Assembly: GCA_016929635.1 (NCBI GenBank)
Contig: JAFGIL010000054.1
Location: 1 to 58,248, forward strand
Reading direction: 5' to 3'
Source: Endomicrobiales bacterium
GTDB lineage: Bacteria; Elusimicrobiota; Endomicrobiia; Endomicrobiales; JAFGIL01
DNA length: 58,248 bases
Part shown: positions 1 to 58,248 of the stretch, piece by piece
Layout: the number at the start of each line of letters is the position of its first letter
How positions within the stretch are numbered: the stretch's first letter is position 1
The notes under the pieces: model-generated
Told to the model about the DNA's origin: nothing
The model's input: the letters and a program-made list of their open reading frames with translations, nothing else
The model's database searches: none
Made by a program: the position numbers and the translations under genes

Positions 1-1
1 G

Positions 2-2779
2 AATACCGGCAAGGGAATATATATTGCAAACTCACATGATTGCATCATTACATCCTGTACTGTAAATAACAAGCAATATGGATTTTACACAACCGGAGCA
101 TCTGCTTATTCAAACAGGTTTGAAAACAATATATCAAGCAATTGTGCTTATGGAATCAACTTTTATAATGATGGAGGAGGAAATATAGTTTCTTCAAATA
201 CAATCTCTAACTGCTCAGTTTATGGTATTTGGTTATACCTTTGTAATAATAATATGATTTCCAGAAATGCTTTTTTTGATAATGCTGATGTAACAATTTT
301 TGCTCAGGGAACTTCAGGTAATGAAATATCATCTAATACTTATACAGGTTGCAGAATGGCAGCTCATATTTCCGGTGGCGAATGTAACAAAATAATAAAT
401 AATGAATGTAATGATAATACTGGAACATGTTTTTATATATATTATTCTTCATCCAATTTTATTTACAACAATCAGATATCAGGTGGTAATTCTGATGGGA
501 TTACTTTCTATTATGCGGATGGTGAGAATATTGCAAAAAATAATACTATAACCGGTATAACATCCGGACATGCTGTTTTTATTTATAATTCTGAGAATGT
601 AAAAATAACCGAGAATTATCTGGATAATAACATCTCTGGTGACTGGACAATTCATATAGATTATGGAAGTAATAATGAAATATCAAATAACACCTATATC
701 GGTGAAGGAATGTTTTGTTTGCAAACTAATACTTCTGGCAACGTAATATCTGGTAACACTCAGGTTAGTTTAATCTCAAATAAAGGATTTGCATATACTG
801 GATTTGGTGTGCCTGGATATGGTGAAGCGATAGTACAAGGTAATTATGCTTATGTTGTACCAGGAGAAGGACATTTTCAAGTTATTGATCTAACCAGTAA
901 AAGCACTCCTACAGTTGTTGGTTATTTCTATGTTGGATTTAAATATTTTCTGGATATCTCCAGTAACGTAGCATTTATCACAGGAAGTGATGGCATTTGG
1001 ACATTAGACATCAGTGATCCTTATAATCCAAAATACTTAAACGATGATTCAACCAGAAAGTGGTACCCCCAAGAAGGACTTGTATCAGAAATCAGAATTA
1101 TCGATGAATATGCTTATGTTACTGTAAGAGAATCTAATGATGCTTTTTATGTTTTGGACATATCATCACCCACTAATATTACCGAAGTAGCTTCTGTTGA
1201 GATAGATAGTTCCTATGGTGCTAGAGGCATTTTTATCTATGATAATACTGCTTATCTTGAAATCTACGGGCGCCCGTGGAATACAGGTTTACCTGAAGGC
1301 GGAGGAGTTATAGCAATCGATATTAGCGAACCCACTGCACCTTCAATACTGGGTTCCTATGATGGGACACCTCTAGATTCTGCTTGGGATACTCCATACT
1401 TGATAGGTATATGCACAACTACAGCAATCATGGCTACAAACTGGAGTTCAACAACAACGGTAAAACTTATATTAGTGGATATGTCTGATCCTGAAAATCC
1501 CAACAAAACAGCCCAATATGAGTTCCCTGATAGATGTTTCCTAAGAAGATGTGAAACTAAAGGTAATTATATTTATGTAATAGACCCATACTATGATCAT
1601 ACTGGAGGGTCTATGTCAAGAACCGATCCGCCCTCGAATCTTTTTACATTTGATATAAGTGCAGGTACTCCTACATTAGTAACTACATATACACAGTCTC
1701 CAACAAAATATAGGTATGTTTCAAAATATAACAATTATTTATATATTAATGATTTCAATTATGGAATTAGGATATTTGATATATCTATTTCTTCCTCACC
1801 GCAAAATATTGGGGGAACTGTAACAGCAGGAGAAGGTCATTGGTCTTGGACAAACAGTAACGCTACAATATCTTATATAAGTCAAACATTTGGTGGTTCG
1901 ATATATGCAATCGATGTCACAGATCCATCAACACCTAGAAAAATCGGTAAAATCTACTGGGATGGAGAGGGAGTTCGAAACCCTATAGAAGGGAAGGAAA
2001 ATGTATTATATGTTCCTAAAGGTAATTATGTTACTATTGTTGATTATAGTGATGTAGAAAATCCAATAAATATTGGTGACTTAGAGGATATTGTTCCTTA
2101 TCTACCAAGAGTTGTTGTAGAAGGAAACTCTTTATATGTAATCTACAACGAAGACGATGAAAGTCGATTATCAATTTATGATATAAGTTATCCTACAAGT
2201 CCGGTTTTTAAATCAGAACTTACTATAATCGAAGATATTGAATCAAATTCCAGCTCTCCTCATATATATGTTGAAGGAAATTATGCATATATAATGTCCG
2301 GGGTTGAAAAAACTCTTTGGGTTGTTGACGTTAGCGATCCTGAAACACCAGAAATAGTTGGAGAGCTTTATGATAATGTTAACTTCGCTAATTTTGAAGA
2401 TATAGTACCTGGAAGTTTTTCTGCAATCTATTACTCTGGTAACATTGTTGTAAAATCAAGTGCAGCATATATTATGACAGGAGATATTGATGTTGAGGAT
2501 AGAGGAATACATATAGTTGATATCTCTAATCCCAGCTCTCCGCAATATGAAGGTTTTATTAATAATCAATTTGAAGAAGAACTTAAAGTGTATAATGACT
2601 ATTTAATTATAGGCGGGTACTTTCGAATTGCAATTTATGATATCACGGATGTATTTGATCCTATTTGGGAAGAAAATGGCAATGTTGGAAACTGTTGGAG
2701 TTTGGGTAATATAAGAGGTTTAAATCTGTATTCACCCAGCCTTAGTGGTTTAGTTATTACTGAGCTTCCAACACCTTGA
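2..2779 (+). CDS. Large surface protein, parallel beta-helix plus LVIVD repeats (5' end missing)
   Basis: The reading frame is open from base 2 through the first ATG at 254, so the gene starts before the window. The N-terminal part (to about base 780) is a ladder of short Asn-rich turns (NEISSNTY, NKIINNE, NNQISGG), typical of NosD/CASH-type right-handed beta-helices. From about base 830 to the end there are roughly ten repeats of the LVIVD type (patterns such as AYVVPGEGHFQVIDL, TLDISDPYNP, VVDVSDPETP), which usually build a beta-propeller-like surface domain. No catalytic motif or C-terminal sorting signal is apparent; the protein simply ends after ITELPTP. An exported or cell-surface role is inferred. 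The DNA is clearly more A+T-rich than the following genes. The product name rests on repeat architecture only. Confidence 0.75.
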   Translation, partial: NTGKGIYIANSHDCIITSCTVNNKQYGFYTTGASAYSNRFENNISSNCAYGINFYNDGGGNIVSSNTISNCSVYGIWLYLCNNNMISRNAFFDNADVTIFAQGTSGNEISSNTYTGCRMAAHISGGECNKIINNECNDNTGTCFYIYYSSSNFIYNNQISGGNSDGITFYYADGENIAKNNTITGITSGHAVFIYNSENVKITENYLDNNISGDWTIHIDYGSNNEISNNTYIGEGMFCLQTNTSGNVISGNTQVSLISNKGFAYTGFGVPGYGEAIVQGNYAYVVPGEGHFQVIDLTSKSTPTVVGYFYVGFKYFLDISSNVAFITGSDGIWTLDISDPYNPKYLNDDSTRKWYPQEGLVSEIRIIDEYAYVTVRESNDAFYVLDISSPTNITEVASVEIDSSYGARGIFIYDNTAYLEIYGRPWNTGLPEGGGVIAIDISEPTAPSILGSYDGTPLDSAWDTPYLIGICTTTAIMATNWSSTTTVKLILVDMSDPENPNKTAQYEFPDRCFLRRCETKGNYIYVIDPYYDHTGGSMSRTDPPSNLFTFDISAGTPTLVTTYTQSPTKYRYVSKYNNYLYINDFNYGIRIFDISISSSPQNIGGTVTAGEGHWSWTNSNATISYISQTFGGSIYAIDVTDPSTPRKIGKIYWDGEGVRNPIEGKENVLYVPKGNYVTIVDYSDVENPINIGDLEDIVPYLPRVVVEGNSLYVIYNEDDESRLSIYDISYPTSPVFKSELTIIEDIESNSSSPHIYVEGNYAYIMSGVEKTLWVVDVSDPETPEIVGELYDNVNFANFEDIVPGSFSAIYYSGNIVVKSSAAYIMTGDIDVEDRGIHIVDISNPSSPQYEGFINNQFEEELKVYNDYLIIGGYFRIAIYDITDVFDPIWEENGNVGNCWSLGNIRGLNLYSPSLSGLVITELPTP

Positions 2780-2859
2780 AACATAATTTGATCACAAAAT
2801 GGTTAGCAGTAAAATATAATATAAATAATTTAAAAAAATTATACTAAGGAGAAAAAAAT

Positions 2860-3489
2860 ATGAACATTTTAGCAATAGGCCCTCATCCGGACGATCTTGA
2901 ATACGGCTGCGGCGGAACTCTTTATAAACTGGCAAAAGCAAAACATAAAATAAACATTCTGGTAATGACCCAGGGAGATATGGGCGGAGACAAAGATATA
3001 AGAAAAAAAGAACAGATGCAAGTAGCAAAAATCCTGAAAGCCAAGTTATTCTGGGGGGATTTTGCGGACACCCAGGTTCCTCTTGAAAAACAGACAATAA
3101 ACCTTATAGAGTCATATATAAAGCTTTTAAAACCAAACCTGATATTTACGCCTTTCTCTAAAGATACGCACCAGGACCACAGAAATATCAGCCAGGCAAC
3201 TATAACCGCGACAAGATATATACGTAATGTGTTATTCTACGAGGTCCCGACTTCGGTAAACTTTTCTCCTGCAAGCGTATTCGTAAACATCGGGCCCGTA
3301 ATAAATAGAAAACTGCAGCTTCTCAAAACACATAAATCGCAGGTATTCTCCACAAGGGTTGCAAACCTGACAATCCTTGAAAGCGCAAAAGCCACTGCGC
3401 TTTTCCGCGGCTTTCAGAACAGAGTAAAATATGCGGAAGCTTTTGTTCCGTTAAGATTAACTTTGGACTTTTTCTATGAACTCAAGTAA
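2860..3489 (+). CDS. PIG-L/LmbE family N-deacetylase
   Basis: A 209-residue protein with both metal-binding motifs of the PIG-L (LmbE/BshB) family: PHPDDLE at residues 8-14 and HQDH at 104-107. These enzymes are Zn-dependent and remove the acetyl group from GlcNAc-containing conjugates (glycolipids, bacillithiol or mycothiol precursors). There is a good Shine-Dalgarno (AAGGAG) 8 bases before the ATG. The last 14 bases overlap the next gene, a polyprenyl-phosphate sugar transferase, so the two are probably co-translated. That suggests a substrate in cell-envelope glycan synthesis, but the exact substrate cannot be read from the sequence. Confidence 0.88.
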   Translation: MNILAIGPHPDDLEYGCGGTLYKLAKAKHKINILVMTQGDMGGDKDIRKKEQMQVAKILKAKLFWGDFADTQVPLEKQTINLIESYIKLLKPNLIFTPFSKDTHQDHRNISQATITATRYIRNVLFYEVPTSVNFSPASVFVNIGPVINRKLQLLKTHKSQVFSTRVANLTILESAKATALFRGFQNRVKYAEAFVPLRLTLDFFYELK

Positions 3490-4678
3490 AAACGCAAAAA
3501 AAGCTTATTATGTCTTATTAATTTTAACCCTGATTTTTCTTTTGCAGCCGAAAGGCGGAACATGGGCATGGCTTCTGGGCATACGCTGGATTTATCTGAT
3601 GTTTCTCGGTTTCGTCTGGGCACAGATACTTACTCCCATAACAATAAAACTGGGATGGAAGTTCGGCATCCTGGACCATCCGACCGAAGAAAGAAAAATA
3701 CATAAAGAACCCATACCCAGGATAGGCGGGCTGGCAATTTTTTTGGCAATTATCCTGAGCAATGCCCGCAACTTCCAGTTTTCACCCCAGTTGCTGGGCC
3801 TTCTTGTAGGAAGCTCACTGATTTATTTAATCGGCCTGATTGACGATATCCACCCGCTTTCTGCGACATCCCGGATAATCGCCCAGATTATAGCATGCCT
3901 TATTGTTATAAAAAGCGGTGTAACAATTACATTTATTCCCGTGGGTTTTCCAGGAGAAAAAATCATTGAAGGGTTTGTAACCGCTTTCTGGCTGATAGGC
4001 CTGGCAAACGCCCTGAATTTTTTAGACGGCGTGGACGGCCTGGCAGCGGGACTGGGTGCTGTATGCTCATTTCTTTTCTTTTTTATTGCTTTGCCTACGG
4101 AACAAAAACACCTGACATACCTGACAATTTCCATCACCGGCGCGTGCCTTGGCTTTTTGCCTTTTAACTGGAAACCAGCCAGAGTTTTCCTGGGAGATGC
4201 AGGCGCAACGTTCCTTGGTTTTTTAATAGCGGGAATCGCTGTAATGGGTTCATGGGGCTATAACAATCCGATGGTTGCTTTATCAACTCCTCTTTTGATT
4301 TTGGGAATACCGATTTTCGACATGATATATACAACAATATCAAGAATATATTACGGACACGTGCGAACATTCGTTCAATGGCTGGAGTACGCTGCAAGGG
4401 ACCACTTTCACCACAGGCTGATGCACCTGGGTTTATCGGAAAAACATACCGTATTATTTATTCTGATGGTGAACCTCTGTTTGGGATTGGGCGCTATAGT
4501 TATCAGGAATACAGGGACATTAGCTTCGATTCTGCTTCTAACGCAATCGGTTATCATATTTCTTATCATCACGGTACTCATGCTGTTAGGAAAGAAAAAA
4601 ACCAAGGAAAAATCCGAAAAAATCATGGACATTCTAAAACAGGCTTATAAAGGGCGGGAAAAGGAGAATAATGCATGA
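3476..4678 (+). CDS. Undecaprenyl-phosphate sugar-1-phosphate transferase (WecA/TagO/MraY family)
   Basis: A 400-residue polytopic membrane protein that should transfer a HexNAc-1-phosphate from a UDP-sugar to undecaprenyl phosphate, the first step of an envelope glycan. Visible family motifs are the cytoplasmic loop DHPTEERKIHKEPIPRIGG (68-86), the DD pair in LIDDIH (121-126), NFLDGVDGLAAG (181-192) and FLGDAGA (238-244), which carry the Mg and nucleotide ligands. A basic HFHHRL segment follows near residue 312, as in WecA/TagO. It is longer than MraY and resembles WecA more. It overlaps the upstream PIG-L gene by 14 bases and the downstream gene by 4 (ATGA), giving a tight operon. Confidence 0.9.
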   Translation: MNSSKNAKKAYYVLLILTLIFLLQPKGGTWAWLLGIRWIYLMFLGFVWAQILTPITIKLGWKFGILDHPTEERKIHKEPIPRIGGLAIFLAIILSNARNFQFSPQLLGLLVGSSLIYLIGLIDDIHPLSATSRIIAQIIACLIVIKSGVTITFIPVGFPGEKIIEGFVTAFWLIGLANALNFLDGVDGLAAGLGAVCSFLFFFIALPTEQKHLTYLTISITGACLGFLPFNWKPARVFLGDAGATFLGFLIAGIAVMGSWGYNNPMVALSTPLLILGIPIFDMIYTTISRIYYGHVRTFVQWLEYAARDHFHHRLMHLGLSEKHTVLFILMVNLCLGLGAIVIRNTGTLASILLLTQSVIIFLIITVLMLLGKKKTKEKSEKIMDILKQAYKGREKENNA

Positions 4679-5439
4679 AAAATTATTTTTTTAAAGTATC
4701 TTTAGTTCTTATTTTATTTTTAAGTCTTTCTGCGGGCTGCCTGCAGGCAAGGATTAATATCCTGGATACCTGGCATCCCGGGCAGGACTCCGCAATAAAA
4801 GAAGTAAACTCATATCAGCTTATAGCCAGCTTCCGTACGGGTGAATATTTCAGCGAGCTCCCGTTTCACTTCAGCTACGTTATCAGCCAGAAAGCGGAAG
4901 CAGGAGGATACTGGGGAGTGAAAACCGTAAAGGGAAAAATCGGGCTCAATGATTTAAAACTCGGCGTGAAATACCAGTTTCTTGACGGCAGCGGGGATAA
5001 ACCCGCGGTTATCAGCGAAATAGCCATATCGCTTCCTACCGGAGATCATAAAAGAGCGCTTGGCACCGGCGGTGTGGGACTGCAGCTGCACTGGGCACTG
5101 GAAAAAGAAATAAGCAGTTTAATAGGGTATTTCGGCCTTGGCTTCGAGACAACTTCCGAAAACCCCGACAAACTGAAACTCGGGAACGTATTCTACTATC
5201 ATATAGGCACGAGTTTTCCTTATCAAAAAAATTACAGGGTACACACAGAGATTAAAGGTTATAACCACGCTGACAATGAGCTTAACGGAACTAATTTATC
5301 CGATTCATATCAGGAAGTATACTTCGCTCCGGGCATAAACTATAAATGGGTGAAAAACAGAATTGTTTCGGTTGCTTTATTATTCGGGCTGACCAAACAA
5401 GCGAACGATTTGGGTTTTCTTATCAGCTGCAACTATTAA
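4675..5439 (+). CDS. Secreted or outer-membrane barrel-like protein of unknown function
   Basis: 254 residues starting in an ATGA overlap with the sugar-transferase gene. It begins with a clear signal sequence (basic start, then a hydrophobic run to LSLSAGC). LSAGC fits a lipobox with Cys at about residue 22, although cleavage after QA is also possible. The mature part alternates polar and hydrophobic residues and has many aromatic positions, like outer-membrane beta-barrels of the MetA/transporter-like type (VSQKAEAG, AISLPTGDHKR, then ALEKEISSLIGYFGLG). The motif with SLPTGD followed by a Gly-rich stretch is typical of that group. No enzyme motif is visible. Function unknown; an envelope role is inferred from the operon. 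Confidence 0.6.
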   Translation: MKNYFFKVSLVLILFLSLSAGCLQARINILDTWHPGQDSAIKEVNSYQLIASFRTGEYFSELPFHFSYVISQKAEAGGYWGVKTVKGKIGLNDLKLGVKYQFLDGSGDKPAVISEIAISLPTGDHKRALGTGGVGLQLHWALEKEISSLIGYFGLGFETTSENPDKLKLGNVFYYHIGTSFPYQKNYRVHTEIKGYNHADNELNGTNLSDSYQEVYFAPGINYKWVKNRIVSVALLFGLTKQANDLGFLISCNY

Positions 5440-5448
5440 AATATCCTT

Positions 5449-5522
5449 GGGGTCAGGTCTTGCATTGCAACATTATTTATATTTGAAATACCTAGAAATG
5501 TTGCAATGCAAGACCTGACCCC
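5449..5522. repeat. Perfect 26-bp inverted repeat (REP-like palindrome)
   Basis: Bases 5449-5474 are an exact reverse complement of 5497-5522, separated by a 22-base A+T-rich loop. The arm begins GGGGTCAGGTCTTGC. It lies between the stop of the previous gene and the start of the PHP gene, and a possible upstream ATG of that gene (5506) is inside the right arm. It has no T-run after it, so it is not an ordinary terminator. From memory, palindromes with this arm start occur in many environmental genomes near IS200-like (Y1) genes; I cannot check this. Confidence 0.9.
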
Positions 5523-5535
5523 AAAAATGCATAAT

Positions 5536-6414
5536 ATGGATTACATAGACCTTCATATTCATACTACATATTCTGACGGCACTTTTACTCCGCAGGAAGC
5601 GGTAAAATATGCAAAAAAAGTCGGATTGAAAGCCATTAGCATCACCGATCATGATATTACCGGAGGGATCCCCTTAGCCCTGGAAGAAGGAAGAAAACAG
5701 GGTGTCGAGATAGTCCCCGGCATAGAACTGTCCACGGAGCTTGAAAGCTACAAAGACAGGGAGATGCATATACTGGGATATTTTATCAATTGGGAAGATA
5801 CAAAATTTGAGGAAACGCTCCAGATATTGCGTAATGCGCGTTTTAAAAGAGCTGCCACTATTTATGAAAAGCTGGCGAAAAACGGCGTGTATCTGGATAA
5901 AAAGGAAATTTTAAATAAGGACAGCAGGGAAAGCTCCATAGGAAGGCTCCATTTTGCGCAGGCAATGGTGAGGGAGGGAATAGTAAAGAATGTCGGAATA
6001 GCTTTTTACAAATTTCTGGGATACGGAAAACCGGCCTATGTTCCTAAACTCCGCTTAAGGCCGCATGAAGCCATTCAGATGATTTTGCGTGTTGGCGGAG
6101 TTCCTGTCCTGGCGCACCCTTACATAGGTAAATTCAACAATAAGAACATTTTACGTAATCTTAAGAATTCGGGGCTGCAGGGCATAGAAATCTGGCACAC
6201 CAAGCATTCCCAGTCAATCGTTAAAAGTTATACTGACCTGGCAAATGAACTTGGATTTATAATAACAGGGGGGTCCGACTGCCACGGAGAGATAGTGGAC
6301 GGCACCATACTTATGGGTAACCTGAAAATACCGTACAGAGTGCTGGCCAAGCTGAAGGAATGCAAGGCAAAGCTCGACCCCATAAGAGATACCTTTTTTG
6401 ATAAACAAGCTTAA
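5536..6414 (+). CDS. PHP-domain phosphoesterase (RNase AM / nucleoside bisphosphatase-like)
   Basis: A 292-residue PHP phosphoesterase. Metal ligands of the fold are visible: DLHIHT (residues 5-10), SITDHD, GIELS, LAHP and GGSDCHG near the C-terminus. It matches the COG0613 group that includes E. coli RnaAM/YciV, which hydrolyses 3',5'-nucleotides and 5' ends of RNA. Two upstream in-frame ATGs (5506, 5527) would add residues encoded by the palindrome or its edge. I chose 5536 because family members start immediately before the DLHIHT motif. No convincing Shine-Dalgarno precedes any of the three, so the start is uncertain. Confidence 0.85.
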   Translation: MDYIDLHIHTTYSDGTFTPQEAVKYAKKVGLKAISITDHDITGGIPLALEEGRKQGVEIVPGIELSTELESYKDREMHILGYFINWEDTKFEETLQILRNARFKRAATIYEKLAKNGVYLDKKEILNKDSRESSIGRLHFAQAMVREGIVKNVGIAFYKFLGYGKPAYVPKLRLRPHEAIQMILRVGGVPVLAHPYIGKFNNKNILRNLKNSGLQGIEIWHTKHSQSIVKSYTDLANELGFIITGGSDCHGEIVDGTILMGNLKIPYRVLAKLKECKAKLDPIRDTFFDKQA

Positions 6415-6429
6415 CTTCTGGACAAAAAT

Positions 6430-6966
6430 ATGAATAAAGTAAAAAGCACCAACACCGTAATATTAAGGAAGGTCTGTAAAGACAAAAAACTGCTTGAAAG
6501 AGTTAAAAGCAGGCTCTCTGCCAAAGCGCTGAAAATATTTAATAAACCCAAGATGGATATTCTGATACCTCAACATATAGAAGAGGAGATTTTACTTGCC
6601 GGGGCATTAATACTTTTCCCGAATTCAGGGCAGAAGATCTGGGATTTAGGCCAGCTTCTTGCGGAAAAAAGCATGAATACCATCTACAGGCTTTTTCTTA
6701 AGGTCTCTTCTCCGACCACGGCTATTAAGCGTGCCGATCAGATGTGGCACGCTTTTTTCAATAAGGGAAAACTGTTTTTTGTAAACCAGACGGACAAAAG
6801 CGCAACTATGGTTGTTGCGGGATTCCCGGAATTGAAACCTTATCAGATTGAGCTGACAAACGGGTATATGGTGGTCATCTTAGAGTATGCAGGAGCAAAA
6901 AACGTAGCAGTTAAGTTTAACCCGTCCGATCCTAATTCGTGGAAATGGCACGTAAAATGGGATTAA
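6430..6966 (+). CDS. Hypothetical protein, 178 aa
   Basis: Starts 16 bases after the PHP gene, so probably in the same transcript. It has no signal peptide and no membrane segment. The C-terminal part (TIYRLFLKVSS..DQMWHAFFNKGKLFFVNQ..TMVVAGFPE..NGYMVVILEYAGAKNVAVKF) has the alternating pattern of a small alpha/beta sensor fold and faintly recalls DUF2378 or heme-NO-binding/V4R-like proteins of delta-proteobacteria. I do not recognise it with confidence. Codon use agrees with its neighbours, so it is likely a real gene. Confidence 0.6.
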   Translation: MNKVKSTNTVILRKVCKDKKLLERVKSRLSAKALKIFNKPKMDILIPQHIEEEILLAGALILFPNSGQKIWDLGQLLAEKSMNTIYRLFLKVSSPTTAIKRADQMWHAFFNKGKLFFVNQTDKSATMVVAGFPELKPYQIELTNGYMVVILEYAGAKNVAVKFNPSDPNSWKWHVKWD

Positions 6967-7216
6967 TAAGTTAGTCGCTTTGCTCCTCGCAAAGATACCT
7001 GATTTGACAAAGATATTAAAAATATTCTACAATTATTTAGCAAATTTTCTTTGACATTTTTAACAAACTGAGGAAGTCCTGTCCCCTTCGATTCGCTTCG
7101 CTCACTCAGGGTAAAACCCGATCACAAAAAATGTCCGATACTTGTGGTGAGCGACTCCGATGGAACATCGGAGGAGTCGAACCATTCAGGCACTGCCCCG
7201 CAACGGTAAATTAACG

Positions 7217-7304
7217 GCAGGAAACAGGGTACAGGGAACAGAGGACAGAAAAAAAGCAATCTTTTAATTCTGTTTTCTGTCCCCTGTTCCCTGTCTCCTG
7301 TCTT
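7217..7304. repeat. Hairpin with heptameric-repeat arms inside riboswitch 1
   Basis: The left arm 7217-7251 reads as five 7-nt units (GCAGGAA, ACAGGGT, ACAGGGA, ACAGAGG, ACAGAAA). The right arm 7270-7304 also reads as five (CTGTTTT, CTGTCCC, CTGTTCC, CTGTCTC, CTGTCTT). The arms pair over more than 20 positions. The hairpin sits exactly between the conserved core and the B12 box of the cobalamin riboswitch, in the position of the peripheral arm. Confidence 0.9.
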
Positions 7305-7363
7305 TATGAGTCCGGTCTACAGTTTGTAAATAATTAACCTTCGAGGGAAGGATTGAGCAATTG

Positions 7364-7397
7364 CCTCGCCCTGTCCCTTCAAGGTGAGGTTTTTTTA
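7364..7397 (+). terminator. Intrinsic terminator of riboswitch 1
   Basis: CCTCGCC (7364-7370) pairs with GGTGAGG (7383-7389, one G-U), followed directly by a T-run to 7396. Upstream CCTTCGAGGGA (7338-7348) can instead pair with TCCCTTCAAGG (7374-7384), which uses part of the right terminator arm and could act as antiterminator. Confidence 0.75.
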
Positions 7398-7401
7398 TTT
7401 T

Positions 7402-7481
7402 GCAGGGGCGGATTTATCCGCCCTGTATAGTTTAATCGAATAATTATTTCCGAAGGGCGAATAAATTCGCCCCTACGGGAT
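7402..7481. repeat. Palindromic element with GGGGCGGATTTATCCGCCC-type arms
   Basis: A GGGCGGATTTATCCGCCC palindrome (about 7405-7423) and a related GGGCGAATAAATTCGCCC palindrome (about 7456-7474) bracket an A+T-rich middle, just before the cobA Shine-Dalgarno. Relatives occur at 26558-26579 and 37199-37278. Confidence 0.8.
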
Positions 7482-7502
7482 AAATTTAAAGGATACAACG
7501 AC

Positions 7503-8018
7503 ATGTTATACATTTATACGGGAAACGGGAAGGGAAAAACAACGGCTGCCATCGGGCAGGTGATGCGCTCGCTGGGACGCGGCTGGAGAGTCTGCATTAT
7601 CCAGCTTTTTAAGGGAAAGGAATTCTACGGCGAACAAAAGATGTTTAAAAAGCTCAGAGGCCTGGATTTCTATTCCTTCGCGCCAAAACACCCTTTCTGC
7701 TTCCCGAAAATAAAGAAATCCGCCGTGCAAGCCCAGTGCAGGCAGGCGCTTATTAAACTGGAAAAAATACTCAAGTCAAAAAAACGCCGCAACCTGATAG
7801 TGCTTGAGGAGTTCAACATAGCAGTACGCGACGGCTTTATGAATTTAAGGGAGCTTATTAAAACAATAAGCCTCGCTCCGGATAATACCTATATATTAAT
7901 CACGGGAAGAGGCGCTTCAAAAGAATTGATAGAAAAAGCAGACCTCGTAACCGAGATGAAAGAGATAAAACACCCTTACCGGAAAGGTATAAGGGCAATA
8001 AAGGGGGTAGAATACTGA
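7503..8018 (+). CDS. cobA: Corrinoid adenosyltransferase, CobA/BtuR type
   Basis: A 171-residue P-loop protein that adenosylates cob(I)alamin with ATP. The nucleotide loop GNGKGKTTAAIG (residues 7-18) is the family's inverted-topology P-loop. VLEEFN (about 100-105) and the C-terminal HPYRKGIRA segment agree with CobA/BtuR proteins, usually 170-200 aa. It is the first gene after the cobalamin riboswitch, and its stop codon overlaps the btuF-like start (TGATGA). In a B12 uptake operon it would convert imported corrinoids to the coenzyme form. Confidence 0.93.
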   Translation: MLYIYTGNGKGKTTAAIGQVMRSLGRGWRVCIIQLFKGKEFYGEQKMFKKLRGLDFYSFAPKHPFCFPKIKKSAVQAQCRQALIKLEKILKSKKRRNLIVLEEFNIAVRDGFMNLRELIKTISLAPDNTYILITGRGASKELIEKADLVTEMKEIKHPYRKGIRAIKGVEY

Positions 8019-8956
8019 TGAAAACTCAAAAATCCAAAATCCAAATTCCAATTAAATTCCAAACCCAAAATTCCAAATCAAAAGAAGGAGTGTTCCGTAA
8101 TTGTAACTTCGGATTTATTTGGAATTTGGCATTTGGTATTTGGAATTTATTATTTATTGTTTTATTGCTTCAATCAACTGTATCCCATGCCGGTGAGCCT
8201 AAGCGCATAATATCCCTGGCTCCTTCTATTACCAAAAGCCTTTATGCGCTTGGGGTTGAGGATAAAATCGTAGGCGTTACAACTTACTGCCCCGAGCAGG
8301 CAAAGAGAAAAGAGAAGATCGGCACGCTTTTAAAGCCCAACGCGGAAAAGATACTCTCCCTAAAACCCGACATCATCTTTGCCACTAAAGAGGGGAATGA
8401 CGAAAAATCCGTAAAAAACATCATGGATTTCGGCGTGGAGGTGGTTGTGCTTGACTGCTGCACGAATTTCTCCGATGTCCGCAAAAACTTCCTTGAAATC
8501 GCAAAAAGGGTGAACCGCGAGAAAAAAGCAAAAGAGATAATTAACTCTGCGGAAAAAAGAATCGTCGAAATCCAGAAAAAGCTTGAAGGCAGCGAACCTT
8601 TTAGGGTTTTCTGCGAAATAGGGGCAAGGCCTCTTTTTACCGTAGGCGGGGGAAGCTACATCAATGATATTCTTGTATCTGCGGGATGCATAAATATATT
8701 TTCACATTTAAGAAAAGCATACCCCAGGGTTAACGAGGAAGAAGTGCTCTTGAAAAATCCCGATGTAATCCTGGTTATTACGATGGGCGATGCTACTAAA
8801 AAAGAAAAGAAGCGCTGGAAGAAGTATAAAGTACTCAAGGCTGTCCGGGATAAAAGGGTATACATAGTGGATGAATCCTTTGTTACAACGCCTACACCCG
8901 GCGACTTTGCAAAAGCAGTGGAATATATCTCAAACCTGATTTATTTCAGCAAATAA
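8018..8956 (+). CDS. btuF: Cobalamin ABC transporter substrate-binding protein, BtuF-like
   Basis: A 312-residue periplasmic binding protein of the helical-backbone metal-receptor class. The mature part starts near PKRIISLAPSITKSLYALG and continues with VGVTTYC and the typical LKPDII and GGGSYINDIL segments; family length is about 260-290. Unusually, residues 1-55 are encoded by a repeat: FGFIWNLAFGIWNL comes from tandem ATTTGGN heptamers (8117-8144), and the hydrophobic stretch after it (LLFIVLLLQSTVSHAG) serves as signal peptide with a likely cleavage after SHA. The ATG is in TGATGA with the cobA stop. A GTG at about residue 30 has its SD with no spacing and is an unlikely start. Confidence 0.88.
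   Translation: MKTQKSKIQIPIKFQTQNSKSKEGVFRNCNFGFIWNLAFGIWNLLFIVLLLQSTVSHAGEPKRIISLAPSITKSLYALGVEDKIVGVTTYCPEQAKRKEKIGTLLKPNAEKILSLKPDIIFATKEGNDEKSVKNIMDFGVEVVVLDCCTNFSDVRKNFLEIAKRVNREKKAKEIINSAEKRIVEIQKKLEGSEPFRVFCEIGARPLFTVGGGSYINDILVSAGCINIFSHLRKAYPRVNEEEVLLKNPDVILVITMGDATKKEKKRWKKYKVLKAVRDKRVYIVDESFVTTPTPGDFAKAVEYISNLIYFSK
8026..8151. repeat. Heptamer-based inverted repeat within btuF
   Basis: The right arm is four clean 7-nt units, ATTTGGA, ATTTGGC, ATTTGGT, ATTTGGA (8117-8144), plus a weaker fifth. The left arm carries the complement as TCCAAAA, TCCAAAT, TCCAATT (8033-8053) and further AATTCCAAA-type units to about 8079. The element is fully translated as part of the BtuF N-terminus. 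Confidence 0.85.
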
Positions 8957-8966
8957 TACCAATGCT

Positions 8967-8999
8967 CCCAATGTCCAATGCCCGGCATTGGACATTGGG
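8967..8999. repeat. REP palindrome (CCCGGC-centred), copy 1
   Basis: A 33-nt perfect palindrome, arms CCCAATGTCCAATGCC and its reverse complement around a single C. Same family as 30931-30959, 31638-31666 and 32585-32619. It ends 16 bases before the start codon of the next gene. Confidence 0.92.
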
Positions 9000-9014
9000 G
9001 AATTGGAGGGACAA

Positions 9015-9722
9015 ATGAAAATAGTATCGTCATGGAGCGGCGGCAAGGACAGCTGCCTTGCTTTTTACAAGGCAAAAATGCAGGGGCACGACATTATCGG
9101 CCTCGTGAACTTTATATCCGAGGAGTACAGGCGCTGCTGCTTCCACGGCACAACAGCAGAGCTTATAAAACTGCAGGCGGAAGTACAGGGCAAGAAACTC
9201 TTCCAGAGGGAAGTGCCTGCAGACATGAAGAGATACGAAGAAATCTTCAAGGAATACGTTTCGGAAATCCGCGATAAACACAGCATAGAAGGAATGGTAT
9301 TCGGAGACATTTATCTGGACGAGCATAAAGAGTGGGTGGAAAGAGTATGCAAAGACATAAATATTATCCCGCTGGAGCCTTTATGGAACGTCCCTGCAAT
9401 AGAAGTCGTGACCGAGTTTGTGGAATCAGGCTTTAAATCGGTTGTTGTAAGCGCGAAAGCGGATATTTTTTCGGAGGATTTCATAGGAAGAACCATTGAT
9501 AAAGAGCTGATAGACTGGCTTGTGAAAAAAAACATCTGCCCCTGCGGAGAAAACGGGGAGTTTCACTCTTTTGTTTATGACGGGCCGACATTTGACAAAA
9601 AAATAGAACTAACCGACACTGAAAAAGTATTGAGAGAAGGCTTTGCCAAATACTGGTTTCTTGACATGAAAAAGTATAAACTGGTTAACAAATTATCCGG
9701 GATTGCGCGCCCGCGCCGATAG
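9015..9722 (+). CDS. PP-loop ATP-binding protein of the Dph6/COG2102 family
   Basis: 236 residues with the ATP-pyrophosphatase loop SGGKDS (8-13) and the C-terminal CGENGEFHSFVYDGP motif that marks the Dph6/MJ0570 family (diphthine-ammonia ligase in eukaryotes and archaea). Bacteria have no diphthamide, so the bacterial members have another, unknown substrate. It lies between btuF and btuC under the cobalamin riboswitch, so a corrinoid-linked amidation or ligation is a reasonable guess. An upstream in-frame ATG at 8988 is inside the REP palindrome; the ATG at 9015 has GGAGGG at the right distance and starts just before the PP-loop strand. Confidence 0.85.
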   Translation: MKIVSSWSGGKDSCLAFYKAKMQGHDIIGLVNFISEEYRRCCFHGTTAELIKLQAEVQGKKLFQREVPADMKRYEEIFKEYVSEIRDKHSIEGMVFGDIYLDEHKEWVERVCKDINIIPLEPLWNVPAIEVVTEFVESGFKSVVVSAKADIFSEDFIGRTIDKELIDWLVKKNICPCGENGEFHSFVYDGPTFDKKIELTDTEKVLREGFAKYWFLDMKKYKLVNKLSGIARPRR

Positions 9723-9728
9723 AGTGAA

Positions 9729-9864
9729 ATTGCTGAAAAAACCCTGAGTTTGTCATTGCGAGGAGCCTGAAAGGCGACGTGGCAATCTCTTTTTCGATGA
9801 TATATTTTTTTAAGATTGCTTCGCTCCGCTCGCAATGACACATTGATAAAGATTTTCCAGCAAT
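9729..9864. repeat. Dispersed palindromic element (TGTCATTGCGAG family), copy A
   Basis: The core 9751-9840 begins TGTCATTGCGAG and ends CTCGCAATGACA, with further internal pairing (GCAATCTC/AGATTGC). Outside it, ATTGCTG (9729-9735) and CAGCAAT (9858-9864) add an outer inverted repeat. A near-identical element is at 39288-39431. It fills most of the 280-base gap between the PP-loop gene and btuC; I see no gene in the gap. Confidence 0.88.
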
Positions 9865-10002
9865 CTCATAGTGTCGGGGTAATCCGGGATAGAAGAATTT
9901 TTGTAGCGCGACCCGGAACTTGTCCGCCGTGGCGGAGGGTCGCTTAAGCGAGGCTAAAGCCTCGCCCTACTTTTTAAATAGAAATTCAAAGAATAAATAA
10001 TC

Positions 10003-11001
10003 ATGAACAAAAAAATAGGAATTACATCACTTTTGCTAATACTGTTTTTATTGACAGTATTTTTATCATTGATAGCGGGCGGAAACGAAATAAAAGCCGG
10101 GGATGTATTCAGCAGCCTTTTGAATCCCGACACAGATTCCGTAGTATCAACCATAGTATGGAAAATACGCGTGCCCAGGATAATTCTGGGAATTCTTGTC
10201 GGGATAGGACTCAGCATAAGCGGGTGCGTTCTTCAGGCGATTCTGCGCAACCCTCTGGCTGACCCTTACACACTGGGAATTTCCGGCGGCGCAGCTCTCG
10301 GGGCAACCTTTGCCATTGTTACTGGAATAGCGGGTTTAAGCATGGTGTCTCTTCCCTTGTTTGCGTTTACCGGGACGCTTGCGTCCATGCTTCTGGTGTA
10401 CTACATAGCCTCAAGATACAATTTTTCCGTTTATACGCTTATTCTGGCAGGCGTTATTATCGGCTTTTTGTTTTCGTCATTGGTTCTGTTGATAATCGCT
10501 TTATCGGACACGAATAAAATGCACTCTACGATACTGTGGCTCATGGGGGATTTGTCCTCACCTGCAAGAGGTTTGATAAGAATCGTGGCGTTCTTCGTAT
10601 TCTCAGGACTGCTGATGCTGCTGTATTTCGGACGGGAGCTTAACATCCTAACGCTCGGCGATGAAAAAGCGCAGCACCTCGGTGTAAACGCCGAGTTCAT
10701 AAAAAAAATCGTTTTTATCGCAGCGTCATTCATAACGGGCGCCTGCGTCTCGGTTTCGGGGACCATAGGGTTTGCCGGGCTGATAGTGCCGCACATTATG
10801 CGCTGGTTTTTCGGGTATGAAAACCGCATGCTGATACTGATGAGCGCTTTAGGCGGCGCAATATTTCTTCCCATGTGCGATACTCTGGCAAGGACGGTAA
10901 TATACCCGGTTGAGCTGCCCGTCGGCGTGGTAACAGGGATTTTCGGGGGAACTTTTTTTCTGGTATTGCTGCTAAAATCCGACAAAACCAGAATATTTTA
11001 G
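10003..11001 (+). CDS. btuC: Cobalamin ABC transporter permease, BtuC-like (FecCD family)
   Basis: A 332-residue permease with about nine or ten hydrophobic helices. Family signatures are RVPRIILGILVGIGLSISG, NPLADPYTLGISGGAALGA and, near the end, GTIGFAGLIVPHIMRW. The last segment includes the coupling region that contacts the ATPase. The sequence alone cannot separate B12 from siderophore permeases; the riboswitch, cobA and the BtuF/BtuB partners support cobalamin. The 280-base gap upstream holds a palindromic element, so operon continuity with btuF is likely but not certain. Confidence 0.92.
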   Translation: MNKKIGITSLLLILFLLTVFLSLIAGGNEIKAGDVFSSLLNPDTDSVVSTIVWKIRVPRIILGILVGIGLSISGCVLQAILRNPLADPYTLGISGGAALGATFAIVTGIAGLSMVSLPLFAFTGTLASMLLVYYIASRYNFSVYTLILAGVIIGFLFSSLVLLIIALSDTNKMHSTILWLMGDLSSPARGLIRIVAFFVFSGLLMLLYFGRELNILTLGDEKAQHLGVNAEFIKKIVFIAASFITGACVSVSGTIGFAGLIVPHIMRWFFGYENRMLILMSALGGAIFLPMCDTLARTVIYPVELPVGVVTGIFGGTFFLVLLLKSDKTRIF

Positions 11002-11003
11002 CA

Positions 11004-11024
11004 GTACAACACCCGGCGTTGTAC
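11004..11024. repeat. Small palindrome between btuC and btuD
   Basis: GTACAAC, ACCCGGC, GTTGTAC: a 7-bp perfect stem with the same CCCGGC centre as the REP palindromes at 8967, 31638 and 32585. It ends 16 bases before the btuD start and leaves the AAGGAG Shine-Dalgarno free. Confidence 0.75.
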
Positions 11025-11040
11025 AAGGAGTTGCAAATAT

Positions 11041-11826
11041 ATGGCGATTTTGGATATTCAATCATTAACCTGCGGATATGACGGAAAAGATATCGTAAGG
11101 GACGTGACCTTTCAGGCACGGCAGGGTAGCTTCCTCGGTATAATCGGGCCTAACGGAGCGGGGAAAACCACGATGTTCAGGGCTATTACAGGCATTCTGA
11201 AACCGAAAAGCGGAAATATTTTTTTTAGGGATAAAGACATCTCAGCGTTTTCGCGCTATGAGGTTGCAAAGCACGTCTCAACCATGCCGCAGCTGCTTGA
11301 TACGCCGTTTTCTTTTACGGTCTTTGAGTTCGTCCTGATGGGCAGGTTTCCTCATTTAAGAAGATGGGAGAAACCGAAAAAGCACGACATTGATATCATA
11401 GAGGAAAGCCTTGCAATCACAGATACCCGGGAGCTGAAAGACAGGAGGATAAACGAAATCTCCGGCGGAGAGAAACAAAGGGTGATCCTCGCACAGGCCC
11501 TGGCGCAGGAGCCGGAACTGCTTCTTCTGGATGAGCCCATAGCCCACCTGGATATCGGCCATCAGGTACACATTCTTGATTTGATAAAAAAACTGAACAG
11601 GGAAAAAAACCTGACAGTTGTGATGATACTCCACGATTTAAACATGGCAGGCGAGTACTGCGACGAGCTGATACTGATGAACGAAGGCACAATATATAAA
11701 TCAGGCGCGCCGTATGAAGTGCTGACTTACGAAAACATAGAAAAGGTCTACAAGACAATAGTTGTGGTAAAGGAAAACCCAATATCGAAAAAGCCGCACG
11801 TTGTCCTGGTCTCGAATAAATCATAA
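11041..11826 (+). CDS. btuD: Cobalamin ABC transporter ATPase, BtuD-like
   Basis: A 261-residue ABC ATPase. Walker A GPNGAGKT (36-43), signature SGGEKQ (141-146), Walker B ELLLLDEP (159-166) and the H-loop in MILHDLNMAG (about 196-205) are all intact. It belongs to the FecE/BtuD branch that pairs with FecCD permeases. AAGGAG sits 11 bases before the ATG. It is the last gene of the riboswitch-controlled operon and is followed by two G+C-rich palindromes. Confidence 0.93.
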   Translation: MAILDIQSLTCGYDGKDIVRDVTFQARQGSFLGIIGPNGAGKTTMFRAITGILKPKSGNIFFRDKDISAFSRYEVAKHVSTMPQLLDTPFSFTVFEFVLMGRFPHLRRWEKPKKHDIDIIEESLAITDTRELKDRRINEISGGEKQRVILAQALAQEPELLLLDEPIAHLDIGHQVHILDLIKKLNREKNLTVVMILHDLNMAGEYCDELILMNEGTIYKSGAPYEVLTYENIEKVYKTIVVVKENPISKKPHVVLVSNKS

Positions 11827-11832
11827 TCCGTG

Positions 11833-11873
11833 CCCGTTCCCGGAACGGGCCCAGGGCCCGTTCCCGGAACGGG
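11833..11873. repeat. Double G+C-rich palindrome after btuD
   Basis: CCCGTTCCCGGAACGGG occurs at 11833-11849 and again at 11857-11873, a 24-base offset. The same doublet with the same offset is at 17520-17560. It could stall or terminate transcription but has no T-run. Confidence 0.85.
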
Positions 11874-12023
11874 CAGAAATATAAAACACGGAACTATTAT
11901 GGGTAAAAAGGAGGTGAAAATTACTGTAAAACCCGGGTTCTTTTACATATACATAAAATTCTCTGAATAAATAAAGGAAGTGAAGGTGAGATCCCTTCCA
12001 TTGCCCAGCAACGGTAATCTTTT

Positions 12024-12457
12024 TAGACCAGAGACAGGAGACGAGAGACAAGAGTAAATAAGGAACAAAAATGAGAGATTATAGAAACATAAAAGCATTT
12101 CAACATGCAGATAGATTGGTGCTAGAAATATACCAATTAACAAAATATTTCCCAAAAGAAAAAACGTATGGTTTGGTATCACAAATAAGAAGAGCTTCCG
12201 TATCTGTACCAACCAACATTGTTGAAGGCTCAAAAAGAAAGCATGCCAAAGAATATTTAAATTTTCTATATTTATCAAAAAGTTCACTTGCTGAAGTAGA
12301 ATATCTGTTAGATTTGCCCAGAAAACTAGATTTTATAAAAGAAACTGAATACAAAAAAACAGATTCTATTGTCCAGGAAACTTCTAAAACACTTTACGGT
12401 TTGATAAATACTATAGAAAAAAATCTCTCTGGTCTCTAGTCTCCCGTCTCTAGTCTA
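12024..12457. mobile_element. IVS-like element: heptamer-arm hairpin with a protein gene in its loop
   Basis: The arms 12024-12054 and 12427-12457 are 31 bases each and complementary at 27. The four mismatches fall exactly seven bases apart, because each arm is a tandem array of AGACNAG-type heptamers. The loop holds the four-helix-bundle gene, and its last codons and TAG stop are in the right arm. Insertion-like stem-loops with this protein family are known as intervening sequences (IVS) in 23S rRNA; here the host is a riboswitch arm. Confidence 0.82.
12071..12439 (+). CDS. Four-helix-bundle protein of the 23S rRNA IVS (S23) family
   Basis: 122 residues with the family's conserved pattern: ADRLVLEIYQLTKYFPKEKTYGL (start of the bundle), QIRRASVSVPTNIVEG (about 38-53), then YLNFLYLSKSSLAEVEYLL. 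Such proteins are encoded in 23S rRNA intervening sequences and also occur singly; relatives (Avd) bind nucleic acid in diversity-generating retroelements. The molecular role is unknown. The gene lies wholly inside the btuB riboswitch, is more A+T-rich than its surroundings and ends within the right hairpin arm (NLSGL, stop). There is only a weak SD (AAGGAAC). Confidence 0.9.
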   Translation: MRDYRNIKAFQHADRLVLEIYQLTKYFPKEKTYGLVSQIRRASVSVPTNIVEGSKRKHAKEYLNFLYLSKSSLAEVEYLLDLPRKLDFIKETEYKKTDSIVQETSKTLYGLINTIEKNLSGL

Positions 12458-12517
12458 ATTAAAGGAATCCGGACGATTATTTAATTCAGAAAGTATTCTC
12501 TAGGGAGGAGAAATAAA

Positions 12518-14377
12518 ATGAGCAGAAAAATAATAAATACAATTCTGGCAGTTTTAGTTTTACAATCAGCAGTGTGTTTCGCACAGGCGCAGGAAGACGA
12601 GGTCTTTTTGAGCCTGACCAAAAGGGCGGAGTCTTTGAAGGACCTGCCCACAAACGTATCGATTGTCACAAAAGAGCAGATAGAGCAGTTAAACGAGTAC
12701 GAGCTCGGAAAAATCCTTGAGCAGGAAGCGGGATTAAACCCGAGCGAAAGAGGCACCGCAGGCTCCTCAAGCAGCCTTATGATAAGGGGCTCAACGGCAG
12801 AGCAGGTGCTTGTCTTAGTCGACGGAATAAGGGTAAATGACTTATCCCTCGGCCAGGCAAACCTTGCCTCTATCCCGATAGACAACATAGAACGCATAGA
12901 GATTATCCGCGGCTCGGCCTCGGCGATTTACGGGGCGAGCGCTTTCGGAGGAGTGGTTAACATAATCACCAAAAAAGCAAAGGAAGGCATGCCTGTCACA
13001 AACCTCGGGATTTACTACGGCGCCTTCGGCACGCAGCAGCAGAAGCTCGATTTCTCAAGGAAAATCAAACAAACGTCGATTGTCCTTACAGGCGCAAAAA
13101 GTTATGCGGAAGGCTGGAGGGAAAACTCCGAATACGAAAAGCTCGATATTTTCGGCCGGTTGGGCTATGAAACCCGGCAGTTCGGGATATTCGATTTGTC
13201 AGCTTCGTACTTGGACAGCGATGCAGGAGTTCCCGGTTCCGGGCCGACTCTTGATAACTATGACGGAGTAGCCGAAAAACAGGCGTCCACCCCGAACGCA
13301 AACCAGACCGAGATAAACAAAAACGTAAATTTAAATCACGAATATATATGGCAGGACAAAACAATAAAAACAACCCTGTACAATACATTGAACGAGAGGC
13401 GGTATACAGATAATCCATCCTCTTTTCCTTCTGATTCTATTTACGATTCCAGGATAAAAGGCATGGAACTTCAGGTTGATGTACTCCAACAGCTGATTGT
13501 GGGTGCTGAATTATGGAAGGAAGAATTTACCTCTACTGATAAATTAACCGAAACAAGCATAATCGTTAAATCACGTACCAACTCGGCCGGTTACATACAA
13601 TATAAATATATGTATGAGAAGTTCAAAGTTATTCCAAGCCTGCGGTTTGATAACAACTCAGTATTTGGCAGTGTTTTCGCACCAAGGTTAAGCGTAATAT
13701 ATAAAGCTAATGATAATATTAAACTTTCTGTAAATTCTGGTAAGACGTGGCGCGCTCCCACTTTTAATGAACTCTATTACAATGATATGTGGAATGCATC
13801 AGATCCAAAGCTCAAACCCGAAGAAGGTATTTCTTCGGATATAGGAATTGAGTATAGGCAAAATAAATTAAAAAGCGGGATTACTTTATTTCTAACAGAA
13901 TCAACAAATCTTATCAGCTGGCCTTATGACTCTACTACAATGAAATATACAGCTAAAAGTATTGGGAAATCCAGACAGTCGGGAGCGGAATTTTCGCTTA
14001 AACACAAAATAATTTCCGGTTTAATTCATACTCTCAACTACACATATCTTTGGGCGGTAGACACCGAAAATAACAGAGTTCTAAACTACAGGCCGTATAA
14101 CACGGTCAACTACACGGTAACATACATGCCTTTTGTTACTACAAGATTAAATGCTGCTGCCAAGTACGTCAGCCAGCAGGACACATGGAACTCTGTAACG
14201 CCTCAACTGCCCGAATACACGGTAGTTGACCTAAGCGTTTCACAGAAGCTCGGGCCGAGCACTGAGCTCTGGGTCAAGGCAAACAACGTGCTGGATGAAA
14301 AATACCAGACACGGCTCGGATATCCCTTGCCCGGTGTGTTCTACTCATTCGGAGCAAACATCCGCTTTTTGAATTAA
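12518..14377 (+). CDS. btuB: TonB-dependent cobalamin receptor, BtuB-like
   Basis: A 619-residue outer-membrane receptor, close to E. coli BtuB in length. The signal peptide (residues 1 to about 26) ends in AQAQ. The plug has VSIVTKEQIEQL, LMIRGSTAEQVLVLVDGIRVND, IERIEIIRGSASAIYGASAFGGVVNIIT, then the barrel with APTFNELYYNDMW and a C-terminal strand ending in Phe-Leu-Asn. The good SD (GGGAGGAG) and upstream riboswitch support B12 as ligand. The base composition changes within the gene: bases about 13400-14050 are clearly richer in A+T than both ends, consistent with a recombined barrel section. Confidence 0.92.
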   Translation: MSRKIINTILAVLVLQSAVCFAQAQEDEVFLSLTKRAESLKDLPTNVSIVTKEQIEQLNEYELGKILEQEAGLNPSERGTAGSSSSLMIRGSTAEQVLVLVDGIRVNDLSLGQANLASIPIDNIERIEIIRGSASAIYGASAFGGVVNIITKKAKEGMPVTNLGIYYGAFGTQQQKLDFSRKIKQTSIVLTGAKSYAEGWRENSEYEKLDIFGRLGYETRQFGIFDLSASYLDSDAGVPGSGPTLDNYDGVAEKQASTPNANQTEINKNVNLNHEYIWQDKTIKTTLYNTLNERRYTDNPSSFPSDSIYDSRIKGMELQVDVLQQLIVGAELWKEEFTSTDKLTETSIIVKSRTNSAGYIQYKYMYEKFKVIPSLRFDNNSVFGSVFAPRLSVIYKANDNIKLSVNSGKTWRAPTFNELYYNDMWNASDPKLKPEEGISSDIGIEYRQNKLKSGITLFLTESTNLISWPYDSTTMKYTAKSIGKSRQSGAEFSLKHKIISGLIHTLNYTYLWAVDTENNRVLNYRPYNTVNYTVTYMPFVTTRLNAAAKYVSQQDTWNSVTPQLPEYTVVDLSVSQKLGPSTELWVKANNVLDEKYQTRLGYPLPGVFYSFGANIRFLN

Positions 14378-14413
14378 CTCAAACCCAAATATAGACAGTC
14401 CTCTCTAAAAACA

Positions 14414-14447
14414 ACACAGGGTGTTCGCCTTAGCGTACACCCTGTGT
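14414..14447. terminator. Hairpin after btuB, probable terminator
   Basis: ACACAGGGTGT (14414-14424) and ACACCCTGTGT (14437-14447) form an 11-bp perfect stem 37 bases after the btuB stop. There is no long T-run, so it may be only a processing or stabilising hairpin. Confidence 0.5.
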
Positions 14448-14465
14448 CTATTAGGGGAATTCTTT

Positions 14466-14553
14466 TGTAATGCAGGCCTTTATGGCCGTAAAAATAGAAA
14501 ATTATAACTTACAATTTCTTAACATTTTTACGCCCACAAGGGGCTACACTACA
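14466..14553. repeat. Inverted-repeat element (TGTAGTGTAGCCCC family), copy 1
   Basis: The left end 14466-14495 (TGTAATGCAGGCC...) is an imperfect reverse complement of 14524-14553 (...GGGGCTACACTACA). Related sequences are at 33199-33302 and, as one arm only, near 44380-44396. The remaining bases 14554-14688 are A+T-rich and show no gene. Confidence 0.7.
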
Positions 14554-14688
14554 ATTAATATTAATTGTGTTCCTGTAAGGGTTTAGTGAGATTTTTTCTG
14601 TCTAAAATATTTTTTTATTAGGTCTTGATATTTCTAAATTAAATAGCTAAAATATCTTGATATTATTACACCTGCCTTGGAGAAAAAG

Positions 14689-15177
14689 GTGCAAAAACCT
14701 GTAAAACTTGTAAACTATTACTTTACACCATTTGCCATAGCCCTGATAGTATCTGCAGCTGTTGTATCCACTCCGGGGCCAAGAATCGTTACAACAGCTT
14801 TGCTTCTTGTCCTCTTTTCGTTCGTGTTCAACCTGGCCACAGCCAAGATCTCCGAGACAAATCCTCAAATAATACAGAGAATAATCAACTTCCGGCTGAT
14901 AACAAACTACCTGATAAATATAGTACTTGTTTATATCCTGATAGGCTTCTGGGGTCCTATGTGGCTTCTTTTTGTGCTAACTCCGGTTGCAACAGCATTA
15001 TATGAAAACACCACTAAAACCGCTATTGTTACTTTTATGGCTTCCATTACCCTGTTTCTTATCTACATATTAAAAGGCATTTCAGGTTCAATAGGTATTG
15101 GACAGGCATTAACTCACGTTGTTTTTATTATTGTATTAAGCTTTTTTGTTCACTCATTGGTAAAAATCAAAAACTGA
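14689..15177 (+). CDS. Small integral membrane protein of unknown function
   Basis: 162 residues with about five hydrophobic helices (FAIALIVSAAVVS, TALLLVLFSFVFNLA, LINIVLVYILIGFW, PMWLLFVLTPVA, HVVFIIVLSFFVHSLV). A GTG at 14689 has GGAG six bases upstream; a TTG at 14677 is in frame but inside that SD region. The hydrophobic pattern resembles N-terminal membrane sensor modules of signalling proteins, but there is no output domain. It precedes the ParB-like gene by 49 bases. Function not recognised. Confidence 0.6.
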   Translation: MQKPVKLVNYYFTPFAIALIVSAAVVSTPGPRIVTTALLLVLFSFVFNLATAKISETNPQIIQRIINFRLITNYLINIVLVYILIGFWGPMWLLFVLTPVATALYENTTKTAIVTFMASITLFLIYILKGISGSIGIGQALTHVVFIIVLSFFVHSLVKIKN

Positions 15178-15226
15178 TTGAAATTTAAATAAATATTAAT
15201 TTCAGGTTTTGGGGAAAGGAGTATCT

Positions 15227-16216
15227 ATGATTAACCTTAAGAACTATCAAGCTGAATGGGTTGAAGTATCAAAAATTGATTGTGATAACAAGCAGTTTCA
15301 GTTCAGAAAAAACATGATGGTAGACCATCTGGCCCAGTCTTTCAGGGAAGAGGGTCAGAAATTCCCTATTCTTCTATGGAAGAGGAACAACAGCACATTG
15401 CAGGTTATAAGCGGCTTTAGAAGGTTGGAAGCTGCAAAGAAGTTCAACTGGGACAAAATACTGGGAATAACCATCCCAGAGGCAGATTTAAGCGAAAACG
15501 AGGCATTAAGGCTTAACTTCATTGAAAATATTGAGCGTAAATCCCTTACAGATATGGATTTGATATTTGCCTGCAAGAAATTGAGCGATGAAGGCAAAAG
15601 TAATGTTGAGATATCAAAATACATAGGAAAAGATGAAGCAATGGTTAGAAGATACCTAAAAGTTGCCAATGCACCTCAGGAAATACAGGATGCGGTAAAA
15701 GAAGGAAAAATTTCTATAAAGAAACTAAACATGATTTTAGGCCGCGATAGGGCTCGGACCGGGTCCGAGTATAAACAAACTGTTAATAACGAGCTTCAAA
15801 CAAGCACTACTCCTGAAGAACAGCTAAGAAAAGCCCTTTTATCTAAGGACTACATGCCAAATATACAGAAAATGGTGAATAATATGCAGGGAATAGTGGC
15901 TGAAATCTCAGGAATACCCGGATTTGGCAAGCAAATCCTTAAATCCATGGAAGATGAGGAAAAGTCAAGCACAAATGCCAATCCAGAGCTGGATGACACT
16001 GATGTAGAGTCCTTCAGCATGTCTGAAATCGTAGCCAATGAGAGGATGTTTATTAAACCAGTCCAGGGCGGAGGCTTTGATTTAGTTGTTAAGTACAGGC
16101 CTAAAAGAGATAACATAAAAAAACTTGTTGAATTTTTAGAGAAAAATGTGATAAAGTTAAAGGAAATAATCAGGGAAAAGCGGAAAGAGCTTGGCCAGGA
16201 AACGGATTGGTGGTAG
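15227..16216 (+). CDS. ParB-like nuclease-domain protein
   Basis: 329 residues. Residues about 10-95 form a ParB/Srx N-domain: it has the usual boundary FREEGQKFPILL and the nucleotide-binding motif GFRRLEAAKKF (variant of GERRxRA). A helix-turn-helix region follows (MDLIFACKKLSDEGKSNVEISKYIGKDEAMVRRYLKVA), as in ParB/Noc/KorB. No ParA lies nearby, so it is not the standard partition operon; a DNA-binding regulator or clamp is likely. The start at 15227 has AAAGGAG at good distance; a more upstream ATG at 15209 does not. Confidence 0.82.
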   Translation: MINLKNYQAEWVEVSKIDCDNKQFQFRKNMMVDHLAQSFREEGQKFPILLWKRNNSTLQVISGFRRLEAAKKFNWDKILGITIPEADLSENEALRLNFIENIERKSLTDMDLIFACKKLSDEGKSNVEISKYIGKDEAMVRRYLKVANAPQEIQDAVKEGKISIKKLNMILGRDRARTGSEYKQTVNNELQTSTTPEEQLRKALLSKDYMPNIQKMVNNMQGIVAEISGIPGFGKQILKSMEDEEKSSTNANPELDDTDVESFSMSEIVANERMFIKPVQGGGFDLVVKYRPKRDNIKKLVEFLEKNVIKLKEIIREKRKELGQETDWW

Positions 16217-16230
16217 AGGCAAGCAAGACA

Positions 16231-17511
16231 ATGCGAAATACCACGGCCTTATTAATATTGATTGCATCTTTAGTTACACATCCTCTTATTACTTACTCAG
16301 CTGAGGAAGAGTACCTGCTGAAAAAGACAAAATCCGGCTATGGGTGGTTTGACGGCAGCAACAAGCCAGTATTGGAGTTCTCAAGAAGACAGAATAACGT
16401 ATTTGAATGGCAGAACATATATATCCTTCAGTATAAAGACAACACCGGCCTATACAAGCAGTACGTGCACAGCAAGCATTCGGGCAAACTCCTCAAAATC
16501 TACTCCGGAACAGAATACGTAAAAGTGAAACCCTCCCCAAACAACAACTTCCTTGTGATATACAGCGAACCCGGCGGGAACGTATACTTCCTGGATAAAT
16601 TCGGAAAAGAGATGGCCACTTACAAGGTTAATAACATCAGGGGCGATGAGATTGCCGTATCCGGCAGCCATGCTGCGCTTCTTGCAAACTATGACCCCAG
16701 GAAAAGAGATTCTATCTTAATTTTCAATCAAAAAGGTGAATTAGTCTTCACACAGGGTGACATGGACCCTGATGATTCTGTTAAAATCTCAAAAAACGAA
16801 CAGGTCCTGCTTCTATCAGGCTATGACATCTGGACAAAAGCATACAGCATTACCCACAAAAAAGAGATATGCAGGGGGTTCATCATTGAACTCAGCGAAG
16901 ACGAAAACTACCTGGTTAACATAACCTGGGGTGCGGATGAGCCTTTTATAAGCAAGGAATACGCTGAACTGCTGGGAGTGCACAGCCTGAAAATTTCCGA
17001 AGCACAGCACTCGGCAGGCGGCGTTTACGGGCTTTTCATTAACCTGTATATTATCGAGCTGTTCTCCCTGGATACGGCAGAGCTCATAGGAAAAACAAAG
17101 CTCGAAGGCGATTACCTGAAAATGGGCAACTACGGGAACCCTTTAATAAAGAACGTGGAGTTTAAAAAAGGCGACGATTTCTTTTCGGTCACTTCGGAAT
17201 ACAAGGGAAAAGAAAGAAAGCAGGTTATAACGATAAAGGGAGCAAAGGCAAACCTGGCAAGGATAGAGGAGTGGGCAAAATCAAGGGAAAAAGACATGCC
17301 CCGGACTTTTGAAGGGAAAAAAGAGCACGCAAAGGAGTTAAACAAGTTCATCCTGTACTCGATGAAAAATTATAAATCAACGCTTGAGATAAAATCGGAT
17401 AAACAAAGGTTAAGACAGCTGAAGAAACAGCTGAAGCTGTGCTCGGAAAACGACATTGACAGGATAATTGCGGAGCTTAAAAGAATCAGCAGAAAATACC
17501 TCACCAGATAA
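16231..17511 (+). CDS. Secreted protein of unknown function, propeller-like
   Basis: 426 residues with a signal peptide (MRNTTALLILIASLVTHPLI, cleavage near TYSA). The body consists of repeated four-strand-like units with GNVYFLDKFGKE, DSILIFNQKGEL and ITHKKEICRG, suggesting a beta-propeller of the periplasmic WD40-like kind. The last 100 residues are Lys/Glu-rich and helical (KEHAKELNKFILYSMKNY, then KQRLRQLKKQLKL). I see no catalytic motif. It begins 14 bases after the ParB-like gene. A TTG at 16207 is an alternative start, but the ATG at 16231 directly precedes the signal peptide. Confidence 0.65.
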   Translation: MRNTTALLILIASLVTHPLITYSAEEEYLLKKTKSGYGWFDGSNKPVLEFSRRQNNVFEWQNIYILQYKDNTGLYKQYVHSKHSGKLLKIYSGTEYVKVKPSPNNNFLVIYSEPGGNVYFLDKFGKEMATYKVNNIRGDEIAVSGSHAALLANYDPRKRDSILIFNQKGELVFTQGDMDPDDSVKISKNEQVLLLSGYDIWTKAYSITHKKEICRGFIIELSEDENYLVNITWGADEPFISKEYAELLGVHSLKISEAQHSAGGVYGLFINLYIIELFSLDTAELIGKTKLEGDYLKMGNYGNPLIKNVEFKKGDDFFSVTSEYKGKERKQVITIKGAKANLARIEEWAKSREKDMPRTFEGKKEHAKELNKFILYSMKNYKSTLEIKSDKQRLRQLKKQLKLCSENDIDRIIAELKRISRKYLTR

Positions 17512-17519
17512 ATCCCATA

Positions 17520-17560
17520 CCCGTTCCCGGAACGGGCCCTGGTCCCGTTCCGGGAACGGG
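17520..17560. repeat. Double G+C-rich palindrome between convergent genes
   Basis: CCCGTTCCCGGAACGGG at 17520-17536 and CCCGTTCCGGGAACGGG at 17544-17560, again 24 bases apart as at 11833. It lies in the 55-base gap between two converging genes and may work as a bidirectional transcript end. Confidence 0.85.
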
Positions 17561-17566
17561 CATAGG

Positions 17567-19969
17567 TTATTTGTCTATTATGTAAAGGAGCAATCCGGCG
17601 CTTGTTATACCTACCAGGCTGCCAGCAATCACGTCGAGAGGAAAGTGCGCTCCGAGATAAATCCTCGAAATAGCCACAAGCAGAGCGCATAAATAAAAAA
17701 CCCACCAGAACCTTTTGAACCTTGTAGTTAGAAAAGTTGCTGCGGAAAAAGATGCCTGGCTGTGCCCCGAGGGGAACGCGCACCTGTAAAGTTTCTCGCC
17801 CAGGACGTGCACCGAGTCTCCCCAAAGGGTCAGCGGCCTTACCCTTGCAAAGTAATCCTTGAGCACGTGAACGATTGCACCGCCGATTAAAAGCACGCCT
17901 ATCGCTATCAAAAACTCCTTCAGAAAATTCTCGCGCTTCCCGAACCACAGGACCAGCCCAACAAGTATTCCGAGAGGTATGCCGTTGCCGATAAAACTGA
18001 AAAACCTCATAATATAATCCAGGAACCTTGAACGCATGTCGCGGTTTATAACCCAGAAAACAGCGTGGTCAAGCTCTTTTAATCCCTGCTTCCACGTTAC
18101 CTTGGGGGCAAGTATGTCGGAGGTATAGTTTGCGTCCAGCTTTTTCAAATTGAAATTCCTGCCGCGCCACAGATAAAATATCCTTATTTTTCTTCCCTTG
18201 CGGAACACCTCAACCGGCTCAAGCTTCTCCCAGGACTCAAACGGATAAAACTTCGTGGGGTCAAGATAAAACCTGCTGTTCGAAACAAAAATCGCGTCTT
18301 TGCCGTCTAGTGCGCTCAGCTCCCTCTGCCAGAAATCGTAGGCGTCTATCCTTTCGCTGAGGCAGTAGATCTTCGGATTTCCGGGAACGTAAAAACTCAG
18401 CTGGCTCGCCAGGTAATGCCTGAACGTAAATATAAACGCCACCCCGGATGCGCCGATCCTATCGGGGCATGTGTAACCCGGTATAGATGTGTCATGACTT
18501 TCCATTTTGTCATTGCGAGCGACTGAAAGGAGCGAAGCAATCTTATCATTCAATGATAGATTGCTTCGGTCGTTGCACTCCCTCGCAATGACATCGAGAG
18601 ATAATCTGATAATTTTTCCTACGGTGTCCCAGCCGTAAAGTTCGTTGGTGACGTCTACCTTCTCGGCTTTTTTTATGCCGTCCTCTATTTTATTTGCCTC
18701 GTTTTGCGGCATAAACATTTCCGGGGAAAGCACTTTGTACATCGCCTGCATAGGCACAAGCACCGTAAGAAACAGCGCCAGCGCGCACGAAGCCACAACC
18801 AGGGATTTAAACAATATTCTTCCCTCAGGCGTCCATGTTCTTATTATAAAGTACGTAACGCCTATGGAAAGTATCAGATACCCGGTAGCGGGCCAGTGGG
18901 GCAAAATCTCGTTAAAGCTTGCTATCGCATTAAAAATAAAAAGCGTGGGGAAAGAAAAACAGAAAATAAATAAAAATCTTTCCGAATATTCGATATCCAC
19001 GGGAATGTGCATTTTTGAAAACAACCGCATACAGTACGACATAAAACCTTTCCCGCCGTTTTCGGTTGCTTTAAAAACAAGTATCCTTTGTTTAAGGTAC
19101 TGGCATGCGAGCCAGAATATCACGAACCAGAAAAATAAAAACAGAAAAGGCGAGACGTAGCCTGCCTGCGCTCCGAGGCATTTTCCCAGAAGGGCAAAAG
19201 AAAAAGACGGTGACTCTTTGCCGAACCCGTGCTTCAGCTGGTAGCCGAAAGACGCAAAGTTGTTCTGCAGGTTCCAGAGTATTACTGGGAGGAAAACAAT
19301 AAAAGCAATAACGAGGGAAATATATAAATGTATATTTTTCAGATACGCCTTTTTATACTTGGAAACAAAAAGGAACAAAAACATCGAAGGAACGAGAAGA
19401 ATCATGTTGTACTTGCTTAAAAGCCCGAAGCCGAGCACAATACCCATTGCATACCACGGCCAGATGCGTTCCTTTTTCACCCATATCTTCGAGAAATGAT
19501 ACTTTCCGTCTTCGTCACTTACAAGTTTCGGCACCGGGTTTATCGCCTTCCAGAAAAAGTATATGTACAGGACCCAGAAGAAAGCAAGTGGCGCGTCGGG
19601 GACCGTGAGCACCGCTCCCAGGAAAGAAAAAACGGGCATGATGTTTATCAGCGCCACGCTCCAGAAAGCCACCTCTTCGTTGAAAAGGTCCTTTGCCAGA
19701 AGAAATATGAAAAGCGACGTGAAAAAAAACAGAAGAACTGCGGGAAGCCGTACCGCAAACTCGTTTATGCCGAAAATCAGGGTAAAAAATCTGATTATAT
19801 AACCTATCGCCGGGGGATGGTCAAAATACGAAGCCTGGAGGTTCTGGCTGTAGGCAAAATAATGCGCCTCGTCGTCGCCAAGCCCTATCTGCCCTATCAC
19901 GAACAGGCGCAGCAGCGCGGTTATTGATAATAATATCCAGAGATAAAGTGTAATATTTTTTTTCTTCAT
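17567..19969 (-). CDS. ArnT-like glycosyltransferase fused to a PAP2 phosphatase
   Basis: 800 residues. The N-terminal half is a GT-C (PMT/ArnT/GT83) glycosyltransferase: GLGDDEAHY (about 30-38) contains the acidic pair of the first periplasmic loop, then SYFDHPPAIGY and ten or so membrane helices. The C-terminal part (about 640-800) is a PAP2 phosphatase with all three motifs: KDYFARVRP, PSGHS and SRIYLGAHFPLDV. Such a pair would use a polyprenyl-phosphate-linked sugar and then act on the freed lipid phosphate. Residues about 459-488 (RECNDRSNLSLNDKIASLL) come from an in-frame palindromic repeat. A GT2 DPM1-like gene upstream on the same strand could supply the lipid-linked sugar. Confidence 0.88.
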   Translation of the reverse strand: MKKKNITLYLWILLSITALLRLFVIGQIGLGDDEAHYFAYSQNLQASYFDHPPAIGYIIRFFTLIFGINEFAVRLPAVLLFFFTSLFIFLLAKDLFNEEVAFWSVALINIMPVFSFLGAVLTVPDAPLAFFWVLYIYFFWKAINPVPKLVSDEDGKYHFSKIWVKKERIWPWYAMGIVLGFGLLSKYNMILLVPSMFLFLFVSKYKKAYLKNIHLYISLVIAFIVFLPVILWNLQNNFASFGYQLKHGFGKESPSFSFALLGKCLGAQAGYVSPFLFLFFWFVIFWLACQYLKQRILVFKATENGGKGFMSYCMRLFSKMHIPVDIEYSERFLFIFCFSFPTLFIFNAIASFNEILPHWPATGYLILSIGVTYFIIRTWTPEGRILFKSLVVASCALALFLTVLVPMQAMYKVLSPEMFMPQNEANKIEDGIKKAEKVDVTNELYGWDTVGKIIRLSLDVIARECNDRSNLSLNDKIASLLSVARNDKMESHDTSIPGYTCPDRIGASGVAFIFTFRHYLASQLSFYVPGNPKIYCLSERIDAYDFWQRELSALDGKDAIFVSNSRFYLDPTKFYPFESWEKLEPVEVFRKGRKIRIFYLWRGRNFNLKKLDANYTSDILAPKVTWKQGLKELDHAVFWVINRDMRSRFLDYIMRFFSFIGNGIPLGILVGLVLWFGKRENFLKEFLIAIGVLLIGGAIVHVLKDYFARVRPLTLWGDSVHVLGEKLYRCAFPSGHSQASFSAATFLTTRFKRFWWVFYLCALLVAISRIYLGAHFPLDVIAGSLVGITSAGLLLYIIDK
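18508..18593. repeat. Palindromic element translated inside the ArnT-PAP2 gene
   Basis: Starts TGTCATTGCGAG (18508-18519) and ends CTCGCAATGACA (18582-18593), with inner AGATTGCTTCG/CGAAGCAATCT pairing. It is the same family as 9751-9840 and 39310-39408. No stop codon in the minus-strand frame, so the gene remains open through it. Confidence 0.9.
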
Positions 19970-19985
19970 ATCTTTGTTTACCCAA

Positions 19986-20022
19986 TGTCATTGCGAGAGA
20001 ACGAAGTGAGCGAAGCAATCTC
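19986..20022. repeat. Half palindrome (TGTCATTGCGAG family) beside the GIY-YIG gene
   Basis: Only the left half of the dispersed element (TGTCATTGCGAG ... CGAAGCAATCTC) is here, between the ArnT-PAP2 start and the GIY-YIG stop. Confidence 0.8.
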
Positions 20023-20041
20023 ATAACTATTTTATGAATTA

Positions 20042-20332
20042 TTATATTAATTCATAATACAAATCATTCCAATTTTTATTCATACCATTTATTAAATTTA
20101 GCTTTTTCTTTCTTGATCCACCTTTAATTTGTTTTTCTCTTATAATTGCATTTCTAATATCATCAAAAACCTCATAATAAACTAATTTAGTTATATTGTA
20201 TTTTTTTGTAAATCCTTCCACAAACTTTGACTTATGCTCATAAACTCTTTTTATCAAATTGCTTGTAACTCCGGTATAAAGTACTGTATTATTATTATTA
20301 GTCATTATATAGATATAACCTAGCTTATTCAT
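20042..20332 (-). CDS. GIY-YIG nuclease-domain protein
   Basis: 96 residues of the short UPF0213/YhbQ type of GIY-YIG protein. GYIYIM (5-10), YTGVTSNLIKRVYEH (19-33) and the later EKQIKGGSRKKKLNLI segment fit the family, including the Tyr pair, Gly21, Arg29 and Glu32-His33. These single-domain proteins have a nuclease fold, but their job in the cell is mostly unknown. The gene is much more A+T-rich than its neighbours and is enclosed by a half and a full palindrome of the same family, which suggests it moves with or next to them. Confidence 0.88.
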   Translation of the reverse strand: MNKLGYIYIMTNNNNTVLYTGVTSNLIKRVYEHKSKFVEGFTKKYNITKLVYYEVFDDIRNAIIREKQIKGGSRKKKLNLINGMNKNWNDLYYELI

Positions 20333-20342
20333 GTACTTAATA

Positions 20343-20425
20343 AGTCATTGAGAATCCCGCATAGCGGGATGAAGCAATCTCGCTATTGGGAAAAAATAGA
20401 TTGCTTCGCTTCGCTCGCAATGACA
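20343..20425. repeat. Full palindromic element beside the GIY-YIG gene
   Basis: AGTCATTGAG ... GCAATCTC and AGATTGCTTCG ... CTCGCAATGACA pair. A small palindrome (ATCCCGCATAGCGGGAT) is nested in the left arm; a related nested unit (GTCCCGCTTAGCGGGAC) is in the right arm of the copy at 39310. Confidence 0.85.
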
Positions 20426-20445
20426 TTTATTTTTTAGAATATTAC

Positions 20446-21141
20446 TTATTTGCCGAATTTCAGCTTCCAGACGCGGATAAGGTATTTTATGAGGGTGCCC
20501 GCCTTGAGTTTCGATTCGCCCGCGGCCCTCTGCATGAACTCTATCGGAACCTCAACAATCTTTAACCCGTGCTTCCTTGCATAAAAAAGCACTTCCGTAA
20601 CTATGAAGGGGTCTCTTGCATGCAGGCGCTCAACGATTTTTTCCACGGCAGATTTTTTAAACATCCTGAATCCGCTCGTAGGGTCGGTTACCCTGAGCCC
20701 CAAAATTAAAGACAAATATTTCCGTGCAAAAAAACTTATGAGTTTTCGCAATAAGCCTCTTTCAACGTCTTTTCCGCCTTTTATGTAACGCGAGCCGATC
20801 ACGATGTCCGCTTCCTGCACTTTTATGAAAAAATCCTGGATGAATTTCGGGTGGTGGGAAAAATCCCCGTCCATCTCAACGATAAAATCCGCGTTCATCT
20901 CAAGGGCTTTCTTGAACCCGTCAATCCCTGCCCAGCCGCGGCCCCTTCCTTCTTTCCTGAGCAGAAGGTGCACCCTGTTATTTTCTTTTGAAAGTTTCTC
21001 AACTATCTTATAAGTGCCGTCCGGCGAAAGATCGTCTACCACCAGGGCTTCGATATTCAAAGGAAGCCTGAGTATCTCGTTTATAACCCCCTCGATGTTT
21101 CCTGATTCATTGTAAGTAGGAATAACCGCAACTACTCTCAT
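20446..21141 (-). CDS. GT2 glycosyltransferase, polyprenyl-phosphate mannose synthase (DPM1)-like
   Basis: 231 residues, the size of soluble DPM1-type enzymes. PTYNESGNI (8-16), VVDDLSPDGT, the metal-binding EMDGDFSHHP and IGSRYIKGG with VTDPTSGFRMF are all present. It should move a sugar from a nucleotide donor to polyprenyl phosphate on the cytoplasmic side. No C-terminal membrane helices, unlike ArnC. On the same strand upstream of the ArnT-like transferase, so it could make that enzyme's donor. Confidence 0.9.
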   Translation of the reverse strand: MRVVAVIPTYNESGNIEGVINEILRLPLNIEALVVDDLSPDGTYKIVEKLSKENNRVHLLLRKEGRGRGWAGIDGFKKALEMNADFIVEMDGDFSHHPKFIQDFFIKVQEADIVIGSRYIKGGKDVERGLLRKLISFFARKYLSLILGLRVTDPTSGFRMFKKSAVEKIVERLHARDPFIVTEVLFYARKHGLKIVEVPIEFMQRAAGESKLKAGTLIKYLIRVWKLKFGK

Positions 21142-21156
21142 GTCTTTTCTATTTCC

Positions 21157-21240
21157 TTGATTACATAGATTTAAAAAAAGATTACACAGATAAACAAATA
21201 AGGGTAATCCGTGTAATCTGCAGTCTAATCGGTGTAATCA
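21157..21240. repeat. Inverted repeat with GATTACACAGAT units
   Basis: GATTACATAGAT and GATTACACAGAT on one side face GTAATCCGTGTAATCTG and ATCGGTGTAATC on the other. A related copy lies at 22413-22499, so the GT9 gene is bracketed by two copies. Confidence 0.7.
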
Positions 21241-21243
21241 TAC

Positions 21244-22383
21244 TCAAATAACTTCGATATTATTTCCGAAAACCTTGAAAAATCCGGAATAAAGCCTGTC
21301 AACCTTGATTAACTCCATGCAGTTCGGTTTTTTGTTGCAGTCGGGTATGTAGCAGCAGGTGCAACCGATCGGCGAGACTATTTTTTCGCCCTGCTTGTAC
21401 ATCTCTATCTCGCTGGCTGACGTGGGCCCGAAAACCGCAATCACTTTCTTCTTTAACCCCAAAGCAGCGTGAAGCGCCAGGGAATCCGTTGTGATTACTA
21501 TTTCGCAGAGGTTTAATAAAGCAAAGAAATCATTCAAGGAGTTATCAACTCCCGTGCTGACTGCCTTGCCTCCTGATTCTCTTATTAATTTATCTATAAG
21601 CTCCTTCTCGTTTTTTCCGCCGAAAAGCAAAACCTTTGCACCTATGGACTGCAGTTTTTCTATTAGTTTTATGTAACCTTCATCTGTCCATTTTTTAAGC
21701 TTCCATCTTTTTCCTGCCCCTGGATTGATTCCTACGATTACATTTCTTCCGAAATTATGGCATTTTGCAAATTCCTCGGCTCTTGAAACGGATTCTTTTT
21801 TCAGCGGGGTGAAAATTCTGTAATCGCTCCGGGCAAGCCCTATGATTTTAGCCATATGGTGCTGGTAGGTCTCGGTGTTTTTCTTTTTAATGTCATCAAA
21901 AGAGCTCATCAGGAGCCATCTTTTTGCATGCGGATTAGAGCATTTTATCTTCCTGTTTTTGTCAAGATAAAACCCAACCTTCTTTTTTGCGACTGCAAGC
22001 GTTGCAAGGCTGAGGCTCTGGGGAGACAAATCCAGGTTTATCGCAATGTCAAAATTTTCGGAAACCAAAGGCCTGAAAACCTGCGTGTCAAAGGGCCATA
22101 TCCTGTCCAGGCGGGGATTGCCTTCAAGAATGCTTACCGATTCAGGAGCCGTAATCCACGTTATGCGCGATTTGGGATATTTTTCCTTCAACCCGGGAAG
22201 AATAAAAGTGGACCGCAGCACGTCTCCCATGGCATCAAGCTTTATAACAAGAATATTCTTAGCCTTGCCGGAAGAACTCTTAACCGAAGAATAATGTCTG
22301 CATCCGGCGCACTTAATGCCTTTTTCCTTATGGAAACTGCACGGCCTGTCCAGTTTAAAATGTATACAATCGGTTTTTATCAT
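21244..22383 (-). CDS. GT9 glycosyltransferase (heptosyltransferase-like)
   Basis: 379 residues. After a Cys-rich head (DCIHFKLDRPCSFH, then KCAGCRHY, a likely zinc site common in this subgroup) comes the GT9 start NILVIKLDAMGDVLRSTF and, in the second half, VGINPGAGKRWKLKKWTDEGY, LLFGGKNEKEL, ITTDSLALHAALGLKK and VFGPTSASE, typical of ADP-heptose LPS heptosyltransferases. It therefore probably adds a sugar to lipopolysaccharide core or another envelope glycan. No SD stands out. Palindromic GATTACACAGAT repeats lie on both sides. Confidence 0.88.
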   Translation of the reverse strand: MIKTDCIHFKLDRPCSFHKEKGIKCAGCRHYSSVKSSSGKAKNILVIKLDAMGDVLRSTFILPGLKEKYPKSRITWITAPESVSILEGNPRLDRIWPFDTQVFRPLVSENFDIAINLDLSPQSLSLATLAVAKKKVGFYLDKNRKIKCSNPHAKRWLLMSSFDDIKKKNTETYQHHMAKIIGLARSDYRIFTPLKKESVSRAEEFAKCHNFGRNVIVGINPGAGKRWKLKKWTDEGYIKLIEKLQSIGAKVLLFGGKNEKELIDKLIRESGGKAVSTGVDNSLNDFFALLNLCEIVITTDSLALHAALGLKKKVIAVFGPTSASEIEMYKQGEKIVSPIGCTCCYIPDCNKKPNCMELIKVDRLYSGFFKVFGNNIEVI

Positions 22384-22412
22384 TTTTTTGTCTCGCTTCG
22401 CTCACCAAAAAT

Positions 22413-22499
22413 GATTTCACAGATTAACATATGATTACACAGATTATGATATCCTGTAAATCTGTGTAATCCGAATTTTTTATCTGTGCAATCGATTAT
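22413..22499. repeat. Inverted repeat with GATTACACAGAT units, second copy
   Basis: CACAGATTAACATATGATTA and GATTACACAGATT face AAATCTGTGTAATCC and ATCTGTGCAATCG. Lies between the divergent GT9 and larE genes, where promoters of both must be. Confidence 0.7.
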
Positions 22500-22564
22500 T
22501 CTTATACTTTAAATAGCATATTTTTTTTACGCCGTCAAATATGATATAATTGGTTCTAAATTCA

Positions 22565-23365
22565 ATGAATAATAAATTCAGGAAACTCCGGAAAATACTC
22601 AAAAAACTCAAACGTGTGATGGTTGCATTCTCAGGCGGGGTTGACTCTACTTTTCTTTTGCAGGCAGCAGTTAAAACCCTTGGCCCTGAAAACGTGCTTG
22701 CTGCTACCGCGATAGGCGGCCTGTATTTCAAGGATGAGATAAAACGTTCAAAAGGTTTCGCAAAAAAGCTCAACATCCGGCATCTCATAATAAAAAGCGA
22801 TGCTTTAAAAAATAAGGATGTAAAAAAAAATACTTTAAGCAGGTGCTTCTACTGCAAAAATCTGGTTTTTAAAAAACTTCATAAAGTGGCAAAAAAGGAA
22901 AACGCGGTTTTATGCGACGCAACCAATTTTTCCGACCTGAATGATTTCCGCCCGGGGCTTAAGGCATTGAAAAAATGGCGCGTAACCTCTCCCTTGAAAG
23001 ACGCAAAGCTGGAAAAAAACGAGATACGAAAATTGTGCAGGAAACAAAAAATTCCCATTTGGAACCTTCCTGCCCAGGCGTGCCTTGCAACAAGAATTCC
23101 ATACGGCACAAGGCTCGATAAAAAAGAGCTGCAAAAAGTGGAAAAAGGGGAGATGTATCTAAGAAAACTGGGATTTGAGCTTGTCCGTTTGAGAAACTAT
23201 AAAAATACGGTACGCATAGAAACATCTAAGTCTAAAATAAAAAGATTATTTGACAAGAAAATATCAGCAAAAGTTACGTCCTATCTTAAAAAACTGGGGT
23301 GGGGGCATGTCACCTTTGACCTGGAAGGCTACAGGACAGGCGGCATGCAGCGCTCCTCCGTATAA
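22565..23365 (+). CDS. larE: LarE-type ATP-dependent sulfur transferase
   Basis: 266 residues. The PP-loop SGGVDS is at 23-28; RCFYCKNLVFKKLH, CDATNFSDLNDFRPG and PAQACLATRIPYGTR are LarE signatures, the last containing a Cys in the position of the sacrificial or cluster-binding cysteine. LarE thiolates the nickel-pincer precursor of lactate racemase, but orphan copies like this one (no larB or larC in the window) may serve another sulfur transfer. A TTG at 22550 is an in-frame alternative start; I prefer the ATG. No clear SD. Confidence 0.9.
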   Translation: MNNKFRKLRKILKKLKRVMVAFSGGVDSTFLLQAAVKTLGPENVLAATAIGGLYFKDEIKRSKGFAKKLNIRHLIIKSDALKNKDVKKNTLSRCFYCKNLVFKKLHKVAKKENAVLCDATNFSDLNDFRPGLKALKKWRVTSPLKDAKLEKNEIRKLCRKQKIPIWNLPAQACLATRIPYGTRLDKKELQKVEKGEMYLRKLGFELVRLRNYKNTVRIETSKSKIKRLFDKKISAKVTSYLKKLGWGHVTFDLEGYRTGGMQRSSV

Positions 23366-23472
23366 ATATCCTCTTAACGCCGGCGGTTTTACTTCTATAA
23401 ATTGACAATTTTTTATAAAAAATGTAAACTTATATTCTTATTTATTAATACGCGTGACAATGTGGAGGTAAT

Positions 23473-24285
23473 GTGGAAATACACGAACTGGAGCAAATAT
23501 CCCTGCGAATAAGAAAGAATATCATTGAAATGCTGTGCCAGGCAGGCTCGGGACACCCGGGAGGAAGCCTTTCCTCAGTAGACCTTTTAGTATCACTATA
23601 CTATACACAGATGAATTTTGACCCAAAGAACCCAAAGGACCCCAAAAGGGATTACTTTGTGCTTTCAAAGGGGCACGGCTGCCCCACGTTATACAGCATA
23701 CTGGCCGAATACGGATGCATGCATGAAAAAGAGCTCTGCACCCTCCGCCAGTACGGCAGCAAGCTGCAGGGGCACCCCGGCATGGACAAAGGAATACCGG
23801 GGATAGAGGTTTCAACCGGCTCCCTGGGATTCGGGCTTTCGGTTGCAGTCGGGATGGCAATAGGCTCAAAAATGGCAAAAAGGCCGAACAGGGTGTACGC
23901 CCTTATGGGAGACGGCGAGCTGCAGGAAGGCTCGATCTGGGAAGCTGTAATGTCTGCCGGGCATTTCAAACTTGACAACCTGTGCGGCATGGTTGACTGG
24001 AACCAGCTGCAGATTGACGGAAAAGTGGAAGACGTTATGGGTATTGACCCGCTGGTAGATAAATTCCGTTCTTTCAGATGGGAACCAATCGAAATCGACG
24101 GCCACGACTTCAAACAGATTATCGACGCATTTAAAAAAGCAAAAGCGACAAAAGGGAAACCGACCGTGATACTGGCTCATACGACAAAAGGCAAAGGCGT
24201 TTCATATATGGAAAACGTATGTGACTGGCACGGCAAAACGCCTTCACAGGAACAGGCTGACAAAGCATTAAACGAGCTGAAGTAG
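23473..24285 (+). CDS. Transketolase, N-terminal subunit
   Basis: 270 residues, the thiamine-diphosphate-binding half of a split transketolase. GSGHPGGSLSSVDLLVSLYY, LSKGHGCPTLYSIL, GHPGMDKGIPGIEVSTGSLG and the GDGELQEGS cofactor motif with downstream Asn-Gln are visible. It starts with GTG, with GGAGG five bases upstream. The C-terminal subunit follows after a gap of 72 bases that holds a heptamer-repeat hairpin. Together they interconvert pentose and triose/hexose phosphates. Confidence 0.93.
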   Translation: MEIHELEQISLRIRKNIIEMLCQAGSGHPGGSLSSVDLLVSLYYTQMNFDPKNPKDPKRDYFVLSKGHGCPTLYSILAEYGCMHEKELCTLRQYGSKLQGHPGMDKGIPGIEVSTGSLGFGLSVAVGMAIGSKMAKRPNRVYALMGDGELQEGSIWEAVMSAGHFKLDNLCGMVDWNQLQIDGKVEDVMGIDPLVDKFRSFRWEPIEIDGHDFKQIIDAFKKAKATKGKPTVILAHTTKGKGVSYMENVCDWHGKTPSQEQADKALNELK

Positions 24286-24340
24286 AGAGTAAAGAGTAGA
24301 GAGAAAGACTCTCTCCGCTTGCTGCTCTCTGCTCGCTACT
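24281..24340. repeat. Hairpin with heptameric arms between the transketolase genes
   Basis: The left arm 24281-24308 is AGTAGAG, AGTAAAG, AGTAGAG, AGAAAGA. The right arm 24313-24340 is CTCCGCT, TGCTGCT, CTCTGCT, CGCTACT. The arms are partly complementary with G-U pairs. The left arm includes the stop codon of the N-terminal subunit. Confidence 0.7.
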
Positions 24341-24357
24341 TAAAAAGAGAGGTATAT

Positions 24358-25305
24358 ATGGTAGAGACTTTTGGCAAGAAAGCGACGCGGCACGGATTTT
24401 CCGACGGATTAATAGCCCTGGGAGAAAAAAACCCTAAAGTTGTTGCTATAGGGGCAGACACTGCCTGTTCGGTTCTGATAAATAAATTTGCGCAGAAATT
24501 TCCCGAGCGCTTCATACAGGTCGGAGTTGCAGAAACAAACATGATAGGGATCGCAGCAGGGCTTGCGGTTGACGGATGGATACCGTATGCCGTAACCTAT
24601 TCGATGTTTGCTACCGGCCGGCCCTGGGAAAATATAAGAAACACTGTATGTTATTCCAACCTGAACGTAAAAATCGGCGGGTCGCACAGCGGAATAACCG
24701 TGGGATACGACGGGGCAACCCACCAGGCGCTTGAAGACATTGCAATAATGCGGTGCATACCAAGAATGACAGTGGTAGTGCCGAGCGATATGGTAGAGGC
24801 AAAAAAAGCAACCATAGCCTCGGCTGATATTGCAGGGCCGCTGTTTATCAGGTTCGGCCGCGAATCCGAACCTATTTTCAATAAAGAAGACACGCCGTTT
24901 AAAATCGGAAAAGCCGTTACCCTGAGGGAAGGAAAAGACGTTGCTATACTGGCCTGCGGCTCTATGGTATATGAATCTCTTGTAGCAGCGGAAAACCTGG
25001 AGAAAAAAGGAATTTCCGCCAAAGTGGTAAACGTGCATACTATAAAACCTATAGACGCGGATGCAATAGTAAAATCCGCCAAAGAGTGCGGAGCAGTAGT
25101 TACCGCGGAAGAACATCAAATCCTCGGGGGTTTCGGTTCTGCCGTAGCAGAGGTTTTGGTTAAGAACCACCCGGTTCCGGTTGAAATGGTAGGAGTCAGG
25201 GACACTTTCGGGGAATCCGGGAACCCTTCAGAACTTCTGAAACATTTTCATTTAAAAGATGCAGATATTTTGAACGCTTGCGAAAAAGTCCTAAAACGCA
25301 AATAA
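24358..25305 (+). CDS. Transketolase, C-terminal subunit
   Basis: 315 residues containing the pyrimidine-binding and C-terminal domains. FIQVGVAETNMIGIAAGLA has the catalytic Glu, and KIGGSHSGITVGYDGATHQALEDIA, RFGRESEP, CGSMVYESL and AEEHQILGGFGSAVAE are typical. An upstream ATG (24319) lies in the right arm of the repeat; the ATG at 24358 has GAGAGG at a good distance and matches the usual start. Split transketolases are common in many bacteria and archaea. Confidence 0.93.
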   Translation: MVETFGKKATRHGFSDGLIALGEKNPKVVAIGADTACSVLINKFAQKFPERFIQVGVAETNMIGIAAGLAVDGWIPYAVTYSMFATGRPWENIRNTVCYSNLNVKIGGSHSGITVGYDGATHQALEDIAIMRCIPRMTVVVPSDMVEAKKATIASADIAGPLFIRFGRESEPIFNKEDTPFKIGKAVTLREGKDVAILACGSMVYESLVAAENLEKKGISAKVVNVHTIKPIDADAIVKSAKECGAVVTAEEHQILGGFGSAVAEVLVKNHPVPVEMVGVRDTFGESGNPSELLKHFHLKDADILNACEKVLKRK

Positions 25306-25359
25306 CCACACTGAACCACACGGCCAATCCGTGTCAATCCGTGCATAAAAATCCGTGTT

Positions 25360-26550
25360 ATGATAAATCGCATATTTTTAATTGTTTTGGATAGTTTGGG
25401 TGTCGGCGCCCTGCCGGACGCGGAAAAATTCAACGACAAAGGCGCTAACACATTAGGCCACATTTTGAACGCATTGGGGAAAAACTTTTCCCTGCCGAAC
25501 CTTGAAAAACTTGGTTTATACAACATTCTATCTCCGCAGCCTTCAAAAAAATCAGAAATCATAGGTTCCTACGGAAAACTTGCCTGTGCATCGCCCGCAA
25601 AAGACTCCACCTGCGGGCACTGGGAGCTGGCGGGAATAATAATGAAAAAGCCCCTTCCGATTTTCCCGAAGGGATTTCCGGAAAAACTAATCAGGGATTT
25701 CGAAAATAAAATCGGCACAAAGATAATCGGCAACTGTGCCGCATCCGGGACGGAAATCATAAAACGCATGGGGAAAGAGCATCTTGAAACAGGGTATCCC
25801 ATCGTGTACACCTCGGCTGATTCTGTTTTTCAAATAGCCTGCCACGAAGAAAAATTCGGGCTGAATAAATTATACGGCATATGCAAGACCGCTCGTAAAA
25901 TGCTCACGGGCAGTTACTCCATAGGAAGGGTGATTGCGAGGCCTTTTGTCGGAAAACCCGGCAGTTTCACCAGGACAGAAAACAGGAAAGACTACTCTAT
26001 CTCTCCTCCGGAACCAACGATACTGGACAACATTAAAAAAGCGGGCGGAAACGTTACTGCTATAGGAAAAATTATCGATATCTTCAACGGGCAGGGCATT
26101 ACCAGGGAGGTCGCCAGCCATAACAATGACGAAGGGATGAACCTGACATTGAAAGAAGTCATCAACAAACCCGATCCGAAATTATTTTCGCTTGTTTTTA
26201 TAAATCTGGTTGATTTCGACATGCTGTGGGGCCACAGAAGAGATGCGGTTTCCTACGCAAAAGGATTAAGGGAGTTCGACAGTTTTATACATCTGCTGAT
26301 TCCCCAGATGCAGGGAAACGACCTCCTGATAATTACCGCAGACCACGGGTGCGACCCTACCTACACGAAACATACTGACCATACCCGCGAATACGTGCCT
26401 TTAATGGTTTACAGCAAAAAAATAAAACCCGGGGTAAACCTCGGCACCCGCCCGACTTTTGCTGATGTCGCGCAGACCATCGCAGACATTTTTAATCTGG
26501 ATAAAATTAAAAACGGAACGAGCTTTAAAAGCGATATTTTAAATATTTAA
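25360..26550 (+). CDS. deoB: Phosphopentomutase
   Basis: 396 residues, full family length. The alkaline-phosphatase-type metal sites are in IVLDSLGVGALPDA (about 8-21, Asp11), DSTCGHWELAG and TADHGCDPTYTKHTDHTREYVPLM. DeoB converts ribose- or deoxyribose-1-phosphate into the 5-phosphate. It directly precedes the two nucleoside phosphorylases that make its substrates and follows transketolase that uses its product. Confidence 0.95.
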   Translation: MINRIFLIVLDSLGVGALPDAEKFNDKGANTLGHILNALGKNFSLPNLEKLGLYNILSPQPSKKSEIIGSYGKLACASPAKDSTCGHWELAGIIMKKPLPIFPKGFPEKLIRDFENKIGTKIIGNCAASGTEIIKRMGKEHLETGYPIVYTSADSVFQIACHEEKFGLNKLYGICKTARKMLTGSYSIGRVIARPFVGKPGSFTRTENRKDYSISPPEPTILDNIKKAGGNVTAIGKIIDIFNGQGITREVASHNNDEGMNLTLKEVINKPDPKLFSLVFINLVDFDMLWGHRRDAVSYAKGLREFDSFIHLLIPQMQGNDLLIITADHGCDPTYTKHTDHTREYVPLMVYSKKIKPGVNLGTRPTFADVAQTIADIFNLDKIKNGTSFKSDILNI

Positions 26551-26555
26551 TCTAA

Positions 26556-26580
26556 ACGTAGGGGCGGATTTATCCGCCCA
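26556..26580. repeat. Single GGGCGGATTTATCCGCCC palindrome
   Basis: GTAGGGGCGGATTTATCCGCCC in the gap between deoB and the purine nucleoside phosphorylase; only the one unit, without the partner seen at 7456 and 37252. Confidence 0.75.
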
Positions 26581-26645
26581 AACCCATTGTATAACTGTTG
26601 CTGATAATCATATACATATCTTAATCACATTGCCAGAAAATAAGA

Positions 26646-27464
26646 ATGAATAAAAACATTGTTGAAAAACTCAAAGAAACTCTAAAGTATATCCGGAAAA
26701 GAAGCAACGCTCAACCTAAAATCGGGATAATTCTGGGGTCAGGGCTGGGAAAAGCCATTGAAGGAATCGATATATTAAAAGCTTTTTCTTATAAAGACAT
26801 CCCTCATTTTCCTACAACCAGGGTTACAGGCCACGCGGGCAGGATGGTTTTTGCCGGGATAAACAAAAAACCGGTATTAATCATGCAGGGCAGGCCTCAC
26901 TTTTACGAAGGATATTCCTCACAGCAAATAATATATCCCGTACGGTTAATGAAGCTTCTCGGAATTAATCATCTAATAATAACCGCGGCATGCGGCGCAG
27001 TAAACAGAAAATACAGAAAAGGCGACTTGGTGGTTTTAAAGGACCATTTGAACTTCATGGGAAAAAACCCTCTAAGGGGAACTCATTTTAATCTCTTCGG
27101 AGAACGCTTCCCGGATATGAGCCGGGTTTACGATAAAAAGCTCCGCAGCCTGGCATTGTCCGTGTCAAAAAAACTCAATATCCGCATGCACCAGGGAGTA
27201 TACATGGCAGTAAGCGGCCCTTCATATGAGACACCGTCGGAAATATCGGCGTTCAGAAAACTGGGGGCCGATTTGGTAGGTATGTCTGTAGTGCCTGAAA
27301 CGATCGCTGCCAGCCAGATGAATATGAAAATCCTTGGCATATGCAACGTTGCAAACGAAACAGGCAGGCACAATATCACCCACAATGAGGTTATAAAAGC
27401 CGGCAAACTTGTTGAAATCAAACTGGGAAAATTAATCAAAACCATTATAAAAAGGATAAACTGA
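26646..27464 (+). CDS. Purine-nucleoside phosphorylase
   Basis: 272 residues of the trimeric PNP (PunA/DeoD2) family. IILGSGLGKAIEGI, GHAGRMVFA, MQGRPHFYEGYSSQQ (phosphate and ribose site), the purine-site segment YETPSEISAFRKLGADLVGMS and CNVANETGRHNITHNEV are all in place; the Asn of VANE is the base-recognition residue in this family. It cleaves inosine and guanosine with phosphate. It ends one base before the next start, so it is cotranscribed with the pyrimidine enzyme. Confidence 0.94.
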   Translation: MNKNIVEKLKETLKYIRKRSNAQPKIGIILGSGLGKAIEGIDILKAFSYKDIPHFPTTRVTGHAGRMVFAGINKKPVLIMQGRPHFYEGYSSQQIIYPVRLMKLLGINHLIITAACGAVNRKYRKGDLVVLKDHLNFMGKNPLRGTHFNLFGERFPDMSRVYDKKLRSLALSVSKKLNIRMHQGVYMAVSGPSYETPSEISAFRKLGADLVGMSVVPETIAASQMNMKILGICNVANETGRHNITHNEVIKAGKLVEIKLGKLIKTIIKRIN

Positions 27465-27465
27465 T

Positions 27466-28776
27466 ATGCAGCTTTATGAAATACTCCGCAAAAAAAGAGA
27501 CGGCGCAAAGCTTTCCGAAAACGAAATAATACAGGCCGTGATAGGATACACCGTGGGAAGCGTGCCTGATTACAAAATGGCAGCATTGCTTATGGCCATA
27601 GTTCTGAGGGGCATGGACACAGACGAAACTTTTTATTTAACAAAAGCGATGCTCGATTCCGGGGAAACAATGAATTTTCCGGAAATAAGTGGCGTAAAAA
27701 CCGACAAACATTCGACCGGAGGCGTAGGGGACGGCATATCACTTGTGCTTGCGCCGTTAGTGGCTTCTGCAGGAGGAGTTGTTACAATGATGTCCGGCAG
27801 GGGGCTCGGCCATACAGGAGGGACTCTGGATAAACTGGAATCAATACCTGGTTTCAGCGTGAACAGACCTCACAGCGACCTGTCCAGGCAGCTTGAAAGA
27901 ATAAGGGTTTTTATGATAGGCCAGTCCGATAAAATCGCTCCAGCGGACAAAAAAATGTATGCATTAAGGGACGTTACCGCAACCGTTGACTCCATTCCTC
28001 TTATCGCGGCAAGCATAATGTCCAAAAAGCTTTCCGAAGGGTGCGATGCGTTAGTCCTGGACGTAAAAACGGGCTCAGGCGCTTTTATGCAGAAAAAAAG
28101 CGATGCTGTAACCCTGGCTGAAACCATGATAGACATAGGAAAAAAATACGGAAAAAAGATTTCTGCCCTGATAACAAACATGAACCAGCCCCTGGGCAAC
28201 TGCATCGGCAACGCCCTGGAAATCAAACAGGCCATAAATATCCTGAAGGATAAGGAACATCCGAAAGATTTCCTGGATCTTGTGTATGCGCTCGGAAGCA
28301 GGATGCTGGTTATGGGAAAAGTCTGCAAAGACATTACAACCGCCAAAACTATATTGAATAGAAACCTGAAGAACGGGTTCGCATTGGATACGTTCAGGGA
28401 GATTATAAGCTTTCAGGGAGGAAATCCCGGTGTAATCGATAATCCCGATAAGCTGCTTCCGTCTGCATCGCAAAAGGAGGAAATCTTCCCGAAAAAAACC
28501 GGCTATATAGCATCCATAGACACAAAAGCAGTAGGATATTCCAGCGTATTGTTAGGTGCAGGGCGTAAATCCAAAGAAGATAATATAGATCACGCTGCAG
28601 GTATCGTTATTCATAAAAAACTTGGCGACAGGGTTGAAACAAAAGAACCGATTGCAACCTTTTACTTCAACGATGCCTCCTTCTTGAATAAAGCAAAAGA
28701 TATATTTACAAATGCGTATACGGTTTCAAACAACAAACCAAAAAGACAGCCTCTAGTATTACAGGAAATCAAGTAA
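27466..28776 (+). CDS. Pyrimidine-nucleoside (thymidine) phosphorylase
   Basis: 436 residues, the usual family length. The N-terminal LRKKRDGAKLSENEIIQAV, the phosphate site KTDKHSTGGVGDG (about 79-91), SGRGLGHTGGTLDKLESIPG (107-126) and the lysine-rich LDVKTGSGAF motif are intact, so it should be active. The gene overlaps the following recJ start by one base (TAATG). It completes the nucleoside salvage set with PNP and DeoB. Which pyrimidine is preferred cannot be said. Confidence 0.94.
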   Translation: MQLYEILRKKRDGAKLSENEIIQAVIGYTVGSVPDYKMAALLMAIVLRGMDTDETFYLTKAMLDSGETMNFPEISGVKTDKHSTGGVGDGISLVLAPLVASAGGVVTMMSGRGLGHTGGTLDKLESIPGFSVNRPHSDLSRQLERIRVFMIGQSDKIAPADKKMYALRDVTATVDSIPLIAASIMSKKLSEGCDALVLDVKTGSGAFMQKKSDAVTLAETMIDIGKKYGKKISALITNMNQPLGNCIGNALEIKQAINILKDKEHPKDFLDLVYALGSRMLVMGKVCKDITTAKTILNRNLKNGFALDTFREIISFQGGNPGVIDNPDKLLPSASQKEEIFPKKTGYIASIDTKAVGYSSVLLGAGRKSKEDNIDHAAGIVIHKKLGDRVETKEPIATFYFNDASFLNKAKDIFTNAYTVSNNKPKRQPLVLQEIK

Positions 28777-30959
28777 TGGATAATCCGAATAAAAACTGGA
28801 AATATAAATCACCCGATTTGAATCTTGCAAAAAAGATATCCGAAGAACTGCAGTTATCAGATATCTGCTCGCGCGTTATCGCAAACAGGGGGATTGCTTC
28901 CGTAGAACAGGCAAGAGCATTTCTCAACCCGGATGCTTTTGATTTACACAGCCCTTTTCTTCTGGAAGACGCAGAAAAAGCCGTAAGCAGAATACGGGTT
29001 GCGATTAACAAAAAAGAAAAGATACTGATTTACGGCGACCGCGACGTCGACGGGGTAACTTCCATATGCATAATGGTTAAAACGCTTGAGTCGCTCGGGG
29101 CAGACGTTTTATGGTACATACCTTCTATTGAAGGATACGGGCTTCATAAGGAAGCAATCGACGCGTTCCGCAATGAAGGTGTCTCGCTGATTATAACAGT
29201 GGACTGCGGTATCACTTCAACAGAGGAATCAAAACATGCAAAAAAACTGGGCGTAGACCTTATTATAACAGACCACCACGAACCCCCGTTAAATGAACTT
29301 CCCGATGCCTGTGCAGTTGTAAACCCGAAAAGAGCGGATTCCAAATACCCGTTTTCCGACCTTGCGGGCTGCAGCGTTTCATTCAAGGTTGCAGAAGCGC
29401 TTATGCTTTCTTTCGGCAAGTACTACAATGAAAATCTGATTTTTTTTGATATTAAAACCACCGGCACAGACTCCCAGTCAGACAGAATTGAGGAAATCTC
29501 ATCCGTAAAGACAAAAAACGGGTTAATCCTGGATAAATTTTTTCAGCAACCCGGCCCGGAAAAAGAAAAAAGCGTGCTTGAGGATTTCCTGAACTTCATC
29601 TCCGGCGGGAAGCTTGTTATAAATAAAAATGATTCAACCCTCGATTTTTTAAAAAAGTACATCAAAAAACAGACAGGCAGGGAAATAAACCAAGCAGTAA
29701 TATCCTATAGTGAAGTCCAGCCTAAAGAACAGGAGCAATCCCTCTTTAACGAATCAGACGGGAATAACCAAAAAAGTCAGGAAAATACCCGGCAGGATAA
29801 ACCAGCCGTTGACAGAGCAACCGAAAAATTTGATAAATTCAGCCAGCTTATGCAGAAAAACGACCTTCGCATGAATTTTTTCAAAGAGAATAAGCTGGAT
29901 ATGGTTTCCCTGGGCACAATAGCGGATATAATGCCTTTGCTGGACGAAAACCGCATAATTGTAAAAAAGGGGCTCGAGTACCTCAAAAAATCACGCAATC
30001 CCGGGATCCAGTCTATTATTAACAGATGCAGGAACGGCAGTAACGGTTTATCGGCAAAGTTTGTTTCGTGGAATATCACTCCCATACTGAACTCCGCGGG
30101 AAGGTTCGGGAAAGCGGACCTGACGGTGAAACTCCTGCTTACTAAAAACAATTATGAGGCGAATGAGATACTGGATAAGATTATCGATATAAATAACAAA
30201 AGAAAAAGGCTTCAGGCCGAATACCTGGAAAAGTTCCTTATCCTCATAAACAAGCAGTGCGACGTAAACAAGGATAAAATATTAATCGCCGAGGCGCAGG
30301 AATTAGAGCACGGAGTGACAGGCATAATTGCATCGCAGATCGTGCGCAGATACAACAGGCCGGTTATACTGTTTATTAAAGAGGGGAAAGAAGCCACCGG
30401 AGCGGCCAGGTCAGTCGAAGGCTTCGACGTTGTAAACGCACTTCATCCTCTAAGCGACATCTTAATTAAATACGGCGGCCATGCATACGCAGCCGGGCTC
30501 ACCATAAGCCTGGACAAAATAGACGAGTTTAGAAAACGCATGAGGGATTTTGCCGATAAAAGCATCCGGCCCGAAACACTGGTACCTTCAATCGAAATCG
30601 ATGCCGAGCTGGAACTTGGAGATATCAACAACAAGCTTCTTAACGAATTGTTGAGGCTGGAGCCTTTCGGATCGGGAAATCCCAACCCTGTCTTCAGCTT
30701 GAGAAACGTGAATATACTTGAAAACAGCCGCCTGGGAAATAAGAATAACCACCTGAAACTGCTTTTGAGCAATGGTAAAAAGAACTCTGTCTCTGCGATC
30801 GGCTGGAATCTGGGACATATCAGCAAGGATTTGAAGGATATAAAATCGGTAGACCTTGCCGCACAGCTTGAACAAAATATGTGGAACGGACGCCAGACCA
30901 CCCAGCTGAATATATTGGATATAAAACCTTCTATGTCCAATGCCGGGGATTGGACATAG
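28776..30959 (+). CDS. recJ: RecJ-type single-strand exonuclease with an inserted DnaQ-like domain
   Basis: 727 residues. DHH motifs: YGDRDVDG (86-93), TVDCGITS (141-148), DHHEPP (166-171) and VVNPKR (181-186); later DMVSLGTIADIMPL and the DHHA1 part EHGVTGIIASQIVRRYNRP and YGGHAYAAGL. Between about residues 221 and 310 there is extra sequence not present in ordinary RecJ: FFDIKTTGTDSQSDRIEEIS followed by VINKNDSTLDFL, resembling the start and second motif of DnaQ/DEDD exonucleases. The first motif is DIK instead of DIE, so this domain is probably inactive. A charged linker (311-360) follows. The last ten codons and the stop lie in a REP palindrome. Confidence 0.9.
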   Translation: MDNPNKNWKYKSPDLNLAKKISEELQLSDICSRVIANRGIASVEQARAFLNPDAFDLHSPFLLEDAEKAVSRIRVAINKKEKILIYGDRDVDGVTSICIMVKTLESLGADVLWYIPSIEGYGLHKEAIDAFRNEGVSLIITVDCGITSTEESKHAKKLGVDLIITDHHEPPLNELPDACAVVNPKRADSKYPFSDLAGCSVSFKVAEALMLSFGKYYNENLIFFDIKTTGTDSQSDRIEEISSVKTKNGLILDKFFQQPGPEKEKSVLEDFLNFISGGKLVINKNDSTLDFLKKYIKKQTGREINQAVISYSEVQPKEQEQSLFNESDGNNQKSQENTRQDKPAVDRATEKFDKFSQLMQKNDLRMNFFKENKLDMVSLGTIADIMPLLDENRIIVKKGLEYLKKSRNPGIQSIINRCRNGSNGLSAKFVSWNITPILNSAGRFGKADLTVKLLLTKNNYEANEILDKIIDINNKRKRLQAEYLEKFLILINKQCDVNKDKILIAEAQELEHGVTGIIASQIVRRYNRPVILFIKEGKEATGAARSVEGFDVVNALHPLSDILIKYGGHAYAAGLTISLDKIDEFRKRMRDFADKSIRPETLVPSIEIDAELELGDINNKLLNELLRLEPFGSGNPNPVFSLRNVNILENSRLGNKNNHLKLLLSNGKKNSVSAIGWNLGHISKDLKDIKSVDLAAQLEQNMWNGRQTTQLNILDIKPSMSNAGDWT
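30931..30959. repeat. REP palindrome, copy 2 (3' end of recJ)
   Basis: CTATGTCCAAT and ATTGGACATAG pair around GCCGGGG. It encodes the last residues of RecJ and its TAG, and ends 14 bases before the RAYT start. Confidence 0.9.
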
Positions 30960-30972
30960 GGAATTTGAGATT

Positions 30973-31629
30973 ATGCCGTATAGAAAAGTACCAATTATAA
31001 CAAACGAGATTTATCACGTTTTTAACAAAAGTATAGCAGGCTTTAAAATTTTTAATAATGCTGCCGACTTTTCCAGAATAATACAATTGCTGCAGTACTA
31101 TCAAAATGAAAAACCTCCCATAAGCTTTGTTAAATTTAACAGGTCGGTAAAATTCCGGAAAAAGGATTCTTATCAAACCGCTCTTTTACCAAAGGAAAAT
31201 AAGCTTGTTGATATATTAGCTTATTGCATTATGAAAACACACATACATCTTACTCTGAAACAATTGAGGGAAAACGGTATTTCTAAATTTATAAAACACG
31301 TTTTAGAAGGATATACAAAATATTTTAATATCAAATATAACAGAAAGGGCCCTTTATGGGAAGGCAGGTTTAAAAACGTTTTGGTAGGAACAGATGAACA
31401 GTTAATTCATTTGACAAGATATATACATCTAAACCCCGTAACCTATCATTTTGTAGATAAGCCGGACAAATGGGAATATTCTTCTTTCAATGAATATCTG
31501 CACGGTGAAAAGATATGCAAATTTAAGAACATATTGGATATTGAGCCTTCTAAATATAAAGAATTTGTAAATGACCGAATCTCCTATCAAAGAGAGCTTG
31601 CAAAAATCAAAAAATTATTATATGAATGA
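30973..31629 (+). CDS. REP-associated tyrosine transposase (Y1_Tnp/IS200-like domain)
   Basis: 218 residues. NEIYHVFNKSIAGFKIF is the standard start of the family, MKTHIHLTL has the HUH metal site (His90 and His92), and the helix EGYTKYFNIKYNRKGPLWEGRF holds candidate catalytic Tyr114 or Tyr117; TRYIHLNPV follows. RAYTs cut and join REP palindromes as single strands. REP copies lie immediately on both sides (30931-30959, 31638-31666). An ATG at 30940 would read from inside the palindrome; the one at 30973 fits the family. It is more A+T-rich than the host genes and looks intact. Confidence 0.93.
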   Translation: MPYRKVPIITNEIYHVFNKSIAGFKIFNNAADFSRIIQLLQYYQNEKPPISFVKFNRSVKFRKKDSYQTALLPKENKLVDILAYCIMKTHIHLTLKQLRENGISKFIKHVLEGYTKYFNIKYNRKGPLWEGRFKNVLVGTDEQLIHLTRYIHLNPVTYHFVDKPDKWEYSSFNEYLHGEKICKFKNILDIEPSKYKEFVNDRISYQRELAKIKKLLYE

Positions 31630-31637
31630 TTATGCAC

Positions 31638-31666
31638 CAATGTCCAATGCCCGGCATTGGACATTG
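31638..31666. repeat. REP palindrome, copy 3 (3' of the RAYT gene)
   Basis: 14-bp perfect arms (CAATGTCCAATGCC and complement) with one base between them. ACATTGG after it repeats part of the arm. It ends 26 bases before the mtnP start; GCAGGAGG lies between. Confidence 0.92.
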
Positions 31667-31691
31667 ACATTGGTAAGCAGGAGGAAAAAAG

Positions 31692-32573
31692 ATGGCTAAG
31701 AAAACAAAAAAACCCGAACAGATTAAAATTGCGGTTATCGGAGGAACAGGCACTTATGAAATCGAGGGAATTCAGAACCTAAAGGAGACCAGGATAAAAA
31801 CTCCTTTCGGAAACCCGTCGGACTCCGTTACAATCGGCGAGCTGGAAGGCGTTAAATGTGCTTTCCTTGCACGCCACGGGAAAGACCACAGCATATCACC
31901 TTCGGAAGTTAACTCGCGTGCAAATATTTATGCTTTAAAGTCATTGGGCGTGGAGCAGATTCTTTCGGTTTCTGCCGTAGGCTCTTTAAAAGAAGATATC
32001 AAAGCAAGGGATTTTCTTATACCCGACCAGCTGTTCGACCGCACAAAAAACAGGCCCTGCACCTTTTTCGGTAACGGCATTGTAGGTCATGTGGGTTTTG
32101 CCCAGCCTTTCTGCGACGACATGAGCTCTATCCTGCATAAAGCAACGGAATCAGCCGGTATCAAAAGCCACTTCGGAGGAACATACGTCTGCATCGAAGG
32201 GCCGCAGTTTTCCACAAAAGCAGAATCAGAGGTTAACCGCCAGCTGGATTTCAGTGTTGTAGGAATGACCGCAATACCTGAAGCAAAGCTCGCAAGAGAG
32301 GCGGAGATATGTTATTCTACGATAGCTCTTATAACCGATTACGACGTATGGAAGGAAGACGAAGAAGTGAGCGTCGAAACAATACTGGACACGCTGAAAC
32401 AGAATGAATCTAACGTTAAAAGAGTAATAAAAAGCGTTGTTAGGTTGCTGGCAGAGCGCGAAAGAAACTGTTTATGCAAAAACGCCCTGCAGGGCGCGAT
32501 TATGACAAAAATAACCGGAAAAAACCGCAAAACATATAATAAGATAAAACTTCTTATTGGTCAATATGTTTAA
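31692..32573 (+). CDS. mtnP: S-methyl-5'-thioadenosine phosphorylase
   Basis: 293 residues. IAVIGGTGTYEIEG (phosphate loop), RHGKDHSISPSEVNSRANIYALKSLG, SAVGSLKEDI, CIEGPQFSTKAESE, VVGMTAIPEAKLAREAE and TDYDVWKE follow the MTAP family from end to end, and the latter two form the base and ribose sites. It splits methylthioadenosine, a by-product of polyamine and other SAM-using pathways, into adenine and MTR-1-phosphate. SD GGAGG is nine bases upstream. It lies between two REP palindromes. Confidence 0.94.
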   Translation: MAKKTKKPEQIKIAVIGGTGTYEIEGIQNLKETRIKTPFGNPSDSVTIGELEGVKCAFLARHGKDHSISPSEVNSRANIYALKSLGVEQILSVSAVGSLKEDIKARDFLIPDQLFDRTKNRPCTFFGNGIVGHVGFAQPFCDDMSSILHKATESAGIKSHFGGTYVCIEGPQFSTKAESEVNRQLDFSVVGMTAIPEAKLAREAEICYSTIALITDYDVWKEDEEVSVETILDTLKQNESNVKRVIKSVVRLLAERERNCLCKNALQGAIMTKITGKNRKTYNKIKLLIGQYV

Positions 32574-32584
32574 ATCAATTAATA

Positions 32585-32619
32585 CCCCAATGTCCAATAC
32601 CCGGCATTGGACATTGGGG
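32585..32619. repeat. REP palindrome, copy 4
   Basis: CCCCAATGTCCAAT and ATTGGACATTGGGG pair around ACCCGGC. It ends 10 bases before the def start; its terminal GGGG with AAAAG may overlap the ribosome-binding region. Confidence 0.92.
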
Positions 32620-32629
32620 AAAAGATGAT

Positions 32630-33154
32630 ATGTCTGTTTTAAAAATTCTGAAAATTCCAGACCCGATATTGAAAAAAATATCTTCTCCTGTAGGGGAAAT
32701 AACCCCCGACATACAGAAATTAGCCTCGGACCTGGTTGAAACCATCCGCTTTCACAAAAACTGCGTGGGCATCGCAGCGCCGCAGACAGGAAAAAGCATC
32801 CGCTTGATTGTAATTGATGTATCCGTATACCCCAAACCTCATCCCAACCACGGCTTGATTATTCTCATCAATCCGGTTATTACAAAAAAAGAAGGAAAAA
32901 GAATGGGGAGGGAAGGGTGCCTGAGCGTGCCCGACTTTACCGCAAACGTAACAAGAGCGGAAAAAGTGGCTGTTGAAGGATTAAACGAAAAGGGAAAACC
33001 GGTAAAAATCGATGCTTCCGGTTTTGAATCCGTTGTCCTGCAGCATGAGATAGACCATCTTGACGGATTAGTTTTCCTTGACCGCGTGACATCGCTGAAA
33101 ACAGACGTTTTCAGAAGGAAAAACTATGTTGACAAAAACATAAAAAAGCAATAG
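32630..33154 (+). CDS. def: Peptide deformylase
   Basis: 174 residues. The three PDF motifs are complete: GIAAPQ (47-52), EGCLSVP (95-101, metal Cys97) and HEIDHLDG (139-146, His139, Glu140, His143). It removes the formyl group of nascent proteins. Its ATG is only ten bases from a REP palindrome. Length and motifs are normal. Confidence 0.95.
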   Translation: MSVLKILKIPDPILKKISSPVGEITPDIQKLASDLVETIRFHKNCVGIAAPQTGKSIRLIVIDVSVYPKPHPNHGLIILINPVITKKEGKRMGREGCLSVPDFTANVTRAEKVAVEGLNEKGKPVKIDASGFESVVLQHEIDHLDGLVFLDRVTSLKTDVFRRKNYVDKNIKKQ

Positions 33155-33198
33155 AATGAATTAGGTTAACAATCAGCTGCGTTACGGCCACGCTTTTT

Positions 33199-33302
33199 TG
33201 TAGTGTAGCCTCTTGTGCCCGCCTGCCGTCGGGCAGGGGCGTAAAGATATTTTACTAGTATAAATAATACCTATTCTTACGGCCACAAGGGCCTACACTA
33301 CA
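33199..33302. repeat. Inverted-repeat element (TGTAGTGTAG family) upstream of the tRNA
   Basis: TGTAGTGTAGCCTCTTGTG at 33199-33217 faces CACAAGGGCCTACACTACA at 33284-33302. A separate CCTGCCGTCGGGCAGG hairpin is nested in the left arm. One related copy at 14466-14553. Nothing gene-like in this 33155-33329 gap. Confidence 0.8.
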
Positions 33303-33329
33303 TTCTAAAATCACTGTAAACAAGTTTTT

Positions 33330-33401
33330 GCGCTTGTAGCTCAACGGATAGAGTACTGGCCTCCGAAGCCATTGATCCCGGTTCAAGTCCGGGCGAGCGC
33401 A
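33330..33401 (+). tRNA. tRNA-Arg (CCG)
   Basis: A 72-nt cloverleaf. Acceptor GCGCTTG pairs with CGAGCGC (one G-U); the D-arm is TAGCTCAACGGATAGAGTA; the anticodon loop CTCCGAA gives CCG; the T-arm is CCCGGTTCAAGTCCGGG; discriminator A. CCA is not encoded. The anticodon stem has a mismatch at its outer pair. Confidence 0.93.
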
Positions 33402-33431
33402 TAGATTATATTTAAATCCGGGAAAAACACT

Positions 33432-33896
33432 ATGAAAAAAATACCTATCATTGCGATTATAGGCGGTGCGGAATGCTCCAGGGAAATCGAGAAACTTGCC
33501 TATGAAACCGGGGAAGAGATAGCCAAAGCAGGTTTCCTTCTGGTCTCGGGAGGAATGTCCGGAGTAATGGAAGCTGCCTGTCGCGGGGCAAAAAAACACG
33601 GCGGCGTAACTATCGGAATTCTCCCGGGAAAATCCAAAGCAGACGCAAATCCCCATATTGACATACCAATTGTCACTGCAATGTCACACGCAAGAAATGC
33701 GATAATCGTTAGAACCGCTGACGTTGTTATCGCAGTTGACGGAAAATACGGAACCCTGTCTGAAATAAGCCTTGCAAAATGCATAAACAAGCCCATAATA
33801 GGGCTGAAAACCTGGGATATAGAAGGTATAATAAAGGTAAACACGCCGCCGGAAGCAATCAAAAAAATTAAAAGTTTATTACCCAGCATATCTTAA
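33432..33896 (+). CDS. TIGR00725/SLOG-family Rossmann protein
   Basis: 154 residues. IAIIGGAE, LLVSGGMSGVMEAACRGAKK, TIGILPG and VDGKYGTLSEISLAK follow the TIGR00725 group, which is related to the LOG/molybdenum-cofactor carrier proteins. The GGxxGxMxAxxxGA motif and the GTLSE motif form a nucleotide or cofactor site. In the LOG family these groups hydrolyse nucleotides, but this subgroup has no settled substrate. It is preceded by a tRNA-Arg and followed by dtd. Confidence 0.85.
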   Translation: MKKIPIIAIIGGAECSREIEKLAYETGEEIAKAGFLLVSGGMSGVMEAACRGAKKHGGVTIGILPGKSKADANPHIDIPIVTAMSHARNAIIVRTADVVIAVDGKYGTLSEISLAKCINKPIIGLKTWDIEGIIKVNTPPEAIKKIKSLLPSIS

Positions 33897-33985
33897 TAAA
33901 TTATTCATAAATTTGATATGACTATAAAGGAAAAGAAAACATTTAATTATGCTAGAAATTCATAAATACGATTAGGAGGTGCTGG

Positions 33986-34435
33986 GTGAAAGCCGTGATA
34001 CAAAGAGTAAAACAGGCAAGCGTAGGTTTTGAGAATCAAAAAAGGCATACACAAAAAGGGCTTGTTGTTTTTCTGGGAGTGGGGACAGGCGATTCAGAAA
34101 AAGACGCGCAATGGCTTGCGGATAAAATCCTGGGCCTGCGCATTTTTCCCAATCCCGAAGGGAAGTTCGATAGATCCGTCTCTGACATAAAAGGCGAGAT
34201 ACTCGTTGTTTCCCAGTTTACGCTCTTCGGGGACTGCACGAAAGGCAAAAGGCCTGACTTTCTCGGCGCAGCAAGGCCCGAAAAAGCAATACCGCTGTAC
34301 GAAACATTTATCAATTATATAAAAAATTCGAACTTAACTGTTAAAACGGGGGAGTTTGCAAAGGAAATGCTTGTTGAGATACACAATGACGGCCCGGTAA
34401 CGATCATAATCGATACAGAGAAAAATATAAAATGA
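33986..34435 (+). CDS. dtd: D-aminoacyl-tRNA deacylase
   Basis: 149 residues. MKAVIQRVKQASV at the start, SQFTLFGDCTKGKRPDF and the C-terminal NDGPVT motif (variant of the family's NxGPVT cross-subunit motif) identify DTD, which removes D-amino acids and glycine from mischarged tRNAs. The start is GTG with AGGAGG five bases upstream. The stop overlaps the next start (ATGA). Confidence 0.95.
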   Translation: MKAVIQRVKQASVGFENQKRHTQKGLVVFLGVGTGDSEKDAQWLADKILGLRIFPNPEGKFDRSVSDIKGEILVVSQFTLFGDCTKGKRPDFLGAARPEKAIPLYETFINYIKNSNLTVKTGEFAKEMLVEIHNDGPVTIIIDTEKNIK

Positions 34436-34956
34436 AAAACAATAAATTTGTTTTTACCCTTATTCTTTTAACGCCTTTTATGTTATGTGTTTCATTTGTT
34501 TATTTACATGCTGAGGTAGGTGTCGGAGTGGGGGTTTCCCCGTGGAGCGCTTCCCCTCGGAAAAAAAGAGAGGAGAAAAAAGCCGATATTTACGTCAAAC
34601 TCATCGCAAAACAGTTTAACGCAAAAGAAGAAGAAGTGGAAAAACTGTGGAAGAAAGGGTATGGGCGGAACGAAATAATAAAACTTCTGACTCTGCAGCA
34701 GAAAAGCAACCACGACCTTAAAGACCTGATTAAACAACGCGATAAAAACATAAAACTCTCGCGGATGGCGGAAAAATACAAAGTCGATTATCCCGGACTT
34801 TTAAAGGAAGCTGAAACCACCAGAAAAAAGATTGACTACCAGGTACTAATATCCACGCGTACGGAATATGAACTGATGACTTCAAGTTTTTCCGTAAACT
34901 ACTACTCATCCGACGGATACGAAAAAATATCGTCGAGTTCAACAAAGAAAAAATGA
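34432..34956 (+). CDS. Secreted hypothetical protein, 174 aa
   Basis: Starts in an ATGA overlap with dtd. Signal peptide to about residue 28 (FVFTLILLTPFMLCVSFVYLHA). A Gly-Val run follows (EVGVGVGVSPW), then a Lys/Glu-rich, likely helical middle (IAKQFNAKEEEVEKLWKKGYG). Ends in a Ser/Lys tail. The helical part resembles a small repeated helix-loop seen in exported proteins of unknown role; I do not recognise the family. Confidence 0.65.
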   Translation: MKNNKFVFTLILLTPFMLCVSFVYLHAEVGVGVGVSPWSASPRKKREEKKADIYVKLIAKQFNAKEEEVEKLWKKGYGRNEIIKLLTLQQKSNHDLKDLIKQRDKNIKLSRMAEKYKVDYPGLLKEAETTRKKIDYQVLISTRTEYELMTSSFSVNYYSSDGYEKISSSSTKKK

Positions 34957-34965
34957 ATATTTTCT

Positions 34966-35847
34966 ATGATAAACTTTCCTGAAAGAATAAACAAGCTGTA
35001 TTCCCTTTTAAACCCCTGCCGTCTTTGCCCTCACGAATGCAGGGTAAACAGGCTGGAGGACAAGCAGGGCAAATGCCGCTGCGGCAAGGATTTTTACGTT
35101 TCAAGCCATAATCTGCATTTCGGGGAGGAGCCTCCGATTTCGGGATTTTCCGGTTCGGGAACAATTTTCTTTACGAACTGCAATCTGTCCTGCGTTTACT
35201 GCCAGAACTACCCGATAAGCCAGCTGGGAAACGGTAATAAATCGTCGGTTCAGGAATTGGCCGATATGATGATGGAATTGCAGAAAAACAAAGCCCATAA
35301 CATAAACTTCGTTACGCCTACCCACGTGGTTCCGTTTATAGTGGAAGCTGTGTTTAAAGCGCGCGAAAAAGGTCTTAACATTCCTTTAGTGTATAACTGC
35401 GGCGGCTATGAAAAAGTGGAGACCCTTAAGTTGCTGGAAGGAATCATAGACATTTACATGCCGGATGCCAAATACAGCAGCGATGAAAACTCCCTGAAAT
35501 ATTCGGGCGCGCAAAACTACTGGGAGATAAACAAAGCAGCGTTGAAAGAGATGCACAGGCAGGCGGGAAATCTGATTCTGGATAAAAACGGCATAGCAAA
35601 AAAAGGACTGCTGATAAGACATCTGGTACTGCCGAACAATATTAAAAGGACAAAAGAGGTTTTGGAGTTTATTTCAAAGGAAATATCGCCGGACACTTAC
35701 TTAAGCTTAATGTCCCAGTATCATCCCGCACACCAGTCATTTAAATACCCTGAGTTATCCAGGCAGGTCTCAGCCAACGAATACAAACAGGCAGTAAAAA
35801 CAGCTAATACTTTTAAACTTACGAAAGGATGGAAACAGGAATTGTGA
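34966..35847 (+). CDS. Radical SAM protein of the PflX/COG1313 type
   Basis: 293 residues. The N-terminal CRLCPHECRVNR and GKCRCG hold extra cysteines typical of the group; the radical SAM cluster is CNLSCVYCQNYP (Cx3Cx2C). The rest follows the pyruvate formate-lyase activating-enzyme fold (FVTPTHVVPF, YNCGGYE, IDIYMPDAKY, RHLVLPNN). The substrate is unknown in the family. It overlaps rsmB by 19 bases. Confidence 0.9.
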   Translation: MINFPERINKLYSLLNPCRLCPHECRVNRLEDKQGKCRCGKDFYVSSHNLHFGEEPPISGFSGSGTIFFTNCNLSCVYCQNYPISQLGNGNKSSVQELADMMMELQKNKAHNINFVTPTHVVPFIVEAVFKAREKGLNIPLVYNCGGYEKVETLKLLEGIIDIYMPDAKYSSDENSLKYSGAQNYWEINKAALKEMHRQAGNLILDKNGIAKKGLLIRHLVLPNNIKRTKEVLEFISKEISPDTYLSLMSQYHPAHQSFKYPELSRQVSANEYKQAVKTANTFKLTKGWKQEL

Positions 35848-37172
35848 TTACCTCGCGCCAACTTGCACTTAATATCCTAAATAAGTACAAACCCCGACTA
35901 ACTAACCTTTCATACATGATTAACTCATCCATAAAAAAGGCGGAACAGAGTTATGGTTTTATCGACAAAGGTTTTTTAAGGGAGCTGATGTGGGGGGTTG
36001 TAAAACGTCTTAACACTATTGATTGGGTGATTAACCTGCTTTCAAAAAACGCGAAACAGATCAAAACGCCAATAAGAAACATCCTGAGAATGGGAGTATT
36101 CCAGATATTGTACATGTCAGACAGAATCCCTGACTATGCTGCAGTAAACGAATCCGTGAATCTCGCACATCTGATAAAACAAAACATTGCTTCAAAATTC
36201 GTAAATGCAGTCCTGCGCGAATTAATCCGCCGGAAAGACAGGCTGCCGTGGCCCGATATAAATACTCCCGAAGGAATGGCCGTAAGACACTCTCATCCCG
36301 GGTGGCTTACTAAAAGGTGGGTACAAAGGTTCGGGCATAATGAAGCCCTGGAAATATGCGAAGCAGACAATCTTACTCCTAAATTATGTATTCGCGTTAA
36401 TACCCTGAAGATAACGCGCGACGCTCTTAAAGCAGAGCTTGAAAAAGAAGGTATTTTATCCAACCTTACCAGGTATTCTCCCGACGGGCTTATTCTTGAG
36501 TCCAACCCTGAGATCGAAAGACTGAAATGCCATAAACTCGGCTGCTTTATGGTACAGGACGAGGCATCACAGCTTGTGTCGCATATCCTTGAGCCAAAGG
36601 AAAATGAGACAATTCTTGACATATGCTCCGGCAAAGGAACAAAAACCTCGCACATAGCGCAGCTGACAAACTGCAAAGCAAACATAACGGCAGTCGATAA
36701 CTCTGACAGGCAGATAAAAACATCCATTGAGAATTTCAGGCAACTGGGCGTGGAAAACGTGGAAACATTAAAAAAGGACGCAAAAAGCATTACAGGAATT
36801 AAAGCAGACAGGGTCATCGTAGACGCCCCCTGTTCGGGGCTTGGGACGATAAGGCGCAAGCAGGACATAAAATGGAACCGCACGGAAAAAGAGATTTTAA
36901 AGCATTTTCCTTCAATACAGAAGCAAATTCTGTTTCATGCTTCAAATCTTGTAAAAAACAACGGAATACTCCTGTACTGCACTTGCAGCACGGAGCCCGA
37001 AGAAAACGAAAATGTAATAGAGGATTTTTTGAAAAAATCGAAGTGTTTTAAGCTGGTCAATATTGATTTTGCGGGATTGCCGGGCTCTAAAGAAAAATAT
37101 CTGCGTTTATTTCCGCACAAGCACGGTTTAGACGGATTTTTCATGGCAAAAATGATAAAAAACGGAAATTAA
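35829..37172 (+). CDS. rsmB: 16S rRNA (cytosine-967-C5)-methyltransferase
   Basis: 447 residues. N-terminal NusB-like RNA-binding domain (SRQLALNILNKY, then LMWGVVKRLNTIDW, YAAVNESVNLA), C-terminal Rossmann methyltransferase with ICSGKGTKTSHIAQL (SAM site), DAPCSGLGTIRRKQDIKW and YCTCSTEPEENE, which hold the two catalytic cysteines. The first ATG (35829) lies 19 bases inside the upstream gene; a GTG at 35844 is also possible. rlmN originally began about one base after its stop (see finding at 37172). Confidence 0.94.
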   Translation: METGIVITSRQLALNILNKYKPRLTNLSYMINSSIKKAEQSYGFIDKGFLRELMWGVVKRLNTIDWVINLLSKNAKQIKTPIRNILRMGVFQILYMSDRIPDYAAVNESVNLAHLIKQNIASKFVNAVLRELIRRKDRLPWPDINTPEGMAVRHSHPGWLTKRWVQRFGHNEALEICEADNLTPKLCIRVNTLKITRDALKAELEKEGILSNLTRYSPDGLILESNPEIERLKCHKLGCFMVQDEASQLVSHILEPKENETILDICSGKGTKTSHIAQLTNCKANITAVDNSDRQIKTSIENFRQLGVENVETLKKDAKSITGIKADRVIVDAPCSGLGTIRRKQDIKWNRTEKEILKHFPSIQKQILFHASNLVKNNGILLYCTCSTEPEENENVIEDFLKKSKCFKLVNIDFAGLPGSKEKYLRLFPHKHGLDGFFMAKMIKNGN

Positions 37173-37329
37173 TATGCAAAAAAAATATCTTTTGATAACC
37201 CGTAGGGGCGGATTTATCCGCCCGTTTAATAATATTACATCGAAAATAGACTAATCGGGTGGGCAAGCCCACCCCTACAAAACCATTTATCAATATATTG
37301 AAATTCATATGCAAAAAAAATATCTTTTG
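37172..37329. repeat. 23-bp direct duplication flanking a palindromic insertion
   Basis: Bases 37172-37194 and 37307-37329 are identical (ATATGCAAAAAAAATATCTT plus TTG). Between them are the GGGCGGATTTATCCGCCC palindrome (about 37203-37221) and GGTGGGCAAGCCCACC (about 37257-37273). The second copy is the start of rlmN; the first is a remnant start in the same frame that runs into a stop after 26 codons. Confidence 0.92.
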
Positions 37330-38343
37330 GATTACGAGTATAAGGATCTGGAAAAGTTTATCTCCGGTATAGGGCTCAAACCATTCAGGTCAAGGCAGAT
37401 AGTCAAGTGGGTATACCAGAAGCGGATTGAAAGCTTTATGCGCTGCAGCGACCTCCCGATTGACGTGAGGGAAAAACTTGATAGCGCTTTTTATCTCAGG
37501 GCGTTTAAGCTGCATTCCAGGAAGAAATCCATAATTGACGGAACCATTCGCTATAACTTTCTGACCCGGGACAACCTGCATATACCCGCGGTGTTTCTTC
37601 CGCAAAAAGGAAGGAATGTTGCCTGCATATCAAGCCAGGCTGGATGCCCCGTGGGCTGTTATTTCTGCCAGTCAGGAAAAACAACATTGAAGAGAAACCT
37701 GTCAAAAGGGGAAATACTGGAACAGATATTCCAGATAGAAAAAGACACAGGCCTGAAAATAGACGGTGTTCTCTTTATGGGCATGGGCGAGCCTCTGCTG
37801 AATTACAAAAACGTTACAAGCGCGATAAAATCTATTCTTGACCACCAGCAGCTTGGGCTGGGGAAAAAACACGTGACTATATCTTCTATAGGCATTGTCC
37901 CGCAGATAAATAAATTAAAAGAAGACCAGACAGGAGTGCGCCTTGCGGTTTCCCTTCATGCCCCCGATGACGAAACAAGAAAAAAAATCGTCCCGGAAAA
38001 AATGTCATATGCCGTTAACAGTATAATGAAAGCGGCAATAAGTTATTCCCGCACGAACAAAATGAGGCTGACCATCGAATACATGCTTATATCCGGTTTA
38101 AACGAAACTTTACTTTCGGCACAAAAATTGGTTAAATTAATTAGAAAACATTCTAATCATAAGGATAACATCCAGATAAATCTGATTCCATATAATCCAA
38201 CGGTAAACTGCAGTTATAAAAGCCCCGGTGAGGATGAAGTGGAAAAATTCAGGAATTACCTGGTTAAAAACAAATGCCTTGCGATAGTCCGCAGGGCAAA
38301 AGGCCTCGACATCGGTTCGGCGTGCGGCCAGTTAGGAGTTTAG
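37309..38343 (+). CDS. rlmN: 23S rRNA/tRNA adenine-C2 methyltransferase RlmN
   Basis: 344 residues. The radical SAM cluster is AGCPVGCYFC (Cys113, Cys117, Cys120), with GMGEPLLNY downstream and the second methyl-handling cysteine near the end (GSACG, Cys339). Adds the methyl to A2503 of 23S rRNA and A37 of some tRNAs. The first seven codons exist twice because of the duplication at 37172-37329; this copy is the intact one. No clear SD. Confidence 0.95.
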   Translation: MQKKYLLDYEYKDLEKFISGIGLKPFRSRQIVKWVYQKRIESFMRCSDLPIDVREKLDSAFYLRAFKLHSRKKSIIDGTIRYNFLTRDNLHIPAVFLPQKGRNVACISSQAGCPVGCYFCQSGKTTLKRNLSKGEILEQIFQIEKDTGLKIDGVLFMGMGEPLLNYKNVTSAIKSILDHQQLGLGKKHVTISSIGIVPQINKLKEDQTGVRLAVSLHAPDDETRKKIVPEKMSYAVNSIMKAAISYSRTNKMRLTIEYMLISGLNETLLSAQKLVKLIRKHSNHKDNIQINLIPYNPTVNCSYKSPGEDEVEKFRNYLVKNKCLAIVRRAKGLDIGSACGQLGV

Positions 38344-38352
38344 GAGGGGCAA

Positions 38353-39258
38353 GTGGTTAAAAAAATAGGTTTGGCATTAGGCGGAGGCGGCGCAAGAGGC
38401 CTTACCCATCTCGGGATACTCAGCGTTCTGGAAGAAGAAAAAATTCCTTTATACTGCATAGCAGGCACTTCCATGGGAGCGATACTGGGTGCGTGTTACG
38501 CTGTTGAGCCGAACATCGGAGCAATAATACCCCGCATACGGGAGGTTATATCCGGTTCTCTTTTTTCCAAGCTTAAAATCGATACTCTTAAAACCACAGG
38601 AGACGAAAACGAGAGTTTTTTTAAAAAAACAAGGAATTTTTTTCTGGACGGTTATCTGTATTTTGTGGGCGCAACAAACTATGCTTTCTTTGAACTATCA
38701 AGGCTGGAGGAGTTTATTAATATGCTCCTCCCCGATATAAATATATCCCAGACAAAAATACCTTTTGCATGTACCGCAACCGATATTACAAACGGCAGGA
38801 AAAAAATATTCACAAAGGGCTCCCTGCGCAAAGCCGTCCTTGCCTCTTCGGCAATTGCGGGTGTATTTCCTCCTGTTAACGTAGACGGTATTTACTATAA
38901 CGACGGCGGGTATGTAAGCCTGACTCCCGTAGATGCAGCCAAAAAACTAAATGCTGATTTTATTATCGCCTGCGACGTTAAAAGCAGGATAATCAGATGG
39001 GAGAAACCGGAAAAAGCAAACGACATCATGGCAAGAGTAAATTTTATAACTGCAAACTTATATAATGAAATTGAATTAAAAAAGGCCGACATAGTCATAT
39101 CGCCCGCGGTCAAACACATACACTGGACAGAGTTTAACAAATTCAATTTTCTCGTAGAAAAAGGCAAAAAATCAACTTCCTCCAAAATCTGGGAGATAAA
39201 AGCCAAGCTTAAATCCAAGGGCCTGATTGATGTAATAAAAAATTTATTTAGAAAGTAA
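38353..39258 (+). CDS. Patatin-like phospholipase (NTE/RssA family)
   Basis: 301 residues. Oxyanion GGGGARG (10-16), nucleophile GTSMG (Ser40) and the catalytic Asp in NDGGY about residue 184 are present. It should hydrolyse acyl esters of lipids. GTG start with TAGGAGGGG upstream. It follows rlmN by nine bases. The C-terminus is a Lys-rich helix without a membrane anchor. The group is common in Gram-negative bacteria; the cellular role is rarely known. Confidence 0.92.
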   Translation: MVKKIGLALGGGGARGLTHLGILSVLEEEKIPLYCIAGTSMGAILGACYAVEPNIGAIIPRIREVISGSLFSKLKIDTLKTTGDENESFFKKTRNFFLDGYLYFVGATNYAFFELSRLEEFINMLLPDINISQTKIPFACTATDITNGRKKIFTKGSLRKAVLASSAIAGVFPPVNVDGIYYNDGGYVSLTPVDAAKKLNADFIIACDVKSRIIRWEKPEKANDIMARVNFITANLYNEIELKKADIVISPAVKHIHWTEFNKFNFLVEKGKKSTSSKIWEIKAKLKSKGLIDVIKNLFRK

Positions 39259-39287
39259 ACCCTATTAGAAACAGTCCCTCTAAGGGA

Positions 39288-39431
39288 TATTGCTTAAAAA
39301 TCCAGAGTTTGTCATTGCGAGGAGCCTGAAAGGCGACGAAGCAATCTCTTTTTCAATGATATATTTTTTTAGATTGCTTCGTCCCGCTTAGCGGGACTCG
39401 CAATGACATTATGACAAATGTTTTCAACAAT
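39288..39431. repeat. Dispersed palindromic element, copy near-identical to 9729-9864
   Basis: The core 39310-39408 starts TGTCATTGCGAGGAGCCTG and ends CTCGCAATGACA. A nested palindrome GTCCCGCTTAGCGGGAC replaces the CTCCGCT tip of the 9751 copy. Outer ATTGCTT and AACAAT ends recall the outer arms of the first copy. Confidence 0.88.
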
Positions 39432-39466
39432 CTCCCTTGGCAGGATTTATAACGGAGTAAATTCGT

Positions 39467-39862
39467 ATGTTTTTTTATTTGCTGCTTATTTTCATAACAA
39501 TCCCGCTAATAGAACTGGCATTATTAATAAAAATAGGCCAATACATCGGATTACTTAACACCATTTTGATTGTGGTAATTACGGGAATACTGGGCGCATC
39601 CATTGCCAGATACCAGGGACTGCAGGTGATATTCCGTATAAAAGAAGATATTTCCCAGGGCCGAGTGCCTGCAGGGACGCTGTTCGACGGGCTTTTAATC
39701 CTCATCGCAGGCTTTGTCCTGATTACCCCGGGAATGCTTACCGATATTTTCGGATTCTTGCTTCTTATGCCAAGATTCAGAAACCTTATTAAAAATTACA
39801 TAAGACATAAAATCGGCAATATGATTTCTCAAAGACAGGTTTATATTAATTACACCGATTAA
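39467..39862 (+). CDS. FxsA-family membrane protein
   Basis: 131 residues, four hydrophobic segments in the FxsA order: FITIPLIELALLIKIG, TILIVVITGILGASIARYQG, LFDGLLILIAGFVLITPGMLTDIFGFLLLMP. Ends in a basic tail. FxsA relieves phage T7 exclusion in E. coli when overexpressed; its normal role is unknown. GGAG lies about 14 bases from the ATG, so SD spacing is long. Confidence 0.9.
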   Translation: MFFYLLLIFITIPLIELALLIKIGQYIGLLNTILIVVITGILGASIARYQGLQVIFRIKEDISQGRVPAGTLFDGLLILIAGFVLITPGMLTDIFGFLLLMPRFRNLIKNYIRHKIGNMISQRQVYINYTD

Positions 39863-40091
39863 AAGCCAGATTTCACAGACTATATAATTGATTTATCAAA
39901 GCTAAAAGTGCAAAAAGGATTTTATTTATATAAAAAATTAACGCAAATCAGCACTTATTTGAGGTTTATTTTTTTAGAAAATCTGTTGACTTAAATAAGT
40001 AAAAATGGTATATATAGGCAATAGTTCGTCTATCTTCCGACCAGAAATCTACTCACTTTTAGCAATATCTCCTAAACAGCGCATCTTTAAT

Positions 40092-41417
40092 ATGATTAAA
40101 GAAAATAAAAAATATCAACTAATTTTAATATTAACACTTATAATTATTACGTCAAGTGGTTATGCATCTAACCTAACAGACATAGGCCGTGTGACGGGTG
40201 TGTATCAGCGTGCAAAATCAACCTTGATTACAGTAGAGCTTGACGTAAAGCTTCCAATAGGTGTAGTGGTTTTTATAAATAAAGACATAAAGGCAGTAAT
40301 AGGCGACCAGTATAATGATGAAGGCGGGAAATACCACTATGAAGCAGTGCTGTCAGGTAAAGGTGAAATAGAAAGAGATTCAAGGGTATATGCATTTGGC
40401 AGTAAAGAAAAAGAAGAAGGAGGCGAAGTTGTATACTTACAGCTAACACGAAAGGTAAAATTTGAACCCAAGAAACAAGGAAAGGTGTTAGCAGCTTATG
40501 GTCCCAAAATACATATTGATAGGGGCTCATTACATGAAGTAAAGGACAGGGATATATATGCAATATATGATTCATCAGGCAGATATAAGGGAAATATTGA
40601 AGCACGAGGAGTAGGGGATTATCAAACAATAACAAGGCTTGCAACAGGAGGCAAAACAAGAGTTAAACCAGGAGACACTGTTATATATCTTGGCAGAAGA
40701 AGGTTTTTCGGACTTGGAATTTTATATGGACAGTCTTTCCCTATCAGAGATGAGTGGGAGGAAAGACCTAAAAATACAGGTCCAGATCAGGTTATAGACC
40801 CTTATGGTGACTTGGAATGGTTATTTGAATGGGAAAAGTTTGAAAAAAGTGTAAATATAGGTAAAGAAGAAGCAGGTCTTTTGTGGGAATGGACGTTTTC
40901 AAATGGATGGGGAATCCAGTGGTATTGGGGTGTATATACTTGTTTCTATGAATATAGTTCTGGTAAGTATAGAGATGTTATTGATACTAATGGAACTAAG
41001 ATAGGAACTTCGTATGTTTATTCAAGTATAGGATATAGCTATAAAATTAATTTCCCTTTGGTTATAAAAAAGAATTTCTTTTATCCAAAATGGTTCTCTC
41101 CATACTTTGGAGTTGGGGCTGCATTATTAAGAGCGAGGTTTAGACATTATAGAAGGGTATCATACTATCAAAAAAGCACTGAATGGCCATATAGAGATGA
41201 ACTTGTTGGTTCTGCGTATAATATCGATAATGAAGCAAAACTGTATTATTTAACAGTATTTCCTTCTTTAGGAGTAAACTTATTTTCCAGCAACACAATT
41301 CATGTAATAATTGATGGCAAATATATTCCAGCATGGAGAAGATTAAAGTCCGGAGACGGCGAGGACCACACATGGAGTGGGTGGATTTGCTCAGTTGCAG
41401 TGACAACTAACTGGTAA
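40092..41417 (+). CDS. Outer-membrane beta-barrel protein, function unknown
   Basis: 441 residues. The signal peptide (KKYQLILILTLIIITSSGYAS) begins just after the ATG at 40092; an earlier ATG at 40005 would give an N-terminus that looks like translated intergenic DNA. The middle contains repeated SH3-like strands (VELDVKLPIGVVVFIN, KDRDIYAIYDSSGRYKGNI, RVKPGDTVIYLGRR), the last third is aromatic and alternating (WGIQWYWGVYTCFYEY, YFGVGAALLRARFRHY) and ends in W at NW, as a barrel strand. The gene is A+T-rich. I do not recognise a family. Confidence 0.65.
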   Translation: MIKENKKYQLILILTLIIITSSGYASNLTDIGRVTGVYQRAKSTLITVELDVKLPIGVVVFINKDIKAVIGDQYNDEGGKYHYEAVLSGKGEIERDSRVYAFGSKEKEEGGEVVYLQLTRKVKFEPKKQGKVLAAYGPKIHIDRGSLHEVKDRDIYAIYDSSGRYKGNIEARGVGDYQTITRLATGGKTRVKPGDTVIYLGRRRFFGLGILYGQSFPIRDEWEERPKNTGPDQVIDPYGDLEWLFEWEKFEKSVNIGKEEAGLLWEWTFSNGWGIQWYWGVYTCFYEYSSGKYRDVIDTNGTKIGTSYVYSSIGYSYKINFPLVIKKNFFYPKWFSPYFGVGAALLRARFRHYRRVSYYQKSTEWPYRDELVGSAYNIDNEAKLYYLTVFPSLGVNLFSSNTIHVIIDGKYIPAWRRLKSGDGEDHTWSGWICSVAVTTNW

Positions 41418-41511
41418 TTCGAATTATATGTTGTAAGTCTAAGAAGTAAGGATAAGCAATTATTTTTAATATACCCAAAAATATCAGATTAAAAAATAAG
41501 AGGTAAACATT

Positions 41512-41774
41512 ATGAGTATTATGATAAAATCGCTGGTTTTAATTACTATCCTATTCATCTCCTCATCACTCTTTGCAGATGAATTAAGCGAAATTTATAA
41601 CAAATACGGCAATAGAAAAACAAGGCTAGAAGCGATAAAACCGGTGGTAATCTGTTTTCTAACATAAGCGGAGGTTTGGGCCTTGCGATATCCAATTTCC
41701 GAACAGACTATGCCTTTGTACCTTACGGAGACCTCGGAAATACCCACAGATTAAGTTTTTCTTTTAAATTCTAG
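41512..41774 (+). pseudogene. Decayed PorV/UPF0164-like outer-membrane protein gene
   Basis: A good SD (AAGAGGT) and ATG open a frame with a signal peptide (SLVLITILFISSSLFADELSE), but it stops at 41667 after 51 codons. In another frame, from about 41633, the sequence reads DKTGGNLFSNISGGLGLAI, then RTDYAFVPYGDLGNTHRLSF and a terminal KF, then a stop. That end is the hallmark C-terminus of PorV/UPF0164-type barrels. The signal peptide and the C-terminus are therefore joined by a large deletion with frame change. The other parts of the 41418-41967 gap contain no gene that I can see. Confidence 0.75.
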
Positions 41775-41967
41775 TTCTATTATTCACAAACCTGTAAAAA
41801 ATTCTCTTTTACCGAAACGGACAGCTTTCAACTAATGTGAGAATTATATAAAATATTTTATATTAAGACGGGAAAAATATAATTTTATGTAAATAACCAG
41901 GGTTTACAAAAATAGAATAATTTAATATAATACTAATTTATATATAATATACATACGAGTACTGATA

Positions 41968-43071
41968 ATGACATTGATAACACCTTATTATTTAATTAAC
42001 GAAAGAAAACTGCTGAAAAACCTGAAAAAAATAAAGTACGTCCGTGACGTATCGGGCGCAAAATCTGTTCTGGCGCTGAAGTGCTTCTCCACGTGGAGCG
42101 TTTTCGATATAATGAAGAAATACATGGACGGGACAACAAGCAGCTCCCTTTATGAAACCCGCCTCGGCAGGGAAAAATTCGGCAAAGAAGTGCATGCATA
42201 CAGCGTGGCTTTTTCCAAAGAAGACATAAAAGAAATAAATAAATACGCAGATAAAATTATTTTCAACTCCATATCGCAGCTGAAGATGTTCCACAAAGAC
42301 GTAGGAAATATGGAAATCGGGCTGCGCATAAATCCAGGAATAAGTTATTCGCATTTTGACCTTGCTGACCCGGCCAGGAAGTATTCAAGGCTGGGGACAA
42401 CCAGCAAAAAATCCGTCCGGGAAGCGGCACACATTATATCCGGTGCTATGTTTCACTTTAACTGCGAAAACAAGGATTTTAAAAATTTCTCTTCTACCCT
42501 TGATTTAATAGGCCGAAATTACGGCGATATTCTAAAAAACCTGGATTGGGTCAGCCTGGGAGGCGGGCTTTACTTTACCAAAGAGGATTATCCGCTGGAT
42601 AGTTTCTGCAAAAAGCTGAAACAGTTCAGCGATAAATTCCAGCTGCAGGTTTATCTGGAACCGGGAGAAACATCAATAACACAATCTGCGGAGCTTGTGA
42701 CTAAAGTTCTGGATATAGTCCACAATGAAATTGATATAGCCATTGTAGATGCTTCTATTGAAGCACACATGCTCGATTTACTGATTTACAGGACAAATGC
42801 CAAAATCGAAGCTGCGGGAAACGGAAAGCATAAATACATTGTAGCCGGGCGTTCCTGCCTTGCCGGAGACGTGTTCGGAACATACAGTTTCAGCTCCAGA
42901 CTCAAGGTGGGAAGCATAATCCGCATTTCCGACGCGGCGGGTTACACAATGGTGAAAAAAAACTGGTTTAACGGGCTGCCGATGCCATCCATTGTGGTAA
43001 AAAGGCTCAACGGTAATTTAGATATAGTAAAATGCTTTAGTTACAAGGATTTCAAGAACAGTTTATCGTAA
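41968..43071 (+). CDS. nspC: Carboxynorspermidine decarboxylase
   Basis: 367 residues of the PLP-dependent alanine-racemase-fold group. VLALKCFSTWSVF carries the PLP lysine (Lys38), with SSSLYETRLGREKFGKEVHAYSVAF, GLRINPGISYSHFDLADPARKYSRLG, the phosphate site SLGGGLYFTKEDYP and EPGETSITQSAELVTKVLD downstream. AGRSCLAGDVFG contains the C-terminal catalytic Cys. Removes the carboxyl from carboxy(nor)spermidine. It lies 43 bases upstream of its partner, the synthase. Confidence 0.95.
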   Translation: MTLITPYYLINERKLLKNLKKIKYVRDVSGAKSVLALKCFSTWSVFDIMKKYMDGTTSSSLYETRLGREKFGKEVHAYSVAFSKEDIKEINKYADKIIFNSISQLKMFHKDVGNMEIGLRINPGISYSHFDLADPARKYSRLGTTSKKSVREAAHIISGAMFHFNCENKDFKNFSSTLDLIGRNYGDILKNLDWVSLGGGLYFTKEDYPLDSFCKKLKQFSDKFQLQVYLEPGETSITQSAELVTKVLDIVHNEIDIAIVDASIEAHMLDLLIYRTNAKIEAAGNGKHKYIVAGRSCLAGDVFGTYSFSSRLKVGSIIRISDAAGYTMVKKNWFNGLPMPSIVVKRLNGNLDIVKCFSYKDFKNSLS

Positions 43072-43114
43072 AAATCCTAAATCCGAATCTATCCTTATAA
43101 GGAGGAGTGGACAA

Positions 43115-44350
43115 ATGAAAAAGAACGTTCTGATTGTCGGGGCCGGGGGAGTTGCTCATGTTACGGCACACAAATGCGCTCAAAACAATGATGTTCTCGG
43201 TGATATATGCATTGCTTCCAGAAGGCAGCATAAGTGCGATGCAATTGTCGAGAGCATTAAAAGAAAAAACAACCTGAAGGATAAAAGCAAAAAGCTGTAT
43301 TCCAGGCAGATAGACGCTTTCGATATACCGGCCATGGTGAAACTCATAAAGGAAACCAACTCACAGATTGTAATAAACCTGGGAATCGCCTATATAAACA
43401 TGTCGGTTCTCGAAGCGTGCATCCAGGCAGGAGTCGCTTACATGGATACGGCGATACACGAAGCACCTGACAAGGTCTGCGAGGACCCTCCCTGGTACGG
43501 AAACTACGAATGGAAAAGGAAAGACCGCTGCAAGGAAAAAGGCATCACCGCCGTTCTCGGCGCGGGTTTTGACCCGGGCGTTGTCAATGCATACTGCGCA
43601 GTGGCCGTTAAGCATCATTTCGACAAAATAGACACGATTGACATAATGGACGTAAATGCCGGAAACCACGGCAAATACTTTGCCACCAACTTTGACCCTG
43701 AAATAAACCTGAGGGAGTTTACTAAGGTCTGGACTTGGATTGACAGGAAATGGGTTGAGGAAAAAGTCCACAAGGTGAAAAAGGTTTACGATTTCCCGGT
43801 TGTAGGCAAACAGCCCGTATATCTAACTGGACATGACGAGCTTCATTCATTATCAAAATATATCGATGCAAACAGTATCAGGTTCTGGATGGGTTTCGGC
43901 GACCATTATATTAATGTTTTCAACGTGCTTACGAACGTGGGAATGACCTCCCCTGACCCGGTAAAGCTGGCCGACGGGAGAGAAGTCATACCTTTGAAAG
44001 TCCTGAAAGCAGTTCTTCCGGACCCTCTTTCCCTTGCGCCGAATTATACGGGAAAAACATGCATCGGCAACCTTGTTAAGGGTACAAAAGACGGCAAGGA
44101 AAAGGAAATTTTTATTTATAATGTATGCGACCATGCCGAATGCTACAAAGAGGTGGAGTCCCAGGCCATATGCTATACGGCAGGCGTACCGCCCGTGGCA
44201 GCTGCAATGCTTATAGCCAACGGCAAGTGGGATGCAAATACAATGGTAAACGTTGAAGAACTGGACCCGGACCCGTTTATCGAGATATTAGACAGAATCG
44301 GGCTGCCTACGGAAATAAAGGACACACAGCCTGTCGCAGAAAAAGTTTAG
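43115..44350 (+). CDS. Carboxynorspermidine synthase (saccharopine dehydrogenase family)
   Basis: 411 residues. VLIVGAGGVAHVTAHKCAQN is the NAD(P) loop, with AYINMSVLEACIQAGVAYMDTA and GAGFDPGVVNAY typical of the family. The enzyme joins aspartate semialdehyde to putrescine or diaminopropane by reductive amination. GGAGG stands before the ATG. With NspC it makes spermidine or norspermidine without decarboxylated SAM. Confidence 0.95.
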   Translation: MKKNVLIVGAGGVAHVTAHKCAQNNDVLGDICIASRRQHKCDAIVESIKRKNNLKDKSKKLYSRQIDAFDIPAMVKLIKETNSQIVINLGIAYINMSVLEACIQAGVAYMDTAIHEAPDKVCEDPPWYGNYEWKRKDRCKEKGITAVLGAGFDPGVVNAYCAVAVKHHFDKIDTIDIMDVNAGNHGKYFATNFDPEINLREFTKVWTWIDRKWVEEKVHKVKKVYDFPVVGKQPVYLTGHDELHSLSKYIDANSIRFWMGFGDHYINVFNVLTNVGMTSPDPVKLADGREVIPLKVLKAVLPDPLSLAPNYTGKTCIGNLVKGTKDGKEKEIFIYNVCDHAECYKEVESQAICYTAGVPPVAAAMLIANGKWDANTMVNVEELDPDPFIEILDRIGLPTEIKDTQPVAEKV

Positions 44351-44403
44351 GAAATATTTTTAAATAATTAAAGGGTTCTTGAAGGGCCTACACTACATAT
44401 ATA

Positions 44404-44438
44404 AAAAAAGACACGTTTTTATGCGTGTCTTTTTTTTA
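44404..44438. terminator. Bidirectional intrinsic terminator
   Basis: GACACG (44410-44415) and CGTGTC (44424-44429) with a T-run on one side and the matching A-run on the other, between the synthase gene and the oppositely oriented response regulator. Just upstream (about 44380-44396) lies GGGCCTACACTACA, one arm of the element found at 33199. Confidence 0.88.
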
Positions 44439-44460
44439 TTCAGGATAACGGCGTTGTAAT

Positions 44461-44847
44461 TTACTGTTTTTCTTGTGCTTTTTGGGAAAATATTTTCTCT
44501 ATCCGTTCTTTCAAATTATACATCTCGAACGGTTTAAGCATAAAACCGCTTTTCTTGGCATCTGATATCCTTTTCATATATTCCGGGGTCATGGATCCGG
44601 TTATAAATAAAATAGGTATATCCCTGGTTATCTTCGATGCGTTAAGCCCCTTGCTAATGCTGTCTCCGTAAATGCCCGGCAGCACAAAGTCCAGGATAAT
44701 CATATCAGGCTTTTCAATATGCGCCAGCTCCACTGCCTGCAATCCGTCCGTGGTCGCAACAACTTTAAATCCGTACAGCTCCAAACCTGTTTTAATGTAC
44801 TCCACCATGCCGTCGTCATCGTCAACAACCATTATCTTCTTATTCAT
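44461..44847 (-). CDS. Single-domain response regulator (CheY-like)
   Basis: 128 residues, receiver only. VVDDDD (7-12), the phospho-acceptor Asp53 in MIILDFVLPG, Thr in FITGSM and Lys in FMLKPFE are complete. Without an output domain it must act through protein contact. No kinase lies beside it. A second receiver, with a GGDEF part, is in the Tad region. Confidence 0.92.
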   Translation of the reverse strand: MNKKIMVVDDDDGMVEYIKTGLELYGFKVVATTDGLQAVELAHIEKPDMIILDFVLPGIYGDSISKGLNASKITRDIPILFITGSMTPEYMKRISDAKKSGFMLKPFEMYNLKERIEKIFSQKAQEKQ

Positions 44848-45065
44848 TTTAACACCTTCTTGCAGTTATTTTTAATGCTTATTGTAGATTTTATAAAATT
44901 AATTTCAATTTGGCAACAAGCGGGTTGGGAAAATCTGCACAGGATAATGTTAAGATTTTTTTAGTAATAATGCGTCATTATTTTTTTAAAATTATTTATT
45001 GATTTTTTATTTTTGATTTGATAGAATAAATCACCATATTGAATTCATTCTGAAAAAAATAAAAA

Positions 45066-46520
45066 ATGTTAAAACAAGACAAAGCGCCTTTATTCGAAAC
45101 ACTGATGGGCCACGTAAAAAAACGTGTCACGTCATTTCACACACCCGGGCATAAAAACGGCAGGGGAATTGACAGGCGCCTCCGGTCTTTCACGGGCAAA
45201 AACGTTTACTATTTTGATGTTACGGTTTTCCCTGAAGTGGATTCCCTGCACGATCCCACGGGCCCGATGAAAAAAGCCCAGGACCTTCTTGCAAAAGCCT
45301 ACGAAGTACACAACTCTTTTTTTCTGGTGAACGGCTCTTCCTGCGGCAATATGGCGATGTTCCTTTCTGCGTGCAATCCCGGAGACTCCGTTATTGTTTC
45401 CAGAAACGCCCATAGATCCATAATGTCATCCATAATCTTATCGGGTGTCTGGCCGATATGGATAAAACCTAAAATAGACCAGAATCTGGACATCATTTTT
45501 GATTCCACTCCCGAACAAATTGAAGAAGCAATAAATCAATTCCCCGAAGCAAAAGCGGTTTTTATAACAAGCCCGACATATAACGGAATCACCACCGATT
45601 TGAAAAGAATAGCGGAAATATGCCACGAGAAAGACATCGCTCTTCTGGTGGATGAGGCCCACGGCGCACATCTTAAGTTTCATAACGATTTTCCAATCTC
45701 AGCCGTCGATGCCGGTGCCGACCTCTGCGTTCAATCGGTTCATAAAACGCTCTCTGCCCTGTCACAGGGTTCTGTTTTGCATTATAATTCGAATCTTATA
45801 GATTTGAAACGAGTTAAAAAAGTGGTTTCTCTTCTGCAGACAACAAGCCCGAACTACCTGATACTTGCCAGCATAGACCTTGCCAGGCGGCAGGCAGTGC
45901 AGTTCGGCGAAAAAAGTTTTGATAAGGTTATCCAGGCGGCAGAATACGGCAGAAAGAAAATCAACCAGTTAATGAAGTATTCCTGTTTCACGCGCCAGGA
46001 AATCAAAAAACACGGATATGACCTGGACCCGACCAAATTAACCATAAACGTAACCCGTACGGGTTTTTCTGGATATGATATTGCCAATATTTTGGCAAAA
46101 GAGTATAATATTCAGGTTGACTGCGCAGACATATTCAATCTTATTGCAATTATGGGCATCGGCTCGGATAAACGCGACGTAAAAGAACTTATCGAAGCGC
46201 TTAAAGACATTGAAAAAAAATATCACGGGCACGAACAGAACTGGATACTTGAAATACCGTCTTTTCCTACGGAAATGGTAATGATGCCAAGGGACATATT
46301 CCTTTCGGCAAAAACAAAGAGGGTTCCGTTAAGCAAAGCATCCGGGCAAATATCCGCACAAACATTAACTCCGTATCCTCCGGGCATTCCCGTTTTGATT
46401 CCCGGGGAAAGAATCACGCAAGAAATATGCGATTACTTAAGCGACCTTTCGGAAAAGGACATAAGAGTCTCGGGGCAGGAAACTGATACCCTTCGCACAG
46501 TTAAAGTAGTTAAGGAATAG
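45066..46520 (+). CDS. Orn/Lys/Arg decarboxylase, short SpeA-like form
   Basis: 484 residues of the fold-I group without the N-terminal wing domain, as in B. subtilis SpeA. SFHTPGHKNGRG, HDPTGPMKKAQDLLAKAY, VNGSSCGNMAMFLSACNPGD, VDEAHGAHLKFH and the PLP lysine in SVHKTLSALSQ (Lys227) are clear. LTPYPPGIPVLIPGE is the standard end of the C-terminal domain. Most likely an arginine decarboxylase feeding agmatine and putrescine into the nearby (nor)spermidine genes; ornithine or lysine use is not ruled out. Confidence 0.92.
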   Translation: MLKQDKAPLFETLMGHVKKRVTSFHTPGHKNGRGIDRRLRSFTGKNVYYFDVTVFPEVDSLHDPTGPMKKAQDLLAKAYEVHNSFFLVNGSSCGNMAMFLSACNPGDSVIVSRNAHRSIMSSIILSGVWPIWIKPKIDQNLDIIFDSTPEQIEEAINQFPEAKAVFITSPTYNGITTDLKRIAEICHEKDIALLVDEAHGAHLKFHNDFPISAVDAGADLCVQSVHKTLSALSQGSVLHYNSNLIDLKRVKKVVSLLQTTSPNYLILASIDLARRQAVQFGEKSFDKVIQAAEYGRKKINQLMKYSCFTRQEIKKHGYDLDPTKLTINVTRTGFSGYDIANILAKEYNIQVDCADIFNLIAIMGIGSDKRDVKELIEALKDIEKKYHGHEQNWILEIPSFPTEMVMMPRDIFLSAKTKRVPLSKASGQISAQTLTPYPPGIPVLIPGERITQEICDYLSDLSEKDIRVSGQETDTLRTVKVVKE

Positions 46521-46567
46521 AATCTGTTTAATTTACCTGTTTTAATTCAGAAAGGAGATATTATAAA

Positions 46568-46906
46568 ATGAATCAGAATGATTTGAAAAAACTAAGGAAG
46601 ATGCTTATGGAGAAAAGGGACGACCTTCTTCAGGTTGTCCGTTCAAAAAAAGAAGACCTCAGAGAAGCTGAAATAGGAGACGAGATAGACAGCGCATCGG
46701 AAACTGCCGAAAAGGAGATGCTTTTTGAGCTTACCGACAACGAAAAAACGATACTGGATGCTGTAGAGGCCTCCCTTAGAAAAATCGAGAAAGGTACATA
46801 CGGAAAATGCGAAGCATGCGGTTCAAAAATACCTTTTGCGCGCATAGAAGCCATCCCGTGGGTAAGATACTGCATCGACTGCCAGTCAAAAGCCGAAAAA
46901 AGCTGA
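46568..46906 (+). CDS. DksA/TraR-type zinc-finger protein
   Basis: 112 residues: an N-terminal coiled coil (LKKLRKMLMEKRDDLLQVVR, followed by the DxxDxA-like EIGDEIDSASE) and a C4 zinc finger (CEACG ... CIDCQ, with the usual FARIEAIPWVRYC between). Such proteins enter the RNA-polymerase secondary channel. GAAAGGAG lies 12 bases from the ATG. Shorter than E. coli DksA (151 aa). Confidence 0.92.
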   Translation: MNQNDLKKLRKMLMEKRDDLLQVVRSKKEDLREAEIGDEIDSASETAEKEMLFELTDNEKTILDAVEASLRKIEKGTYGKCEACGSKIPFARIEAIPWVRYCIDCQSKAEKS

Positions 46907-46925
46907 ACTCTATTCATACATATAA

Positions 46926-47708
46926 ATGAAACCTTTATTTAAAAACTATAAAACTCTTAAAGCAACCCTTGATAAAGCGCAAAAGATACTCCTGCTGCTG
47001 GATTATGACGGCACTTTAACCCCGATAGTCGCACACCCGGACCTTGCGGTTCTGCATCCTTCAATGAAAGCAGTCCTTAAAAAAATAGCAAAAAAAGATA
47101 AAATTATCCTGGGGATTGTGAGCGGCCGTTCCCTTAAGGATGTATATAATAAATTAAAACTGACATCAAAAGGAATATTTTATGCGGGTAACCACGGCCT
47201 TGAGATGAAAACAGGCTCAAAAATAGTTGTATCTCCCATGGTCCGCCCACATCTAAAAACAATACGAAAACTCGAAAAACTGGCCAGCAAGCTGACAAAA
47301 AACATACCGGGCGCATGGGTGGAAGACAAAAACCTCACCTTAAGCGTCCATTACAGGCAATGCAAAGAAAAAGATGCCAAAATACTGGAAAAATCTTTTA
47401 ACAAATTGATAAAACCATGGCTCAAAAAAATAAGGCTTACAACAGGAAAAATGGTGTGGGAGATAAGGCCCCCGGTTAAATGGAACAAGGGGGAAGCTGT
47501 AAAATGGCTCATCGAACAGTATTCCAACCGCTATACGCCGCTGCCTATCTATATCGGTGACGACAGGACAGACGAAGACGCATTTGAAGCGCTGCCGGAC
47601 TGGGGAGTAGGTATTTATGTGGGACAAAACAACAAATCTGCGGCAAAATATAAACTGAAAAGCGTGCCTGAAGTCAAAAAATTCCTTCAATTACTAAGCA
47701 AAATCTAA
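46926..47708 (+). CDS. otsB: Trehalose-6-phosphate phosphatase
   Basis: 260 residues of the HAD class. LLLLDYDGTLTP (22-33) has nucleophile Asp26 and Asp28; GIVSGRSLKDV is motif II, FYAGNHGLEM the substrate segment, WEIRPPVKWNKGEAV and YIGDDRTDEDAFEAL motifs III and IV. It removes phosphate from trehalose-6-phosphate. The OtsA synthase is not in the window. Convergent with the prepilin peptidase, with a 4-base overlap. Confidence 0.94.
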   Translation: MKPLFKNYKTLKATLDKAQKILLLLDYDGTLTPIVAHPDLAVLHPSMKAVLKKIAKKDKIILGIVSGRSLKDVYNKLKLTSKGIFYAGNHGLEMKTGSKIVVSPMVRPHLKTIRKLEKLASKLTKNIPGAWVEDKNLTLSVHYRQCKEKDAKILEKSFNKLIKPWLKKIRLTTGKMVWEIRPPVKWNKGEAVKWLIEQYSNRYTPLPIYIGDDRTDEDAFEALPDWGVGIYVGQNNKSAAKYKLKSVPEVKKFLQLLSKI

Positions 47709-48217
47709 AAGACGTTTAACTCCACCCACCTGATTATCATGCCAATCGACAAAAAAACAGTGTAAGGCATATATACCGAATCCTTTTCATCAAACCTTAT
47801 TGATTCCTTTGCCCTGGATGACGCGAAACAAAACAGTGCAAGGAGAACTTTTTTTGACGTTTCTCTTAACCGTCCTTTAGAAATCATTATTAAAACCGCT
47901 GCAATACCGGCTGCAACCGCACCGTAAATTCCGCCCATCAATACGAACTTGTATCCTTTAATCGCACCGATTACAGCCATGAACTTCACGTCGCCCGCTC
48001 CGATGCCTCCCATGAGGTAAAATAAAAACAGGAAACCGAATCCCGCAAGAATGCCGTAAAAAGACTCCCTGAGGCCGTTATTCCCGGAATACATAAGGTT
48101 AAAACCCACGCCCAGGATGAGAGCAGGCATTGTTATAAAGTTAAATACCTTGCGGTACCTCAAATCGGTATAAACCGAAACGGAGATAAAAATAATGAGA
48201 ATCAGGTCCAGCATCAT
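47705..48217 (-). CDS. Prepilin peptidase, A24 family (TadV/CpaA type)
   Basis: 170 residues, six membrane segments. The catalytic aspartates are in YTDLRYRKVFN and GIGAGDVKF (GxGD motif). It lacks the N-terminal methylase domain of PilD, as do CpaA/TadV proteins. It would cut the Flp-type leader peptides encoded in the Tad genes that begin 1.5 kb away on the other strand. Confidence 0.92.
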   Translation of the reverse strand: MMLDLILIIFISVSVYTDLRYRKVFNFITMPALILGVGFNLMYSGNNGLRESFYGILAGFGFLFLFYLMGGIGAGDVKFMAVIGAIKGYKFVLMGGIYGAVAAGIAAVLIMISKGRLRETSKKVLLALFCFASSRAKESIRFDEKDSVYMPYTVFLSIGMIIRWVELNVF

Positions 48218-48429
48218 ATATACAAGCCATCCATACTATATTAAAATAATCGCCTGTTGTCAAAACACAGCCATGTATTTATGCAAAAAATGGCTGATTT
48301 TACATATAAATATGCTTATCCGGCTGCTGCCCCCGGAAAAAAACACGGTTTTGACTTAAATTCCTACAACTTTTTTGCATTTCTTCCTTATCTTTTATAT
48401 ATTAATTTTGTATAAAAAGATACCGCTAT

Positions 48430-48612
48430 TTAAGAGTTGTTGAAATAGACAAAAACCCTGTGGGAGAAAACGCAGACGTGCTCAAATTCTTTGAGGAAGC
48501 TGAAGGAAGCGGGAAGCCTGATCCTCAATTCGTCTCTGTCCGCAGGCCAGCTGGCAATAAACGCAGCAGGATAAACCTTTCTGCAGCAGGTTTTTGTTTT
48601 AAACTCTTAAAC
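48430..48612 (+). other. Possible small ORF or gene remnant before a strong terminator
   Basis: Bases from about 48421 read as a plausible protein (VVEIDKNPVGENADVLKFF, EEAEGSGKPDPQFVSVRRPA, GNKRSRINLSAAGF) and run on through the terminator to 48684. The only start candidate is a GTG at 48460 without SD; upstream the frame meets a stop without an ATG. It may be a decayed gene or a structured RNA. I do not recognise it. Apart from this and the terminator the 48218-48787 gap contains only A+T-rich DNA, presumably promoters. Confidence 0.3.
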
Positions 48613-48653
48613 ACCGGGTGTTTGACTTGTCAAACACCCGGTATTTTGTTTTT
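48613..48653 (+). terminator. Strong intrinsic terminator
   Basis: ACCGGGTGTTTGA (48613-48625) pairs perfectly with TCAAACACCCGGT (48630-48642), followed by ATTTTGTTTTT. No recognised gene ends directly upstream, so it implies a transcript over about 48420-48650. Confidence 0.88.
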
Positions 48654-48787
48654 AGCACCAATCCATCCCTTCCTTCTCTCCTAAGGGGATAAGGTGAGGA
48701 TGAGGGGGTAATAAATAATTTCAATTGAAATAACAGGATTATTTTGTTAGAATTATTGATATTGAAAATTTAAAGGAGGCTTTTATC

Positions 48788-49645
48788 ATGCGAGGAAAAA
48801 CTTTTCTGTTTTTTGTGCTGTTCTTATTTTTTGCCGGTTTATATCCCGTAACCGTTGCTTACGCCGAGGAGAAAAAAGGCTACGAGGTAAAACAGGTGGT
48901 TGTAACAGTTGACGGAAAACCCGTAACCAGGGACGACTTATATACGGAGATGATACAGACGTACCCCAGCCAGGCAAAGTCAACCATTAACAAACTGATT
49001 AACAGGATACTCATAGAAAAAGAGGCAAAGCTGAGGAAGATGAAAATATCCGACAAGCAGATAAAAGAGCGCGCCGAGGAGCTGGGAATAACAAAAGAGC
49101 TGTCCTCTCACATGAAATCCATGATAGAGACGTCGCTCCTTATGGAAAAGATGCTCATCGCGGATAAAGGCGTAAAAGTAACAAACGACGAGATAAAAAA
49201 GTTTTTTGACGAGAACAAGGAAAAGCTGGGCGAGCCCGAGCAGGTGCGGCTCAAGCAGATATACGTCAAGACCGAGGACGACGCAAACGACGTAATAATC
49301 GCGCTTACGGCAGGCGCGGATTTCTCCAAGATGGCGCGGGCAAAATCGCAGGACGTATCAACCCGGGAAAGAGGAGGGGACCTCGGCGTTTTCACCCGCG
49401 GGACCATCCTTCCTGAAATCGAAACAGTCGTGTTCAGCCTGCCCGAAGGCGACGTGAGCCCTCCCCTTAAAAGCCGGGACGGCTTCCATATAATAAAGGT
49501 GGTTGAAAGGATAGAGGCAAAACAGCCTCAATATGACTCAAGCATGAGGAAGAAGATCAAGGACCTGCTGATGGACGAAAAAATGAAGGACGCAATGCCC
49601 GGATGGATAGACGCCCTCCGCAGCCAGGCTGAGATTAAGTACTAG
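48788..49645 (+). CDS. Parvulin-type peptidyl-prolyl isomerase, periplasmic
   Basis: 285 residues with a signal peptide (FFVLFLFFAGLYPVTVAYA). A SurA/PrsA-like helical part contains TVDGKPVTRDDLY and INKLINRILIEKEA; then the parvulin domain RLKQIYVKTEDDAN, ADFSKMARAKSQD, ERGGDLGVFTRG, LPEGDVSPPLKSRDGFHIIKVVE is complete. Probably a chaperone for outer-membrane or secreted proteins. AAAGGAGG is eight bases or so before the ATG. It comes first in the direction of the Tad genes. Confidence 0.93.
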   Translation: MRGKTFLFFVLFLFFAGLYPVTVAYAEEKKGYEVKQVVVTVDGKPVTRDDLYTEMIQTYPSQAKSTINKLINRILIEKEAKLRKMKISDKQIKERAEELGITKELSSHMKSMIETSLLMEKMLIADKGVKVTNDEIKKFFDENKEKLGEPEQVRLKQIYVKTEDDANDVIIALTAGADFSKMARAKSQDVSTRERGGDLGVFTRGTILPEIETVVFSLPEGDVSPPLKSRDGFHIIKVVERIEAKQPQYDSSMRKKIKDLLMDEKMKDAMPGWIDALRSQAEIKY

Positions 49646-49755
49646 AAATTGTGTTTTTGTAAATATTATGTCAATATGTAGTATTAATTTGACATTATCT
49701 TTGTTTTTTAATAGAATTATTTACATTATAATATTATTGAAAATTAGGAGGTTTA

Positions 49756-50532
49756 ATGAGAAATTTAGTAAAATTTAGCTACAAATTTCAATTTACCTTT
49801 CTTTTAATTCTTGCTTCTTGTCTTTTTATCTCATCTTACTGCTTTTCAGAAAAATTAGTTGAAGTCGACATAGAAATTACTGAAATTAACAATAATAAAG
49901 CATCAGAGCTCGGTATTAAATGGACGGATACAGTTGAAGCTGGTGAGATGTTATATGATGAAGACAGCAAAAGAACACCTTCCTCTCTACCTGACGTTCC
50001 TACACTTATTGATTCGGGAGATGTGAGGCGTTACACCGCTATCACTGCTGCTTTAAAGGTTTTAGTTGACAAAGGAGCTGCTCAGGTTCTTTCAAAACCA
50101 AAGCTGGTAACCAAGTCTGGATCAAGTGCAAATTTTCTGGTTGGTGGCGAAGTTCCGATTGTCGCTTCAGGTGTTTCGGGAGGCTCAATAGACTGGAAAG
50201 AATATGGATTAAAAATGACAATTTTGCCAAAAATATTATCAGATAATAAAATTGATGTATCATTAACCACTGAAGTGAGCAGACTTGATTGGTCAAACCA
50301 AGTTGCAGGGAATCCGGCAATAGTTACTCGTGAAGCAACATCTCACCTAGAAGTAAAAAATGGTCAAACGATAGCACTTGCTGGTATGATAGAAACAAAA
50401 AAGGAAAAACAAAAAGAAGGTATTCCTCTTTTAATGGATATTCCTATATTAGGTTATTTATTCAGCAGGCAAATAACAAATGATACAAAAACCAATGTTT
50501 TAATATTTGTTACACCAAAAATTATTGAATAA
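49756..50532 (+). CDS. Minimal secretin (CpaC/RcpA-like, secretin domain only)
   Basis: 258 residues with a signal peptide (QFTFLLILASCLFISSYCFS). The mature part begins at once with VEVDIEITEINNNKASELGIKW, the start of the secretin domain, and includes AQVLSKPKLVTKSGSSANFLVGGEVPI-type strands and the C-terminal GIPLLMDIPILGYLFS with NVLIFVTPKII. N-terminal N0/N1 or BON domains of ordinary CpaC (400-600 aa) are missing. AGGAGG is seven bases upstream. It should form the outer-membrane channel of the Tad pilus. Confidence 0.88.
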   Translation: MRNLVKFSYKFQFTFLLILASCLFISSYCFSEKLVEVDIEITEINNNKASELGIKWTDTVEAGEMLYDEDSKRTPSSLPDVPTLIDSGDVRRYTAITAALKVLVDKGAAQVLSKPKLVTKSGSSANFLVGGEVPIVASGVSGGSIDWKEYGLKMTILPKILSDNKIDVSLTTEVSRLDWSNQVAGNPAIVTREATSHLEVKNGQTIALAGMIETKKEKQKEGIPLLMDIPILGYLFSRQITNDTKTNVLIFVTPKIIE

Positions 50533-50571
50533 TTTGAAATATTTTCTCCATTCTTCATTACGGAGAGTATC

Positions 50572-51507
50572 ATGAACCAGAAAAAAGTTTTAGTGGTAGA
50601 CGATGACCAGGGGATACGCGAGTTTCTGGAAACAACTTTGATTTTGGAAGGATATGAAGTTTTGCTTGCCGACAACGGATTAAAAGGGCTTGATATGGCA
50701 AGAGAACACATCCCTGACCTTATAATACTTGACGTGGAAATGCCCGGCATGGACGGCCTCACCCTTTGCCATACTTTAAGGCATGACAAGAACCTGCATT
50801 TTGTTCCTATAATAATGTTAACAGGTTCAAGAACGCACCCTTCTGATAAAATTGCAGGACTAAAAATAGGAGCTGACGAATATCTGTTGAAGCCCTTCCT
50901 ACCCGATGAAATAAGTATCAGAGCAAAACACCTTATAAGCAGAACCGAAGAAAATATATCCGTTAATCCATTGACAAAGCTTCCCGGTAATTACACCTTT
51001 GAAACAGAAATAGAAAAACTTCTCGAAGATAAAAAACAATTTGCAGCCTGCCACATAGATTTAGACCACTTTAAGGCTTTCAATGATAACTATGGATACA
51101 AATGGGGGGATGAAGTAATAAAACTGGCTGCAAAAGTAATCTCCAAATCAATGCTTGCTTTCGGAAACAATGAAGACGTGTTGGTCCATTTAGGCGGAGA
51201 CGACTTCCTTCTTCTAACCACACCTGATAAAGTTGAACCAATCTATAATAATATTATTGCAGAGTTCTCTAATGAAATCATGGAATACTACAACCAATCA
51301 GACAAGGAACGCGGTTTTACTATCACGGTAAACCGAAGGGGGCAGCAGGAGCAGTTTCCTCTGATTACTTTTTCAGTAGCTGTTGCTTCTAATGAAACAA
51401 AAAATATAACCAGCTACGTACAAGTGGTGGATATCCTAAGCGAAATGAAGAAATTCGCCAAATCAAAACAGGGAAATGTTCTTGCCAAAGACAAACGCTC
51501 CGAATAA
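50572..51507 (+). CDS. Response regulator with GGDEF-type output domain
   Basis: 311 residues. Receiver: VVDDDQG, Asp54 in LIILDVEMPG, Lys in YLLKPFLP. From about residue 130 a GGDEF domain: PLTKLPGNYTFETEI, HIDLDHFKAFNDNYGYKWGDEVI and the signature as HLGGDDFLL (GGDDF instead of GGDEF), which may still be active. Lies inside the Tad cluster, suggesting control of pilus assembly by phosphorylation and perhaps c-di-GMP. Confidence 0.9.
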   Translation: MNQKKVLVVDDDQGIREFLETTLILEGYEVLLADNGLKGLDMAREHIPDLIILDVEMPGMDGLTLCHTLRHDKNLHFVPIIMLTGSRTHPSDKIAGLKIGADEYLLKPFLPDEISIRAKHLISRTEENISVNPLTKLPGNYTFETEIEKLLEDKKQFAACHIDLDHFKAFNDNYGYKWGDEVIKLAAKVISKSMLAFGNNEDVLVHLGGDDFLLLTTPDKVEPIYNNIIAEFSNEIMEYYNQSDKERGFTITVNRRGQQEQFPLITFSVAVASNETKNITSYVQVVDILSEMKKFAKSKQGNVLAKDKRSE

Positions 51508-51517
51508 TAAATATGAA

Positions 51518-51715
51518 ATGATAAAATTTATAACAAGCTTATTTATCAAATTCATTAATGATGAAAATGCTCAAGTAACAGTAGAATATATGTTAGTTAT
51601 GGCTATCCTTATCCTGGCTTGCTATGGGGCTATCCAATTAATCACTTCAGCATGGAATGAAAGATTCAATAAAATAGTTAATTTAAGATCAGGTATTTTA
51701 GGCATAGGACCTTAA
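51518..51715 (+). CDS. Flp-like small pilin or pseudopilin
   Basis: 65 residues: NDENAQVTVEYMLVMAILILACYGAIQLIT looks like a type IVb prepilin segment, with the conserved Glu-Tyr after the processing region and one hydrophobic helix. The first ATG after the response-regulator stop (51513) is out of frame and meets a stop, so 51518 is the likely start. It resembles the second small pilin (54108). Either may be the major subunit. Confidence 0.75.
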   Translation: MIKFITSLFIKFINDENAQVTVEYMLVMAILILACYGAIQLITSAWNERFNKIVNLRSGILGIGP

Positions 51716-51735
51716 TTTATTATTGCACAGAGATT

Positions 51736-52269
51736 ATGAAAAATAAAATCAATAAGCCAAATAATCATGGGCAAGCAATAGTAGAAACAGCATTCCTGAT
51801 TATACTAATATCTGCGATTTGTTTTGCCGCACTTCAAATATGTATTTTTGTTGTTAATGATATAATCTGCAATGAAGCATCATTTGCTTCTGCAAGGGTA
51901 GCGATTATATCAACCAAAGTTAGTAGTTCACAAATACAAAAAGACGCAGAAAATACTGCTTTAAAAATATTAACTTGGTTTTTCTCAACCAATAACATGA
52001 TGTATAAAGAAACAACCTTATGGGATAAAAAACCTCTAGGATGGCAAATCCCTGTAGGAAATAATGAAAACATACTTTCATATACTACAAACATAAAATA
52101 TGACACAAAAATAATGTTTTCTTCCTTATTGAATCCTTTTCATAATTTTACTTTTTTTAGCGGCGGAAATCCGCTTCTTGAAAGAAGTGCTCGAGCGAGA
52201 TTAATACGTTCCCCTAACAGAGATTTTTATAATAAAGCATATCCAGAAGCAGAGAGTTTCAATGAATAA
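51736..52269 (+). CDS. TadE-like pseudopilin
   Basis: 177 residues. HGQAIVETAFLIILISAICFAALQICIFV is the TadE pattern (G-Q-A-x-V-E followed by a hydrophobic helix). The rest is polar and unknown. 20 bases downstream of the small pilin; overlaps the next gene by 8 bases. Confidence 0.85.
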   Translation: MKNKINKPNNHGQAIVETAFLIILISAICFAALQICIFVVNDIICNEASFASARVAIISTKVSSSQIQKDAENTALKILTWFFSTNNMMYKETTLWDKKPLGWQIPVGNNENILSYTTNIKYDTKIMFSSLLNPFHNFTFFSGGNPLLERSARARLIRSPNRDFYNKAYPEAESFNE

Positions 52270-53542
52270 GAAAACTTTGCATAAATCATCAGGTCAGGTT
52301 TTACCTTATTATTTAACTATGATAATAATTCTTATTATCAGCTGGGCCATGTTAATTAATATATCTAAACTATTATATGACCGGATGATGATGCAAAATG
52401 CTGCTGATAATGCAGCTTTATCTGTAGCGGTGTATAAAGCAAGAATCTATAACGTGCTTGGAAAATTAAACTATATGATAGGATGGGCCTTATATGGAGG
52501 TGAAAAAGGCTATTTATCATATTTTAATAAAGGATTTAGCGTTTCAGGAGGCATAGGGGCACCTTTTTTAAAAAAACCAAGGTTGAGTGTTCCGTTTCCT
52601 ATTCCTATTTTTCATATGGGAGCGGATGCTCCAAGTGAAATCAAAGATGCTCTAAAAGTGCTTCAGTTAATTAGAACGCCATTATTTGATCCTGTAAAAA
52701 AATTCAGTGAATGGTTAAGAATTGGTGCTTTGCCTAATGATGATCAAAAAAAAGTAACTGGCACTTTAGATATGATAAATATAATAAGCCCCAGGGGAAC
52801 AACACAAGTTGACGCTGTAAGGAATTTTGTAAAAGGCATTATAGGAATTCAGGACACATTGCTGCTAAACGAAAAAAAATTCTTTTTAACTGCAGAATAT
52901 CTAGCAAATGAAATAGCTCAAAGACAAAATATCAATAAGAAAGGTGATTACTCAGGAGCAGACTTAGCAGCTGTATTAACAGGCCTTAATATTGGAGATG
53001 AGGTTAAAAGAAATCGAAGAGGCATTGTTTATCACAGATCAAAGAAGTCCAACACTGGATTAGGAAAAATATTTAAAACTGCTATTAATATCGTATTTAA
53101 AGCTATTGCAGCTAAATTCACTGCAGGCACGGTCAGTATTAAAATCAATGATTTCTATAAATCCCAAGAATATAAAAGCGAAAATCAATCCTGGTTGTAT
53201 GTTAATAAACCTTTTTTTGATAGAAATCAAAAGATAGTTGTATTTGCTACAAAATTTGGCAACTCAAGCTCAAACCAAGGATTCCCTTTATCAGCAAGAT
53301 GGCTAGACATTGACTGGCCTAGTATATATACAATCGCAGCTGCTTCTATCTACAACACTAGAGGGTGCATGTTCCCAACTGTAGAAGAAGATAATATATC
53401 TCCTGTAATCAAAGCTTACAAAAAAGCAAAAAATGGTGGATGGCACGCGCATCTAGTGCCTGTAGGAAAAGTCAATTTTTCACGGGTTCTTGATTACTGT
53501 AATATTAAAAACATAAACCTAGAAGAATTTGTCAAGCATTAA
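52262..53542 (+). CDS. TadG/TadE-like pilus-assembly protein
   Basis: 426 residues. SSGQVLPYYLTMIIILIISWAML is followed by QNAADNAALSVAVYKARIYN, the typical Tad (TadE/G-like) start. The remaining 350 residues are exported and Lys-rich without a vWA motif, unlike classical TadG. Ends directly at the next start codon. Confidence 0.8.
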   Translation: MNKKTLHKSSGQVLPYYLTMIIILIISWAMLINISKLLYDRMMMQNAADNAALSVAVYKARIYNVLGKLNYMIGWALYGGEKGYLSYFNKGFSVSGGIGAPFLKKPRLSVPFPIPIFHMGADAPSEIKDALKVLQLIRTPLFDPVKKFSEWLRIGALPNDDQKKVTGTLDMINIISPRGTTQVDAVRNFVKGIIGIQDTLLLNEKKFFLTAEYLANEIAQRQNINKKGDYSGADLAAVLTGLNIGDEVKRNRRGIVYHRSKKSNTGLGKIFKTAINIVFKAIAAKFTAGTVSIKINDFYKSQEYKSENQSWLYVNKPFFDRNQKIVVFATKFGNSSSNQGFPLSARWLDIDWPSIYTIAAASIYNTRGCMFPTVEEDNISPVIKAYKKAKNGGWHAHLVPVGKVNFSRVLDYCNIKNINLEEFVKH

Positions 53543-54067
53543 ATGAATAATAAATTTAAATCAAATCATGGACAAGCTCTTATTGAAACTGTTATAGTTT
53601 TGCCAGTATTGCTGATGATTATAATAGCAATTGTATGGTTTTCGAGAATAGTATTAACAAAACAGCAATTATTATCAGCAGCTAGATATGGAACTGATTT
53701 AATTGTTTATACAGATTTCAATGAAAATCAAATAAAGCAGGAAATTAGAAATTATTTAACTCACAGATTGAATCAAGGAAGAAAACTGGATCCAGAAAAA
53801 TTAACAAATGAAGATATTGTAGTAGTAATAAGGAAATTTCATTTTCCTGAATTTTTGAAGCTAGAAAATATCCTAGATATTACGGATATGCTGTCTGATA
53901 TGAAGAATTTCATAAATGGGCTACTTTTACCATGGAACGATACATCTTATGTTGAAATACGTTATGGATTTGAAATTCCAAGAGCATTATCATTTTTATC
54001 AAGTGATGATAAATTCTATGTTTCTGCCAGATCAGAAGTATTAGCCGGAACGGGTTGTGAACGTTGA
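53543..54067 (+). CDS. Second TadE-like pseudopilin
   Basis: 174 residues. NHGQALIETVIVLPVLLMIIIAIVWFSRI is again the G-Q-A-x-x-E helix; AARYGTDLIVYTDF follows as in TadE. Starts at the base after the previous stop, so translation is coupled. 40 bases upstream of the Flp gene. Confidence 0.87.
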   Translation: MNNKFKSNHGQALIETVIVLPVLLMIIIAIVWFSRIVLTKQQLLSAARYGTDLIVYTDFNENQIKQEIRNYLTHRLNQGRKLDPEKLTNEDIVVVIRKFHFPEFLKLENILDITDMLSDMKNFINGLLLPWNDTSYVEIRYGFEIPRALSFLSSDDKFYVSARSEVLAGTGCER

Positions 54068-54107
54068 AAATATTAAGTAAAATATATATTAAAAAGGAGG
54101 TGGAGAA

Positions 54108-54287
54108 ATGATTAGAAATTTTATCAATGATGAAAGCGGACAGGGGATGGTTGAGTATATTCTGATTATAGCCCTTATCGCTATAGCAGTTATTGCATCT
54201 GTTAGATTATTTGGTGATAAGATTAGAGGATTCTTTAGCAAGGCTTCCGATAAAATACAAGACGAAACAGATACTATGTCAAGATAA
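54108..54287 (+). CDS. flp: Flp/Fap-type major pilin
   Basis: 59 residues: MIRNFINDESGQGMVEYILIIALIAIAVIA, followed by a short polar tail (SVRLFGDKIRGFFSKASDK ...). This is the Flp pattern: G followed by x4-E-Y and a hydrophobic helix. AAGGAGGTGGAG before the ATG is the strongest SD in the region, fitting an abundant subunit. Too short for ordinary ORF length cut-offs. Confidence 0.92.
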   Translation: MIRNFINDESGQGMVEYILIIALIAIAVIASVRLFGDKIRGFFSKASDKIQDETDTMSR

Positions 54288-54350
54288 TATAAATATCTCT
54301 AATTAATCTGTTAATTTGTAATCTTAAGATTTCCTTCTTGTGGAGGCAAG

Positions 54351-55208
54351 ATGAAAAAACCTATTATTATTGCAGCTTTAATGGGTATAATTGCTTCATT
54401 ATTTGCTGCCATGTATTTGAGCTCATTAGAAACTACATACAAATCTGGCACTCAAAAAGTACCGGTTTTAATAGCAAAAGAATATATTGATCATGGAGTA
54501 CTTATTGACCAAACATTAGTTGAAATAAAAGAAGTTCCGAAAGATTATCTTCAACCCAGAAGTATTCAATCAATTAAAGATTTGTTTGACAAAGAAGGCA
54601 ATAAAATATTTATGACCATAGTTCCAATTGAAAAGGGCGAACAAATCATTATGACAAAACTGCATATATTAGGTTTTGATACCGGTATCTCTGCGATAAT
54701 ACCTAAAGGACAGAGGGCAATTACTATACTTTTTGATGGCGAAACAATATCAGGCATAATCAAACCAGGAAACAAAGTTGATGTAATCTCGGTTTTTGAA
54801 TATGAGAATAAAAACGGCATTCTAAAAGAGGCCTCTAAGACTATACTCCAAAATATATTAGTTCTTTCTGTTGGCAAAAATATTTTAGGTGGAGCAAAAA
54901 ATATTTCAAATACTAAAAATCAAAACCAAATGCTCGTTGAAGCGCCTCTAGGAAGTTTGCCTGTCTCATTCGCAGTTACAGTAAAGGAAGCGGAAATGCT
55001 TGCTCTTGCTTCAGAAAAAGGCCCTATACGATTATCTTTACGGCCTATGGGTGATGAAGATATAGCTGAAAGTGATGGCACAAAAATGGATACCATTTCT
55101 AACAATATACCTTCAACAATGCATATTAGAGCAAATTCACAAAACAAGAATCAACAAAAAAGTCAAAAAGAAACTATGGAAATATTGGAGAAATATAATA
55201 ATAAATAA
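54351..55208 (+). CDS. cpaB: Pilus assembly protein CpaB (RcpC)
   Basis: 285 residues. A membrane anchor near the start (IIAALMGIIASLFAAMYLSS), then an SAF domain (VPVLIAKEYIDHGVLIDQTLVEIKEVP, IPIEKGEQI-like segment) and the RcpC/CpaB part (IIPKGQRAITILFDGETISGIIKPGNKVDVIS, TVKEAEMLALASEKGPIRLSLRP). It belongs to the periplasmic side of the pilus machine. The end is Gln/Asn/Lys-rich. Confidence 0.92.
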   Translation: MKKPIIIAALMGIIASLFAAMYLSSLETTYKSGTQKVPVLIAKEYIDHGVLIDQTLVEIKEVPKDYLQPRSIQSIKDLFDKEGNKIFMTIVPIEKGEQIIMTKLHILGFDTGISAIIPKGQRAITILFDGETISGIIKPGNKVDVISVFEYENKNGILKEASKTILQNILVLSVGKNILGGAKNISNTKNQNQMLVEAPLGSLPVSFAVTVKEAEMLALASEKGPIRLSLRPMGDEDIAESDGTKMDTISNNIPSTMHIRANSQNKNQQKSQKETMEILEKYNNK

Positions 55209-55223
55209 GTGAGGTAATTAATA

Positions 55224-56096
55224 ATGATAAGAGCATTCATTCTTTCAATGTTAATAACATTTTTTACAGTAATTTTAAATGCTGCGTTGCCAAGGATGTC
55301 AGTTATGAAGCTTGAAAACAAAACCGCACACCGAGGATATACTATGGATATAGGTGGTGGGATAGCTGATATGCTGGTCACTAAATTTGTCGAATCGAAA
55401 AAGTTTAAGGTTATTGAAAGGTCTGAACTTGAACTGGTTATGAAAGAGCAAAAATTAGGTCTAACAGGAGTTATAACTCCTCAAACAGCAGCTCAAATTG
55501 GAAAGATTTTAGGAGTTGAATACATGGTAATAGGAACGGTTAATGAATATGGAACAAAATCTTCAGATGTTGGTGCTTTTGGTGTTGGAGTTAAAAGTCA
55601 CTCTGCTGTTGTAGGTTTAGATATAAGGGTTATAGATACTTCAACAGCCGAAATTGTGAGTGCAGCTACAGGTGAAGGTAAAAAAAGTTCAAAGGGATTA
55701 AAACTCAGTAATTCAGATATTTTTCCAACTGATGTAAAAATGGGAAGTAATAAATTTAATTCTTCTTTAATAGGTAAAGCTACAAGGGAAGCTGTGGACA
55801 AGGCTGCAAAAAAAGTTATAGATGACTTAGGGGGTCAATGGAAAGGCTCAATCATAAAAATATCGAATGGTACAGTTTTTTTAAACGCTGGTAAAAATGT
55901 GGGAATAAAAAAAGGTGATGAATTTAAAGTTATTAGAAAAGGTGAAGAAATGATTGATCCTGAAACTGGGGAATCGCTTGGAAGTGAAGATGAAGTGATA
56001 GGAGAAATAAAAATAACAGAAGTTAAGGAAAAATTCTCTAAAGCAAAAATAATAAGTGGTGATGCTTTAAAAGGAGATACAGTAGAAAGGAAATAG
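55224..56096 (+). CDS. CsgG-like secreted or outer-membrane protein
   Basis: 290 residues with a signal peptide (FILSMLITFFTVILNAA) but no lipobox, unlike CsgG. MSVMKLENKT, DIGGGIADMLVTKFVESKKFKVIERSELE, LGVEYMVIGTVNEYG, VGLDIRVIDTSTAEIVSAATGEGK are in the CsgG/TolB-like order. A small C-terminal domain (IIKISNGTVFLNAGKNVGIKKGDEFKVIR) resembles FlgT-C. In CsgG the fold makes an outer-membrane channel; here its place between cpaB and the TadZ-TadA gene suggests a part in pilus export or anchoring. Confidence 0.85.
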   Translation: MIRAFILSMLITFFTVILNAALPRMSVMKLENKTAHRGYTMDIGGGIADMLVTKFVESKKFKVIERSELELVMKEQKLGLTGVITPQTAAQIGKILGVEYMVIGTVNEYGTKSSDVGAFGVGVKSHSAVVGLDIRVIDTSTAEIVSAATGEGKKSSKGLKLSNSDIFPTDVKMGSNKFNSSLIGKATREAVDKAAKKVIDDLGGQWKGSIIKISNGTVFLNAGKNVGIKKGDEFKVIRKGEEMIDPETGESLGSEDEVIGEIKITEVKEKFSKAKIISGDALKGDTVERK

Positions 56097-56104
56097 CTTT
56101 ATAA

Positions 56105-58216
56105 ATGAATACTAAAATACTCTCAATCTATCAGATAAAAGAGGGGATAAATCAGTCCGTACTAGCTGTTAACATTGCTATAGCATTATCTAAGCAAATT
56201 AAGGAAAAAGTCGCTCTTGCTGACTTCAGTTTTAACGGGGAAAATGAAATACCTCTTCTGCTTGATTCCAAACCCGAAAAATCTATTTTGGATTTACTGC
56301 CATTTCTATCACAACTCGACCCTAACCTTTTAAAGGGGTATATTCCTGCTCATCCATCAGGAATATCAGTAATCAGCGGGATTGAATATAAAAAGAAATA
56401 TCTGATAAGTCCTGATCATATTACAAAAATATTGCAGCTTTTGTCTTCCATTTATTCTTATATTATAGTAACCACTCCTCAAGAATATGATAACCAGCTT
56501 ACTTCTTTGTTTGATTCATCCAATCTAATACTGTTGCCGGTTGCTCCGAATCTTTTGTCTATTCACAATATAAAATCATTTCTAAACAATCTGAAGATAT
56601 TACATTTTCCACTGAACATGATTAAACCAATCTTAAGCACAAAGAACTCAAAAAGTGATATTGAAAAAGAAAAGCTCCAGGAATACATGGATATTAATAT
56701 ATTTTATGAAATACCAAATGAACAGGAAATTATTACTGCTTCCATAAACTCAGGAAAGCCGTCCATCTTATCCGCTCCTCACAGTAATTTTTCAAGAGAG
56801 ATAAACAAATTAGCTAAAACATTATCTAATGATGAAATCTATGAGGGTATAACAAAGAGGGATAATGCAATACAGAGTTACTCTGTTAAAGACCTAAATC
56901 AGCAAGAAGGCTTGCGATATGAAATGAACTATAAAGTAGATGCTAAATATGTACAGTTAAAAGAAAAGATACACAGTGAACTTATATCAAAACTTGATTT
57001 GAAAGACATTGATATAAAAAATCTTTTTGATAAAGAAAAAAGTGGTAACGTTAGAGAAAAAGCAAGAAAGACTATCCAGGATTTATTATCAAAAGAAGCA
57101 TCAGATTTATCAAGAGAAGATAGAGCCAGGTTTGTAGAAGAGCTTCTGGATGAAGCGTTGGGTATGGGATGCCTTGAAAATTTTTTAAAAGATCCGGAAA
57201 TTACAGAAATTATGGTAAACGGTCCAAATGATATTTTTGTCGAAAAAAAGGGTAAAATACATTATACGGGTGCAAGTTTCCTATCAGAAAAACAGCTTAG
57301 GACCGTAATTGACAGAATTGTATCTCCTATTGGAAGAAGGGTAGATGATGCTTCACCTTTGGTAGATGCCCGGCTTTTAGACGGTTCTCGTGTAAACGTG
57401 ATTATACCGCCGCTGTCTTTAATTGGTCCAACAATAACTATAAGAAAATTCTCAAAAAAGAAATTAGTTGTTGAAGATCTTATCAATTTTGGGGCTCTTA
57501 CTCCGCAAATGGCAGATTTTCTAAAAGTATGTGTACAACTGCGTAAAAATATTGTTATCTCAGGAGGAACTGGTTCTGGGAAAACAACGTTATTAAATGT
57601 CACATCAGGATTTATACCTGAAGATGAAAGAATAGTCACAATTGAAGACTCAGCTGAACTTAAACTTCCACAAAAACATGTTATAAGCCTTGAATCAAGG
57701 CCGCCTTCTCTTGAGGGAACAGGTGAAATACCTATTAGGCGTCTGGTAATTAATTCTTTGCGTATGCGCCCAGATAGAATAGTTGTTGGTGAATGTAGGG
57801 GAGGAGAAACTTTAGATATGCTTCAGGCAATGAACACAGGGCATGACGGATCTTTGACTACTTTACATTCAAATTCTCCTATAGATGCAGTGTCACGCAT
57901 ATCAACCATGGCAATTATGTCAGGCACCGAACTTCCTGATAAGGCAATTAAAGAACAAATCGCTTCAGCTGTTCAAATAATAGTGCAACTTAACAGAATT
58001 TCTGATGGTTCGCGTAAAATAACTGAAATAGCTGAAATTGCAGGAATAAAGAACAATGAAATTACCATATCATCAATCTTTAAGTTTGAGCAGACCGGTA
58101 TCAAAGATGGCAAAGTTGAAGGAAAATTTATCGCAACAGGAAATATCCCAACATTCTTTGATGAAATAAAAATACATGGATTAACTCTGGATAAAAATAT
58201 ATTTAAAAAAGGATGA
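56105..58216 (+). CDS. TadZ-like domain fused to the TadA/CpaF secretion ATPase
   Basis: 703 residues. Residues 1 to about 250 resemble MinD/TadZ/CpaE, but the nucleotide loop is gone (KEGINQSVLAVNIAIAL in place of KGGxGKT). From about 270: EKIHSELISKLDLKDI, DEALGMGCLENFLKDPEITEIMVNGP, RKFSKKKL, Walker A GGTGSGKT (487-494), the Asp box IEDSAELKLPQ, Walker B with RIVVGECRGGE, TLHSNSPIDAVSRI. It powers pilus assembly at the inner membrane. The fusion of TadZ and TadA is uncommon. TadB and TadC would be expected next. Confidence 0.92.
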   Translation: MNTKILSIYQIKEGINQSVLAVNIAIALSKQIKEKVALADFSFNGENEIPLLLDSKPEKSILDLLPFLSQLDPNLLKGYIPAHPSGISVISGIEYKKKYLISPDHITKILQLLSSIYSYIIVTTPQEYDNQLTSLFDSSNLILLPVAPNLLSIHNIKSFLNNLKILHFPLNMIKPILSTKNSKSDIEKEKLQEYMDINIFYEIPNEQEIITASINSGKPSILSAPHSNFSREINKLAKTLSNDEIYEGITKRDNAIQSYSVKDLNQQEGLRYEMNYKVDAKYVQLKEKIHSELISKLDLKDIDIKNLFDKEKSGNVREKARKTIQDLLSKEASDLSREDRARFVEELLDEALGMGCLENFLKDPEITEIMVNGPNDIFVEKKGKIHYTGASFLSEKQLRTVIDRIVSPIGRRVDDASPLVDARLLDGSRVNVIIPPLSLIGPTITIRKFSKKKLVVEDLINFGALTPQMADFLKVCVQLRKNIVISGGTGSGKTTLLNVTSGFIPEDERIVTIEDSAELKLPQKHVISLESRPPSLEGTGEIPIRRLVINSLRMRPDRIVVGECRGGETLDMLQAMNTGHDGSLTTLHSNSPIDAVSRISTMAIMSGTELPDKAIKEQIASAVQIIVQLNRISDGSRKITEIAEIAGIKNNEITISSIFKFEQTGIKDGKVEGKFIATGNIPTFFDEIKIHGLTLDKNIFKKG

Positions 58217-58222
58217 CTTTAA

Positions 58223-58248
58223 ATGTTAGAAATATATAAAATAGGTAC
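58223..58248 (+). CDS. Start of a further gene, cut by the window end
   Basis: ATG with AAAAGGATG upstream, six bases after the TadA stop, opens MLEIYKIG and runs off the window. In Tad operons TadB usually follows TadA, but eight residues cannot show this. Confidence 0.4.

Follow-up and report, generated by a model that had tools for sequence, protein, structure and literature searches.

A PF05635 element within the P6 arm of a cobalamin riboswitch upstream of btuB in an Endomicrobiales bacterium

How can a riboswitch leader hold a whole protein-coding gene between its two halves, and is it then still a switch? The question is raised by the btuB leader in the window, as we call the entire 58,248-nucleotide stretch of Endomicrobiales bacterium DNA analysed here (GenBank assembly GCA_016929635.1, contig JAFGIL010000054.1), in which a sequence-only reading had proposed a cobalamin riboswitch interrupted by a complete S23/IVS gene.

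The cobalamin riboswitch in front of btuB

The leader belongs to a B12-uptake cluster with the gene order cobA, btuF, btuC, btuD and, last, btuB, an order that is identical in a relative of the same family. These gene names rest on best match and context because family scores mostly fall below curated cut-offs; btuB (12518–14377, + strand), the TonB-dependent B12 receptor, matches TIGR01779 best (E=3.9e-73), again short of the curated cut-off. A GC-rich nested palindrome lies between the end of btuD and the btuB leader (11830–11876). Directly before btuB, positions 11962–12513 follow a Cbl-II-like cobalamin riboswitch layout, running from the outer helix through the core, P6 CGG, 448 nt, P6 CCG, the outer helix again and a ribosome-site hairpin to the ATG, with every feature on the + strand. 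The 5′ strand of the outer helix, UCUGAAUAAAUAA (11962–11974), pairs with 12477–12490 in an unconstrained fold, and none of 2,000 shuffles was equally stable. The 5′ half of the conserved core (11975–12017) is a motif common to 28 relatives and a partial match to the covariance model R1 described below; it ends in the core sequence GCCCAGCAACGGTAA (12003–12017), with an L5-like loop CCC at about 12004–12006 and the P6 CGG at 12012–12014. The 3′ half (12466–12490), identified from the fold and from comparison with the same-family relative, consists of a B12-box-like segment, AATCCGGACGA (12466–12476), with the P6 CCG at 12469–12471, and the 3′ strand of the outer helix (12477–12490). Next comes a P13-like hairpin, UUCUC-UAGGGAG-GAGAA (12496–12512), which is present in the fold and almost unchanged in the same-family relative. 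The btuB ribosome-binding site lies in the loop and 3′ strand of this hairpin, whose loop GGG can face the L5 CCC, and L5–L13 pairing is the known switch of cobalamin riboswitches (PMC10653944). The unconstrained minimum-energy fold of 11960–12525 contains the outer helix, the CGG/CCG stem, a long hairpin and the 3′ hairpin at the ribosome site (z=-4.68). The sequence-only reading had begun the riboswitch at 11977, ended the core at 12017 and placed the B12-box-like segment about 450 bases further on; the spacing held and is refined to a box at 12466–12476, 448 nt from the core, while the start extends further 5′ to 11962.

Identification of this leader required a model other than that of Rfam. 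RF00174 had no match in the window and none genome-wide at E≤0.001, the shorter riboswitch at 7057–7335 included, and the unspliced window does not meet the RF00174 gathering score (31.5 bits). RF00174 is blind to the cobalamin riboswitch subtype of this genome and was dropped as a yardstick, and we therefore built a model from relatives. Riboswitch cores of the GCAACGGTAA type were gathered across the phylum, and 28 short-armed ones were aligned to give covariance model R1. Double-sided changes occur at 13 of the 19 consensus pairs in this alignment; the covariation cells count sequences, not events, and conservation of the core holds by construction because the core motif served for selection. 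Model R1 matched the second cobalamin riboswitch of the window, upstream of cobA (cobalamin adenosyltransferase; 7057–7335, + strand; 48.9 bits, E=4.8e-11), as well as the btuB orthologue leader of the same-family relative (46.2 bits, E=2.8e-10) and the other homologous leader of that relative (63.0 bits). On the window btuB leader it matched the 5′ half alone (11968–12042; 15.3 bits, E=0.18), and the halves, taken one at a time, reached covariance scores of 7.4 and 1.5 bits, neither significant. The sequence-only reading had predicted that the score would rise once the insert was removed, and a rise was seen with a sequence profile, not with an RF00174 run: the leader scored 21.9 bits with the insert removed, 16.4 bits unspliced and 15.7 bits for the 5′ half alone, with any match at all in 21 of 1,000 control shuffles (best, 4.8 bits). 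Between the outer helix of the window (CUGAAUAAAUAA/UUAUUUAAUUCAG) and that of the same-family relative (CUGUAUAGAUAA/UUGUCUAUGACAG) there are two compensatory double-sided changes, and the pairs are kept. Rfam matches below cut-off (microRNA families, DUF2693 and AdoCbl-II at 15.7 bits) were discounted as chance or partial. The core, the P6 CGG/CCG pair, the covarying outer helix and the position before a B12 gene show, from sequence alone, that the host is a Cbl-II-like cobalamin riboswitch of the phylum's subtype; corrinoid binding is inferred. The earlier proposal of a cobalamin riboswitch host is supported by the model of relatives and by the spliced profile score, but not by RF00174, and direct support for the window btuB copy comes only from its sequence-profile score and its homology to one relative.

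The inserted element and its heptad-repeat arms

The insert is bounded by a left arm (12019–12054, + strand) of heptad repeat GAGACNR, with AG at 12025, 12032, 12039, 12046 and 12053, and a right arm (12427–12464, + strand), a heptad repeat with five CT at 7-nt spacing. Enclosed by these arms is an intact gene for a 122-aa four-helix-bundle protein of the S23 / 23S_rRNA_IVP type (12071–12439, + strand), which matches PF05635 (E=5e-34; 117.1 bits against a cut-off of 33.8) and TIGR02436 (E=8e-33) and whose stop codon TAG (12437–12439) falls within the right arm. The arm duplex has an energy of -43.0 kcal/mol, compared to -29.7 for the best of 2,000 shuffles, and the four mismatches in the ungapped arm alignment all lie at one phase of the 7-nt repeat. 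An imperfect 31-bp hairpin around a complete S23/IVS gene, with the stop in the right arm, had been claimed from the start; duplex energy and family matches uphold it, and its imperfection is now placed at a single repeat phase. With a PF05635 gene above cut-off and enclosing complementary arms of about 30 nt, the insert qualifies as an IVS/S23 element. It does not sit in 23S rRNA, as the Rfam scan gave no rRNA match in the window and the neighbours are B12-uptake genes, and the same scan gave no group I or group II intron match in the window. Identity with Avd was rejected on scores below cut-offs (30.2 bits against 80 for NF033474; 25.6 against 40 for PF22296). Evidence of the same kind as for the host shows the insert to be a genuine PF05635 element between inverted heptad-repeat arms that bring the riboswitch halves together, and the anatomy of leader and insert as a whole is very probably as described.

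The element sits at the end of the P6 arm, a stretch typically about 18 nt long among the 48 riboswitches compared and 448 nt long in the window btuB riboswitch. The P6 accessory region of cobalamin riboswitches is highly variable in length (PMC9600662), and tolerance of an insert here is therefore plausible, as the sequence-only reading had supposed; its further suggestion of preserved ligand binding remains an inference. All four riboswitches of the window's family have arms of 94–448 nt with heptad hairpins, and four riboswitches outside the family carry inserts of 68–104 nt without a 7-nt repeat. Among the four same-family riboswitches the PF05635 gene occurs only in the window btuB copy; the second window riboswitch and both riboswitches of the same-family relative have ORF-less heptad hairpins in the same arm (95 nt in the btuB one of the relative). 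In the cobA riboswitch this hairpin spans 7217–7305 and has runs of five AG at 7-nt spacing (AG/7) in both arms. No further PF05635 gene inside a cobalamin riboswitch was found among the other PF05635 loci fetched, and none was evident by eye when PF05635 genes were set against core-motif matches in 295 genomes of the phylum, a comparison that covered only part of the PF05635 matches. The evidence base is accordingly one genome with a gene-bearing riboswitch and one same-family relative. We also observed a further long insert ahead of the core in the P4/P5 part of the cobA riboswitch (7057–7200), and an ORF-less heptad hairpin of unit TTTGGNA (8014–8166) with which the btuF reading frame begins at its 5′ end; this hairpin has no AG/7 runs and may represent another class. 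At locus L087 (215–1100), two cobalamin riboswitches lie 800 nt apart on one contig, the second with a 73-nt arm of period 8.

Arms of a similar kind are found at the other PF05635 copies of this genome and its order, mostly built from another repeat unit; several of these copies are located in tRNA gene spacers, and three of the six copies in the genome contain an in-frame stop. We sampled eighty further PF05635 loci from GTDB genomes of many phyla and found that 47 of 76 element flanks contain a tract of 7-nt periodicity, compared to 6 of 73 control flanks 790–930 nt away. The best arm period was 7 in 72 and 8 in 11 of the 88 own-order and GTDB loci with inverted arms. Phase alignment on the sense strand of the gene yielded a left-arm unit TNAGTND at 3.11 bits, against at most 2.47 in permuted controls. 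AG/7 runs of at least four units were present in 38 of 98 left arms, against 0–6 at other spacings and 4 of 98 for opposite-strand CT; among long runs five units were commonest (19) and six rare (4), and four-unit runs were also common. A count over 318 kb of the genome gave 18 AG/7 runs with at least five units, several of them forming both arms of ORF-less hairpins, compared to 0, 0, 1 and 0 at spacings 5, 6, 8 and 9. The AG pattern was first noticed in four riboswitch arms; the 98-locus and 318-kb counts were made later, with the window's own arms among those counted. Among long runs, the number of units per arm peaks at five, but this is no rule (median tract about 31 nt), and more than half of PF05635 elements lack a clean run of at least four AG. 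An Rfam scan detected no host RNA at the element in 40 loci of other phyla.

The idea that heptad hairpins are confined to the B12 genes of the window proved wrong, as another short hairpin with 7-nt repeat arms occurs outside the cluster at about 24282–24341. In two genomes of the order (loci L065, 1880–2345, and L077, 1930–2345) a tRNA gene interrupted by a group I intron lies directly downstream of a PF05635 element. At locus L233 (9545–9680) an ORF-less hairpin precedes a CTP-synthase-like gene, and its unit TTTGATT fits the Nostoc P6b class I motif TDNGATT.

Fate of the switch and a possible role of the arms

The explanation we consider likely, in the absence of RNA or binding data, is that a mobile IVS/S23 element has inserted at the tip of the P6 accessory arm in the cobalamin riboswitch of btuB and that the switch was kept. 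The aptamer would still fold and bind corrinoid, and L5–L13 pairing would then hide the btuB ribosome-binding site; the element would ride as a passenger, with its protein made from the same leader RNA, and RNase III may cut the arm to leave a split but paired riboswitch. We favour a functional riboswitch with a passenger because its paired halves are conserved, the arm tolerates extra sequence and the stretch from the gene to btuB holds no convincing promoter. Continued regulation by the riboswitch is likewise probable, with ligand binding and a single transcript both inferred.

The best-surviving rival is a sub-case of this explanation, a split riboswitch in which RNase III cuts the arm and the pieces, held by the outer helix and P6, still switch. 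RNase III could plausibly cleave an arm of about 31 positions with one mismatch per seven, and it excises the Coxiella IVS, whose stem is 28 bp long (PMC4990558). Against this, no RNase III domain (PF00636, PF14622) was found in the 90% complete assembly; PF00636 is present in all five relatives searched, and the absence is probably an assembly gap. Without RNA data we lean slightly against a split. A second rival, that the insertion broke the riboswitch and left btuB uncontrolled or driven from elsewhere, with the flanking motifs a fossil, perhaps of a very recent insertion, appears unlikely. In its favour are the weak covariance match of the window btuB copy (15.3 bits, E=0.18) and the in-frame stops in half of the genome's PF05635 copies, which indicate that elements do decay in this genome. 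However, the outer helix, P6 CGG/CCG, L5 CCC and the P13/ribosome-site hairpin are all retained, the structure persists in the same-family relative, whose corresponding arm carries a 95-nt hairpin, and the only promoter-like site on the + strand of 11750–12530 is weak and lies inside the PF05635 gene (12243–12272). An assembly or binning chimera joining the element to the btuB leader is conceivable for a draft of 77 contigs but very unlikely, as the sequences flanking the insert pair as the outer helix, both riboswitches of the same-family relative bear hairpins of this style in that arm, and gene order is conserved on both sides of the insert.

The arms permit a tentative proposal for the S23 protein. 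The S23 protein from Xanthomonas forms a homopentamer (PMC4990558), and the two structures of solved homologues that we found, 2gsc and 2rld, have five chains each. TRAP forms a ring that reads repeats, one per subunit. The match between five AG heptads in an arm and five subunits in the protein suggests a comparable ring. In it the element protein, a homopentameric ring in solved relatives, would bind the arms with one heptad per subunit and would so recognise RNA or DNA of the element itself as well as of copies that lack an ORF. On this view, ORF-less hairpins built from this kind of repeat would be non-autonomous copies. This TRAP-like binding is a hypothesis without proof or binding data, possible and no more, and the count of five may equally reflect a preferred arm length. 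The self-protein–RNA interaction raised by the sequence-only reading gains indirect support from the heptad arms, and no contact is shown. One reverse-transcriptase gene is present elsewhere in the genome, and nothing ties it to the element. A bolder reading, offered as one joint claim that remains conjectural, is that S23/IVP rings read five-AG-heptad arms and move or protect hairpins both with and without the gene, that such hairpins settle where arms of structured RNAs tolerate them (rRNA helices, intron P6b, riboswitch P6), and that ring binding could open P6 and so couple the element protein to B12 sensing.

Relation to known systems

The closest known systems are the IVSs with S23 genes in 23S rRNA of Coxiella, Leptospira and Xanthomonas, which share with the window element a length of about 430 nt, a PF05635 gene, ~30-bp arms and insertion into a helix of structured RNA that tolerates it; heptameric GACAGAT repeats are likewise present before the gene of the Coxiella IVS (PMC4990558). 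The window element differs in being hosted by a riboswitch arm within an mRNA leader, in having an intact gene that has a plausible ribosome site, and in the ORF-less hairpins of the same style that occur in sister riboswitches. PF05635 genes in rRNA insertions of CPR bacteria are already in the literature. Within the literature searched, of which coverage was partial, we found neither an IVS/S23 element in a riboswitch nor a general account of heptad arms, so the statement of the sequence-only reading that no riboswitch host was known met no counterexample. What is new is the riboswitch as host to a known IVS/S23 element type. Known cobalamin riboswitches with a variable P6 accessory region share the core, the outer helix and P13/L13 at the ribosome site with the window leader, whereas the window copy has a protein-coding element, without precedent in the literature searched.

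More distant likenesses concern the protein and the repeats. Avd of diversity-generating retroelements is a homologous four-helix bundle (PMC10053308); the window protein matches Avd models weakly, and no reverse-transcriptase gene adjoins it in the leader. The resemblance to TRAP is one of idea only, a ring protein and evenly spaced AG-containing repeats, and TRAP has an unrelated fold, 11 subunits and single-stranded sites. P6b of the cyanobacterial (Nostoc) tRNA-Leu group I intron is a peripheral stem of 7-nt repeats whose classes have been repeatedly replaced wholesale by one another (PMC4476775). Its motif class NNTGAGT fits the PF05635 arm consensus; its loop holds no gene, and a tie to PF05635 elements is an inference. 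Little is understood of what bacterial IVSs do biologically (PMC4990558), and here an IVS resides in a regulatory RNA, the function of which is open to a simple reporter assay. The heptad arms supply a testable guess at the role of the S23 ring, new to our knowledge, and tie together the IVSs of rRNA, the P6b repeats of the Nostoc intron and the arms of riboswitches.
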